NCBI GenBank assembly: GCA_015489955.1
Contig: WFYR01000048.1
Span: 1 to 53,519, forward strand
Source of the DNA: Mesoaciditoga sp.
GTDB taxonomy: Bacteria; Thermotogota; Thermotogae; Mesoaciditogales; Mesoaciditogaceae
DNA: 53,519 nt
Direction of reading: 5' to 3'
Each line of letters starts with the position of its first letter. The stretch's first letter is position 1. The notes below the pieces were generated by a model. The model was not told the DNA's origin, did not search any database, and saw only the letters and a list, made by a program, of their open reading frames with translations. Shown piece by piece: positions 1 through 53,519 of this stretch. The position numbers and the translations under genes are program-made.

Positions 1-156
1 GGGCTAGTTGTTATAATCATTGCTTTTGCGATCATCTGCTATCTTTCTGCTGTTGCCTTTTCCATACTCTTGCTATCTGAACTTTCGGTGCTTTTCGTAA
101 TGTTACTATTTATGTTGTTCTATAGGGTTAAATTAAAAAAAGGCAGCGTACGTTGA
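1..156 (+). CDS. C-terminal fragment of a membrane protein (5' end outside window)
   Basis: Frame 1 is open from base 1 to TGA at 154-156: GLVVIIIAFAIICYLSAVAFSILLLSELSVLFVMLLFMLFYRVKLKKGSVR; strongly hydrophobic with a basic tail. Confidence 0.6.
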   Translation, partial: GLVVIIIAFAIICYLSAVAFSILLLSELSVLFVMLLFMLFYRVKLKKGSVR

Positions 157-323
157 GTACTCAAAAAGTTGAATTTAATTGTGCTAAGTAGACCAAAATC
201 CTTCACATTTAACATTTCCAACGTTGTTATTTAACCATTTCTTCTTTTTGCTTCACAATATTTCATAGAAGGGGTGGTAAAATATATTTTGAGCATATGA
301 CTATAATGAAGGAGGTCAAGAGT

Positions 324-761
324 ATGGAAAGTAACGAAGTAAAACTGCAAGAATTTTTGATAGAAACGCAGTTTAAAGCAGATAAAACCTTGGCATTAAA
401 CAAAGGAAGGGAAATCATCACGACCGTTTCAGTGAGTCCGACCGGAAGTCATCCTGCCGCTCATTCTCCTGTGGAAACCATAATAGGGGCGTTAGGAGCA
501 TGCTTTCTCATAAATCTTCAAAGGTATTTCAATGAAAAACAAAAGAAGTTGACTGATTCGGATGTACATATGGAATTGAAAGGGTACAGGGATCCGAGTA
601 TTCCAAAACTTGTTAAAATCACTTACGTTGTAGAGATAAACGACAAGTTTGAGTTTGATCCAGAAACGCTGAAAGAATTCATGGAAAAGCAAAGCACAAC
701 CTACAGAACCCTGGAAAACTGTGTAGAAATTTCAGGAGAAATTAAAAAATTCTCAAATTGA
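324..761 (+). CDS. OsmC family protein
   Basis: OsmC-like sequence (SPTGSHPAAHSPVETIIGALGACF...). AAGGAGG SD 8 nt before ATG 324; the ORF track start at 297 has no SD. Confidence 0.85.
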   Translation: MESNEVKLQEFLIETQFKADKTLALNKGREIITTVSVSPTGSHPAAHSPVETIIGALGACFLINLQRYFNEKQKKLTDSDVHMELKGYRDPSIPKLVKITYVVEINDKFEFDPETLKEFMEKQSTTYRTLENCVEISGEIKKFSN

Positions 762-797
762 ATTAAAAAGAGCTCCGCTCAACTTAGTTTTTCTTCA

Positions 798-836
798 AAA
801 AGCACTTCCTTTTTTATTCGAGAAGGAAGTGCTTTT
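798..836 (+). terminator. Intrinsic terminator-like hairpin downstream of osmC-like gene
   Basis: Perfect 14-bp inverted repeat AAAAGCACTTCCTT / AAGGAAGTGCTTTT (798-811, 823-836). Confidence 0.75.
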
Positions 837-902
837 CGGTTTCTCATTATGAAATTTTTAGTGTAAAATTGAAAATGAAAATGTTGGTCAGGGGTGAATC
901 TT

Positions 903-1892
903 GTGAAAAAACTAAAGCTTGGTGTTTTGGGTATTTCGCACCATTTTGTAAAGAGAGTGCTTTTTCCTTTGAAAAGATCAAACAGCGTAGAAATAAGCGC
1001 CATTGCAAGCAGAAATAAGGAAAAGGCAAATGCTTTTGCCCAAAAGTACGAAATCAAAAAGGCCTACGCTTCTTACGAAGAGCTTCTTAAAGACAAAGAT
1101 ATCGATGCGATTTACATACCACTTCCAAACCATTTACACCTGGAATACATAAAAAAAGCGGCTGATGCCCACAAACATGTAATATGTGAAAAACCAATTG
1201 CTTTGAACTACGCAGAGGCGAAAGTAGCTTTTGAATACGCGCAAAAGAACAATGTTTTGCTTATGGAAGCTTTCATGTACAAACATCATCCACAATGGAT
1301 AAGAGTAAAAGAAATAGTTGAAAGCGGGGAAATTGGCGATGTTATATCAATTCACTGTTATTTTTCTTACGATAACAAAGATCCAAAAAACATACGCAAC
1401 GTTTTGGAATACGGCGGAGGCGCTCTCTTAGACATAGGCGTGTACGCCGTTTCAAGTGCAAGGTGGATTTTCAATGAAGAACCAACAAAAGTGCTTTCTA
1501 TTTTAGAAAGAGACAAAGAGTTTGGAGTAGACACGCTTGTTTCAGGAATTATGGATTTCAATGGAAAAAATTCCCTTTTCACCGTAGCCACTCAGGCTTT
1601 TCCCTCACAAAGCGTGGAGATATACGGAACCGATGGTTGGGTGAAAGTTGAAATTCCCTTCAACACCTTTCCAGATGTTCCAGCCAATTTGTTTGTTAAA
1701 ACTCATATTGGAAGCCGAGACGTGAAAGTGGGCCCAACCGATCACTACCTCTTGGAATTCGAATACTTTGCTAGAGCAATCGAAGAGAAACGCTCACTTT
1801 TTTCTTTTCAAAATGATTCTCTTCACAACATGAAAGTGATAGACGCTCTCTTCGAATCCGCAAGAGAAGAAAGTTGGGTGTTCGTAAAGTAG
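903..1892 (+). CDS. Gfo/Idh/MocA family oxidoreductase
   Basis: N-terminal Rossmann region plus HVICEKPIALNYAEA motif; SD AGGGGTGA before GTG 903 (ORF track opens at 894). Confidence 0.88.
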   Translation: MKKLKLGVLGISHHFVKRVLFPLKRSNSVEISAIASRNKEKANAFAQKYEIKKAYASYEELLKDKDIDAIYIPLPNHLHLEYIKKAADAHKHVICEKPIALNYAEAKVAFEYAQKNNVLLMEAFMYKHHPQWIRVKEIVESGEIGDVISIHCYFSYDNKDPKNIRNVLEYGGGALLDIGVYAVSSARWIFNEEPTKVLSILERDKEFGVDTLVSGIMDFNGKNSLFTVATQAFPSQSVEIYGTDGWVKVEIPFNTFPDVPANLFVKTHIGSRDVKVGPTDHYLLEFEYFARAIEEKRSLFSFQNDSLHNMKVIDALFESAREESWVFVK

Positions 1893-1905
1893 AAAGGCCC
1901 ATCTT

Positions 1906-2838
1906 TTATTCCAGAAAGACGACTTCGTTTCTCATCTTAGATTCGTACATTGCTTTGTCAGCTCTTTTTAAAATGCTGTCTTTGTTGTCGTCTTCACGGA
2001 TTTTAGTTACACCGACGGCAGCTGTAACCCTTCCAGCACAACTTTTTACAACAAGGCGTTCCTTTATATCTTTAATTCTTTTCATCATCACATTTACATC
2101 GGTCGAACGATCTATTTCAAATATGACAACGAATTCGTCTCCACCAAAACGGCTTGTACGTGGGCGAAAAACCTCATCTTCCTTTCGAACGAGACTTTGA
2201 AGTTCATCCGAAATTTTCTTTATTACTTTGTCTCCTTCTATATGACCGCATTTGTCATTTACGTTTTTGAAATTGTTTAAATCTAAGAGCACAGCGTACA
2301 TTTGCTTACCACGTTTGACAGCCGCGATCGCTTTTTCGAGATGGTTAAACATTTCTCTTTTGTTGTAAAGATTGGTGAGTGAATCCCTTGTGGAAAGGGT
2401 TTTAAGCTTTTTATTTAGGGCTTCAAGCTTATCGTATTCAGATATATCGTCAAAAGTTTCAACGGCTCCTATTACATTTCCAAATTTGTCACGCATTGGA
2501 ATAGCTTTAACTAAAATATGCTTTAATCCTTCCTTTTTTGTGTGAACCCAAACTTTCTTTTCAACCTTTGTTTCCTTTTCCACAGCTTCTACGAGCGGGC
2601 ATCTTCCAAAGCAAAGGTTTTCCCCTCTATCGTCTAAGTGCTTCAAAGGAGTTTCAAAGCATTTCTTCCCAACGATTTCACTCTCTTTAAAGCCTGTAAG
2701 CTCCTCGGCGCCTTTATTCCAGTAAAGAATGAGGCGTTCAGGCGTTACAAAGTAAACTCCTGTTGCCACGTTGTCAAGTATCTCTTCTATGGTGATAAGC
2801 GATACACGAGAAATTATTTTTTCTTCATTTTTCATCAA
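1906..2838 (-). CDS. PAS domain-containing diguanylate cyclase (GGDEF)
   Basis: PAS-like N-term (GVYFVTPERLILYWNKGAEELTGF) and GGDEF motif (RFGGDEFVVIFE). Confidence 0.92.
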   Translation of the reverse strand: MMKNEEKIISRVSLITIEEILDNVATGVYFVTPERLILYWNKGAEELTGFKESEIVGKKCFETPLKHLDDRGENLCFGRCPLVEAVEKETKVEKKVWVHTKKEGLKHILVKAIPMRDKFGNVIGAVETFDDISEYDKLEALNKKLKTLSTRDSLTNLYNKREMFNHLEKAIAAVKRGKQMYAVLLDLNNFKNVNDKCGHIEGDKVIKKISDELQSLVRKEDEVFRPRTSRFGGDEFVVIFEIDRSTDVNVMMKRIKDIKERLVVKSCAGRVTAAVGVTKIREDDNKDSILKRADKAMYESKMRNEVVFLE

Positions 2839-3098
2839 TCTCTTCTACTCCCGATCATCCTTATTCTTTTTTTTCCTTTTTTCACTATTAAAATGGATAA
2901 AAATATCAAGCCAGCCGTCATAGAAAATATGACTATCATTTTCACGAAGTTTTTATCAAATGATTGAATGCCTATACGAATTCCAGCGTAAACAAGCAAG
3001 GCAACTAAAAGCCAGATCACTATTTGTCCCAATAAAAGTGACGTCAGGTAAATGGCATCGGCTTGCTTTTCCAAATCTTCCTCATCTCTGTTTTTCAA
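2835..3098 (-). CDS. Small membrane protein, unknown function
   Basis: 87 aa with two hydrophobic segments; 4-nt overlaps with both neighbours. Confidence 0.65.
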   Translation of the reverse strand: MKNRDEEDLEKQADAIYLTSLLLGQIVIWLLVALLVYAGIRIGIQSFDKNFVKMIVIFSMTAGLIFLSILIVKKGKKRIRMIGSRRD

Positions 3099-3745
3099 GA
3101 ATCCACCACCTCTTTTTTGAGCTTTTTGGTGTAAAAATCTGCTATGCGTGTTGGTTCAGGAAGTTTATATCCCATTGAGGTTTTCAATGTGTACTCAATG
3201 CAATCCTCTAAATTCACGTAACTTCCAGGAGAAACGAAAAGCGGTTTAACGTTGTCCTTTGTGGTTAACACAACGCCTATTCTCCTATCTTTATCGTAAA
3301 GATAGGTATAATTCCCCCTTTTCTTTTCTGGCATTTCATACGTTCCATAAAGATGTGATTTTGCAACTCCTATGGAAGGTTTTCCGAGTTCCAATGCCAT
3401 ATGGGAGGCCAGTCCAAGATGGCGAGGGTGGGCTATTCCTTGTCCATCAAAAAAGAGCAGATCAGGCTCATTTTTCAACATCGAATAAACCTTTAAAATC
3501 GCCGGTCCTTCTCTAAAACTCAATAAGCCTGGAATGTACGGAATTTTCACCTTGGAAATTGTCCATTTCAATTCAACGATCTCCAACGTTTCAAAGTTCA
3601 GCACGACACCCACTGCCAATGCTTCTTCTTTTGAAAGAAAAGAAAGATCAAAACCGGCCACAAGTTTCGGTTGTCCTACAAGTTTTTGTAAAACTACTTT
3701 TGACGATAATTCCCGTTGAAGGGCTATCATTTCAGGTATTTTCAA
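3095..3745 (-). CDS. nfi: Endonuclease V (deoxyinosine 3'-endonuclease)
   Basis: VAGFDLSF, YIPGLLSFREGP, FFDGQGIAHPRHLGLASHMAL motifs with catalytic acidic residues intact. Confidence 0.93.
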   Translation of the reverse strand: MKIPEMIALQRELSSKVVLQKLVGQPKLVAGFDLSFLSKEEALAVGVVLNFETLEIVELKWTISKVKIPYIPGLLSFREGPAILKVYSMLKNEPDLLFFDGQGIAHPRHLGLASHMALELGKPSIGVAKSHLYGTYEMPEKKRGNYTYLYDKDRRIGVVLTTKDNVKPLFVSPGSYVNLEDCIEYTLKTSMGYKLPEPTRIADFYTKKLKKEVVDS

Positions 3746-4368
3746 TATACTTTACTTACCACCCATCTCAAATGTTTGTAAGGCTGACCAGTTGCGGACG
3801 AGATTGCCCTCATTACGAGAACGTTGGCATTCTTCGTACTTCCATCTTTAAATGACAACTGAACTTCTAATTTATACGCTGTGAACTGCGGGATATCCTC
3901 TCGCGCGTTTAGCATCGTTTGAATGGTCGAAATGTTGTAATTGGCGAGCAACGTGTTTAACTGTTGAGCGTTCAGATCCTTTGTAACGTAACCATTTTTC
4001 TTTAAAAATTCAAGACTTTTAGCATTCACAAAGGTATAATTTTTAAAGGCCTGGTTAACTTCTTCCTTTGAAAGCTTTGCTTTTTTCAAAATTTTAACGT
4101 CTTTTACATCTTTTCCAACGTACGTGAGCCAGAACGACTTTGCAATCTCAGATTCTGACACGTTTTTTGCTATTATCTGGTAAGTTCCGGCATTCATAAG
4201 GGCATTCGTGTAAATTGGATCTATTTCATCTATGCTTGCGTGAGTTCCATTTACAAGCACATCGTTTACCGTCTTGGTAAAATTGGCACTTAAAGCAAAA
4301 ACTCCCCACAGTGCAATGGCACCAGCTACCAGCGCAATAAGTATTTTTAGTTCTGTTGAGATCTTCAA
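3742..4368 (-). CDS. Membrane-anchored protein of unknown function
   Basis: TTG start at 4368 (LKISTELKILIALVAGAIALWGVFALS) with AGGAGG SD; TTGA overlap with the lepA stop; one N-terminal TM helix. Confidence 0.7.
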   Translation of the reverse strand: MKISTELKILIALVAGAIALWGVFALSANFTKTVNDVLVNGTHASIDEIDPIYTNALMNAGTYQIIAKNVSESEIAKSFWLTYVGKDVKDVKILKKAKLSKEEVNQAFKNYTFVNAKSLEFLKKNGYVTKDLNAQQLNTLLANYNISTIQTMLNAREDIPQFTAYKLEVQLSFKDGSTKNANVLVMRAISSATGQPYKHLRWVVSKVY

Positions 4369-6182
4369 TTTTTGTCCTCCTTTCCGATGCTCAATATGGA
4401 TAAAAATACGTCCTTTGAAATACTCACATTTCCAAGCATTCTCATTCTCTTTTTGCCTTCCTTTTGTTTTTTCAAAAGTTTCATCTTCCTCGTAACATCT
4501 CCTCCGTAACATTTTGCCAGAACATCTTTTCGATATGCTTTCACCGTCGCCCTTGCGATTATTCTACCACGCGCAGTTGCCTGAATTGGTATTTCAAACT
4601 GCTGACGTGGCATTTTTTCTGCAATGCTTTCAACTAACGCTTTTGCAACTTTGTACGCTTTGCTTTCGTGCACAACCGTACTTAGCGCTTCAACGGGTTC
4701 TTTGTTTACAAGGATTCCTATTTTAACTAACTTTGATTCCCTGTATTCCGCAAAATCGTAATCCATTGAAGCGTATCCATGGCTTATGGCTTTTATTTTA
4801 TCAAAAAAATCGAATATCATTTCAGACATTGGCATTTTAAAGTTCAAAGTTACCCTATTTTTACCCGCATTTTCAGTCGAAACGAATTCACCCCTCTTTT
4901 CATTTTGAATGAAATTCATCACAGCACCCATGGTATCTACCGGCGTCATAATACTCAAATCTACATATGGTTCTCTTATCCTTAAATAAGTACCTTCTTT
5001 TGGCATTTTTGCGGGATCCGTGATTCTAACGGTTTCACCGTTGTTCATTTCAACTTCGTACACGACATTTGGAGCAGTTGCTATAACATCTAGATTGTAT
5101 TCTCTTTCCAATCGTTCAACGACTATTTCCATATGAAGCAATCCTAAAAAGCCGCACCTAAAGCCAAATCCAAGTGCGGAAGAATTATCCGGTTCAAAAA
5201 CAAATGCCGCATCGTTAAGTTTGAATCTTTCCAATCCCTTCCTCAATTCTTCATAATCTTTTGGATCGGTTGGATAAAGGCCGGCGTAAACAACTGGCTT
5301 CGCCTCTTTATATCCCGGCAAAGGCTCTTTTGCTGGATTTACAGCCAGCGTTATGGTATCACCAACTCGCGCTTCTCGAGCCTCTCGCATTGAAGCGGCA
5401 ACGTAGCCAACTTCTCCGGCAGATAAAATATTCGTTGGTGTCATGTAAGGAGAAAAAATGCCAACTTCGACGACTTCATGAGTTGCCTTCGTAGACATCA
5501 TCTCTATCACGTCTTTCGTAGAAAGCTTCCCTTCAAAGATTCTCACATGTGCCACCACACCCTTGTATGGATCGTAATTTGCGTCGAATATCAAGGCGCG
5601 CAACTTGTCTTCAGGACTTCCTGAAGGTGCCGGTATCCTTTTAACAACCTCTTCCATGAGTTCTGGCACACCCTCACCGGTTTTCGCGCTTACCAAGAGA
5701 GTTTCTTCGGGCCTTATTCCTAAGGTATCGTATAGTTCGCGTTGCGTTTCCTCTACGTTGGCATTTGGCATGTCTATTTTGTTTATCACCGGCACTATTT
5801 CCAGGTTATTTTCTATAGCCAGATAAGCGTTTGCAACAGTTTGGGCTTCCACACCTTGAGTTGCATCAACCAAAAGTATGGCTCCTTCGCACGCGGCCAA
5901 ACTTCTAGAAACCTCGTAAGAAAAATCTACGTGTCCCGGCGTGTCTATAATATTTATTTCGTAAGCTTTCCCATCTTTAGCATTGTACAAAATCTTAACG
6001 GGTTGAGCTTTGATCGTTATTCCGCGTTCTTGCTCTATTTCCATGGTATCAAGGTATTGAGCGTGCATTTTTCTTGCCTCAACGCTGTTTGTAAGTTCAA
6101 GTATTCTGTCTGCCAATGTTGATTTTCCGTGATCTATATGGGCAATGATCGAAATGTTCCTTATCAAAGAATTATCAAACAT
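4365..6182 (-). CDS. lepA: Elongation factor 4 (LepA GTPase)
   Basis: MFDNSLIRNISIIAHIDHGKSTLADRILELT, DTPGHVDFSYEVSRSLAACEGAILLVDA, C-term KLLKKQKEGKKRMR; the ORF track start at 6245 is an upstream extension. Confidence 0.97.
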   Translation of the reverse strand: MFDNSLIRNISIIAHIDHGKSTLADRILELTNSVEARKMHAQYLDTMEIEQERGITIKAQPVKILYNAKDGKAYEINIIDTPGHVDFSYEVSRSLAACEGAILLVDATQGVEAQTVANAYLAIENNLEIVPVINKIDMPNANVEETQRELYDTLGIRPEETLLVSAKTGEGVPELMEEVVKRIPAPSGSPEDKLRALIFDANYDPYKGVVAHVRIFEGKLSTKDVIEMMSTKATHEVVEVGIFSPYMTPTNILSAGEVGYVAASMREAREARVGDTITLAVNPAKEPLPGYKEAKPVVYAGLYPTDPKDYEELRKGLERFKLNDAAFVFEPDNSSALGFGFRCGFLGLLHMEIVVERLEREYNLDVIATAPNVVYEVEMNNGETVRITDPAKMPKEGTYLRIREPYVDLSIMTPVDTMGAVMNFIQNEKRGEFVSTENAGKNRVTLNFKMPMSEMIFDFFDKIKAISHGYASMDYDFAEYRESKLVKIGILVNKEPVEALSTVVHESKAYKVAKALVESIAEKMPRQQFEIPIQATARGRIIARATVKAYRKDVLAKCYGGDVTRKMKLLKKQKEGKKRMRMLGNVSISKDVFLSILSIGKEDKN

Positions 6183-6186
6183 GTTT

Positions 6187-9100
6187 TTACCCCGCATTCG
6201 TTTCAGAAAATTCAGAAAGCTCCACCGGAATAACCGTGGATACACCGTTTACCATAGTAATGCCGTAAAGTGTATTCGCTCTTTCCATAACGATTTTGTT
6301 GTGCGTCATAACTATGAAATTTGAATCTTTGGAATATTCAACGAGCAAATTAACAAAACGCTGCGTGCTAAAATCGTCCAAAGCTGCATCCACTTCGTCA
6401 AGAATGTAAAAAGCGCTTGGATTTATCATCAAGAGCGAAAAAATAAGCGCAAGGCCCACTAATGATCGTTCACCACCGGAAAGCATGTAAAGTTTTTGAG
6501 TTCTTTTTCCCACGAGTTTGACGTTTATTTCCACTGGTGAATTCAACACGTCATCTGTGGTAAAAGAGAGGTAACCGCTACCATGAGAAAAAAGAATAGA
6601 TATCATCTTTCCGAATTTTTCGTTTATTACGTTTAAAGTTTCCTTAAGGAGATTCCTTGCTTCATCATCCGTTTTCTCTATGACATTTTCAAGTGAAGTT
6701 TTAGATCTTTCCAGATCTTTTTTCTGTTCCAATAATTCTTCATGCCTTTTTTCAACCTTGGAATATTCATCTATGGACGAAAGATCGACCGGGCCAAGAA
6801 ATTTCATCTTTTTTTCATAGCTTTCTATTTCTTCGGCTATGCTGTTTAGCTCTTCTTCATTTAAAATGGCGCATTCTTGCGTGTTCCCCCCCGCTTTTAA
6901 CAGTTCATCCAGTGAATTCTGTACAGCGTTTTCTAAAGATACTTTTTTTATTTCCAAAGCGTGTGCCTCTTCGCGATTTTTTTCTATTCTTTCTTTTTTT
7001 TCGTTTATCATTCTTTCGAGATTTTCCAATTTTTGAAGCGTTTGATCACGGTTGCCTTTGGAATTTTTAGATCTGCTGAAGAGATCTTCCATATCTTTTC
7101 TTACAGAAGAAAGATCTCTTTCAACGTTTTCAAGCCTTTCTTGTGATTGTTTCATATCATTCGCGATTTTTTCCATCCTGGCATTTATTTCTGAAATTTC
7201 GTTTTCTATTTCATCTACGCGTTTTGAAAGTCTAAAAGATTCCTTTTTATAACCTTCTGCCCTTTCTTTTAGCGAGTTCATGTTCATCCTGATGTCTATC
7301 ATCTTTTCTTGCAGGCTTTCTATTTCCTGTCGGTTTTTCAAGGTCTCAGTTTTATCGCCACTTAACTCTTCTTGAATTCGCGCAAGCCTTGAATTTATCT
7401 CTTCTACTTTCACATTGGATTCTTCAACTACTTTTTCATCTTTTTCTATCCTTTTCAAATAATCTTTCTGGAATTTCTCAAGGCTATCAACTTCTTTTTG
7501 CAAAGAAGCCAATTGTGCCAATATGGATTCTTTTGTACTTTTGGAATTGTTAAGTGAAAGGTTGTCCTGAAGCAGGGTTTTTTCGATGTCGTTTTTTTCT
7601 TTAAATGCTATTTCCCTGTCAATTTGAAGATCGGCTATTCTGGCATCTATTTCCTTCATTTGCTGCGAAATGGCAACGATCTTTCCTTCCACGTCCTTCA
7701 AAATTCTTCTTTGAGAAACAAAGTTAGATCTCTCAACACTTCCGCCCGTTATAGTTCCAGATGAAGATACGATTTGACCATCCAAACTAACTATTCTGGA
7801 ATGAAGTGCCTTTTTCCGTTTTAAGTCAATGGCATTTTGAAGACTTTCCACTACCAAATCGTGTGAAAACAAGAAATTGACCAGTCCTTCAAATCCTCGA
7901 ACGGCTTTTACCAATTTCGCCGCATATCCTACCATACCAGGAGCGGAAATGAGTGAAACGTTTATCACTGGCTCTCTGAGGTCTATCATGTCCATTGGTA
8001 TAAAAGTGGCTCTTCCCGTTCTGTTTCTTTTCAAGAATTCAACACATTTTCGGGCCACTTGTGAATCTTTTACCACCACGTTTTGAGCCCTACCGCCAAG
8101 CAAAACGGAGATCGCCGTTTCCACATCCTTTGGAACTTCAAGAAGATTCGCAACGACATCTATAACCCCGTCTATTTTTGCATTCATTATAGCCCTTACG
8201 GCGTTGGAATATCCCGCGTATTCTTCAATACTCCTTTTTAATATGTCTCTCTTTGAGTTGAGTTCCATCTTTTGAGAATTCAACTCGTTGTGATGTCTTT
8301 GAAGTTTCTCTATTTCCTCATCGATTTTCCGCCTTTTTTGTTCTATTTCGGAAAGTTTTTTATTCTTCTCTTCAAGTTTCTTGGCATAATCATTTTCTTT
8401 CTTCGATATTTCATCCAGTTTGTCTTGCAATTGAGCGGCTTTTTCCTTTTTTTCGTGAAGCTGCACCCGCAAAACCTCAAGGCGTTTCTTCAGATCTTTT
8501 ACATTTTCTATTGCTTTTGACTTCGCCACTTCAAGTGAATTCTTTTGTTTCGTCAAGGCGGAAATCTCAGATTCCATTTCGGCTTTTCTCTTTTCTATTC
8601 GAGAAATCTCTTCGGCTTTTGAATTGTAAACCTTTTCAAATTTTTCAAGCTCTTCGTTCATTTTAGAATAATCTTCGTCTAAGCTTGAAATAAGTCTTTT
8701 AAGTTCTCCTAATCTCTCAAGGCTCCTATCGACTTCAGAACGCATGGAATCTTTTTTTGTTCCCAGCTCAACGTAATTCGTTCTATCATTTGACAATTTT
8801 GAAGAGTACAGTTCTTTAAGGTTTGCCAGAGTTTTCTCTCTTTCTCTGTACTTTTCAAGTTCGTTTTCAAATCTTTTTATCTCTTCTTCGACTCCAGATG
8901 AAAGCTCTTTAAGCTCAGAGCTTTGAAGCTCTAATTCAAAAAGCTCTTTCTGTTCTTTTTCTATTTCTTCAGAGAGGTTTTTCAACTTTTCTTTAACTTC
9001 ATTCATCTTTGTGGAATTCAAAAAATAGAAGTGGCCAAAGTACGCTCTCTTCAATTTTTTCAATTTCTCTTCATATTCTTTATACCTTTTTGCCCTCTTC

Positions 9101-9708
9101 AATTTCAAGTTCAAAGAGCGAAGACCTCTTTCAACCTCAGAAATGATATCTTGGAGCCTCTGAAGGTTTTCCTCGACGCCAAAGAGCTTTGAAAGAGTTT
9201 CAGATTTTTTTGCCTTGTAAGTCGCAACGCTTGCCGCTTCTTCAACCAGGGCTTTTATTTGCTCTGGCGAAGAATTAACCAAATTGGATATTTCACCCTG
9301 ACCGACTATGGAATAAAGATCTTTTCCCGTCCCGGTACCGGTAAAAAGTGAGTTGATATCTTTCAGCCTTGTGGTCGAACCATTTAAAAAGTAAGAATTT
9401 TTTCCATCCGCGGTGAATATCCTTTCAACGCTTATTTCCTTGTTATTTTCATCAATAAAAACAGCCTTCACCCACGCTTTTTCCGCCTTTTTTACACTTG
9501 ATGAACCCGCATAAAGCACGTCTGAAGCATTTGACATTCTCAGTTTACTGCTTGCCCTTTCTCCGAATATCCATCTAACCGCGTCAACAACGTTCGACTT
9601 TCCAGAGCCGTTTGGTCCAACGATGCAAGTTATTCCCTTTGGAATATCAAACTTCACGTAATTTCCAAAAGATTTAAACCCTTCAACTTCTAACCTCACG
9701 AGTCGCAT
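6187..9708 (-). CDS. smc: Chromosome segregation protein SMC
   Basis: GPNGSGKSNVVDAVRW Walker A, long coiled coil, hinge (VISVLLGGRAQNVVV / TGGS), LSGGERSLVGLAL signature, YILDEVDAALDD Walker B. Confidence 0.97.
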   Translation of the reverse strand: MRLVRLEVEGFKSFGNYVKFDIPKGITCIVGPNGSGKSNVVDAVRWIFGERASSKLRMSNASDVLYAGSSSVKKAEKAWVKAVFIDENNKEISVERIFTADGKNSYFLNGSTTRLKDINSLFTGTGTGKDLYSIVGQGEISNLVNSSPEQIKALVEEAASVATYKAKKSETLSKLFGVEENLQRLQDIISEVERGLRSLNLKLKRAKRYKEYEEKLKKLKRAYFGHFYFLNSTKMNEVKEKLKNLSEEIEKEQKELFELELQSSELKELSSGVEEEIKRFENELEKYREREKTLANLKELYSSKLSNDRTNYVELGTKKDSMRSEVDRSLERLGELKRLISSLDEDYSKMNEELEKFEKVYNSKAEEISRIEKRKAEMESEISALTKQKNSLEVAKSKAIENVKDLKKRLEVLRVQLHEKKEKAAQLQDKLDEISKKENDYAKKLEEKNKKLSEIEQKRRKIDEEIEKLQRHHNELNSQKMELNSKRDILKRSIEEYAGYSNAVRAIMNAKIDGVIDVVANLLEVPKDVETAISVLLGGRAQNVVVKDSQVARKCVEFLKRNRTGRATFIPMDMIDLREPVINVSLISAPGMVGYAAKLVKAVRGFEGLVNFLFSHDLVVESLQNAIDLKRKKALHSRIVSLDGQIVSSSGTITGGSVERSNFVSQRRILKDVEGKIVAISQQMKEIDARIADLQIDREIAFKEKNDIEKTLLQDNLSLNNSKSTKESILAQLASLQKEVDSLEKFQKDYLKRIEKDEKVVEESNVKVEEINSRLARIQEELSGDKTETLKNRQEIESLQEKMIDIRMNMNSLKERAEGYKKESFRLSKRVDEIENEISEINARMEKIANDMKQSQERLENVERDLSSVRKDMEDLFSRSKNSKGNRDQTLQKLENLERMINEKKERIEKNREEAHALEIKKVSLENAVQNSLDELLKAGGNTQECAILNEEELNSIAEEIESYEKKMKFLGPVDLSSIDEYSKVEKRHEELLEQKKDLERSKTSLENVIEKTDDEARNLLKETLNVINEKFGKMISILFSHGSGYLSFTTDDVLNSPVEINVKLVGKRTQKLYMLSGGERSLVGLALIFSLLMINPSAFYILDEVDAALDDFSTQRFVNLLVEYSKDSNFIVMTHNKIVMERANTLYGITMVNGVSTVIPVELSEFSETNAG

Positions 9709-10679
9709 TTGGATATCTCCTTAAGCTTGACAATGTGTTCTTTTAGCCACTTTTTAAATGATATTGTGGCGTTTTCCGATTCAACCCATATTTTACCATC
9801 TTCTTTAAATTCAACCTTTAAATCTTTGTTTCTTCCCACTATCTGTGACCTGAGTTTATCAGGCGCGTGAACTTTTAAGGCGTTTGTGGAGATTAGAAAT
9901 TTTCTGTACAGCGCTGCCCTTGCCAATTCTCCAAAAGCTGGGTGGTATGGTCCTCCAACAACGTTGGGAAGGGTTTGAGCATCCTGGTACATACCCAATC
10001 TTTCTATGGTGATGTTGGAATCTAAGAAAATTGCCACCATGTCGGACACCCAATCAAGAGCTTCTTTTAGCGTTTGAGGAACGTATTTTTTTTGAATGTA
10101 CAAACGCTCTAATTCCGTTTCTTTCAGCACTAAAGTTGGGTGTATTCTGACGGCATCCACATTTAAATTTGCCACCTCAAAAGCGGAAAAAAGAGATTTC
10201 GACTTCGTATCTTTTGGAAGCCCTGTCATTAGATGGACTGAGACCTTCACGTTTGCTTTAGTTAAAGATTTAATGGCATTTTTCACATCTTTTGCGCTGT
10301 GATAACGTTTGGAAGCTTCTAACACGTCTTCACACATAGACTGGGCTCCAATCTCAACAAACGTTACGTGGTGATTGGATAAAAATTCGGCGTCTTCTAT
10401 TTCATCTGGCCTTGTTGAGATTCTTATTCTGGTTATACCTATTTTCAAAGCGCACTCTTCAACTCTTAAAAGTATTTCTTTCCATTCTTTTATACCGGTA
10501 AAAGTACCACCGTAAAGAGCGATTTCGGAATTTTCATCGCCATGGTAAAAAGCGTAAGCTTTTTTTATCTCTTCGCAAATTGATAACGGTACTCTTTTCA
10601 TCGTTGCCATCCACTCATTGCAAAAGACGCACCTGTATTTGCACCCTGCATTTGGGAAGAAAATTGGAATTATTTTCAA
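9696..10679 (-). CDS. Radical SAM protein, Elp3/COG1243-like, lacking an acetyltransferase domain
   Basis: PNAGCKYRCVFCNE CxxxCxxC-type motif, ALYGGTFTG; position between rnc and smc. Confidence 0.85.
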   Translation of the reverse strand: MKIIPIFFPNAGCKYRCVFCNEWMATMKRVPLSICEEIKKAYAFYHGDENSEIALYGGTFTGIKEWKEILLRVEECALKIGITRIRISTRPDEIEDAEFLSNHHVTFVEIGAQSMCEDVLEASKRYHSAKDVKNAIKSLTKANVKVSVHLMTGLPKDTKSKSLFSAFEVANLNVDAVRIHPTLVLKETELERLYIQKKYVPQTLKEALDWVSDMVAIFLDSNITIERLGMYQDAQTLPNVVGGPYHPAFGELARAALYRKFLISTNALKVHAPDKLRSQIVGRNKDLKVEFKEDGKIWVESENATISFKKWLKEHIVKLKEISKCDS

Positions 10680-11365
10680 ATCTTTTTCAACCTCTTTAAC
10701 GCATCTTTCGCCGCTTCCTGCTCCGCGGCTTTTTTGCTTTTACCCATACCTTTTCCGCAAATCTGTCCGTTCACAATTACTTTAAAAGTGTATATCTTCT
10801 TGTGTGAGGGTCCTTTTTCCTCTACAAGAAGATATTCCGGCAGGGTGCCGTATTTGTCCTGTGTATACTCTTGAAGCATGGTCTTGTAATCGAAGAAGAT
10901 CTTTTTTTGAGTGGCGGCGTTTATCTTGTCTTTAAGCAATCCTTCCACCGTACTGTAAGCTTTTTCAAAGCCAAAATTCAAAAAGATCGCTGCCATAGTT
11001 GATTCAAATATATCTGCGAATATAGATTCTAAACTATCATCTGATGAACGCAAGCTCTTTCCTATCAACACCAGCTTGGATAGACCGATTTCTTTGCTTA
11101 CTTCAGATAAAACCGGTTCACTTCCTACAACGGCTTTTACTTTTGCCATATCGCCCTCTGCCATCTTCGGAAAGTTTTCAAAAGTTTGATGAGCTATTAC
11201 CAAACCGACTACAGCGTCTCCCAAAAATTCAAGCCTTTCGTAAGAAGGCACACCGTTCTCATTGGCGTAAGAACTGTGTGTCAAAGCCCATTCAAAGTAA
11301 TGGGGAAATGGAGGAACATCTTCTATTTTTAAAATTTTTAAAGCTTTCAAAACCAATTCCTTCAC
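10676..11365 (-). CDS. rnc: Ribonuclease III
   Basis: YERLEFLGDAVVGLV signature and C-terminal dsRBD (GKGMGKSKKAAEQEAAKDALKRL). Confidence 0.96.
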   Translation of the reverse strand: MKELVLKALKILKIEDVPPFPHYFEWALTHSSYANENGVPSYERLEFLGDAVVGLVIAHQTFENFPKMAEGDMAKVKAVVGSEPVLSEVSKEIGLSKLVLIGKSLRSSDDSLESIFADIFESTMAAIFLNFGFEKAYSTVEGLLKDKINAATQKKIFFDYKTMLQEYTQDKYGTLPEYLLVEEKGPSHKKIYTFKVIVNGQICGKGMGKSKKAAEQEAAKDALKRLKKI

Positions 11366-12093
11366 TTTTCTTTTTCCTCTTTGAAGAATTTAGCCGCTCT
11401 TTCCACTTCGTTTGTTATAACGGCGTAGGCCCCACATTTCTTTGCAAAGTCAAAGTCTTCTACAGTATTAGAGTCCCAAAATACGACCTTTATACCGTTT
11501 TCTTTTGCGAACGAGAAAAAATCGTCAAATCCTTCAATTCCCACAGCGTAAGTCGGAATGTTGTACGAAAAAACGTTTATCTTGAGGCTCAAATTCAAAC
11601 TCTCTTTTAAATTTAAAGTTTTAAGATGTTCTTCGCCAAAGAGCATTCCCAGTTTCACGTTTTTGTCCAGTTCTCTTATTTTGACTAACGTTTCGTGATT
11701 AAAAGAAGAAAGCCACACCCTTTCCGGGTTGCAATCGTTGATAAGTCCCAACACATCTTCTTCCAAATTTTTGTAACGAATTACATTTGTTTTTAGCTCC
11801 ACATCTACTATAGCCGACTCTGGAATGACCTCAAAAACCTCTTTAAGTGTCGGCATTTTCTGTCCCATCGATTCGTACTCTTTAATCTCGTTAAGGGTTT
11901 CATCTTTTATCCATCTGCGTTTACCGTAAGTTCTGTACATGTTTTCATCGTGACATACAACCATTTGTCCATCTTTGCTAAGGTGAACGTCCAGTTCAAT
12001 GCCATCCGCTTTGTACTCGATGGCTTTTTGAAATGAAAGGAGCGTATTTTCGGGGTAAGCTCCAGAATACCCCCTATGACCCAATATCACCAC
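11362..12093 (-). CDS. Glycerophosphodiester phosphodiesterase
   Basis: GHRGYSGAYPENTLLSFQKAIEYKADGIELDVHLSKDG motif. Confidence 0.92.
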   Translation of the reverse strand: MVILGHRGYSGAYPENTLLSFQKAIEYKADGIELDVHLSKDGQMVVCHDENMYRTYGKRRWIKDETLNEIKEYESMGQKMPTLKEVFEVIPESAIVDVELKTNVIRYKNLEEDVLGLINDCNPERVWLSSFNHETLVKIRELDKNVKLGMLFGEEHLKTLNLKESLNLSLKINVFSYNIPTYAVGIEGFDDFFSFAKENGIKVVFWDSNTVEDFDFAKKCGAYAVITNEVERAAKFFKEEKEK

Positions 12094-12094
12094 T

Positions 12095-12724
12095 TTACAC
12101 CTCCAACAAATCGCCCTCGTAAGATTTTCTTAAGAAGGCGTCGTATGTCCATGGGCAAGTTTCTTTGAAAAAAATCGCCACGGCCAATGCGTATTGCTGT
12201 ATTTCGTACTGTGCGTGTTTATCCGCGCGCAAATTCAAGAAATTCATAAGACTTCTTGCGTTAACGGTCCAATACCATTGCGTGTACAAACTCATCGGCA
12301 GTACCATTCTTGCGACTTCCTTTTTTACCCCATTTTCAAGGAGTTCTTTGTAAGTTTTAAACGAAGATTGCATTTGTGCCCTCATTACTTCTTCAAGTCC
12401 ATTTGCCCTATCTTTTGCAGGCACGTAAAATTCTTCATCGAATTTTGTGTACCTGCCGGAGCGTTCCATGAAAGATCCTATTCTGTGTCTGAACCATTGT
12501 CTCGCAACGAAAATAGGAGCTTTTATTTGAAAGGTAAAGACTATGTGTTCAAATGGAGATTCATGACCATTTGTCATCAAGAGTTCTATAAGTCTCTTGT
12601 CCCCCTGCGGATCTGATTTAGACATGTAAGATATTCGCGCTGCACGCGCGGCTGCTCTGTCTCCCCCAAAAACATCTATCAGTTCTACAAAACCTTTGTC
12701 GAGAACCTTAATCTTTTTTTTCAC
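12095..12724 (-). CDS. thyX: FAD-dependent thymidylate synthase
   Basis: [18 protein letters not shown] ThyX motif. Confidence 0.95.
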
Positions 12725-14042
12725 TTTTAATCCCCCATTGCTTCAATTTCATGTGTAAAGTGCTTAAACCTATTCCCAACACTTTCGCCGTTTTTGTCTT
12801 GTTGTCTCCAAACTTTTTCAGCGTACTTTCAATCACCAATTTTTCAGCCTCTTCTAAAGAGATGCCTATCGGGATTTTAACGTACTCTTTTAAAGGATTA
12901 TCGGATTGAATTGGAAGATCTCCAACTTTGATTTCGCTTTCATTTGAAAAGACTAACGCAGATCTCACGATATTTTGAAGTTCTCTCACATTTCCCGGGA
13001 AATCGTACTCCTTTAAGGCGCTTAACGCTTCCTGACTAAAGGGTTTTGCTTTGACGTTCAATTGCTTTGAAAAAAGCTTGGTGAAGTGTTCAACGAGCAT
13101 TGGAATGTCTTCTTTTCTTTCTCTAAGAGGTGGAACGTCTATTTTGACGACGTTTATCCTGTAATATAGATCTTCACGAAACTCATTTCTTTTCACGGCT
13201 TCTTCCAGATTTCTATTGGTGGCAGAAAGCACACGCACGTTCACTTTCTTTGGCTGCGTTCCTCCAAGCCTTTCAACTTCGGATGTTTCTAAAACGCGTA
13301 GGAGCTTAACCTGTACAGCTTTCGGAAGTTCTCCAATTTCATCTAAAAAGAGTATCCCTCCATTCGCCAGTTCAACTTTTCCAGCCTTTGATTTCATAGC
13401 TCCGGTAAAAGCACCTTTTTCGTAGCCGAAAAGTTCGGACTCAAAAAGCTCTTCTGGTATCGCTCCACAATTAACGGCCACAAATGGCTCGTTAGCCCTA
13501 TCACTTAACTTCCAAATGGATTTTGCCACCACTTCTTTTCCACTACCAGATTCACCTTGAATGAGAACGGTAACATTTTTAGATGCGACTGTGTTTATCA
13601 CGTCGCGCAGTTTTCTCATGGCAGAGCTTTCTCCTACCAATTTGGTTGGCAGCTTCAAGGAAAGATTTTCCAACTTCAGCGCCTTGCTTTCCAAAGCCCT
13701 CTCGACTTCCGTTGTCAAACTTGCCAATTCAAAAGGCTTTGGAATAAAATTAAAGGCGCCGAGCTGAACTGCCTTAACGGCTGTATTTATGTCACCATGA
13801 GCGCTTATAACTATGACTTCACTTTTCACTACCGCTTCTTCGAGGATGTCAAGACCATTTCCATCCGGAAGCATTAAGTCCAATATCGTCAAATCGTAAC
13901 AGGAATTTTCAAAAGCCTTTTTAGCCTCTTTTAAGCTCTTAACGCCGTTTGTCGTATGTCCTTCCATCTCAAGCGCCTTGCAGATAAGACGATTTAGACT
14001 TGTATCATCTTCTACTACCAGGATTTCAGCCATTATCATCAC
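12708..14042 (-). CDS. Sigma-54-dependent response regulator (NtrC family)
   Basis: REC domain ([15 protein letters not shown]), GESGSGKE Walker A, GAFTGA loop, C-terminal Fis-type HTH ([19 protein letters not shown]). Confidence 0.94.
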
Positions 14043-15390
14043 CTAAGAGCGGAATGTACAAATTCACCGTCGTTCCCTCTCCTTTCTTGCTCATAACTTT
14101 TACTTTGCCGCCGTGAGAAGTAACGACCCTTTTTACAATACTCATTCCCAGACCAGTTCCGCCATTTTTTAAAGTGAAAAAAGGTTCAAATATGTAGTCT
14201 AACGCGTCTGGAGAAATTCCTTTTCCATTGTCCGTGAAGGAAATGGTAACCATTTTCTCTTCTTTTTTTACTTTTATGCTTATCTTTCCATTCTCTTCAC
14301 AGGCATCCATTGCGTTAACTAAAACATTTAAAAACGCCGAATTCAACGCGTTCATATCTCCCAATACAACCACATTTTCATCGGAGTAGTCCGTCGTTAT
14401 TTGAATATTTCTATCTCTTGCCCTTATTCTCGCGAGCTTAACGGCTTCTGTAACAACTTCTATCACGTTTAAAGCTTTGAATTCGTATTTTGGATTTGAA
14501 AATTCCAAAAAACCTTTTGACCTTTCTTCAAGCCTCCTTACTTCTTTATCAAGTACGTTTATGGTTTCCAAAATTTCTGAATTGGAATTTCCAAGCTGTT
14601 TTTTTAAAAGCTGGACCGATAATTTTAAAGACGCTAACGGGTTCTTTATCTCATGCGCCACGCTTGCAGTTATCTTTCCAAGCAAAGCAAGATTTTCAGC
14701 TCTACTCAATGCATTTTCAAGATTTTTCACTTCAGTTACGTCTTCGAATATGTAAAGTGCGTTGAACCTTCCTCCAACTTCCATGGAGACTTGTCGTATT
14801 ATAAGCTTTTTCCCCGTTTTTTTGGAAGATATTATCTTCTTTATTTCTCCAGGAATAATTTCATAAAATCTGAAAAATTCGTTTATGTTTTTTCCCTTCC
14901 AATTCGCTCGGTGAGTCGAGAATATCTTTTCGGCACCGTGATTGATCATGAGTATTTCGCCATTGGCCGTTGTCATTATTATTCCCTCTTCAAGGGATTC
15001 CACTATGTTTCTGTACTCGTTGTACGTTTCAAGTAAGCCATCTCTTTCCCTTTTCAGAGTTTCAGCCAATCTGTCCACTTCTTTAAGAATTTCATCAAAT
15101 TCTCCGTTGAACCCTTTTTTTCGAGAAGGTTTAAGGGTTAAAGAAGTTTTTTTCACCCTTCCTATAAGAGTCAATATCGGTTCATCCACGAAGTGAGAAA
15201 TAAAGAAAATGGTGATAAAGTAGATCACCGCGTCGAAAGCTATTACCACCAAGAAATACAGGAGTGCCGGAGGAAGAAAGAAGAAATATATTAAAAATTC
15301 AAGGGCAAAAACAACCGAAAGCAAAAAAATGAACATTCCATTTCCAAGGCGAGTGTGGCTTTCAGCCTTGGAAAAAGGTAATAATTTCAC
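14026..15390 (-). CDS. Sensor histidine kinase (2 TM, PAS, HisKA, HATPase)
   Basis: SVAHEIKNPLASLKLSVQLL H-box, DNGKGIS and GTGLGMSIVKR G-boxes; overlaps the response regulator by 17 nt. Confidence 0.94.
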   Translation of the reverse strand: MKLLPFSKAESHTRLGNGMFIFLLSVVFALEFLIYFFFLPPALLYFLVVIAFDAVIYFITIFFISHFVDEPILTLIGRVKKTSLTLKPSRKKGFNGEFDEILKEVDRLAETLKRERDGLLETYNEYRNIVESLEEGIIMTTANGEILMINHGAEKIFSTHRANWKGKNINEFFRFYEIIPGEIKKIISSKKTGKKLIIRQVSMEVGGRFNALYIFEDVTEVKNLENALSRAENLALLGKITASVAHEIKNPLASLKLSVQLLKKQLGNSNSEILETINVLDKEVRRLEERSKGFLEFSNPKYEFKALNVIEVVTEAVKLARIRARDRNIQITTDYSDENVVVLGDMNALNSAFLNVLVNAMDACEENGKISIKVKKEEKMVTISFTDNGKGISPDALDYIFEPFFTLKNGGTGLGMSIVKRVVTSHGGKVKVMSKKGEGTTVNLYIPLLGDDNG

Positions 15391-15393
15391 TTT

Positions 15394-16095
15394 TCACATC
15401 ACCATGCCACCATCTACATTTACGACTTGACCGGTTATGTAAGAAGCCGCATCTGAAATTAAAAAGGCCACCAATTCCGCAACTTCTTCTGGTCTTCCAT
15501 ACCTTCCAAGCGGAATCAAGCTCAGATATTGTTTTTTGTGGGCTTCATCTAATTTTTCAGTCATCGCGGTGTCTATAAATCCAGGTGCAACCGCGTTAAC
15601 CCTTACGCCTTTCTTAGCGTATTCCTTTGCCACACTCTTGGTGAAAGAAATTATTCCGCCCTTTGAAGCTGCGTAGTTTGCCTGACCTATTGTTCCAACG
15701 AGTCCCACAACAGAAGCGATGTTAACCACACTTCCTTTGTTCCTTATCAGATCACGAATGACGGCCCTTGTCATCCTAAATGTACCGGTTAAATTCACGT
15801 CCAAGACTTTTTCCCATTCTTCATCCTTCATTCGCATAAGGAGATCATCCGCCGTTATTCCGGCGTTATTCACCAGTACTTTTATTCCTCCAATTTTTTT
15901 TGCAAAGTCCACCGTTTTTTCCACATCGCTTTGAACGCTTACATCTGCTTTAATTGAGTGGGCACTCGTTTTTTCAAGCTCACCGGCGGAATGCGCGTAG
16001 GTGGCAACCACTTCGTAGCCCAAGCTCAAAAGTTTCCTTACCACGGCCAACCCAATTCCTCTACTTCCACCGGTAACTATGGCGACATCATTCAT
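15394..16095 (-). CDS. fabG: 3-oxoacyl-[acyl-carrier-protein] reductase
   Basis: [21 protein letters not shown] and [12 protein letters not shown] motifs. Confidence 0.94.
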
Positions 16096-16859
16096 TTTAG
16101 GACCTCCAAAGTTAATTTTTCCCCAAGTTGAACTTTTAAAATATCTGCGGCACTGAATTGTGATATTATCTCGGCGTATCCGGCGGCGCCTTCTCGAAGA
16201 ATGAGAGATTTATTTTCTCTATCGCGCTCATCCTCACTTACAAGCACGATCTTCCCTTTAACTCTTATCTCATCACCAGATTCAACGTTCAACTTTTTGA
16301 GGAGAGAAAATGGAATATTCGTCTCCACGTTTTGACCATCAAAAAACGCCACCTCCCCCTCTATTTTATCGGGAAAGAGAACCACTTTGTGATATTTCAA
16401 ACTGTAATACGTCATGTAAAGCTCTCCAACTTCCGATATTTTTTTACCCATTGTCAAATCAGATACAGTTGAAACCAATATGTTCAGAGAAGATCTAAAA
16501 AAAGACAGTGAAAACCCATCTTTGCTCTTTATTCTTCTAATCTGGTGTATCCCGTAGCTCTTTATAACCGCCGTGAACATACCGTTATCGAAACCAACAA
16601 AAATTTTTTCATCTTTTGTTTCGAGAACAATGGGTATTCTCGCACTTTCGTTAAAGGCGTCCACAATACTTAAGAAAATCGTGCCCCTTGGAAGGTAGTA
16701 AGCAATTCGTTCTAAGATGTAAGAAGCACTGTAGACATCTTTTGATTCAACCTGCCTCAATCTAACTATTCTTTCATCATTACACAACGCATTCAGCTTC
16801 GACTCGACCAAATCCATTAAGAGACCTTCATCACTTTTGTCTCCTATTATCACTATCAT
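16092..16859 (-). CDS. SAM hydroxide adenosyltransferase (DUF62) family protein, divergent
   Basis: [13 protein letters not shown] and C-terminal [15 protein letters not shown] / [20 protein letters not shown] match the DUF62 layout; ATG at 16859. Confidence 0.72.
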
Positions 16860-16861
16860 CG

Positions 16862-18217
16862 TTAAACATCCTTTTTTGCGACATTTGCCGCCACCAAAAC
16901 GGGATCCCAAACGGGTGAAAAAGGAGGCGCATATGCCATATCGATAGTTGAAAGCTCTTCAACTGTCATACCTGCCGTTATTGCAGAAGCCACAACATCT
17001 ATTCGCTTTGAAATTTCTCCGCCTGCCATCTGCGCTCCTAAAAGCTTCCCACTTCCTTTTTCGTAGACCAACATTATCTGAACTTCTCTGTTTCCAGGAT
17101 AGTAATGGGCCTTTGACTTTGAAGTTACAAGTGTCATGCCGGCTTTAAACTTTTCGGAAGCTTCGCGGTATGTAAGGCCGGTTCTTGCGTATTCAAGGGC
17201 AAATATTTTTGTAACTGCCGTGCCAAGAACGCCTTTGAATTCTTCGTACTTTCCAGCGGCGTTTCTTCCGGCAATTCTTCCCTGCTTATTTGCCGTTGTA
17301 CCCAGAGGAATGTACACGCTTTCACCCGTTAACCTGTGAGGTGCCGTTGCGCAATCACCACAGGAATACACATCTTTGAAATTTGTAGACATGTCAGCTC
17401 TTACATCTATTGCATCTTTAATCGAAGTCGTTATTCCACTTGCCTTTGCCAATTCTGATTCCGGTGCAACACCGATCGTAACGAGCAGTATATCACTTTC
17501 CAAAACCCCATTGGTGGTACTCAATCTCAAAGACTCTTCAGTTTCTTCCACAAAATTGAGTTTCGTTTTGGTCATAATTCTCACGTTGTTTTTCAGTAAT
17601 TCACGTTCTATGGCTTCGCTCATTTGGACATCCGCCGTTGGCATGACATGATCCATCATTTCTATGATCGTTACATTCATTCCATTGGCGGACAACGCCT
17701 CTGCCATTTCCAAGCCTATATAACCGCCTCCCAATATAACGGCATCTTTGGGAGCGTTGTCATTCAAAAAAGTTTTAAGCCTTATGGCGTCTTGAAGAGT
17801 TCTAACTTTGAATATCCTTTCGCCTTCTTTTAAGCCGTCGATCTGGGGCATAACGGCTTTTGCGCCAGTTGAAATTATGAGCTTGTCGAAAAAAACATTT
17901 ATTTCTTCCGAATCTTCCAATCTTTTAACTTTCAAGCTCTTATTTTTTGGATCTATTGAGGTAACTTCGTGAAGTATTCTAACATCGACACCTTTACTTC
18001 TTTTAAAATCTTCAGGTGTGAACACAATTATGTCTTTGTAACTTTTCGTTAGGCCTTCTATGTAGTACGGTATCCCACAACCACCGTAAGATATAAACCT
18101 ATCTTTTTCAAAAAGGACAACTTTTGCCTCTTTATTTTCTCTCACAGCTGCCGCCGCGGCACTCGTACCAGCTGCGACTCCACCTATGACGGCAATATCC
18201 ACTTTTTCTTCTTTCAT
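16862..18217 (-). CDS. CoA-disulfide reductase / NADH oxidase-like flavoprotein
   Basis: IGGVAAGTSAAAAAVR, SYGGCGIPYYIEG (redox Cys), VILGGGYIGLEMAEAL, YSCGDCA; SD GAGGTGA before ATG 18217. Confidence 0.88.
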   Translation of the reverse strand: MKEEKVDIAVIGGVAAGTSAAAAAVRENKEAKVVLFEKDRFISYGGCGIPYYIEGLTKSYKDIIVFTPEDFKRSKGVDVRILHEVTSIDPKNKSLKVKRLEDSEEINVFFDKLIISTGAKAVMPQIDGLKEGERIFKVRTLQDAIRLKTFLNDNAPKDAVILGGGYIGLEMAEALSANGMNVTIIEMMDHVMPTADVQMSEAIERELLKNNVRIMTKTKLNFVEETEESLRLSTTNGVLESDILLVTIGVAPESELAKASGITTSIKDAIDVRADMSTNFKDVYSCGDCATAPHRLTGESVYIPLGTTANKQGRIAGRNAAGKYEEFKGVLGTAVTKIFALEYARTGLTYREASEKFKAGMTLVTSKSKAHYYPGNREVQIMLVYEKGSGKLLGAQMAGGEISKRIDVVASAITAGMTVEELSTIDMAYAPPFSPVWDPVLVAANVAKKDV

Positions 18218-18275
18218 GTCGGTGATCACCTCGCTGAATTATATCATCGTACAAAGGTGGTACTCTTACACTTAC

Positions 18276-18935
18276 TTATTTTACCAGATCGGTGTTTAAA
18301 AATACGGGAAATTTAACCTTCACTCCTTTCTTCTTCCCGTTTTTAACTCCCTCAATTAAAATCAGCTTTGAATTCACTTCTTTTTTTCCGTAGATCGGAA
18401 CAAAAAATTTCGGTATCAACCTGTTTTTTTCGAGCAATTCCACATGCGTTAACAAATTCATAGGAGATGTTATCATTCTAAAATATCCTTTGTTCTTCAA
18501 TATTTTAAAGGATGAAATGACGAATTTCTCGAAGGCGTTTTCATTTCTTTCCAAAAATCTCCTCTCATTTTTGCTGACTTTTCCACTTATGTGAAATGGC
18601 GGGTTGAAAAACACGAAGTCAACCGATTCGTATCCTATGAATTCTGGTATTTTCAAAACGTCCATGTTTATCACTTCAATTCTTTCGTTTAGCTGATTCA
18701 ATTTCACAAAAGCTTTCGCTTCTTCACAGGCTTTTTTATCTACATCTACGGCCTTTATCTTAAGATGCGTATTTAGCAATGCCATCATGATAGATGCCAC
18801 TCCATTCCCGCTTCCAAATTCAACGGCATTCCACACTTTCACACTTAATGGGTAACTTCCCAGAATAACTGAGGCGTGGGTATGTTTTATTTCGAATTCA
18901 TCTGGAACTTTGAATTTTGGCACTCTTATTTTCAA
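18276..18935 (-). CDS. tRNA1(Val) N6-adenine methyltransferase-like (COG4123)
   Basis: EFGSGNGVASIMMAL and NPPFH motifs. Confidence 0.82.
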   Translation of the reverse strand: MKIRVPKFKVPDEFEIKHTHASVILGSYPLSVKVWNAVEFGSGNGVASIMMALLNTHLKIKAVDVDKKACEEAKAFVKLNQLNERIEVINMDVLKIPEFIGYESVDFVFFNPPFHISGKVSKNERRFLERNENAFEKFVISSFKILKNKGYFRMITSPMNLLTHVELLEKNRLIPKFFVPIYGKKEVNSKLILIEGVKNGKKKGVKVKFPVFLNTDLVK

Positions 18936-19780
18936 AATCTCACCATTTCTAATTGTTCAAAAAACGCTTTCATTCCAAGGCTAACACACGCTTTATTGAG
19001 TGGATCGTTGTCTGGAACGTTCATTATCAAAATATTCTTTGGAAAAAATTCATTTTGAATGTTGGCAACTACGCGTTTAAAAAAGCGAGTGTAATAGTCC
19101 CATTTTTCTGGAGCGGCATCTACAATGTAAGCACCATTTGAATTTATTCCCCACACCACGTATCCAATTTTTTCACCATTTTCCACTATAAAATGGTTGT
19201 TGTATCTTTGTCCGGCATTCTTCAAACTTAGCGCTTCTCTTTGCCAATTTGGAAATCTCTTTTTTTCTTTTTCGTTTAGCACTGCCATTTCGTATATTTC
19301 TTCTGCCGTTGCCTCTTCGAATTTTACAGGCTTTTCTTCAATGGTTTTATCTAAAAAATAAGACGTCAGTTTTCTTTCAAATCTGAAGCCATATTTTTCG
19401 TAAAAAGAAACGGCTGGATCGCCTTCTGCTACCTCTAAAAACGTCTTATTCGTGTTTTTCCACTTTAAAGTGTCTAACGAGTATTCTAAAAGTGCCGTAC
19501 CGTAACCATGCCCCCTGAATTCTTTCAGTATTCCAAAAGCGTCTATTCTTGCCCTTGGAGGTCTGATCGCATTTATGGAAAGCCCAATTTCTTTGCCGTT
19601 GATAAGTATGAAAAACGAGTTTTCAAGTGAAATGGAATTTTCTTCTACATCAAGTTCAAAAGAGATGACATCCCACTTTATAGGAATGACATAGTCAGAA
19701 AATATTTCGTTTACCATATCCACTACCTTGCTTAGAGATAACGCACTCAACTTTTCAAACGTCACTTCCATTTTAATCAT
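18932..19780 (-). CDS. GNAT family N-acetyltransferase
   Basis: LKEFRGHGYGTALLEYSLD acetyl-CoA loop; 4-nt overlaps with neighbours. Confidence 0.86.
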   Translation of the reverse strand: MIKMEVTFEKLSALSLSKVVDMVNEIFSDYVIPIKWDVISFELDVEENSISLENSFFILINGKEIGLSINAIRPPRARIDAFGILKEFRGHGYGTALLEYSLDTLKWKNTNKTFLEVAEGDPAVSFYEKYGFRFERKLTSYFLDKTIEEKPVKFEEATAEEIYEMAVLNEKEKKRFPNWQREALSLKNAGQRYNNHFIVENGEKIGYVVWGINSNGAYIVDAAPEKWDYYTRFFKRVVANIQNEFFPKNILIMNVPDNDPLNKACVSLGMKAFFEQLEMVRF

Positions 19781-21516
19781 CTCCCGTATCGAATTATGCC
19801 TTCTTCGGCCAATCGATCAAGGTAATACTTTGCGTCTTCAACAACATTTTGGTCAATTTCAAATTCGCGTTTTGCAAGCTCTGTCGAGTTTTCAAATGAG
19901 ATTCCCAATTCCATGAAATTCAATAGTTCGTATTTGAAACTCCTGAATTCGGGAATACGTCTGACCACTTCAAAAAACCATTCTCTATCCTTTTCGTTCA
20001 TCCACACGTCTTGAATTGGGCCTTTTACTTTTCTTAAATATTGACGGTTAACAAGACCCTGGGCTTCCTCCGCTTCCCTTGAATATGGAGCAAGCATTTT
20101 TTTCAGCGTTTCCACTTTTGTGTACTTTTCAAGTTGTTTCATCTTCTCACGTGCCATGTAAGAAATCCACTTTCTTACCAAAGGCAATTCACTTCTTGTA
20201 TGATTTTCAACGAATTCTTTGGCAACGTTCGCTTGCACTTTTGAAGAAACCGTTTTTGGAAAATCGTAGGTAACATCAAACAACGAGTTAAGAACACCTT
20301 CACCAATCCATTTGAAAGATTCAATCGAAGATTTGTCTGGAGTGTCTTCGCTTGTGTGATAGAATCTATCAGGAAACTGAGTCAATGAAGTTGCTCCCAC
20401 TCCTATGGTTGCGTCGGTGAATATGAAGTGATCGGAGCCCTCAAAATACCGTCCCGTTACCATTTTGAAATTATCGTTTTGAAGATTGGCGTAAAGCAAA
20501 TCGCTTACAATGGAGGGAATAGACCAAGGTGTTGAGGATACTTGCAAAACTGACTTGGTTTTATCTTGATCTTCACCCACCATGTCAAGATTTATTCCAA
20601 AATCAAAATCGTAATCATGATCTCGTAAATACGATATCGTTCCATACATTTCTGGTACCCAAAGGGCAATTACTTCCCTGTCTATTTCGGCTTTTCTTAA
20701 AACCCTTGCGATTTCCGCCAACAACGCTGAGCCACTGGCGTTATCATTCGCGCCGGGGCGTGGATGACAGAGATGAGCAGTCAAGATTACAAGCTTTTTA
20801 GAACTTCTCCTTCCCAACCTGGCTTCCAAAACTTCTAAAACGTTATTGCCTTCATCTGAATCTATAAGCGCTTTTATTTCCACAGCGCCGTTCTTAAATT
20901 GCTTTTTTATTTTTTTGTACTGATCATAACTGAGAGCAAAACCAAAAATTCCTTCTTTAACGTATGAGGGAAAAGAGGTGTAGTTAACCGCATGTGAAAG
21001 CAGCTCTGGAGTTCTTTCTATTGATTTAACTTGAAATCTCATAAAGTATGAAAGCACGCATTTTGCCCCAAATTTCTCCACTCCAAGATCGTAAACTCTC
21101 GAAATGTCACCATTTGCAAGAATGGCTTTTCCTCTCACATTTTTTCCTTCGTAATCTTTTTCTTTCTCTCCGCTACCAACATCAACCAACTGAAGGTTTT
21201 GAATTCCATTGGTGGGAGATGACATAAAAATAGCAGATATTGGTGAAAGTTTTAGATCTGATATGACATATTTTCCGTTTACCTTTAAAAATCCGCCATT
21301 GAGATTCCAACCTTTCGGAATCTTCCACCCTTCGCAATTTACGCCCGCCGGGTACTTCAAAATGTTTGAGTCTCCCACAACACTTTTTACAAGTTCAACC
21401 GCCTTTGAATATCCTTCACCGCCTTTCGAGTGATGAAATCTTGACAGTTCGTATTCTATCTCAAACGCATTTTGCGGAGAAAATTCATCTATCCAATTTT
21501 TTCTTAGCATTTTCAC
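19777..21516 (-). CDS. M28-like aminopeptidase (DUF4910-type)
   Basis: VILTAHLCHPRPGANDNASGSALLAEIARVL metal-binding segment and EGSDHFIFTDATIGVGATSL. Confidence 0.82.
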   Translation of the reverse strand: MKMLRKNWIDEFSPQNAFEIEYELSRFHHSKGGEGYSKAVELVKSVVGDSNILKYPAGVNCEGWKIPKGWNLNGGFLKVNGKYVISDLKLSPISAIFMSSPTNGIQNLQLVDVGSGEKEKDYEGKNVRGKAILANGDISRVYDLGVEKFGAKCVLSYFMRFQVKSIERTPELLSHAVNYTSFPSYVKEGIFGFALSYDQYKKIKKQFKNGAVEIKALIDSDEGNNVLEVLEARLGRRSSKKLVILTAHLCHPRPGANDNASGSALLAEIARVLRKAEIDREVIALWVPEMYGTISYLRDHDYDFDFGINLDMVGEDQDKTKSVLQVSSTPWSIPSIVSDLLYANLQNDNFKMVTGRYFEGSDHFIFTDATIGVGATSLTQFPDRFYHTSEDTPDKSSIESFKWIGEGVLNSLFDVTYDFPKTVSSKVQANVAKEFVENHTRSELPLVRKWISYMAREKMKQLEKYTKVETLKKMLAPYSREAEEAQGLVNRQYLRKVKGPIQDVWMNEKDREWFFEVVRRIPEFRSFKYELLNFMELGISFENSTELAKREFEIDQNVVEDAKYYLDRLAEEGIIRYGR

Positions 21517-21670
21517 TCATCCTTTCAATCGCAGTTTTCCACAACTCTATTTTTCCGTCCGATCTGAGCTTTTCATTTTTTGTCCAAACATACCCTTTTT
21601 TCCATAAAATAAAAAATAATTCCATTTTTTCCTCGTCCACATGGAATCCCTCCAACATGATTTTAGCCAC
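21485..21670 (-). CDS. Small protein of unknown function
   Basis: 61 codons from GTG 21670, directly after the regulator stop; overlaps the M28 gene by 32 nt. No recognisable domain. Confidence 0.4.
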   Translation of the reverse strand: MAKIMLEGFHVDEEKMELFFILWKKGYVWTKNEKLRSDGKIELWKTAIERMSENAKKKLDR

Positions 21671-21671
21671 A

Positions 21672-22265
21672 TCATTTGAATTTTTGCCATCTCCCCACGA
21701 TCACTCCAAGAATGGACGATGAAATTTTCAAAACGTCTTCTATGGAAGGTTTGTATTTCGAGTTTTCAGGCTTCAAAATTACGTCATCGCCTTGAATGTA
21801 CAAACGCCTTATCTGAATCTTTTCTCCCTTCCACAAAATCAGATCTCCATCCATTGCGGGTCCTTTTTTTATCAAAGCTACGTCACCCTTAGAAAGCACC
21901 GGCTCTTCCGAGTCATCAGGCACGATAAAGCCATATGAGCATTCAGCCCATATTGGAAGTTTTATTCGTTCTATCGCTTCTTCGTTAAGTATGGATTTCT
22001 CATCGAAAACAGGTATGTCCTTTAACGTGTATTCTTTTAAGGTTGTTTTGGATTTTTCTATATCGGTTGCGCCTAAAAGATAGTCAACGCTCACATCAAA
22101 AATTTTGGAAATTTTAACAAGTGTTTGAAAGTCAGGCGCATTTCTTCCATTTTCGTAAGCGGAAATGGTCTTATCACTTAAGCCGAGCATTTTTCCTAAG
22201 GCTTTTTGGCTCAATTTTTTCTTTATTCTTAAAGTTTTTAATCGTGAAGAGAAAAACGATGGCAT
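21672..22265 (-). CDS. XRE-family HTH regulator with C-terminal S24/LexA-like domain
   Basis: HTH (LSQKALGKMLGLSDKTISAYENGRNAPDFQTLVKISKIF) plus PDDSEEPVLSKGD...GDLILW...IQIRRL...LKPENSKYKP. Confidence 0.92.
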   Translation of the reverse strand: MPSFFSSRLKTLRIKKKLSQKALGKMLGLSDKTISAYENGRNAPDFQTLVKISKIFDVSVDYLLGATDIEKSKTTLKEYTLKDIPVFDEKSILNEEAIERIKLPIWAECSYGFIVPDDSEEPVLSKGDVALIKKGPAMDGDLILWKGEKIQIRRLYIQGDDVILKPENSKYKPSIEDVLKISSSILGVIVGRWQKFK

Positions 22266-22281
22266 TTTATCACCTCAACCA

Positions 22282-22310
22282 ATTCTACATTATATAGATT
22301 TTTTTGTCAA
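22282..22310 (-). promoter_or_regulatory. Predicted sigma-70 promoter for the XRE/S24 regulator
   Basis: Minus strand TTGACA (22310-22305) - 17 nt - TAGAAT (22287-22282). Confidence 0.65.
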
Positions 22311-22317
22311 ATAAATC

Positions 22318-22346
22318 TTGTAAAAATAGATAGAAAGATGTATACT
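22318..22346 (+). promoter_or_regulatory. Predicted sigma-70 promoter, divergent from the regulator
   Basis: TTGTAA (22318-22323) - 17 nt - TATACT (22341-22346). Confidence 0.6.
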
Positions 22347-22380
22347 ACGATTCGTAGATGTTTTTTATTTCTCTACGAAT
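22345..22380. promoter_or_regulatory. Operator-like cluster of CTACGA half-sites
   Basis: CTACGA-T-TCGTAG dyad at 22345-22357 and a third half-site at 22373; ATTCGTAGA/TCTACGAAT also form a 9-bp inverted repeat (22350-22358, 22372-22380). Confidence 0.55.
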
Positions 22381-22393
22381 AGGAGATGAAACG

Positions 22394-22636
22394 GTGGAAA
22401 AAGCCATACTTGAACTTTTAAAAATACAGGCTATGACAGAGTTTCAAATTACGGAAGCGCTTTTACCACTTTTGGATAAAAAAATGATTTTTCTCCGCAA
22501 TGGAAATAAGAGCTCTTGCGAAGTCAGGATTGCATTGAGCAAACTTGTTTGCGCAAAAAAGGTGTTTGTTAAAGGTGAAGTATTCATGCTAAATACTCCT
22601 CTGTCATATTTTTCAGACGAAAAAGAGAAGCGTTGA
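22394..22636 (+). CDS. Small protein, possibly winged-helix-like, unknown function
   Basis: 80 codons from GTG 22394 with AGGAG SD; divergent from the XRE/S24 regulator. Confidence 0.55.
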   Translation: MEKAILELLKIQAMTEFQITEALLPLLDKKMIFLRNGNKSSCEVRIALSKLVCAKKVFVKGEVFMLNTPLSYFSDEKEKR

Positions 22637-22642
22637 AAGTAA

Positions 22643-22672
22643 TTGTACCCCTTGCCGTGTGAATGTTATAAT
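22643..22672 (+). promoter_or_regulatory. Predicted sigma-70 promoter for the tsaB operon
   Basis: TTGTAC (22643-22648) - 18 nt - TATAAT (22667-22672). Confidence 0.5.
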
Positions 22673-22704
22673 TGTGATACTTGAAAAGATGAAGGATGAT
22701 AGAA

Positions 22705-23334
22705 TTGAATTTTTTAGCTTTGGATACCTCGTCTAACTGGATAAAAATTGCGATACAAGCGAACAATGAAGTCGCGACGATGAATTTGCGTTACAATCGA
22801 CGAGCGGATTTTTTGATGGTTGAAATTGATCATCTTTTGAGAAGTCTCAACATCTCCTTAAAAGACTTGGATGGAATGGGATGCGTAAGCGGTCCAGGGC
22901 ATTTCACTGGATTGCGAAGTGGTCTTGCAAGCATTAAAGCCATGGCTTTCGCGAGCTCTTTGAAAATATCTGCCCTTCCATACGCTGAATGTTTGAATGT
23001 TTGCGAACCCACGATTTTGTTGAGAAGAGCAAGAAGAGGATGGTGGTACTTTTCTGAATTCGATGGTGAAAAATGGTACTATTCGTTGCAGCCTTCGCAA
23101 AAACTTAAAGAGCTTACCTTAAACAAGAACGTTATTGCAGAAGAAGAAGCAGAAGATCTGAAACAAATTGATATGAAAATTAAAGAACCGATTTTTACCG
23201 CTTACGAAATGCTTGAGGCCTTAAAGAGGGCTTTTGAAATGGGGCTTACTTACGATCACATGTCCCTCAAGCCATTCTACGTTCAAAGACCTATAGCTCA
23301 AGAAAAACTCATGAAAGGGAAAAATAAATTATGA
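22705..23334 (+). CDS. tsaB: tRNA threonylcarbamoyladenosine biosynthesis protein TsaB
   Basis: FLALDTSSNW and GPGHFTGLRSGLASIKAMAF; TTG 22705 fits the SD AAGG better than ATG 22696. Confidence 0.87.
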   Translation: MNFLALDTSSNWIKIAIQANNEVATMNLRYNRRADFLMVEIDHLLRSLNISLKDLDGMGCVSGPGHFTGLRSGLASIKAMAFASSLKISALPYAECLNVCEPTILLRRARRGWWYFSEFDGEKWYYSLQPSQKLKELTLNKNVIAEEEAEDLKQIDMKIKEPIFTAYEMLEALKRAFEMGLTYDHMSLKPFYVQRPIAQEKLMKGKNKL

Positions 23335-24632
23335 AAGAAAACTCGTTAAAACTTCTTAGACGATTGAAAAGAAATTTCATAGAAAGGGAAGGTGAACTTG
23401 TCTCTCAAGGTTTGACTTCTACTGTGCCGGCTATTGTAACAGCAGCGTTGATCGAATTGAGAAAGTTGAAGGATCCGTTTCACATGCACAACGCTGTGGA
23501 ACTTTTAAAAAGCCCAAACGATGAGATAGTGATCGCTTCTTTGAAATATTTAGAAAAAGTTGAGCATCCTGTTCCTTACGAAAAACTGGCTTTTTTGATG
23601 AAAAAGGGAACTAAAGTGAAAAAAGCAGTTGCAAGTGCCGCAAAACTTTGTGATTACAGGAGTGCCTGTGAATTGTTGAAGACGCTCCTTAAAGATCCAT
23701 CACATGATGTAAAAATTAGTGCTCTAAAGGCGTGCGGAGAAATTGGGTGTGATGACGAAGTTGAATACATTAAAGAACTGGCAAAGGGCGATAATATGGA
23801 TTTGAAGTTAGAAGCCATAGAAACGCTCATAGAACTTGGTGAAGAGGTAACGGAAGATGAATTGAAAAAGATCATTTTCAATCCTTTGCTTAACGATAAA
23901 GAAAGGAAAAAGGCTTTGAAACTCTTTTTGAAATATTCCATATCTCCGTTGGAAATCATAAAAAAAGTTTTAAATATGAACCATCTACCCTTGACTTTGG
24001 TGGCGCTAAAGTCACTTGGTAAAATGAAGTGTGGAGAGGTATGGGAAATCATTGAAAACTTCTTAAAAGACGAACAATCGCCTACAATTATGGAACCCGT
24101 TCTTGATTCGGCTCTTAGGAGTTGCGCAAATGAAAAGAGCGAACTTGAAAAGCTCGCATTGAAACACTTAGACCATCCATCAAAAAAGGTGAAAGTACTT
24201 GCCTTTAAAATTTTGATGCAAGTGAATGTGGCACAGGCAAAGGACTTAGTCGAAGATTTTTTGAATTCCGATATTTTTGAACTTAAAAAGGCGGCAATTC
24301 CTTTCGTTTACAATTACCCAACTCAAGAGAATATCGAAATTCTGAAGAAGATCATAAAAGAAGGCGAAGAAAGAAACGCAGCCCTTGCGCTTAAAACTCT
24401 TAGAAAACTCAAAATTTACGTTGAAGAAGCCCGAGAATACATGGAGGAAAATCATTCCCTGAACGTTAAAAAAGAAGCCTTAAAAACTCTGATCTCATCA
24501 AAACAAGTCGAAGCTAATGAGCTGGAAACAATCGCATTGTCTGACGAGCCTCTTCAGTTAAGAATTATCGCGCTGGAGGGGATTGCAAAGATCGAACCAG
24601 AAAAGCTAAATGAAATGGAGGTTACATCATGA
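23331..24632 (+). CDS. HEAT-repeat domain protein
   Basis: Repeated ~30-aa helical units (e.g. DPSHDVKISALKACGEIGCDDEVEYIKELAKGDNMDLKLEAIETLIELG); ATGA overlap with tsaB. Confidence 0.8.
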   Translation: MKENSLKLLRRLKRNFIEREGELVSQGLTSTVPAIVTAALIELRKLKDPFHMHNAVELLKSPNDEIVIASLKYLEKVEHPVPYEKLAFLMKKGTKVKKAVASAAKLCDYRSACELLKTLLKDPSHDVKISALKACGEIGCDDEVEYIKELAKGDNMDLKLEAIETLIELGEEVTEDELKKIIFNPLLNDKERKKALKLFLKYSISPLEIIKKVLNMNHLPLTLVALKSLGKMKCGEVWEIIENFLKDEQSPTIMEPVLDSALRSCANEKSELEKLALKHLDHPSKKVKVLAFKILMQVNVAQAKDLVEDFLNSDIFELKKAAIPFVYNYPTQENIEILKKIIKEGEERNAALALKTLRKLKIYVEEAREYMEENHSLNVKKEALKTLISSKQVEANELETIALSDEPLQLRIIALEGIAKIEPEKLNEMEVTS

Positions 24633-25372
24633 AAACTTTAATGGTAACAAGTGGAAAGGGTGGAGTTGGAAAGTCAACGGTAGCGGTTAACCTTGCCATG
24701 GAACTTTCTTTAAATGGAAACAATGTTGGACTTATGGATGTCGATATTCACGGACCGAATGATCATGTCATACTTGGAATAGAAAAGCCTGAGATTCTAA
24801 CGGATGGTAAACATTTTCAGCCAATAGAAATAGGAAGCTTGAAATTCATGACCATTGCTTCTGCTATAGATGACAATACACCGATAATATGGAGAGGTCC
24901 ATTAAAGGCAAAGTTAATAGATCAATTCTTGCAAGATACCATGTGGGGAGATTTGGATTACATGGTTTTGGATTTTCCACCCGGTAGCGGAGATGAGCCG
25001 CTTGAAGTTTTGAAAGTTTACGACAACAAAGTGGATGGTGCGGTAATAGTGACAACGCCACAAAAAGTAGCGCTTGGTGATGTGGAAAAGATCATGAATT
25101 TCTTGAAAAAGATGAAAGTGCCTTTGATTGGAATATGGGAAAACATGTCTTACTACGTTTGTCCCCATTGTGGAAAGAAACATTATCTTTTTGGAAGACA
25201 CACCGATGAATTGGCAAAAAAGATGCAAACGGATATCATCGCGCGCATACCGTTAATACCAGAAGTGGGAGAAAAATTTGGTGCCGCGAATTTGTTCTTA
25301 ACGAGGAGTAAAGGCGAAGTGAGAGATGAATTCGAAAAAGCCGTTAAAAGGGTAGTCGATTTTTTGGGATAA
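24629..25372 (+). CDS. Mrp/NBP35-type ATP-binding protein
   Basis: TSGKGGVGKSTVAVNLA deviant Walker A, DFPPGSGDEPL, ENMSYYVCPHCGKKHYLFG. Confidence 0.93.
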   Translation: MKTLMVTSGKGGVGKSTVAVNLAMELSLNGNNVGLMDVDIHGPNDHVILGIEKPEILTDGKHFQPIEIGSLKFMTIASAIDDNTPIIWRGPLKAKLIDQFLQDTMWGDLDYMVLDFPPGSGDEPLEVLKVYDNKVDGAVIVTTPQKVALGDVEKIMNFLKKMKVPLIGIWENMSYYVCPHCGKKHYLFGRHTDELAKKMQTDIIARIPLIPEVGEKFGAANLFLTRSKGEVRDEFEKAVKRVVDFLG

Positions 25373-25406
25373 GGCTTAGTTTCTTTTTTGAAAAGAGGGG
25401 GAAAGC

Positions 25407-26420
25407 ATGACTAAGAAAGTACGTTTGGGTCTTATCGGAACGGGTATAGCAATGAAGAAGCTTCACTATCCAGCGTTGAGAAAGCTGTCCGATCTTTTCG
25501 ATGTCGTTGCCGTGGCAAGCGAACACGTTGAGAGCTCTCAAGAGTTTGTAAAAGAAATTGATGCCAACATTCACGTTTTCAACAATTATCATCATATGAT
25601 CGTTTCAGGACTTGTAGACGCGGTTGATGTTGCCATTCCACCACAATTCAACTTAGAAGTTGTTAGAGACGCTCTCAGAAATGGCGTTCACGTTATATGT
25701 GAAAAGCCAATAGCCGAAAACGTAAAGGTCGCCAAAGAAATTTTAAAAGTGGCGAGAGGATACGATCGCATCTTCATGGTGGCAGAAAGTCAGAGATATG
25801 ACTTACAACTCAATCAGATCAATGATCTTATTAGAATCGGTAAAATTGGAAAGCCGGCGATGTTCGATTGGAATGTCATCGTGAATTTCTCTGAAGACAA
25901 CGAGTACGTTAGGACGCCATGGCGCATAGAACCAAAACACGTAGGTGGCTTTTTGTCTGATGGGGGAGTACATCATATGGCAGTTTTAAGGGCTATATTC
26001 GGTGAAGTGAGCGAAGTTTCTGGCTTCGTCAGGAAAATAAACGATCATATTGGTGGAGAAGATACGATGGTGCTGAATATGCTTTTTAAAAATGGTATAG
26101 TGGGCAGTTATTCGGTTAGCTATGGTTTGCGTGCGCCAGCACATAAGAGTTTGAAGATATACGGCACTCATGGAAAGATGAGGGCAACTCCACGAACAAC
26201 AGAAGTGATCAAGGAAAATGGAGAAATAGAGGAGTACGAAGCTCCGATAGTCAATCTTTTCGAAGAAGAGTTTAAGGAATTCTACAACGCAGTCGTAAAT
26301 AGAACAGAAATAAAATTAGGGACTCCAGATGAGGCGTTAAAAGATCTCGCGCTGATAGAGGCGGGGATTCATTCGTCTCACATTGGTTGTGTGGTAAAGA
26401 TGGATGAGTTTTTAGAATGA
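25407..26420 (+). CDS. Gfo/Idh/MocA family oxidoreductase
   Basis: GLIGTGIAMKKLHYPAL and HVICEKPIAENVK. Confidence 0.9.
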   Translation: MTKKVRLGLIGTGIAMKKLHYPALRKLSDLFDVVAVASEHVESSQEFVKEIDANIHVFNNYHHMIVSGLVDAVDVAIPPQFNLEVVRDALRNGVHVICEKPIAENVKVAKEILKVARGYDRIFMVAESQRYDLQLNQINDLIRIGKIGKPAMFDWNVIVNFSEDNEYVRTPWRIEPKHVGGFLSDGGVHHMAVLRAIFGEVSEVSGFVRKINDHIGGEDTMVLNMLFKNGIVGSYSVSYGLRAPAHKSLKIYGTHGKMRATPRTTEVIKENGEIEEYEAPIVNLFEEEFKEFYNAVVNRTEIKLGTPDEALKDLALIEAGIHSSHIGCVVKMDEFLE

Positions 26421-26442
26421 GCTTCTTTAAGGAAATTTCGCT

Positions 26443-26958
26443 ATGAAAATATGTTCAACGTTTGAGAGTCCCATTGGAACGATGAAAATTTGTGAAGAAA
26501 ACGATAAAATATGTGAAATAAGATTTGTAAAAGATGGAGAAAATATAAGTGAAGATGTAAAAGGCGAAAATTCAGGAAAGTCAACAATTGAAAAGGTATT
26601 AAAAGAACTGAAGGAGTACTTTTACGCAGGGAGAACCACTTTTGATTTCTCAATTTCATTGCGTGGAAGTGATTTTGAGAAAAAAGTATGGAGGGCCGCT
26701 CTTTCAATACCCTTTGGAAAGGTGAAAACTTATTCCGATCTGGCCAAATTTATAGGTAGACCAATGGCTTACAGAGCGGTCGCAAATGCGTTGGGAAAGA
26801 ACAAACTTGTATTGGCTGTTCCGTGCCATCGTGTTGTGTCCAAAAGCGGAATTGGAGGTTTCAGTGCTGGATTGTGGAGAAAAGAATGGTTTTTGAAGCA
26901 TGAAGGCATTGAATTGACCACGTTAACGAAAAGTACAAAGGAGGAGAATTTAAGATGA
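26443..26958 (+). CDS. ogt: Methylated-DNA--protein-cysteine methyltransferase
   Basis: VPCHRVVSKSGIGGFSAGLWRKEWFLKHEG active-site motif. Confidence 0.94.
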   Translation: MKICSTFESPIGTMKICEENDKICEIRFVKDGENISEDVKGENSGKSTIEKVLKELKEYFYAGRTTFDFSISLRGSDFEKKVWRAALSIPFGKVKTYSDLAKFIGRPMAYRAVANALGKNKLVLAVPCHRVVSKSGIGGFSAGLWRKEWFLKHEGIELTTLTKSTKEENLR

Positions 26959-28148
26959 TCGTAAGACCTTTTAAGGCACTACGACCAGATTCAAAGTACG
27001 TTGAAAGGGTGCAATGCCCACCTTACGATGTTGTGACGAAAGAAGAGGCAAAGAAGTATGCTGAAGATCCATACTCCTTCATGAGTGTTATAAGACCAGA
27101 TGCTATAGCAAAGGAAGACGAAAATATCTACGAAGTCGCTGCCAGAGAATTAAAGAGACTGATAAAAGAAAAGGTGCTGATAAGAGATGAAAAGCCCATC
27201 TTTTACCTTTACTCTCAGACAATGGGACATCATACACAAACGGGTTTGGTGGCATGCGTTGCTGCGAAAGAGTATCCAGAAAAAATAAAAAGACATGAAC
27301 TTACCAGAGAGGATAAAGAAAAAGAACGAATAAAACATATATTGGCTACGCGGGCGAATACCGGCCAGGTTTTTTTGACTTTCAGAAGCGATGATAATTT
27401 GAAAAAAGCCATTAACGTTGAAAATGGACGGCTTCTTTACGAGGTTAAAAGCAAGAACCCGGATGTTGTTCACCGCATCTACGCTATAGAAAATGAAATC
27501 GATATCAAACGAATAGAAGATATTTTTGATGATGTACCAGCATTTTACATTGCCGATGGTCATCATCGTGCATCCGCTTCTGTTCAAGTTTCCAAAGAGT
27601 TTAATGGTGAGGGAGAATGGAATTACTTTATGGCAACGATATTTCCTCATGACGAGCTTCAACTGATGGGATATCACCGTGTGGTGAAAGATCTGAATGG
27701 AATGTCAGAAGAAGAATTTCTTAAAAGATTGAAGAAGGCGAATTTCGATGTTTGTGAAGTTAACAGCAGTGTGGTTGAGCCAAAAACCGTTCATCATTTT
27801 GGAATGTATCTTGATGGAAAGTGGTATGAATTGAAGGCGATTGACGTTAATGATAAAGATCCAATAAAAAAATTAGACGTTTCCATTCTGCAAGAAAGAG
27901 TTCTGAGCCCTATTCTTGGAATTGAGAATCCGAGAACCAATTCAAGAATAGATTTCGTGGGTGGAATACGTGGAATTCCTTACTTAAAATCTCTGGTAGA
28001 CAATGAGAATTACGTTGTTGCCTTTGCACTTTATCCGACTAGAATTGAAGATGTCATGGAAGTTGCAGATGCCAATCTCTTTATGCCACCAAAATCCACG
28101 TGGTTTGAGCCAAAGCTTCAAAGTGGTCTTTTAATACATACTTTTTGA
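26955..28148 (+). CDS. DUF1015 family protein
   Basis: PFKALRPDSKYVERVQCPPYDVVTKEEAKKYA and IADGHHRASAS typical of DUF1015. Confidence 0.86.
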   Translation: MIVRPFKALRPDSKYVERVQCPPYDVVTKEEAKKYAEDPYSFMSVIRPDAIAKEDENIYEVAARELKRLIKEKVLIRDEKPIFYLYSQTMGHHTQTGLVACVAAKEYPEKIKRHELTREDKEKERIKHILATRANTGQVFLTFRSDDNLKKAINVENGRLLYEVKSKNPDVVHRIYAIENEIDIKRIEDIFDDVPAFYIADGHHRASASVQVSKEFNGEGEWNYFMATIFPHDELQLMGYHRVVKDLNGMSEEEFLKRLKKANFDVCEVNSSVVEPKTVHHFGMYLDGKWYELKAIDVNDKDPIKKLDVSILQERVLSPILGIENPRTNSRIDFVGGIRGIPYLKSLVDNENYVVAFALYPTRIEDVMEVADANLFMPPKSTWFEPKLQSGLLIHTF

Positions 28149-28170
28149 TCGTTGAACAAAGAGGTGTTAG

Positions 28171-28734
28171 CTGATAAAAGAGCTTACAAAGCGTCAGAAG
28201 GAAGTCTACGATTTTATAAAAAAATTCATCAAAGAAAATGGATATCCTCCAACCATAAGAGAGGTGTCTCATCATTTTGGATTTTCTTCTCCTTCGGGAG
28301 CTATCGCTCATATTGAAGCCCTTCAAAAAAAAGGATATATAAAGCGTGATCACGCTTCAAGAGGAATAAAGCTTGTAGCGGAACCACCTTTGGAAATAAG
28401 TGCGGCGCGTGTATTTGGGCATTTCGATGAAAATGGTTTAGTTCAAGAAAATAAGAAGTTGAAATTTATTCCCCTTCCAGATGAAAAAGATGATCTCATC
28501 GCTGTCGTGAGTAAAACTGACATTCCTGCGGTAAACATTTTAAAAAACGATTACGTCATATTTGAAATGAACACTGCAAAAGAGGGTCTGGCTATGGTAT
28601 CGATGGAAAGGAGAATTTTCGTTGGCTTTTTGAAAAAATCAAAATTCGAGAAGCTCTCAGGAGAAAAGCAAAAAGGGTTTAAAGTTCTTGGTTCCTTTTA
28701 TGGCATTTTGAGAATTCAAGAAAGGAGGAAATAA
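28171..28734 (+). CDS. lexA: LexA-family repressor, predicted non-cleavable; non-canonical start (CTG 28171 or ATA 28174)
   Basis: (L)IKELTKRQKEVYDFIKKFIKENGYPPTIREVSHHFGFSSPSGAIAHIEALQKKGYIKRD is a LexA wHTH; in-frame TAG at 28168 limits the start; SD GAGGTG at 28161-28166. Confidence 0.85.
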   Translation: MIKELTKRQKEVYDFIKKFIKENGYPPTIREVSHHFGFSSPSGAIAHIEALQKKGYIKRDHASRGIKLVAEPPLEISAARVFGHFDENGLVQENKKLKFIPLPDEKDDLIAVVSKTDIPAVNILKNDYVIFEMNTAKEGLAMVSMERRIFVGFLKKSKFEKLSGEKQKGFKVLGSFYGILRIQERRK

Positions 28735-28735
28735 C

Positions 28736-29203
28736 GTGAGTGAAATTAAAGTCGTAAGTTTTAAAATCGGAGGGGAAGAGTACGCGCTGGATATAATGAA
28801 AATAGACAGCATCATAGAAGTCAAAGATATTCTAAACGTTCCACAGGCTCCGTACTTTGTCAAAGGGATAATGGATTTTAGAGGAACGGTCATCCCCGTT
28901 TTAAGCGGTAAAAAGAAGTTTGTTTCTCCAAATGAGGAAGATGAGAGCAACAAAGCAATAGTGGTAAACATAAAAGATAAGAAAATGGCCATTCTTGTGG
29001 ATGAGGTAAAAGAGGTTTTGACCTTTTCACAAAACGTTCTGGAGGAGCCGCCAGAAGAGATCACAAATGAGTCTAACAAATATATAAGCGCTATAGCAAA
29101 TGTTAAAGGCAGAATGATAATGGTCTTGGATATAGACAGGCTTCTCAGTAAAAAAGAAGAAGAGAAAATTTCGAATTTAAGCGCACAAAGTGAAACTAAA
29201 TAA
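28736..29203 (+). CDS. CheW-like domain protein
   Basis: VSFKIGGEEYALDIMKIDSIIEV, GIMDFRGTVIPVL, AILVDEVKEVL; GTG start with GGAGG SD. Confidence 0.9.
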   Translation: MSEIKVVSFKIGGEEYALDIMKIDSIIEVKDILNVPQAPYFVKGIMDFRGTVIPVLSGKKKFVSPNEEDESNKAIVVNIKDKKMAILVDEVKEVLTFSQNVLEEPPEEITNESNKYISAIANVKGRMIMVLDIDRLLSKKEEEKISNLSAQSETK

Positions 29204-29232
29204 GCAACTTACTTGCGAAGGGAGGAAACACG

Positions 29233-29265
29233 GTGGAAAAATTGAAACCGTGTGAAATTCGTTGA
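29233..29265 (+). CDS. Putative leader mini-ORF (VEKLKPCEIR) coupled to the purH-like gene
   Basis: GGGAGG SD 7 nt before GTG 29233; its TGA overlaps the TTG start of the next gene (TTGA). Confidence 0.35.
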   Translation: MEKLKPCEIR

Positions 29266-30581
29266 ACATAAATACCGCTTTTTTGGAAAGAAAAGACGGA
29301 GACTTTGAATGGCTCGGCAAAAAGCTTATCCAATTCGGAATAAAAACGGTAAGTGTGGAAGACTTCAACGATCTTTTTGATTTGAACAGCGAAATTTTAA
29401 AAGCCGGAGGTGCTGATTTTAAAGGGATTGATCTTGTCGCCATAGATTTAGGCGAAAATCCGACAAAGCTGAATGAAGAACGCATACTTTCAGACATCGA
29501 GCCATGGAAATATGCCGTTATTTATTCGGCAGTGAAAAATTACCGTAATTCTATTGTGTTAGTGGATAGTGACGATTTTGAAAGGGTTATAGAGTCCATA
29601 GATGAGTGCGGAGATGTAACTCTTCAAGACAGAAGAATGTTGTCTTTGAAGGCCATGTACCGTCTTTTAAGAATAAATTCTCTTACCCATAAGGAATTAA
29701 GTGAAGTCTTCGCCGCGGAGAAATTTGAGACCGTCATATTAGAAGAAATCGTTCCATTAAGGTACGGTGAAAATCCACACCAGTACGCGCACATTTCAAA
29801 AATAGCCAAAGAGAAAGCCTTTTTTGATTTCTTGGACGAAGATCAACTTCTTGGAATGAGCTACAACAATTTGATAGATCTTCATCTGGCTTTAAGTGTT
29901 TTGAAAAATCTTAGGGCTCCATTTGTGGTTAGGGTTCACCATGGAAGTGTGGTTGATGTTGTTAACAAAAACTTCAATTTCTCAAAGGTTCGTGGGGTAT
30001 TGGCAACCAATTTTGTTAACGAGAAACTTGTAACTTCATTAAAAGAGAATGATTTGGATGTTCTTGCTGTACCCGAAGGAAGCGATGTAAAAGTGAAAGC
30101 TAAGAGAGTAGTTAAATTCAACGAAGAGTTTCTCTCATTTTCCAAGAGAGAATACAGGTTTTTAGATGGAAATTTTTTGGTTCAAACTTCCGACGATCTC
30201 GAAGAAATGAGATTTTCTTCTGACAACGACGATCCGCAGTACCGATGGGCTAGCGTTATCGCTTCTTTGTCTAATTCAATGGCATGTTGCATTTTCAAAG
30301 AAGGTGAAATGATATCATTGGGAAGCGGTCAACCGGATCAAATAGACGCCTTGGAAATAGCTTTGCTGCGCGCTAAAAGACACTCAAAAGACGTTCAAAA
30401 TGCGATCTTTGCTTTTGATGGGCCCATAAAAGACGAAAAAGTTTTGAAAAGGCTTGAAGAAGTGGGAAGTGGTACCGTGATACAGCCGGGAGGCTCGAAA
30501 ATGGACACGCTGGTTAAAGAGAGGTTGGAAAACGCTAATATAAAATTGATCTTTACAGGTAAAAGGAGATTCAAACATTGA
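29262..30581 (+). CDS. PurH-like protein (AICARFT/IMPCHase fold), divergent and probably not a normal PurH
   Basis: RYGENPHQYAHI, MSYNNLIDLHLAL, SLSNSMACCIFKEGEMISLGSGQPDQIDA, GTVIQPGGSKMD and FTGKRRFKH match PurH; catalytic motifs are missing (see findings). Confidence 0.78.
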   Translation: MNINTAFLERKDGDFEWLGKKLIQFGIKTVSVEDFNDLFDLNSEILKAGGADFKGIDLVAIDLGENPTKLNEERILSDIEPWKYAVIYSAVKNYRNSIVLVDSDDFERVIESIDECGDVTLQDRRMLSLKAMYRLLRINSLTHKELSEVFAAEKFETVILEEIVPLRYGENPHQYAHISKIAKEKAFFDFLDEDQLLGMSYNNLIDLHLALSVLKNLRAPFVVRVHHGSVVDVVNKNFNFSKVRGVLATNFVNEKLVTSLKENDLDVLAVPEGSDVKVKAKRVVKFNEEFLSFSKREYRFLDGNFLVQTSDDLEEMRFSSDNDDPQYRWASVIASLSNSMACCIFKEGEMISLGSGQPDQIDALEIALLRAKRHSKDVQNAIFAFDGPIKDEKVLKRLEEVGSGTVIQPGGSKMDTLVKERLENANIKLIFTGKRRFKH

Positions 30582-31588
30582 AAAGGATCGGCATAGTCGG
30601 ACTTGGAACGGTTGGTGGGGGCTTCTACGAACTTGCCAAAGAAAGAAGAGAATTTGTCATTCACAAAGTATTAAATCGTTCTGAGTCGAAATATCTCGTT
30701 CACAATGTAAAAAGTCAGGCGATTGCTAAAAATATCCAAGATTTGATAGAGGAAGTTGATATCGTTGTTGAAACTGTTGGTGGGACAGACTTTGCTTATA
30801 AACTTATTAAAGAGGCTTTGAAAAAAGGAAAGAACGTGGTTACTGCCAATAAGGCTCTTATCGCATCGAAGGGCGTAGAGATTATGAGATTGGCCGAAAA
30901 AAACAACGCAAAAGTGATGTTCGGTGCAAGTGTAGGCGGTGGAATGCCGGCGTTGAGAAATTTGAAGTACCATTCTTACGGAAAAATAAAAAAGTTATAT
31001 GGCATCCTGAACGCCACTTCCAATTTCATTTTATCGAAGATGGTCAATGGAATGCCTATGGAAGAAGCCGTAAAGATTGCCCAAGAAAAAGGATATGCCG
31101 AACAGGATCCAAGCGATGATATCAACGGTTTAGATGCCGCGCGCAAAGCTTCCATAATGTGCGGTTTAGTTAGCAAAAGAATTCCGAAACTTGAATCTTT
31201 TACAATAGAACCCATAACAAATGTGAATGTGAAAAAGCTCGAATATGCAAAAAAACTAAAGAGCGTTGTAAAGCCGATAATTTACATCTCATTTGAAGAA
31301 AAAATCAAGATGTTTGTCGGTCCCGTTGCCATTCCAAAGTACTCCCGCATCGCAAGGGTAGATAAAACTGAGAATTGCTTGGTGATAGAAGGAGAAAGTG
31401 GCATTAATTTTTTGAGCGGTGTTGGAGCAGGACAGAATCCAACCGCTTTTGCTGTAATGGCAGACGTTCTTTCAATAATAAACGATGAAAATATGAACGT
31501 TGATTTTGAAAGCTACATAGATTCAAGAATTGGTGAACCTGATTTGGACACTTTTGAAGGATTGAAAATATTCAGACCTTCTATTTGA
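30578..31588 (+). CDS. hom: Homoserine dehydrogenase (no ACT domain)
   Basis: GIVGLGTVGGGFYEL, NVVTANKALIA, LYGILNATSNFILSKM, DPSDDINGLDAARKASIM; TTGA overlap with the previous gene. Confidence 0.9.
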   Translation: MKRIGIVGLGTVGGGFYELAKERREFVIHKVLNRSESKYLVHNVKSQAIAKNIQDLIEEVDIVVETVGGTDFAYKLIKEALKKGKNVVTANKALIASKGVEIMRLAEKNNAKVMFGASVGGGMPALRNLKYHSYGKIKKLYGILNATSNFILSKMVNGMPMEEAVKIAQEKGYAEQDPSDDINGLDAARKASIMCGLVSKRIPKLESFTIEPITNVNVKKLEYAKKLKSVVKPIIYISFEEKIKMFVGPVAIPKYSRIARVDKTENCLVIEGESGINFLSGVGAGQNPTAFAVMADVLSIINDENMNVDFESYIDSRIGEPDLDTFEGLKIFRPSI

Positions 31589-31597
31589 GCTTGTTCT

Positions 31598-31621
31598 GAT
31601 CGATGCCGTTCGATCTTTTTT
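31598..31621 (+). terminator. Intrinsic terminator after hom, between convergent genes
   Basis: GATCGA-tgccgt-TCGATC followed by TTTTTT. Confidence 0.65.
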
Positions 31622-31625
31622 ATCT

Positions 31626-32447
31626 TCAACGATCCTCGGCGTGGTCAATTATCCAATCTACAATAGTTTTTCTGAATTCAGTCCTGTGTTGTGGATCGCA
31701 AAATATTTCGTGGTATGCTCCTTTAAACACTTTAAGTTTTTTATCCTTGGAAGCCACTTCTAAAAATAGCCTTTTAGTTCCTCTGGGAGGAACCACCTTA
31801 TCGTTTTCACCGGCCAAAAAAAGTATTGGAAGAGACAAAGACCTGGCCTTCTCAAAAGTTATTTGAACGTTTTTAAACAATTCACTTGCCAGCCGGGCGC
31901 TTATTTTTGAATGAACTAACGGATCTTCTGTGTACTTTCTAACCGTCTCTTCATTTCTTGAAAGTGTGTGGGGATCTATACCATTCGAAAAAGTAAAAGT
32001 GGGAAAGAGAACTGAAGTGATCTTTACAACGAACTTCAAAATAGAGGGCACGTTATCAGAAACAAAGGCACCACTTGAAAGGATTAGCCCATTTATAGTG
32101 TTTGGGTATTCTTCCGCGTAGCGCGCGGCTATTAGCCCTCCAAGGCTATGTCCTAACATGAAAAGAGGAAATTCATCTTTTTCCATTTCCACAAAGGATT
32201 TGAGATCTTTCAAAAACAAATTAAATGAATCAACATGTCCCTTCTTAGTTGAATTCTTGCCATGACCCCTTTGATCAAATCCGATCATTTCTATTCCGGC
32301 ATCGTTAAAATCTTTTGATATCGCGTCGTAACGTCCAACATGTTCTCCAAGGCCATGCACTATTACAAGCTTGAACTTCTTTTTAGAAGCTGGCCATTTT
32401 ACCATTCGAGTACTTTTTCCATTTAAAGTTATATTTTTTTCCTCCAT
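31626..32447 (-). CDS. Alpha/beta hydrolase (monoacylglycerol lipase-like)
   Basis: VHGLGEHVGRY, GFDQRGHGKN, LGHSLGGLIAARYA; SD GGAGGG before ATG 32447 (ORF track opens at 32489). Confidence 0.9.
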   Translation of the reverse strand: MEEKNITLNGKSTRMVKWPASKKKFKLVIVHGLGEHVGRYDAISKDFNDAGIEMIGFDQRGHGKNSTKKGHVDSFNLFLKDLKSFVEMEKDEFPLFMLGHSLGGLIAARYAEEYPNTINGLILSSGAFVSDNVPSILKFVVKITSVLFPTFTFSNGIDPHTLSRNEETVRKYTEDPLVHSKISARLASELFKNVQITFEKARSLSLPILFLAGENDKVVPPRGTKRLFLEVASKDKKLKVFKGAYHEIFCDPQHRTEFRKTIVDWIIDHAEDR

Positions 32448-32530
32448 TTTTCCCTCCATCTGTATGAAAAAGCTCCGAAACCCCAACAAATTTGAAATCT
32501 CACGTTGTACATGAAAATTGCAAAAGACAC

Positions 32531-32737
32531 TTTTTGCAATGCTTTGTAACTTTGAAGCGCATGATAAGTTAAGCCATTTGTATTTTACACTAAAAATTTT
32601 CTTGATGAAACCTCTTCGTCAACTACGTTGGTGCTACTTTTAGCTTTGTAAAGGGAATTGAAAGGACTGTTTTTCAAATGAAATTTCTTTTTGAAGTACT
32701 TTGTAACAGACGCATATGATGAGATGAGTTGTTAAGT
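32531..32737. repeat. Diverged direct repeat pair in an intergenic region
   Basis: TTTTTGcaatgCTTTGTAACtttgaagCGCATGATaagttaag (from 32531) vs TTTTTGaagtaCTTTGTAACagaCGCATATGATgagatgagttgttaag (ending ~32737). Confidence 0.45.
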
Positions 32738-32808
32738 TCTTAAACTTAACACACGGTGAGTAAAAAGTTGATACGCATTTCGTGGTAAAATTAGTATGGT
32801 GAACTTTT

Positions 32809-33330
32809 ATGATGAACGTATCAAAATTGGGATTTGAAAATCCTATTTTACACTACAAATTGGATCCGGGAGAAATGGGAGTTGCGTCTCCTTCCTCTGC
32901 CATGTTAAGCATCAGTAGAGTAGCTGGTCACGAGACGGGAAACGCGGTTAGAATGTGGGCGGAAGCCATCGCGAATGGTGGTTACGTGATATATTCAGCC
33001 ATAACGCTGGATATGAGAAAGAGGGGAGCTTTTCTGGCGGCGGTGGCTGGAAAGACGACGGTGGAAGTTTACTATCCGCATGGAAAAAGAGGAGAAAGCT
33101 ATATCAATGGCAAAAAGAAAACAAGTGATTTTTTTCCAATCCGAAATGTGGAAATGAAATTAAAGACGGCGTTAAACACTTTGAGGAATTTGCTTAAAAA
33201 CACGACGGATCCCGCAGAGAGAGAAAGAATCAAAAGAAAGATCTCTCAAATTGAGAAAGCCATTAACATGTTAAGAATGGGAAATATACCCATTCATAAT
33301 ATGGAAAGTTTGGTGAATGTCTATGCGTAA
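32809..33330 (+). CDS. Conserved-looking protein of unknown function; tentative resemblance to the SprA-related / putative metalloprotease family
   Basis: Complete 173-aa ORF; VAGHETGNAVRMWAEAIANGGYVIYSAITLDM...AAVAGKTTVEVYYP resembles the layout of that family without a complete HExxH. Confidence 0.6.
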   Translation: MMNVSKLGFENPILHYKLDPGEMGVASPSSAMLSISRVAGHETGNAVRMWAEAIANGGYVIYSAITLDMRKRGAFLAAVAGKTTVEVYYPHGKRGESYINGKKKTSDFFPIRNVEMKLKTALNTLRNLLKNTTDPAERERIKRKISQIEKAINMLRMGNIPIHNMESLVNVYA

Positions 33331-33859
33331 AGCACTTATGGTTGTGGACATGCAAAATGATTTTGTCACTAAAAATGGGGCGCTTTATTTTGAAAAAGCC
33401 GAAAGTGTAAAACCAGTTGTTTTAGATTGCGTTAAAAAATACATAGAAAACAACGCCCCAATTATCTTTACTCAAGACTGGCACGATGAGGACGATAAAG
33501 AATTTAATATTTTTCCAAAGCATTGTATTAAAGATACTTGGGGAGCTCAGTTGTTTGATAGCTTAAAGAAAGTAGCGGAAGGATACGATAACGCTTTTTT
33601 TGTGAAAAAGAGAAAGTATTCCGCTTTTTACCAAACTAACTTGGATGAAAAGTTAAAGACACTCTCTCCAAAAACTGTTGAAGTCTGTGGGGTAACCACA
33701 AATATTTGTGTGCTTTTCAACGTTGAGGAGTTGAGAAATAGAGATTTTGAAGTAATCGTGTATGAAAATGCTGTAGCTTCTTACGACGATAATTTACATG
33801 ATTTTGCAATTCAACAAATAAAAGACGTGCTTGGAGCCAAAATATGTACATGGAGGTGA
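33317..33859 (+). CDS. Nicotinamidase-like cysteine hydrolase (isochorismatase family)
   Basis: MVVDMQNDFV (Asp), VKKRKYSAFYQT (Lys), VCGVTTNICVLF (Cys); adjacent to nicotinate phosphoribosyltransferase. Confidence 0.9.
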   Translation: MSMRKALMVVDMQNDFVTKNGALYFEKAESVKPVVLDCVKKYIENNAPIIFTQDWHDEDDKEFNIFPKHCIKDTWGAQLFDSLKKVAEGYDNAFFVKKRKYSAFYQTNLDEKLKTLSPKTVEVCGVTTNICVLFNVEELRNRDFEVIVYENAVASYDDNLHDFAIQQIKDVLGAKICTWR

Positions 33860-33863
33860 GCTT

Positions 33864-35144
33864 GTGAGAGCTCAAAGGCTTGATCCGAGAGTTTTCAAAG
33901 TACCCATTGATAGGATAAGAGCGGGTTATTACTCGGATAAATACTTTACAAGATACGTGGAAGTTTTGAAGAAAGATGATCACCATCCAAAGGTGCTTTA
34001 TCAATTTTTTCCAAGAAGAGACGCCGTAATCGTTGGTATAGATGAAGCTCTGGCAATATTGAAAATGTGCACAGGTTATTATAAAGACGAAGAAAAAGCC
34101 GATTCTCTTTTCAAAGAATTACTTAAAGCGGAACGTGAATTGCAAGATGCTGTTTACGTCATGGACAGAAAAGAAATTGAAAAAGCGAACCGCAAAAGGT
34201 GGGATTTGCGTGAATCTCTTAACAACTTGTGGGTGGACAAATTTTCTGAGATAGAAGTTAAAGCCCTTTACGATGGCGAAGAGGCAAAAAATATGGAAGC
34301 CATAATGACAATCGAAGGAGATCCAACTTATTTCGGATACTTGGAAACCGTGTTGCTTGGAGTAATAGCAAGAGGTAGTTCCACCGCAACAGCTGTCAAG
34401 AAAGTTGCGAAAGTTGCAAATGGAAAACCCATTTTATTTTTCTCCGCGCGCTTTGATCACTATTGGGTTCAGGCGACAGATGGTTACGCCGCTTTTAAAT
34501 CTGGAGCAGATGTCGTTTCAACAGATGCAAATGCCGATTATTGGGGAGCTGAAGCGACCGGAACAGTTCCTCATGCACTAATAGCGGCTTATGATGGATC
34601 CACTTCGAAAGCTGCCATAAAATTCGATCAATACATTCCATCTCATGTTAACAGGATCATTCTTGTCGATTGGGAAAACGATGTCATAGGTACAACGAAG
34701 AAGATGCTTCAGAGCTTTTACGAATACGTCACCGGTGAAAAGTACAGAGAAGGTTCTCCTCTACAAAAAATAATAGGTCCCGGAAAGAACAAGATATGGG
34801 GAGTAAGATTTGATACTTCCGGTACGTTAAGAGATGTGTCAGTTACTCCTATCGGAGAGATGTCTCTGGGGGTTTGCCCTGAGCTTGTCTGGAAAGCGAG
34901 AAAGGAATTTGATTCTATGGGTTTGGAAAACCTTAAAATAATAGTTTCCGGTGGATTCAATGCCGATAAGATAGCGCTTTTTGAAAAGTTAAAAGTTCCG
35001 GTGGACGCGTACGGAGTGGGATCTTCACTTCTTAAGGAAAAAGTAGATATCACGGCAGATATAGTTGAAGTGAATGGAAAGCCTTGTGCGAAGGTGGGGA
35101 GGAAAAAAGCGGATCTTTCACGATTGGAAAAAGTCGAATATTGA
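33864..35144 (+). CDS. Nicotinate phosphoribosyltransferase
   Basis: ARFDHYWVQATDGYAAFKSGADVVSTDANADYWGAEATGTVPHALIAAY, GVRFDTSGTLRDVS; SD GGAGGTGA before GTG 33864. Confidence 0.9.
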   Translation: MRAQRLDPRVFKVPIDRIRAGYYSDKYFTRYVEVLKKDDHHPKVLYQFFPRRDAVIVGIDEALAILKMCTGYYKDEEKADSLFKELLKAERELQDAVYVMDRKEIEKANRKRWDLRESLNNLWVDKFSEIEVKALYDGEEAKNMEAIMTIEGDPTYFGYLETVLLGVIARGSSTATAVKKVAKVANGKPILFFSARFDHYWVQATDGYAAFKSGADVVSTDANADYWGAEATGTVPHALIAAYDGSTSKAAIKFDQYIPSHVNRIILVDWENDVIGTTKKMLQSFYEYVTGEKYREGSPLQKIIGPGKNKIWGVRFDTSGTLRDVSVTPIGEMSLGVCPELVWKARKEFDSMGLENLKIIVSGGFNADKIALFEKLKVPVDAYGVGSSLLKEKVDITADIVEVNGKPCAKVGRKKADLSRLEKVEY

Positions 35145-35205
35145 ATACAAATGGCACAGAGAATTATGAAGACGGTAAGGTCAAATTAGGAGGTGTACTG
35201 AATAA

Positions 35206-36084
35206 ATGAATGAAAAAGGAACATGGGTTGTAAAAGAAGGTTTTGCGGATATGTTTAAAAATGGAGTGATAATGGATGTTACCACTCCGGAGCAGGCCAA
35301 GATAGCCGAAGAGGCTGGTGCCGTTGCGGTTATGGCTTTGGAAAGGGTTCCCGCGGACATAAGAAAAGCCGGCGGAGTGGCGCGAATGGCAGATGTAGGT
35401 CTCATACACAAGATAATGGATGCCGTTTCCATTCCGGTTATGGCGAAAGTAAGAATAGGACATATCGCAGAAGCGAGGATTTTAGAAGCGTTAGGAGTTG
35501 ACTTTATAGATGAAAGTGAAGTCCTTACACCTGCAGACGATAAATACCATATAAACAAGCACGAATTCAACGTTCCCTTTGTTTGCGGCGCGCGAGATCT
35601 TGGAGAGGCTCTGAGAAGAATTTCAGAAGGAGCCGCAATGATAAGAACAAAAGGTGAAGCTGGGACGGGTAACATTGTGGAAGCCGTTAAACATATGAGA
35701 ACTGTTATGGATGCGATAAGAAGGTTGAAATTCATGGCTGATGAAGAGCTTTCTGCTTTTGCAAAGGAAATACGCGCTCCGTTAGAACTTGTCAGGATTG
35801 TTAAAGAAAGAGGAAGACTACCAGTGGTGAATTTTGCGGCAGGTGGGGTCGCAACCCCTGCAGATGCCGCCTTGATGATGTTACTCGGAGCAGATGGGGT
35901 TTTCGTTGGATCTGGAATATTCAAATCTTCCAACCCTCCAAAAATGGCAAACGCCATAGTGCAAGCAGTTCTTCATTACGACGATCCTGATGAACTTGTT
36001 AGAATAAGTGAAGGAATAGGCCAGGCTATGGAAGGTCAAGAAATAGCCACTTTAAGCGAAAAATTGCAAGAAAGAGGTTGGTAA
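35206..36084 (+). CDS. pdxS: Pyridoxal 5'-phosphate synthase lyase subunit PdxS
   Basis: [42 protein letters not shown] and [19 protein letters not shown]. Confidence 0.98.
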
Positions 36085-36085
36085 A

Positions 36086-36116
36086 AAATTGGGCATACTT
36101 TGTGTATGCCCAATTT
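36086..36116 (+). terminator. Strong hairpin between pdxS and pdxT (terminator/attenuator or processing stem)
   Basis: 13-bp perfect stem AAATTGGGCATAC-TTTGT-GTATGCCCAATTT starting 1 nt after the pdxS stop; not followed by a clean U-tract. Confidence 0.65.
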
Positions 36117-36180
36117 CTTCAATTTTGAATGTGAATTTGATAGAGAAAGGGGAGAGAGGCCACTCGTTGGCCGCTTTGTT

Positions 36181-36765
36181 ATGAAAATAGGTGTTTTGGG
36201 AATGCAAGGTGACATAGAAGAACATCTCAACATGCTGGAAAAATTAGATGTGCCAGCGATAAGGGTAAAATCATCCAAGCATCTCAACTCCATCGATGGC
36301 CTAATAATTCCGGGTGGAGAAAGCACAACAATGGTAAAGCTTTTGAAAAAAACGGGGCTCTTTGATGAATTAAAGCAAAAAATAGAAAACGGTCTTCCCG
36401 TTTACGGAACGTGCGCAGGTATGATACTTCTTGCCAAAGAAATAGTTTCTCATCCGGAACAGGATTCCCTTAAAGCGTTGGATATAGCGGTTAACAGGAA
36501 CGGTTACGGCAGACAGGTTGATTCTTTCGAGGTCGATATTCCAATTCCAATTCTCGGAGAAAAGCCATTTAAGGCCATCTTCATTCGCGCTCCTAAGATA
36601 ACAAGGGTTGGAAACGACGTGGATGTGCTTGCCAAATACGGTGAAACACCCGTTATGGTAAGAAAAGACAATATTTTTGCGTCATCCTTTCATCCTGAAA
36701 TTACGAACGACACGCGCATTCATGAACTTTTCCTAAAGGTGGTAGAAAATGCTGCTCGCCGTTGA
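36181..36765 (+). CDS. pdxT: Pyridoxal 5'-phosphate synthase glutaminase subunit PdxT
   Basis: MKIGVLGMQGDIEEHL, GLIIPGGESTTM, YGTCAGMILLA, ASSFHPEI; ATG 36181, not the ORF track start 36100. Confidence 0.96.
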   Translation: MKIGVLGMQGDIEEHLNMLEKLDVPAIRVKSSKHLNSIDGLIIPGGESTTMVKLLKKTGLFDELKQKIENGLPVYGTCAGMILLAKEIVSHPEQDSLKALDIAVNRNGYGRQVDSFEVDIPIPILGEKPFKAIFIRAPKITRVGNDVDVLAKYGETPVMVRKDNIFASSFHPEITNDTRIHELFLKVVENAARR

Positions 36766-37513
36766 TGTCGGCAATACACACACGGTTTTGGGACTTTTTG
36801 ATGGTGAACAAAACGTGAGCAACTGGAGGATTGCTACTTCTCACATTGCGACAGAAGACGAATTTATGGTTAACGTTAACAATCTTATAAACTTTTCGAG
36901 CAAATCTTTTGATGATATCGAAGCTATGTGTGTAGCTTCCGTAGTTCCAAGTGTTAACAACGTCTTTTTGTACTTTGCAAAGAAGTACTTGCATTCTGAT
37001 CCGATGTTCATTACCACAGAGAGTGTTGACTGGATAGAGTGGAACGTTTACACACCGAGTGAGATTGGAGCTGACAGGATCGCAAACATCATTGCTGCAA
37101 AGAAGGAATTTAAAAAAGACGTTGTTGTCGTTGATTTTGGAACCGCAATAACACTGGACGTTGTAACCGACAAATACGAAGGAGGCTCCATACTCATAGG
37201 TCCACGCACTTCGCTAAAGGCCCTTTTTTCAAATGCGGCGAAATTGCCTGCAGTTTCTGAAAAGTTACCTTCTTCTGCCGTTGGAAAAGACACCCCTTCG
37301 AATATACAATCCGGCACAATGCTGGGCACTTCCTTTGCCATCGATGGTCTTGTAGAAGCTTACGAACAAGAACTCTCAAAAAGCTTTAAAGTGGTTGCCA
37401 CGGGTGGAGAAGGAAACCTTTTTTCCCAAATATGCGCCAGGATAGAAGTGTACGATCCACTTCTAACTTTGAAGGGTATTTCATATTACTACGAAGAGTT
37501 GAAAAAAAGATGA
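36749..37513 (+). CDS. coaX: Type III pantothenate kinase
   Basis: MLLAVDVGNTHTVLGLFDG, EIGADRIANIIAA, VVDFGTAITLDVV. Confidence 0.95.
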   Translation: MLLAVDVGNTHTVLGLFDGEQNVSNWRIATSHIATEDEFMVNVNNLINFSSKSFDDIEAMCVASVVPSVNNVFLYFAKKYLHSDPMFITTESVDWIEWNVYTPSEIGADRIANIIAAKKEFKKDVVVVDFGTAITLDVVTDKYEGGSILIGPRTSLKALFSNAAKLPAVSEKLPSSAVGKDTPSNIQSGTMLGTSFAIDGLVEAYEQELSKSFKVVATGGEGNLFSQICARIEVYDPLLTLKGISYYYEELKKR

Positions 37514-38850
37514 AAGCGCTTCTGGTTAACCCATACATTTACGATGTGTCAGCTTACGATTTTTGGTTAAAACCTGTTGGTCTTTTGTACATCGCATCTG
37601 CGTTGAAAAAAAGCGGTGTGGAAGTTAAGCTTCTGGACCTTTTGGACAGATCATTGCCAAATAATAACGTTCACGAAGGACCTTACGGCACAGGAAAATT
37701 TCATAGCGTGATTATAAAAAGCTTGATGGAAGAATACGGTATTCCTCGCTACCTGAAACGATACGGCGCGCCAAAGGAAGTTTTTAACTCTTTAGATTTT
37801 GAACCCGATGTGATAATGATAACGTCAATGATGACATACTGGTATGGTGGCGTTTTCGAAACTATTAAAATTTTGAAATCGCGTTTCAAGGCTCCAATAA
37901 TACTTGGAGGAAACTATCCAACACTTCTTCCAAAACACGCAAAAAGATCTGGTGCAGACGAAATTGTTGTTGGAGAGGGAATACCAAAAGTGTACGACGC
38001 AATTGAAAAACTCACCGGCGCGAAGGTTGAACACGCCATTGGAAATGACTGGTTTGAACTGTTGAAACCAGATTATTCTTTTTATAAATCCTTAAAAGCC
38101 GCCGTTGTTCACACTACATTTGGGTGCCCTTTTAGGTGTACTTACTGCATAGCGTGGAAAAAGGGATTCAAAGTCAGAAGCGTAGAAAGCGTCCTGGAAG
38201 AAATTGAAAACTTGAAATCGCAGGGCGTAAAAGATTTGGCATTTTACGATGACGCGCTTCTTGTTAGAAGAGAAAGATTTAAAGAAATTTTGAAAAATTT
38301 GCCAGATGAAATGAATTACCATTTGCCGAATGGAATTCACGCCAAGCTTTTAGATGAAGAAACGGCGATGCTTTTGAAGAAAAAGAATTTCAAAACGATA
38401 AGAATAGGATACGAAACGAGCGATGTGGAACTTCAAAGGAAAACTGGTGGGAAAGTGAGCAACGAAGCATTTTACAATGCTGTTAAACTTCTAAAAAAGG
38501 CTGGATTTACCGAAAAAGAAGTGGGGGCATACCTTATCGTTGGATTGCCGGGTCAAAGCTTCGAATCCGCTTTGAGAGATGTAAAGCGTGTTGTAGAAGT
38601 TGGTGTGAAACCCGTGATAAATGAATACACCCTCATTCCTGGTTCTATAGATTGGAAAATAGCCGTGAACGAAAAATTAATTGATGAAAACGTTGATCCA
38701 CTTTTACTGAACAATTCGTTAATGAGTTACTGGTGGAAGGGATCAATGGGTATTGAAAAAATACAACTTTTAAAGGGCATTCTTCATAAGTACACACTTG
38801 GAAAATTAGAACGAGAAGAACTCTTGAATCTCAATCCTGAAAATGTGTAG
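37510..38850 (+). CDS. B12-binding-domain radical SAM protein, function unknown
   Basis: N-term B12-binding-like MKALLVNPYIYDVSAYDFWLKPVGLLYIASALKKSG; radical SAM TTFGCPFRCTYCIAW; ATGA overlap with coaX. Confidence 0.86.
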   Translation: MKALLVNPYIYDVSAYDFWLKPVGLLYIASALKKSGVEVKLLDLLDRSLPNNNVHEGPYGTGKFHSVIIKSLMEEYGIPRYLKRYGAPKEVFNSLDFEPDVIMITSMMTYWYGGVFETIKILKSRFKAPIILGGNYPTLLPKHAKRSGADEIVVGEGIPKVYDAIEKLTGAKVEHAIGNDWFELLKPDYSFYKSLKAAVVHTTFGCPFRCTYCIAWKKGFKVRSVESVLEEIENLKSQGVKDLAFYDDALLVRRERFKEILKNLPDEMNYHLPNGIHAKLLDEETAMLLKKKNFKTIRIGYETSDVELQRKTGGKVSNEAFYNAVKLLKKAGFTEKEVGAYLIVGLPGQSFESALRDVKRVVEVGVKPVINEYTLIPGSIDWKIAVNEKLIDENVDPLLLNNSLMSYWWKGSMGIEKIQLLKGILHKYTLGKLEREELLNLNPENV

Positions 38851-38895
38851 TTTATGATTTTATTTTCACGTAAGAGTGTGTGCATGGCTTTGTGG

Positions 38896-38901
38896 TATAA
38901 T
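38896..38901 (+). promoter_or_regulatory. Predicted extended -10 element upstream of the M24 peptidase gene
   Basis: TGG-TATAAT; no good -35. Confidence 0.4.
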
Positions 38902-38959
38902 TTTTCAAAGAGGCATTAAAGAGGGGAGGCATTCTCACATTTTGGGTGAGGAGAAGCGT

Positions 38960-40021
38960 ATGAGCAGATCAGAAAAAATGAAAGAATTTCTCGCAGAAAA
39001 GGGATTGGACTATTTTGTGAGTATTTCTTCTGAAGGTTCAAACACCACCGTGAGGTATTTCAGTGGTTTTAGTGGGGATACAGGAGCGGTGATCATAGGA
39101 GAAAATGAGCGTTTTATAGTCGTTGACTCGCGTTTTTACACGCAAGCTTCTCAAGAATCTGATTTTGAAATGGTAAAAACTGAAAATTCTTCTCTTATGG
39201 ATAAAGTGGGTGAAATTGTTAAAGGAAAGAAGATAGGTGTAGAAGAATCCAAGATGTTTTACGCTTGGTATAGAGATTTAAGTTCCAAAGCTGCCAGTAT
39301 TGAAAATGTGGAAGATAAAGTTTACGAGTTGAGAGCTGTCAAAGATGAAGATGAGATCAAAAAGATCGAAAAAGCCGTGGAAGTAGCTCAGGATGCGTTG
39401 GAAAGAACGCTCGAAAAATTCCATGTTGGGATGAGTGAAAAAGAATTTTCGGCCATTCTTGAATTTGAAATGGCAATGGGAGGGGCACAAAAGCCTTCTT
39501 TTGATACAATAGTGGCATCTGGATATCGCGGCGCTTTGCCACACGGACTTGCTTCTGATAAAAAAATAGAAAATGGTGAGATGATGGTGGTTGATTTTGG
39601 AGCGTTGGTAGATGGGTATTGTAGCGACTTAACCAGAACATTTGCCATTGGAAAGGTTTCGCAAAAGGCTAAAGATGCTTACAACGCCGTTTTAAATGCT
39701 CAGATGACAGCCATGAAAGCCGCCAAAGCTGGCATGACCGGCAAGGAAATAGATGCAATTGCAAGAAACGTATTAGAAGAAGCCGGTTTGGGTGAATATT
39801 TTACACATAGTTTGGGACACAGTGTTGGAATGGATGTTCACGAACCGCCGTTTTTAAGTCCCAAATATGAGAAAAAGATCCCTTCGCATGCAATTGTCAC
39901 TTTTGAACCGGGTGTTTACATAGCAAATGAATTTGGAATCCGTATAGAGGACGATGTACTTTTAACTGAGGAAGGTTACAGGTGTCTATCATCCTTCAAA
40001 AAAGAATTCACACAAATATGA
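38960..40021 (+). CDS. M24 family Xaa-Pro aminopeptidase
   Basis: VVDFGALVDGYCSDLTRTFAIG, HSLGHSVGMDVHEPP, VTFEPGVYI, GIRIEDDVLLTEEG; ATG 38960 with GAGGAG SD. Confidence 0.94.
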   Translation: MSRSEKMKEFLAEKGLDYFVSISSEGSNTTVRYFSGFSGDTGAVIIGENERFIVVDSRFYTQASQESDFEMVKTENSSLMDKVGEIVKGKKIGVEESKMFYAWYRDLSSKAASIENVEDKVYELRAVKDEDEIKKIEKAVEVAQDALERTLEKFHVGMSEKEFSAILEFEMAMGGAQKPSFDTIVASGYRGALPHGLASDKKIENGEMMVVDFGALVDGYCSDLTRTFAIGKVSQKAKDAYNAVLNAQMTAMKAAKAGMTGKEIDAIARNVLEEAGLGEYFTHSLGHSVGMDVHEPPFLSPKYEKKIPSHAIVTFEPGVYIANEFGIRIEDDVLLTEEGYRCLSSFKKEFTQI

Positions 40022-40034
40022 GGAGGTTGTATCG

Positions 40035-40595
40035 GTGATAGATGTTACGAGTTTAAGAAAAGGGACACACATAATGCTAGATGGGAAGATCTACAAAGTC
40101 GTCGATTTTTCGATGCATAAAATGGGAAGGGGGCACAGCGCGGTTGTAAGAACAAGGCTTAAAGACGTTTTAACCGGGTTGGTACAGGATAAAACGTTCA
40201 AAAGTGGAGAAAAAGTCGAAGAAGTGAGCTTGACTTTGAAATCCGCTCAGTACTTGTACAAAGACGAAAGCTTTCTTCATTTTATGACGAATGACGATTA
40301 CGAGCAGTACTCACTTCCTATTAAAGATTTTCAAGAAGAACTGAATTTTATGACCGAGAATATGGACTTGAATTTGGTTTTTCATGAAGATAAAGTTATA
40401 GATATATTGTTGCCCGCAAGTGTTGTCTTAGAAGTTGTGGAAACTGATCCGAGCTTCAAAGGAGACACGGTTTCTGGAGGCGGAAAACCCGCTGTTCTCG
40501 AAACGGGATTAAAGGTAACGGTGCCATTTTTTGTAGAAAGAGGAGAAAAGATAAAGGTCGACACGAGAACAGGTGAGTACATAGAAAGGGCTTAA
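40035..40595 (+). CDS. efp: Elongation factor P
   Basis: RKGTHIMLDGKIYKVVDFSMHKMGRGHSAVVRTRLKDVLTG; GTG start with GGAGG SD. Confidence 0.96.
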   Translation: MIDVTSLRKGTHIMLDGKIYKVVDFSMHKMGRGHSAVVRTRLKDVLTGLVQDKTFKSGEKVEEVSLTLKSAQYLYKDESFLHFMTNDDYEQYSLPIKDFQEELNFMTENMDLNLVFHEDKVIDILLPASVVLEVVETDPSFKGDTVSGGGKPAVLETGLKVTVPFFVERGEKIKVDTRTGEYIERA

Positions 40596-40632
40596 TGCCT
40601 ATTGGTAACGATTAAAGAAAGGTGGCGGAAAT

Positions 40633-41028
40633 ATGAATGAAAACGACAATTTTGAAGATGTTGAAAAATCATCTGGTGGTAAAATAGACATTTCCAATCA
40701 AGTTATAGAAGATGTCGTTATTTTAACTTTAGCGAAAGCTGAAGGAAAAGAGATAACACAGAAATCCAAAGAATACAAGTATTACAGAAAACAGGTAACA
40801 ATAGACAGAAAAGATGAAGATAGCATTTCTGTGGCTGTTAAGACGAAGGTGAGATACGGAGAAAAAATTCCAGAAGTGTCCAAAAAGATTCAAAAAGAGA
40901 TCACCGAAGAGGTGGAAAACATAACTGGTCTTAAAGTTATAGCCGTTAACGTTTTGATAGAAGATGTGATTCCACCAAACCATTCCGATGAAGAATTCAA
41001 CGATGATGAAACGGAGGATCAAGAATAG
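40633..41028 (+). CDS. Asp23/Gls24 family protein
   Basis: IEDVVILTLAKAEG...VAVKTKVRYGEKIPEVSKKIQKEITEEVENITGLKVIAVNVLIEDV; placed between efp and nusB. Confidence 0.84.
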   Translation: MNENDNFEDVEKSSGGKIDISNQVIEDVVILTLAKAEGKEITQKSKEYKYYRKQVTIDRKDEDSISVAVKTKVRYGEKIPEVSKKIQKEITEEVENITGLKVIAVNVLIEDVIPPNHSDEEFNDDETEDQE

Positions 41029-41030
41029 AG

Positions 41031-41468
41031 GTGTACACAACCAAGTCTCATCGTAGACAAATAAGGGATTTGGCTTTTAAAGCCATCTATCAAATGGAGT
41101 TTCAAGATTTAACACCTTCCGAGTCGGTGCACAGAGTGTGCCAAATGGAAGGTGTTTCTTCAGATTTTGAGAAGGAAGTTATGGATTTTGTGGAAGGCAC
41201 TTTCTCCAGATTGAATGAAATAGATGGGATAATATCGGAAAGATTGATTGGGTGGTCTCTTGAAAGGCTTTCCAGCATTTCAAGAAGCATATTAAGGTTG
41301 GGAACTTATGAATTGATATACGTACCAAACATTCCAATTGAAGTAACTCTTAACGAGGCAGTAGAATTGTCTAAGAGTTACGGAACACCCAAAGATAGAA
41401 AATTTGTAAATGGAGTGTTAGATAGAATAGCAAAAAAATTTGCTCCAGATTTCAAGCGTGAGTTGTAA
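41031..41468 (+). CDS. nusB: Transcription antitermination factor NusB
   Basis: RRQIRDLAFKAIYQMEF, SISRSILRLGTYELIYVPNIPIEVTLNEAVELSKSYGTPKDRKFVNGVLDRI. Confidence 0.95.
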   Translation: MYTTKSHRRQIRDLAFKAIYQMEFQDLTPSESVHRVCQMEGVSSDFEKEVMDFVEGTFSRLNEIDGIISERLIGWSLERLSSISRSILRLGTYELIYVPNIPIEVTLNEAVELSKSYGTPKDRKFVNGVLDRIAKKFAPDFKREL

Positions 41469-41529
41469 TTTTTAAATCTCTAAATTTATGCGCTTACTAC
41501 GATGCGCGAAAATACAAAAGGAGGTGAGT

Positions 41530-41583
41530 GTGGCACTTCTCCGCGACGAATTAGAAGTCGTGGTAGAGACCACAGAAAAATGA
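41530..41583 (+). CDS. Putative leader mini-ORF (VALLRDELEVVVETTEK) coupled to fhs
   Basis: Strong SD AAAAGGAGGTGA 5 nt before GTG 41530; 17 codons; its TGA overlaps the fhs ATG (ATGA at 41580-41583). Confidence 0.45.
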   Translation: MALLRDELEVVVETTEK

Positions 41584-43250
41584 AGAGCGATATTGAAATT
41601 GCCCAGAGTGTTGAATTGAAACCGATAAGAGAGATTGCAAAGATGGTAGGAATAGAAGAGGATGAATTGCTTCCCTACGGAAAGTACGTTGCAAAGATAC
41701 CGCATCAGTTGTTGAAAAAGTACAAAGATAAACCAAATGGGAAACTTATAATCGTTACCGCAATAACGCCCACACCGGCGGGCGAAGGAAAAACGACGAC
41801 AAGTGTTGGGTTAGCGCAAGGAATGAACAGAATAGGAAAGAAAGCCATAGTCACCTTACGTGAACCATCGCTCGGACCAGTCTTCGGAATAAAGGGAGGT
41901 GCCGCAGGCGGAGGATACGCTCAGGTCCTGCCTATGGAAGACATAAATTTGCACTTTACAGGCGACATGCATGCCATTAGCGCTGCGCATAACCTTCTTT
42001 CGGCCATGATAGATGCCCACGTACATCATGGAAACGATCTTGATATAGATGTGAGAAGAATAACATGGCCGAGAGCCATAGATATGAACGATCGTGCGTT
42101 AAGGCAGATAGTGATTTCATTGGGTGGAAAGGGAAATGGTTATCCCAGAGAGGATAGATTTGTTATAACCGCCGCTTCAGAAATAATGGCAATTCTATGT
42201 CTTGCAAGCGATCTTTCGGATCTTAAAAGAAGACTGTCTAACATAATAATAGGTCAAACAAGGAAAGGAAAATACGTTACAGCTGGTCAACTAAAGGCTG
42301 AGGGGGCAATGGCGGCTTTGCTTCGAGATGCCATAAATCCAAACCTTGTTCAAACGATAGAACATACACCTGCTTTCGTCCATGGTGGACCTTTTGCAAA
42401 CATAGCTCACGGTACGAATACAATCGTGGCAACTAAGTTGGCACTTAAACTTGCAGATTATGTCATAACTGAAACGGGTTTTGCAGCTGATCTTGGTGGT
42501 GAAAAATTCTTTGATGTCGTTTCGAAGTACGCAGATTTAAAACCGGACACGGTCGTACTTGTTGCAACGGTTAGAGCACTGAAGATGCATGGTGGAATGG
42601 ATAAAAAAGAGTTGAAGCAAGAGAATTTGGAGGCTTTAAAGAAAGGATTGGAAAATCTTAAAGTACACATAGAAAATGTTAAAAAATTTGGTTTACCAAT
42701 AGTCGTGGCTTTGAACAAATTTGAAAGCGATACCGATGCCGAATTGAAGATCGTTGAAGACTTTGTGAAGAGTATGGGTGTGAGAATTGCTCTAAACGAT
42801 GCCTGGGCGAAAGGCGGAGCTGGAGCGGAAGAACTTGCAAGAGAAGTTGTAAAATCCACAGAAGAAGACGAAAACAACTTCCATCGTTTGTACGATTGGG
42901 AAGCGCCAATCAAAGAAAAGATTGAAACACTTGCGAGAGAGATATACAGGGCTGGAAATGTAGTTTACACTTCCAAAGCGTTATCCGATATAAGAAAGAT
43001 CGAAAAAGAAGGAAAGGGAAACCTTCCGATAATAATGGCAAAAACTCAGGCTTCTATAAGTGATGATCCGAAAGCGATTGGAGCACCAAGCGGTTACACG
43101 TTCACCGTGAGGGAAGTCTTCCTTTCAAATGGTGCGGGCTTTATCGTTCCAATTGCCGGAGAAATAATGACCATGCCAGGCTTACCGAAAGTTCCAGCGG
43201 CTCAGATGATAGACGTTGATGACGATGGGAAGATAACAGGGCTATTTTGA
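41580..43250 (+). CDS. fhs: Formate--tetrahydrofolate ligase
   Basis: MKSDIEIAQSVELKPIREIA, ITPTPAGEGKTTTSVGLAQG, REPSLGPVFGIKGGAAGGGYAQVLPMEDINLHFTGD. Confidence 0.97.
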   Translation: MKSDIEIAQSVELKPIREIAKMVGIEEDELLPYGKYVAKIPHQLLKKYKDKPNGKLIIVTAITPTPAGEGKTTTSVGLAQGMNRIGKKAIVTLREPSLGPVFGIKGGAAGGGYAQVLPMEDINLHFTGDMHAISAAHNLLSAMIDAHVHHGNDLDIDVRRITWPRAIDMNDRALRQIVISLGGKGNGYPREDRFVITAASEIMAILCLASDLSDLKRRLSNIIIGQTRKGKYVTAGQLKAEGAMAALLRDAINPNLVQTIEHTPAFVHGGPFANIAHGTNTIVATKLALKLADYVITETGFAADLGGEKFFDVVSKYADLKPDTVVLVATVRALKMHGGMDKKELKQENLEALKKGLENLKVHIENVKKFGLPIVVALNKFESDTDAELKIVEDFVKSMGVRIALNDAWAKGGAGAEELAREVVKSTEEDENNFHRLYDWEAPIKEKIETLAREIYRAGNVVYTSKALSDIRKIEKEGKGNLPIIMAKTQASISDDPKAIGAPSGYTFTVREVFLSNGAGFIVPIAGEIMTMPGLPKVPAAQMIDVDDDGKITGLF

Positions 43251-43283
43251 GTCTGTTGGGAAAATTAAGGAGATGTTTGTCAT

Positions 43284-44111
43284 ATGATCCTTTCAGGAGC
43301 AGAACTTTCCAAAAAAATAAAGTCAGAAACTGCCGAAGAAGTCCAGCGTCTCAAAGCGGAGGGCATTACCCCCGCTTTGAGATGCGTTGTTTCTGGCGAT
43401 GATAGAGCTACGGATGTTTATTTAAACTCAATAAAGAAGAATTGTGAGAAACTCGGTATAGACTTTGCGAAGGTTACGACAGAGGGTAAAAAGATCATAG
43501 AAGACGTGAAAAGTTTAAATGATGACCCAAATGTTAGTGGAATAATGATAATGCATCCAGTTCCAAAAGAAGTTGATGAGTTGACTGTTTTAGAAACTCT
43601 CAGTCCTTTAAAAGATGTGGAAGGTAGAACTCCTCAGAATTTAGGAAAAGTATTATTGGGCGTGAAATCTTTTACACCATGTACGGCTCAAGCTGTTATG
43701 GAGTTGCTTGAATATTACGAAATTGATTTGAAAGGTGCAAATGTTACAATAGTTGGAAGAAGCACTACGGTTGGAAAGCCTCTTTCGTTGATGATGCTTT
43801 CAAAACACGCAACTGTAACGGTATGCCACTCAAAAACGCGTGATTTAAAAGAAAAAACGAGAAATGCCGATGTGCTGATAGCAGCGGTTGGGAAAGCGAA
43901 AATGTTTGACGCAGATTGGGTAAAAGAAGGAGCTGTAGTTGTAGACGTTGGAATAAACGTGGTAGATGGCAAGGTAGTCGGCGACGTCGACTTCGATTCC
44001 GTTTCTCAAAAGGCTTCAGTCTCAAAAGTACCTGGAGGTGTTGGGAGCGTAACAAGCGCCATTCTCATGAGAAACGTGGTGGAAGCCGCCAAGATAAATG
44101 CGAAAAAGTGA
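43284..44111 (+). CDS. folD: Bifunctional methylenetetrahydrofolate dehydrogenase/cyclohydrolase
   Basis: GRTPQNLGKVLLG, PCTAQAVMELLEYYEIDLKGANVTIVGRSTTVGKPLSLMML, KVPGGVGSVTSAILMRN. Confidence 0.96.
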   Translation: MILSGAELSKKIKSETAEEVQRLKAEGITPALRCVVSGDDRATDVYLNSIKKNCEKLGIDFAKVTTEGKKIIEDVKSLNDDPNVSGIMIMHPVPKEVDELTVLETLSPLKDVEGRTPQNLGKVLLGVKSFTPCTAQAVMELLEYYEIDLKGANVTIVGRSTTVGKPLSLMMLSKHATVTVCHSKTRDLKEKTRNADVLIAAVGKAKMFDADWVKEGAVVVDVGINVVDGKVVGDVDFDSVSQKASVSKVPGGVGSVTSAILMRNVVEAAKINAKK

Positions 44112-44114
44112 AAA

Positions 44115-45461
44115 ATGATCGAGTACAACGAGATGGGTGTGGCAGAGCTCACCCAGAGGATAGTGCAAGATCTAAAATCAGATCATACTTTGAGTAACGT
44201 CGCAATTCGTGGGGAAATTTCGAATTTCAAGTATTCGGGTCCCCACGCCTATTTTTCTCTTAAAGAGAATGATTATTTGTTGAATTGTGTTATGTTTAAC
44301 GCTGTTTACAAATTGCGCAACAAAAAAATAGAAGAAGGAACGCTGGTAAAAGCGTATGGAGCAATTCGCGTTTACACAAAAAGAGGAACGTATCAACTTT
44401 ACACGGAAGCCATAGAGGTTGGAAGAGATTTTGGAGAACTTTACAGGCGCTTCGAGGCATTGAAAAGGAAACTGATGGCGAATGGAATTTTTGATAAACC
44501 TAAGAAATCTCTTCCGCTTTTTCCAAGAAAAATAGCCGTTGTGGCTTCAAGAACATCTGCGGCTTTTCAAGATGTTTTAAACACCGTAAACAAAAGATAT
44601 CCTTTGGCCGAAATTTTACTTTTTCATACGGGAGTTCAGGGAGAAGCGGCCACTTCTCAGATAGTAAACGCATTAGAACAGGCCGATAATTCAGATGCGG
44701 ACGTTGTTTTACTCGTACGTGGAGGCGGGAGCATAGAAGATCTGTGGAATTTCAACGAAGAAAGGGTTGTTATGAAAGTTTACAATATGAAAAAACCGGT
44801 TGTTACAGGGGTTGGTCACGAAGTTGATACAACGCTTGTCGATTACGTGGCGGACATGAGGGCCCCCACTCCCACTGGAGCAGCGGAAAGGGTAACTCCA
44901 GATTTGAAAGATATAGAAAGAAGAATCGAAATAACCTTTAAAAATTTATCAACTTTTTTACTTGCCAAGTTATCTTCTCATACTTCAAATATCAATCATA
45001 TGAGACAAAAGCTCAGCGCTCGTTCTCCTTCAAGAATTCTTGAAATGAAAAAACAGAATGTTGAAACGTTTTTTGAAAGGATAAGTAGAAGGGTCGATGG
45101 AATTTTGAAAGAGAAAACCAAAAGTATTTTGAGAGATGAAGAAGCTCTAAAACGCTCAAAAAGTGTAAGAGAAGTGGAAATATTCAAAGAAAGAGTTGAA
45201 AATGTCTTTTACAATTTGAAAATCTTGATGCGTTCTAGAGTTGAGAAAAATAGATACATTTTGGATAAATTGGAAAGTGAATTAAAAGCGCACGATCCAC
45301 GAGCGCCTTTAAAAAAAGGCTATTCTTTTGTCTACAAAGAAGGTTCACTGGTAACTTCAGCTAACGATCTTCAAAACGGCGATGTCCTTAAAGTTGTGCT
45401 CGCAGATGGCTTTGCGCTTACGAATGTTAAGGAGGTACATCAAAGTGAACGATACTCCTGA
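44115..45461 (+). CDS. xseA: Exodeoxyribonuclease VII large subunit
   Basis: VAIRGEISNFKYSGPHAYFSLKE, LVRGGGSIEDLWNFNEE, TGVGHEVDTTLVDYVADMRAPTPTGAAE. Confidence 0.96.
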   Translation: MIEYNEMGVAELTQRIVQDLKSDHTLSNVAIRGEISNFKYSGPHAYFSLKENDYLLNCVMFNAVYKLRNKKIEEGTLVKAYGAIRVYTKRGTYQLYTEAIEVGRDFGELYRRFEALKRKLMANGIFDKPKKSLPLFPRKIAVVASRTSAAFQDVLNTVNKRYPLAEILLFHTGVQGEAATSQIVNALEQADNSDADVVLLVRGGGSIEDLWNFNEERVVMKVYNMKKPVVTGVGHEVDTTLVDYVADMRAPTPTGAAERVTPDLKDIERRIEITFKNLSTFLLAKLSSHTSNINHMRQKLSARSPSRILEMKKQNVETFFERISRRVDGILKEKTKSILRDEEALKRSKSVREVEIFKERVENVFYNLKILMRSRVEKNRYILDKLESELKAHDPRAPLKKGYSFVYKEGSLVTSANDLQNGDVLKVVLADGFALTNVKEVHQSERYS

Positions 45462-45696
45462 AAATGGAGAAAAAGGTAAAATAGAATCGCTATCTTTTGA
45501 AGAAGCGTACAGGCAATTAGAAGAAACCCTTCAGCGTATGGAAAGCGAAGACGTGACTTTGGAAGAATCTTTGGAACTCTTTAAAAAAGGAGTGGAACTT
45601 TACAAGAGGTGCAAAGAACTCATCAATTCGGCTTCACTAACGGTGAAAGAAGTTTTAGGGAGTCTCGAAAGGGAGATCGAAAGTGAAAACTCCTGA
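45445..45696 (+). CDS. xseB: Exodeoxyribonuclease VII small subunit
   Basis: SFEEAYRQLEETLQRMESEDVTLEESLELFKKGVELYKRC; GGAGG SD before GTG 45445. Confidence 0.94.
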   Translation: MNDTPENGEKGKIESLSFEEAYRQLEETLQRMESEDVTLEESLELFKKGVELYKRCKELINSASLTVKEVLGSLEREIESENS

Positions 45697-47566
45697 AATC
45701 CTCAAAGATGAACCTCTCTTCAGAAAATTAAAAAACATGTCGTGTGAAGAGCTTCAAGAACTGGCAGATGTTATCCGAAAATACATAACGGAAGTTGTAA
45801 GCTCTGGAAATGGCCATATGGCTTCCAATCTGGGGACGGTAGATCTCGCTCTAGCGCTTTACAAAATCTTTCCCCCAGATGAAAATTACATAGTTTGGGA
45901 CACAGGACATCAAGCTTACACTCACAAGATACTCACCGGCAGGGCAAAATCTCTCCCAACTATTAGAAAATTTGGAGGAATAAGCGGTTATCCAAACATT
46001 CATGAATCCCCTTACGACAGGTTTGGTGTTGGACACGCTGCCACTTCGATTTCCGCCGCGCTTGGAATAGAAGCTGCAAATAAGATTTTAAAAAAAGATG
46101 GGAAAACCATCGTGGTTATAGGAGACGGAGCGATGACTTCCGGAACAGCGCTTGAAGCGTTAAATCAGATAAAATCGATCTCCTCCAACTTGAAGATCGT
46201 TTTAAACGATAACGGTATGAGTATATCTCCAAGTGTGGGTCAACTATCAAAAAAAATTTTAACTCATCTTCGCACTTCGAAAGGGTTTAGAACAATTGAT
46301 AACAAATTTTACGATTTGCTCAAAGAAAATGACTTGGAACAAATAGCCGAGAAGGTGAAATTGTCAATAAAGAAATTGCTCCTTTCAAACAATTTTTTTG
46401 AAGAAATGGGTTTAAAATACCTTGGACCAATAGATGGACACGATATTAAAATGTTGTTGAGAGCTTTTAAAAGTTTGAATGAAATAGAAGGACCGGTTGT
46501 AGTTCATGTTGTAACCCAAAAAGGCAAGGGAGTTTCATACGCGGAAGAAAATCCCACAAAATTTCATGGTGTTTCCATGATAGATCCAAAGACTGGAATT
46601 TCGCTGGAAGTAAAAAAAGAAAAGCATTCTTACAGCGAGGTTTTTGGAAGAGTTTTATCGTTAATGGCCGATATAGACGAGAGAATAATAGGAATAACCG
46701 CCGCTATGGAGGAGGGAACAGGGCTTAAATTCTTCCATGAAAAACATCCAGAAAAATTTTACGATCTGGGAATAACAGAGAGTCTTTGTACAACTTTCGC
46801 CGCCGGCGCTGCCACACGCGGTTTAAAACCGGTAGTTGCGATATACTCAACTTTTCTTCAAAGGGCGTTTGATCAGATAATTCACGATGTGGCCCTGCAA
46901 AACCTGGACGTTGTCTTTGGAATAGACAGGGCTGGATTGGTAGGAGAAGACGGCCCTACTCACCATGGAACATTTGATATTTCTTATTTGAACCTCATTC
47001 CCAATATGAAAATATTGGCACCTTCTTCAACGAAGGAATTGTCTTCAATGATGAAAGCGATTATAGGAAGAATAAAGGGTCCTATTGCCATAAGATATCC
47101 AAGAAAGAGTGAAAAGGTGAACATCACGGAAGTCGTTCTTGCACCAATTTTGAATGATCCATTCAAATGGCAAAAAATTGTTAACGGAAAAGATGGTACA
47201 ATACTTGCAGTAGGCTCTATGGTGGAAGTTGCACTGGAAGCCGCGGAGATTTTAAAAGAAAAAGGTTTATCAGTCACGGTGTACAATTGTAGAAGTGTAA
47301 AACCTTTAGATATCGAAGCGCTAGAAGAAGTGAAATTTTCGCCACACATTTGGACTTTAGAGGAAGGCAGCGTGATTGGAGGGTTTGGAAGTTCAGTCAT
47401 GTTAAAATTACAAGGTTTTAGAAATAAAATAGAAGTGTTTGGAATAGACGACAACTTTGTTGAGCACGGAACGAGAGAAGAACTTTTGGAAAAGGTGGGA
47501 CTTTCTGCCGAAAGAATCGCAGAAAGAATGTTTTTCTCGTTGACAATGAGAAAATGGGAGGGATAA
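45683..47566 (+). CDS. dxs: 1-deoxy-D-xylulose-5-phosphate synthase
   Basis: SGNGHMASNLGTVDLALAL, WDTGHQAYTHKILTGR, VGHAATSISAALGIEAA, DRAGLVGEDGPTHHGTFDISYL. Confidence 0.97.
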   Translation: MKTPEILKDEPLFRKLKNMSCEELQELADVIRKYITEVVSSGNGHMASNLGTVDLALALYKIFPPDENYIVWDTGHQAYTHKILTGRAKSLPTIRKFGGISGYPNIHESPYDRFGVGHAATSISAALGIEAANKILKKDGKTIVVIGDGAMTSGTALEALNQIKSISSNLKIVLNDNGMSISPSVGQLSKKILTHLRTSKGFRTIDNKFYDLLKENDLEQIAEKVKLSIKKLLLSNNFFEEMGLKYLGPIDGHDIKMLLRAFKSLNEIEGPVVVHVVTQKGKGVSYAEENPTKFHGVSMIDPKTGISLEVKKEKHSYSEVFGRVLSLMADIDERIIGITAAMEEGTGLKFFHEKHPEKFYDLGITESLCTTFAAGAATRGLKPVVAIYSTFLQRAFDQIIHDVALQNLDVVFGIDRAGLVGEDGPTHHGTFDISYLNLIPNMKILAPSSTKELSSMMKAIIGRIKGPIAIRYPRKSEKVNITEVVLAPILNDPFKWQKIVNGKDGTILAVGSMVEVALEAAEILKEKGLSVTVYNCRSVKPLDIEALEEVKFSPHIWTLEEGSVIGGFGSSVMLKLQGFRNKIEVFGIDDNFVEHGTREELLEKVGLSAERIAERMFFSLTMRKWEG

Positions 47567-47907
47567 TGTTGAAATTTTCCACGGAATACGGAGAAATAGA
47601 AGTTTCTTCACAAGCTTTGAAAGCTCTTATCAAAGAGGCAATGGTAAACAGCTATGGAATAGTCGATCTGTCAAATCCATCTGTTTTTTCTGGTATTGTT
47701 TCAATGTTCAGTGATGTTGACAAGGGTATAAAACTTGTAGACGATGGAGTAGACATAAAAGCGGATATTTACGTTGTTGTGGAATATGGAACAAACATTC
47801 CGCAAGTCGCCAAGAATCTACAAGATAGCATCATATACAACCTTACAAATTACGCCGGAAAGGAACCTCTGGAAGTTAACGTACACGTTGTGGATGTGAG
47901 TTTCTAA
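47566..47907 (+). CDS. Asp23/Gls24 family protein (second paralogue)
   Basis: EYGEIEVSSQALKALIKEAMVNSYGIVDLS...GVDIKADIYVVVEYGTNIPQVAKNLQDSI; upstream of a DAK2 protein. Confidence 0.85.
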   Translation: MLKFSTEYGEIEVSSQALKALIKEAMVNSYGIVDLSNPSVFSGIVSMFSDVDKGIKLVDDGVDIKADIYVVVEYGTNIPQVAKNLQDSIIYNLTNYAGKEPLEVNVHVVDVSF

Positions 47908-47966
47908 ACTTTTTCTCTTTAACAAAGGAGGTGTTGTTCTCACGTTTAAAAGCGTGAGTTTGCGTT

Positions 47967-49568
47967 GTGAAAAGAATTAACGGAGAACTTTTTGCCATAG
48001 GATTCAAAAAAGGAACAGAGATACTTTTAACACACGTCGATGAAATCAACACTTTAAACGTTTTTCCCGTTCCTGATGGAGATACGGGTTCCAACATGTC
48101 TTCCGCACTTTTAGAAGCGTGCAAGCACATTGAACAATTGAAAAAACAGGAGCTTCCCTCCGTTTTACAAGCAATAGAAACGGGAACGTTATTGGGAGCA
48201 AGGGGAAACTCGGGCGTTATACTTTCACAGATATTCCGTGGCTTCGCCCAAGCGTGTAAGGGGAAGAAAACCCTTGATTCGCACGACTTTGCAAAAGCTT
48301 TGAAAAGTGCAAAAGAGGTTTCATACGGAGCCGTTATAAAGCCTGTAGAAGGAACTATGTTAACTGTGATAAGAGTATTGGCAGAAGAAAGTGAAAGCCT
48401 TATCGATGAAGATCTCACTAAATTCATGGAAAAATTGTGGAAGCGCTCTCAAGAAGTTGTGGAAGAAACCCCAAAACTTTTGAAAAAATTGCGCGACGCG
48501 GGCGTGGTTGATTCCGGTGCAAAGGGCTTTTCCTACATAATAGAAGGATTTTACAAGGCTTTAAATGGTGAAAGAGAGGTTAACCTCGAAATAGAAAATG
48601 CCGGTCCTCGAGAAATAGTTCGTATATCTCAAGAAGAATTGAAGTATCTTTATTGCACGGAAGCGATAGTAAAACTAACAAAGGAAATTGACATTTCTTC
48701 CCTTAAAGCTTATTACAATTCACTGGGAGATTCTTTGGTATTGGTTAATTCAGGAGATTATTTGAAATTTCACGTTCACACCAACACGCCGGGTAAAGCC
48801 ATAGACAAGGCGTTGGAATTTGGAGAGCTCGTTAAATCTAAAATAGACAACATGAAGATCCAGCACCATCAGATAATAAAAAACGAGAAAGATTCACCAA
48901 CTGAAAAGAAGAAGTATGGGCTCATTGTTGTGGCAAATGGAGAAGGTTGGGAATCCATTTTCAAAAGCATAGGCGTTGACGTGGTTGTGAGCGGTGGTCA
49001 GACATCCAACCCGAGCACTGCACAATTTAAAGAAGCGGTTGAAAAGGTAAATGCGGAGGAGATATTCATCTTTCCAAATAACTCCAATATAATACTGGCG
49101 GCGGAATCGGTCAAGGAAATGGTGGAAGGTAAGAAAGTTTTCATCGTGAAAACTTCCACCGTTCAACAGGGATTGGCAGCCCTCTTCATGTTCAATCCAC
49201 AGGCGAGTTCTCTGGAAAACATGAACAGGTTTAAAGAAGCCATTGAATCTGTGAAATCTTTGGAGATAACCCAGGCTGTTAGGGATAGCAAGATAAGAGA
49301 CACCGAAATAAAAGAGGGAGAGTTCATAGGGTTTTTGGATGGAAATCTGGTATGTTCGAAAAAAACCCTTGACGAAAGCGTTTTCTGCACATTGGATAAA
49401 GCGTCGGCTTCAAGCGCGGATATAATAACCCTCTTTTACGGAAAAGATGTTAGCGAAAGTGATGCACAGGTGATTTTCAAAGAAATACAAATACGATATC
49501 CAAGCGTGGATGTTGAGATGTACAATGGCGGTCAAGCTCACTATTACTATTTGATTTCCGTGGAATGA
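47967..49568 (+). CDS. DAK2 domain protein (FakA/YloV-like)
   Basis: THVDEINTLNVFPVPDGDTGSNMSSAL, GARGNSGVILSQIFRGFA, GVVDSGAKGFSYIIEG. Confidence 0.92.
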   Translation: MKRINGELFAIGFKKGTEILLTHVDEINTLNVFPVPDGDTGSNMSSALLEACKHIEQLKKQELPSVLQAIETGTLLGARGNSGVILSQIFRGFAQACKGKKTLDSHDFAKALKSAKEVSYGAVIKPVEGTMLTVIRVLAEESESLIDEDLTKFMEKLWKRSQEVVEETPKLLKKLRDAGVVDSGAKGFSYIIEGFYKALNGEREVNLEIENAGPREIVRISQEELKYLYCTEAIVKLTKEIDISSLKAYYNSLGDSLVLVNSGDYLKFHVHTNTPGKAIDKALEFGELVKSKIDNMKIQHHQIIKNEKDSPTEKKKYGLIVVANGEGWESIFKSIGVDVVVSGGQTSNPSTAQFKEAVEKVNAEEIFIFPNNSNIILAAESVKEMVEGKKVFIVKTSTVQQGLAALFMFNPQASSLENMNRFKEAIESVKSLEITQAVRDSKIRDTEIKEGEFIGFLDGNLVCSKKTLDESVFCTLDKASASSADIITLFYGKDVSESDAQVIFKEIQIRYPSVDVEMYNGGQAHYYYLISVE

Positions 49569-49595
49569 GTTTATTGAATTGTCAAGGAGGAAAAG

Positions 49596-50075
49596 ATGAA
49601 AGAGAAGATAGTTCTTACCAAAGAGGGATACGAATCTTTAAAAAAAGAACTCGGTGAATTGAGAGAAAGGCTTATGAACGATGTTGCTCAGAAGATCAAA
49701 GAAGCAAGAGAATATGGAGATCTCAGCGAAAACAGTGAATATGACGAAGCAAAAAATGAACAGGGAAAGATAAACAGCAGGATAACCGAAATAGAAGAAA
49801 TACTGTCTCACGCCGTTGTTGTAGAAGAAAGCAAGGACATTCACGAAGTGAACATTGGAAGCATCGTGAAATTGAAAGATTTAAACACCGGCAAAGAAAT
49901 GAAAGTGATGGTGGTAACATCACAAGAATCAGACATATTTAAAAACAAGATTTCCGTTGATTCTCCATTGGGAGAAGCGATCTACAAAAGGCATCTTGGA
50001 GAAACGGTTAGAATTAAGGCACCAAATGGGGCAAAAAAGTATTTGATCATGGATGTAACGACTGGAACGCTTTGA
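49596..50075 (+). CDS. greA: Transcription elongation factor GreA
   Basis: [37 protein letters not shown]. Confidence 0.96.
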
Positions 50076-50101
50076 TTTCCACTTTGAAAGGAGAAAAAGG
50101 A

Positions 50102-51610
50102 ATGGACGAATTGAGGCTTCAAAAGATCAAAGAAGTTGAAGAGTTAAAAGAAAAAGGAGTTAACCCGTATCCATATCGTTACGATGTGTCGCACAAATTG
50201 ATAGAGATTCATGAGAAATTCGATCACCTTCAAAACGGTGAAAAAGATGAAAGTTTCACGACCTCCATTGCCGGTCGCGTCATGGCAATAAGGCATCATG
50301 GAAAGTCCGCCTTTTTCGTTTTGCAGGATTCAACCGCCAGGCTTCAATGCTACATAAATGTTCAAGTCGGACAAGAAGAATTCAAAACTTTTAAAGAATA
50401 CGTGAAAGTTGGAGATTTCGTTGGAGTTAAAGGTTTTCCATTTAAATCTCACACTGGTGAGTTGTCTGTTTTTGTCAACTCGTACGAAATTCTCTCAAAA
50501 GCGATAAGAATTTTACCCGAAAAGTGGCACGGTCTTACCGATAAGGAAAAGATATACAGGCAAAGGTACGTTGATACAGTGGTTAACAGAGAATCATTTG
50601 AAAGATTCAAGAAAAGGTATGAAATAATAAGGTTGATAAGGGATTTTATGAATGAAGAGGGCTTTTTGGAAGTTGAAACGCCAATTTTACAATTTGTAAC
50701 CGGTGGTGCAACTGCACGACCATTCATCACTCATTTGAACGTTTTTGACATACCAATGTATTTAAAAATTGCTCACGAGCTCTATTTGAAAAGATACATA
50801 GTCGGTGGCTACGACGCGGTTTACGAAATAAACAAATGTTTCAGAAATGAAGGCGTGAGTTACAAACACAATCCAGAATTTACCATGATGGAGTGCTACA
50901 AAGCGTACGCTGACTACAACGATATGATGGATCTAACTGAAAGGTTGGTAACACACGTTATAGAGAAGACAAACGGAAAGTTAAAGATAGAATACCAAGG
51001 AAAGGAAATAGACTTTTCTCGTCCATGGAAAAGGATAAAGATGCGTGATTACATATTAGAACGTTTGGGTGTTGATATATTAGAAGATTCCGATGAAAAG
51101 ATGCTACAAGTTTTGAAAGACCATGACGTTGAACCTTCTATGAAAGAAAGGGGCCATTACATCGAGAAATTATGGGATCTTCTTGAAGACACGATAGTAA
51201 ATCCGACTTTCCTCATGGATCACCCTGTTGACATTTCTCCACTTGCAAAACGGCACAGAGAAAATCCAAGACTTACGGAAAGGTTTGAAGTTATAGTCAA
51301 TGGTAATGAGCTCGCGAACGCTTTCAGTGAGTTGAACGATCCTTTAGATCAAAGAAAGCGATTTGAAGCTCAAGCGGCTTTGAGAGAAGCTGGAGATGAA
51401 GAAGCTCAAATGATGGATTTCGATTTTCTGAGAGCTCTGGAATACGGTATGCCCCCAACTGGAGGACTTGGAATAGGAATAGACAGACTCGTCATGTTCG
51501 CCACAAACGCTGCTACCATAAAAGACGTCATCGCTTTCCCGATAATCAGACCAGAAGAGTTCAACGCCGATGGGTTAGAAGTGGAAAAAGAAAAGGAAGA
51601 AAAAAAGTGA
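50102..51610 (+). CDS. lysS: Lysine--tRNA ligase (class II)
   Basis: [68 protein letters not shown] before ATG 50102. Confidence 0.97.
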
Positions 51611-52929
51611 GAAAGTACTTCGGTACAGATGGTGTACGGGGCATTGCAAACAAAGAATTAACCGCTGAACTCGCTTTTAAAATAGGAAAAGCAAGCGCCT
51701 ACGTTTTGAAAGAACATAATCATCCTTTGAACACCGTTCTTATAGCGCGTGACACGAGAATTTCAGGCGAGATGCTGGAAGCCGCCTTGGTTTCGTCCAT
51801 CCTTTCAATGGGTTTTAACGTTTTAACATGCGGTGTCATGCCCACGCCGGTTTTAGCATGGTTAACCAGAAAAGAAAAGACGGTAGGCTTTATGGTGAGT
51901 GCAAGCCATAATCCATGGGAACATAATGGGATAAAGATCTTCTCAAACGGTTTCAAATTACCAGACGAATTGGAAGAAGAAATAGAATCTCATTTTGAGG
52001 ATGAATTGAGAAGCTTCGAAGTGGGAAGAATGGTGCGAAAAGATATGCTAAGTGAGTATGTGGAGTGGCTCGCAAAAAGATACGCGCATTTGAAGGGATA
52101 CAAAATATCCTTTGATTTGGCAAATGGCGCAGCCGTTTCAACCGTTCCAGCCGTTGCAGAGGCAATAGGCCTGGAAGTGGTGCTTCACAATTTCGAGCCA
52201 GATGGAAAGAATATAAACGAAAATTGTGGTGCCCTTCATCCTGAATACCTTTCAAAGAAAATCAAAGAAACGGATAGTGATTTTGGTGTTATCCATGATG
52301 GCGATGCGGATAGATGCATAATGATCGCCAAAAGCGGAAGAGTTGTCGATGGCGATGATATGCTCGTGATAAACGCTGAGCACATGAAATCAAACGAAAG
52401 ACTTAAAAATAACACCGTTGTGGGAACAATCATGACAAATTTGGCCATAGAAGAGGCTCTAAAGAAAAATGGTATAAACTTCGTTCGAACAAAAGTGGGT
52501 GATAGGTACGTCTTGCAAGAGATGAAAAAACGTGGGGCAACGTTGGGAGGAGAACAGTCAGGGCACATAATATTTTTCGATCTGGCGACGACAGGTGATG
52601 GACTTCTAACGGCTCTTGAAACTATAACGGCTGTATCCTCTTTGAAAGAAGATTTGGATTCGTTTGTTTCTAAAATAAAAAGGTACCCTCAAAAGATGGT
52701 GAATGTGAAGGTAAGGGATAAAAACGTAATCATGAATGATGAAAGGATATCTTCGTTTTTGAGAAATGAAAATAGAAATGAAGAAATTAGAGTGGTGTTA
52801 AGGGCTTCTGGAACAGAACCGTTGATACGGATCATGGTTGAGGGAAAAGACGAGAAAAAAGTAAATGCGTCGTTAGAAAGGGCGCGTCAACTTGTTGAAG
52901 AGGTGAGCTCTTCTGGAAAATTTTCTTAG
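51607..52929 (+). CDS. glmM: Phosphoglucosamine mutase
   Basis: [54 protein letters not shown]. Confidence 0.94.
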
Positions 52930-53518
52930 AGTAAAAGGTGCCAAAGTTCACAATTTGAAAAACGTCAACGTGGAAATCCCAAGAAACACCTTAACAGTCG
53001 TAACAGGGCTTTCTGGATCTGGAAAATCTTCGTTGGCGTTCGATACGATATACGCGGAGGGACAAAGAAGGTATCTTGAGTCCCTTTCTTCTTACGCAAG
53101 ACAATTTTTGGGCGAATTTAAAAGGCCGGATGTTCAAGAAATAGAAGGTCTCTCTCCGGTTATAGCCATAGATCAAAAAAGCGTTTCTCACAATCCACGT
53201 TCCACCGTGGGAACCGTTACAGAAATATACGATTATCTTCGTCTTCTTTACGCAAGAGTTGGTATTCCTCACTGTACTCAATGCGGTAGACCCTTGGAAA
53301 AGCAAAGCATCGATGAAATAGTAGATAAAATAGAAAAACATTACAAACCTGAAAAAAGAATAGCCATCTTGGCTCCGTTAATTGTTGAAAAAAAGGGAGA
53401 GTACAAAAATCTTTTCGATTATCTTAAACGCCGTGGATTTCTAAGGGTCATAGTGGATGGCGAAGAAAGATTACTCGAGGAAGAAATTTCCATAAAAAAA
53501 AAACAAGGCATACCATAA
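52913..53518 (+). CDS. uvrA: UvrA excinuclease ABC subunit A, N-terminal part; apparent CTG start and apparent frameshift at an A10 tract
   Basis: (L)[89 protein letters not shown]. Frame closes at TAA 53516-53518 immediately after A10 (53494-53503). Confidence 0.9.
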
Positions 53519-53519
53519 A

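Follow-up and report, generated by a model that had tools for sequence, protein, structure and literature searches.

The gene examined here raises a simple question: what is the role of a protein that keeps the scaffold of PurH, with its AICARFT and IMP cyclohydrolase (IMPCH) activities, and appears to have lost most of the residues on which both depend? It lies in a stretch of 53,519 nucleotides from Mesoaciditoga sp. (contig WFYR01000048.1, assembly GCA_015489955.1), hereafter the window, at positions 29262..30581 of the forward strand, on which hom and the three genes described upstream of it also lie, and it encodes 439 amino acids from a TTG start (N-terminus MNINTAF...). A sequence-only reading of this DNA had placed the frame, with exact coordinates, between cheW and the homoserine dehydrogenase gene hom, and had taken its product for a PurH-derived pseudoenzyme or repurposed protein. 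Both points hold, the second being supported by an intact second PurH in relatives and by persistence of the gene where pathway markers are gone, but membership of the protein in a phylum-wide paralogue with a signature of its own had been missed.

Homology to PurH and state of the catalytic sites

The window protein scores 99.1 bits against Pfam PF01808 (E 4.5e-28; cut-off 25) and matches the PurH structure 4ehi with an E value of 6e-29 in phmmer, a homology over PurH length which, judged from these scores, is far beyond chance; a profile built from the paralogue aligns to residues 23-532 of 4ehi, that is, nearly end to end. Both PurH equivalog models place it below their cut-offs, with 142 bits against 402 for NF002049 and 116 against 528 for TIGR00355, although the canonical PurH of a genome of the same genus (G001), which passes NF002049 at 461 bits, itself reaches only 372 on TIGR00355. 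The MGS/IMPCH domain PF02142, present in the canonical PurH of a sister species, was undetected by Pfam in the window protein, and the Thermotoga-type paralogue is so eroded that it scores below the Pfam cut-off for the PurH family. Structure prediction of the paralogue from three sequences gave a mean pLDDT of 41.

The scaffold motifs that had been listed earlier are all present: R167-Y168-G-E-N-P-H-Q174 (29760..29783), which includes the AICAR-contacting Arg-Tyr of AICARFT, S200-Y-N-N, PGGS and FTGKRRFKH. RYGENPHQ, SYNN, PGGS and the RxFKH tail are shared with bifunctional PurH (PF01808 + PF02142; NF002049, TIGR00355; 4ehi, 3zzm, 1zcz, 1g8m, 1p4r), and the C-terminal His of PurH is also kept. 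Alignment to PurH likewise agrees with the earlier reading that the STGGT loop and the GRVKTLHP segment are absent and that SDAFFPF is replaced by FAFDGPI. The claim made for VKHxxPCG stands, with one refinement: the catalytic Lys is indeed gone from the Lys-His pair, but the segment aligns as VHHGS, and the catalytic His of the pair is retained in H226-H227 (29937..29942). Both His residues are invariant in the ten members of the family (f1), as is Q360 (30339..30341), which replaces the AICARFT Arg of GQxxR; the pocket residues R167, Y168, N202 and H227 are invariant in f1 as well, with new H226, Q360 and P388 alongside. The key residues of IMPCH are K66, Y104, D125 and K137 (PMC3261824), and one of these four remains in the window protein, K137 as K92 (29535..29537), the K66 segment being deleted, Y104 lost and D125 replaced by E80. 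As aligned, the window protein has thus lost most of the catalytic residues for each of the two PurH activities.

Distribution, origin and selection of the paralogue

In order to delimit the group to which this protein belongs, we ran a profile of the divergent proteins over 104 Thermotogota genomes and sorted the hits by motif, which placed the paralogue in 89 genomes, in one copy each. It is missing from one f7 genus (7 genomes), from f5, from genus g31 of f9 as well as from a small number of further genomes, some of them incomplete; because of its absence from the first three, it is dispensable in some lineages. Families f10 and f9 we take to be Thermosipho/Fervidobacterium-type and Mesotoga/Kosmotoga-type, respectively. 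In a tree of 90 sequences covering the N-terminal half and linker, obtained by a quick search with long branches and no bootstrap, all 61 of the 61 sampled paralogues, with the window protein on their side, were separated by a branch with SH-aLRT 86 from the canonical PurH of Thermotogota and cyanobacteria. A single origin is likely rather than proven, since the tree was quick and its branches are long. A literature search for TM1583, presumably the T. maritima locus of the paralogue, and for any paralogue of PurH in Thermotoga returned nothing relevant, an absence which is no proof of novelty.

The reading frame is open in all family members, with dN/dS values of 0.03-0.08 that are lower than those of hom wherever both could be computed. 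Two pairs from genus g2 gave 0.061 and 0.027, with DUF1015 and lexA both higher in those pairs. By these ratios the paralogue is under strong purifying selection, including in genomes without the purine pathway.

A survey of 118 Cyanobacteriota genomes found none with a second copy of PurH that scored comparably. Cyanobacteriota of 1.8-2.0 Mb (G104, G107, G110, G116, G119, G122; loci L126-L130 and L116) carry an independent degenerate PurH in genomes without PurC. In L126-L129, Lys66 is replaced by D, N or E, Tyr104 by C, the Lys of the Lys-His pair by R and the Arg of GQxxR by A, while L116 is a lone AICARFT-like protein with INHG.

A short element common to all copies

The paralogue signature, CGDv-L--RR, reads C116-G-D-V-T-L-Q-D-R-R125 in the window protein (29607..29636), in agreement with the pattern CGD[VIF]xLxxRR of the Thermotogota paralogue. 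Its residues G117, D118, R124 and R125 are the only four invariant positions among the compared columns, being found in 89/89 paralogues, although these copies were detected by profiles built from members bearing the element, so that any copy lacking it might have escaped detection. Position 116 holds Cys in 84% of the 89. The corresponding columns of canonical PurH have Asp at 118 in 4%, Cys at 116 in 0% and Arg at 125 in 15% of cases, and none of the four invariant residues is a known catalytic residue. Furthermore, K92, N93, K130 and F150 are each kept in more than 90% of the 89 paralogues and R95 in 84%; Asn at position 2 of the N-terminus is kept in 94% of 78. The two cyanobacterial degenerate copies that were checked are without the CGD-RR element.

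The element lies within a conserved core, residues 57-160 (29430..29741), which comprises the second half of the IMPCH-like domain and the linker. This is the part present in every paralogue, and it showed the highest identity and the lowest dN of four stretches in 5/5 family pairs compared.

Graded loss of PurH chemistry across families

The AICARFT site has been lost in all paralogue lineages, and the IMPCH residues are lost to different degrees. The tetrad K66-Y104-D125-K137 is intact (K-Y-D-K) in genera g15, g17, g20 and g36 of f10 and g24, g29, g32 and g33 of f7, including five f7 genomes that also have a full PurH. Change at the Tyr gives K-S-D-K in f10 g21, K-P-D-K in f7 g16, g18 and g19, K-R-D-K in f2 and f6, K-C-D-K in f3 g11 and K-K-D-K in f9 g28; in most lineages with a full PurH, Y104 has become R, P or C. 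Genus g21, where PurC and AICARFT were not found, has kept the paralogue with its catalytic Tyr replaced by Ser. At least two of the four residues are changed in f1, f3 g6, f4, f8, f11 and the remaining f9. Entire regions are also gone: the paralogue is only about 200 amino acids long in f2, f6 and parts of f10, where the C-terminal domain is missing, and in f1, f4 and f8 the first domain has lost its substrate loops.

In f10, as read in five genomes, the PurH gene encodes an AICARFT-only protein of about 300 amino acids in which KHQTPCG is intact, the exception being G039, which has a full PurH instead and a paralogue with intact tetrad. Because PurH is usually AICARFT-only in this family, the paralogue must, as far as these residues predict activity, supply the cyclohydrolase there, as the sole IMP cyclohydrolase wherever PurH is so reduced. 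The split PurH of f10 (L174-L178 with L062, L066, L067, L068, L168 and L169) is a bacterial case of a split seen in archaea, where the standalone IMP cyclohydrolase domain is PurH2 (PMC3261824). In a division of labour similar to that of PurH2, the f10 paralogue, down to about 200 amino acids, has all of K66/Y104/D125/K137 while its partner is an AICARFT-only protein, and those of g17 combine the KYDK tetrad with the lack of an AICARFT domain in 199-204 amino acids. The window protein, unlike PurH2, is left with one of the four key residues and has retained an AICARFT-like C-terminal domain.

Canonical PurH and the purine pathway

A search for a second, canonical purH turned up a distinct PurH, its catalytic motifs complete, in G001 and in three other genomes of f1, G003, G004 and G008, split over contig ends in the last two. 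The G001 orthologue of the window protein is 76% identical to it. The G001 assembly is 99% complete and carries both the paralogue and the intact PurH, the latter clustered with PurC- and PurM/PurL-type genes. In the window's own genome the present gene was the only PurH-like gene found, in an assembly of 120 contigs that is 88% complete and is also without the other purine pathway genes tested; it would be unsafe to conclude that this organism has no canonical purH, given that the pur genes form one cluster in G001 and could all lie on one missing contig.

As to INDEPENDENCE from the purine pathway, presence of the paralogue does not track the pathway, since it occurs in 28 of the 34 genomes without PurC and in 61 of the 70 with PurC, PurC absence being an imperfect marker, as G003 lacks PurC yet has PurM/PurL-type genes and PurH. 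When the comparison was restricted to genomes at least 90% complete, the paralogue was present in 21 of 25 without PurC. Genus g2, a sister genus within f1, goes furthest: canonical PurH, PurC and IGPD are absent from all four of its genomes (83-96% complete), which leaves AICAR and FAICAR without an apparent source there, and AIRS_C is absent from the two that were tested. The histidine marker IGPD was not found in any of the ten f1 genomes, and on that ground we rejected, for this family, a role in handling the AICAR that histidine synthesis leaves behind.

Gene neighbourhoods

Upstream of the gene, the window holds a DUF1015 gene (26955..28148), a gene for a LexA-like winged-helix protein (28264..28734) and cheW (28736..29203), and this order is kept in f1, except that cheW is missing in G002 and G005 and the lexA-like gene was not called in G003. 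The LexA-like frame is open 5' of its first standard start codon at 28264, and its true start is probably upstream, near 28171, at a non-standard codon. The protein (28171-28734) keeps the DNA-binding winged-helix half, while its C-terminal half, examined by eye, is without the GDSM serine (it reads SKTDIPAVNILKNDYV), as also appears from its family relatives; it scores 30 bits against a LexA cut-off of 111 and may be a non-cleavable LexA derivative.

Downstream, hom (30578..31588) starts with the TTG of a TTGA overlap with the stop of the paralogue gene (30578..30581). The link between the two genes that had been proposed from this overlap is upheld within genera g1, g3 and g4, where 6/6 genomes, all with adjoining hom, share the overlap, but fails beyond them: hom does not adjoin the paralogue in the four g2 genomes or in any other family examined, and the link is confined to f1. 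Further along the window, three consecutive genes at 32809-35144 are likely an NAD salvage operon; they encode a small protein of unknown family, a hydrolase of the isochorismatase type and a protein resembling nicotinate phosphoribosyltransferase.

We looked for a common neighbourhood theme across families and found none that was general and no partner gene that was shared. In four families, chemotaxis or motility genes are found no more than two genes away from the paralogue, namely cheW in f1, an MCP gene two genes downstream in f2, an MCP gene upstream in one f10 genome and fliM-fliY in f8, which could be chance (L082, L104, L109, L100 and window 28736-29203). Glutamine synthetase adjoins the paralogue divergently in f9 and on the same strand in two f7 genomes (G048, G060), a possible functional link (L091, L087, L088, L095, L098, L102). 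The other neighbours are a xanthine/uracil permease in f2, comF-type PRTases in f2 and f11, SAH hydrolase and pheS in f3, a tRNA-synthetase-like protein and glycosyltransferases in f7 and VIT1 in part of f10. Because neighbours differ between families, gene context yields no clear function.

Discussion

Our preferred reading, to which we assign a probability of roughly 0.6, is that the window gene encodes an ancient, subfunctionalised PurH paralogue whose retained role would be other than that of PurH, most likely that of a non-catalytic regulator binding a nucleotide or a partner. With equal confidence, we would describe a hitherto unrecognised Thermotogota family, born by PurH duplication and present in about 85% of species including purine-less ones, whose function is set by the CGD-RR element independently of both PurH reactions, IMP cyclohydrolase being a second job in f10. 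Soon after the duplication, the copy would have acquired, or retained, a function that has no part in de novo purine synthesis and depends on the central element; both PurH activities would since have gone in the lineage of the window, with this non-PurH function as the sole remainder. Less certainly, its working mode may be that of a binding protein, in which a nucleotide-type ligand would sit in the remodelled PurH pockets (Arg-Tyr-Asn-His kept, Lys changed to His, Arg to Gln) and control contact between a putative CGD/RR face and a partner protein. A non-catalytic regulator is the most economical proposal because neither ancestral active site would fit into the small part that all copies share.

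A serious rival that fits the same data, possible although we think it unlikely, is a new enzyme, in which the scaffold would have been rebuilt to catalyse a different reaction, one conceivable substrate being an imidazole or purine ribotide, and CGD-RR and the kept K92/N93/R95 would belong to the new active site. The charged invariant residues D118, R124 and R125, with K92 and K130 nearly so, resemble a site rather than packing, and the changes at 226, 360 and 388 in the f1 pocket look coordinated with the residues that are kept there. Repurposed PurH-type domains also exist: the paralogue profile matches ForH (6nko; 216 aa), which is PurH-type by its depositors' naming, at E 1.3e-26, through general IMPCH homology only. 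ForH presumably belongs to formycin biosynthesis and sets a precedent for such a domain outside purine synthesis. However, since the C-terminal domain or the substrate loops are missing in several families, no complete ancestral pocket is found in all members, and the central element alone is common to them. That the protein is still a PurH, acting as AICARFT, IMPCH or both through unusual active sites, is a reading we consider very improbable. In its favour, the window protein still has the Arg-Tyr and the Asn together with one His and the C-terminal His, and a cyclohydrolase is predicted in f10, but K66, Y104, D125, both substrate loops, the Lys of the Lys-His pair and the Arg of GQxxR are gone from the window protein, genomes without PurC and IGPD keep the gene with no apparent source of AICAR, and relatives with the pathway also own a complete canonical PurH. 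The paralogue differs from PurH, besides, in its equivalog scores, its own CGDv-L--RR element and its failure to track the pathway.

PurH is a dimer, and a regulatory subunit pairing with canonical PurH is conceivable, on the model of the inactive AdoMet decarboxylase paralogues of trypanosomes; dead paralogues that activate an active partner are known (PMC5201418), as are catalytically dead paralogues, such as prozyme, that are kept under selection (PMC5201418; reviewed in PMC5106787). The two proteins coexist in G001, G003, G004 and G008, and the Thermotogota paralogue resembles prozyme in looking inactive while being under selection. Unlike prozyme, it is also kept where the active partner is gone, namely in g2 and most f9 genomes, and is thus not simply a PurH activator, and one f7 genus has PurH without the paralogue. 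As a general role, partnership with PurH was refuted by the g2 genomes, where co-occurrence breaks down, and we rate this explanation as improbable. A decaying pseudogene, or a duplicate in the course of being lost, is scarcely credible: loss of motifs is graded across lineages, as such a course would have it, but the frame stays open in all family members at the low dN/dS given above, and retention in 89 of 104 genomes with an invariant private motif is hard to square with decay.

The paralogue also has a practical side. Annotation pipelines can label the paralogue purH, by which purine synthesis would be wrongly credited to species without markers of the pathway. The paralogue family is, moreover, a rare case in which one ancient duplicate is visible at every stage while one short element stays unchanged: one family shows a full division of labour between AICARFT and cyclohydrolase, purine-less species have lost a single catalytic Tyr, and elsewhere both sites are gone altogether. 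The fate of an enzyme-derived protein after the loss of its chemistry thereby becomes directly testable in this family.
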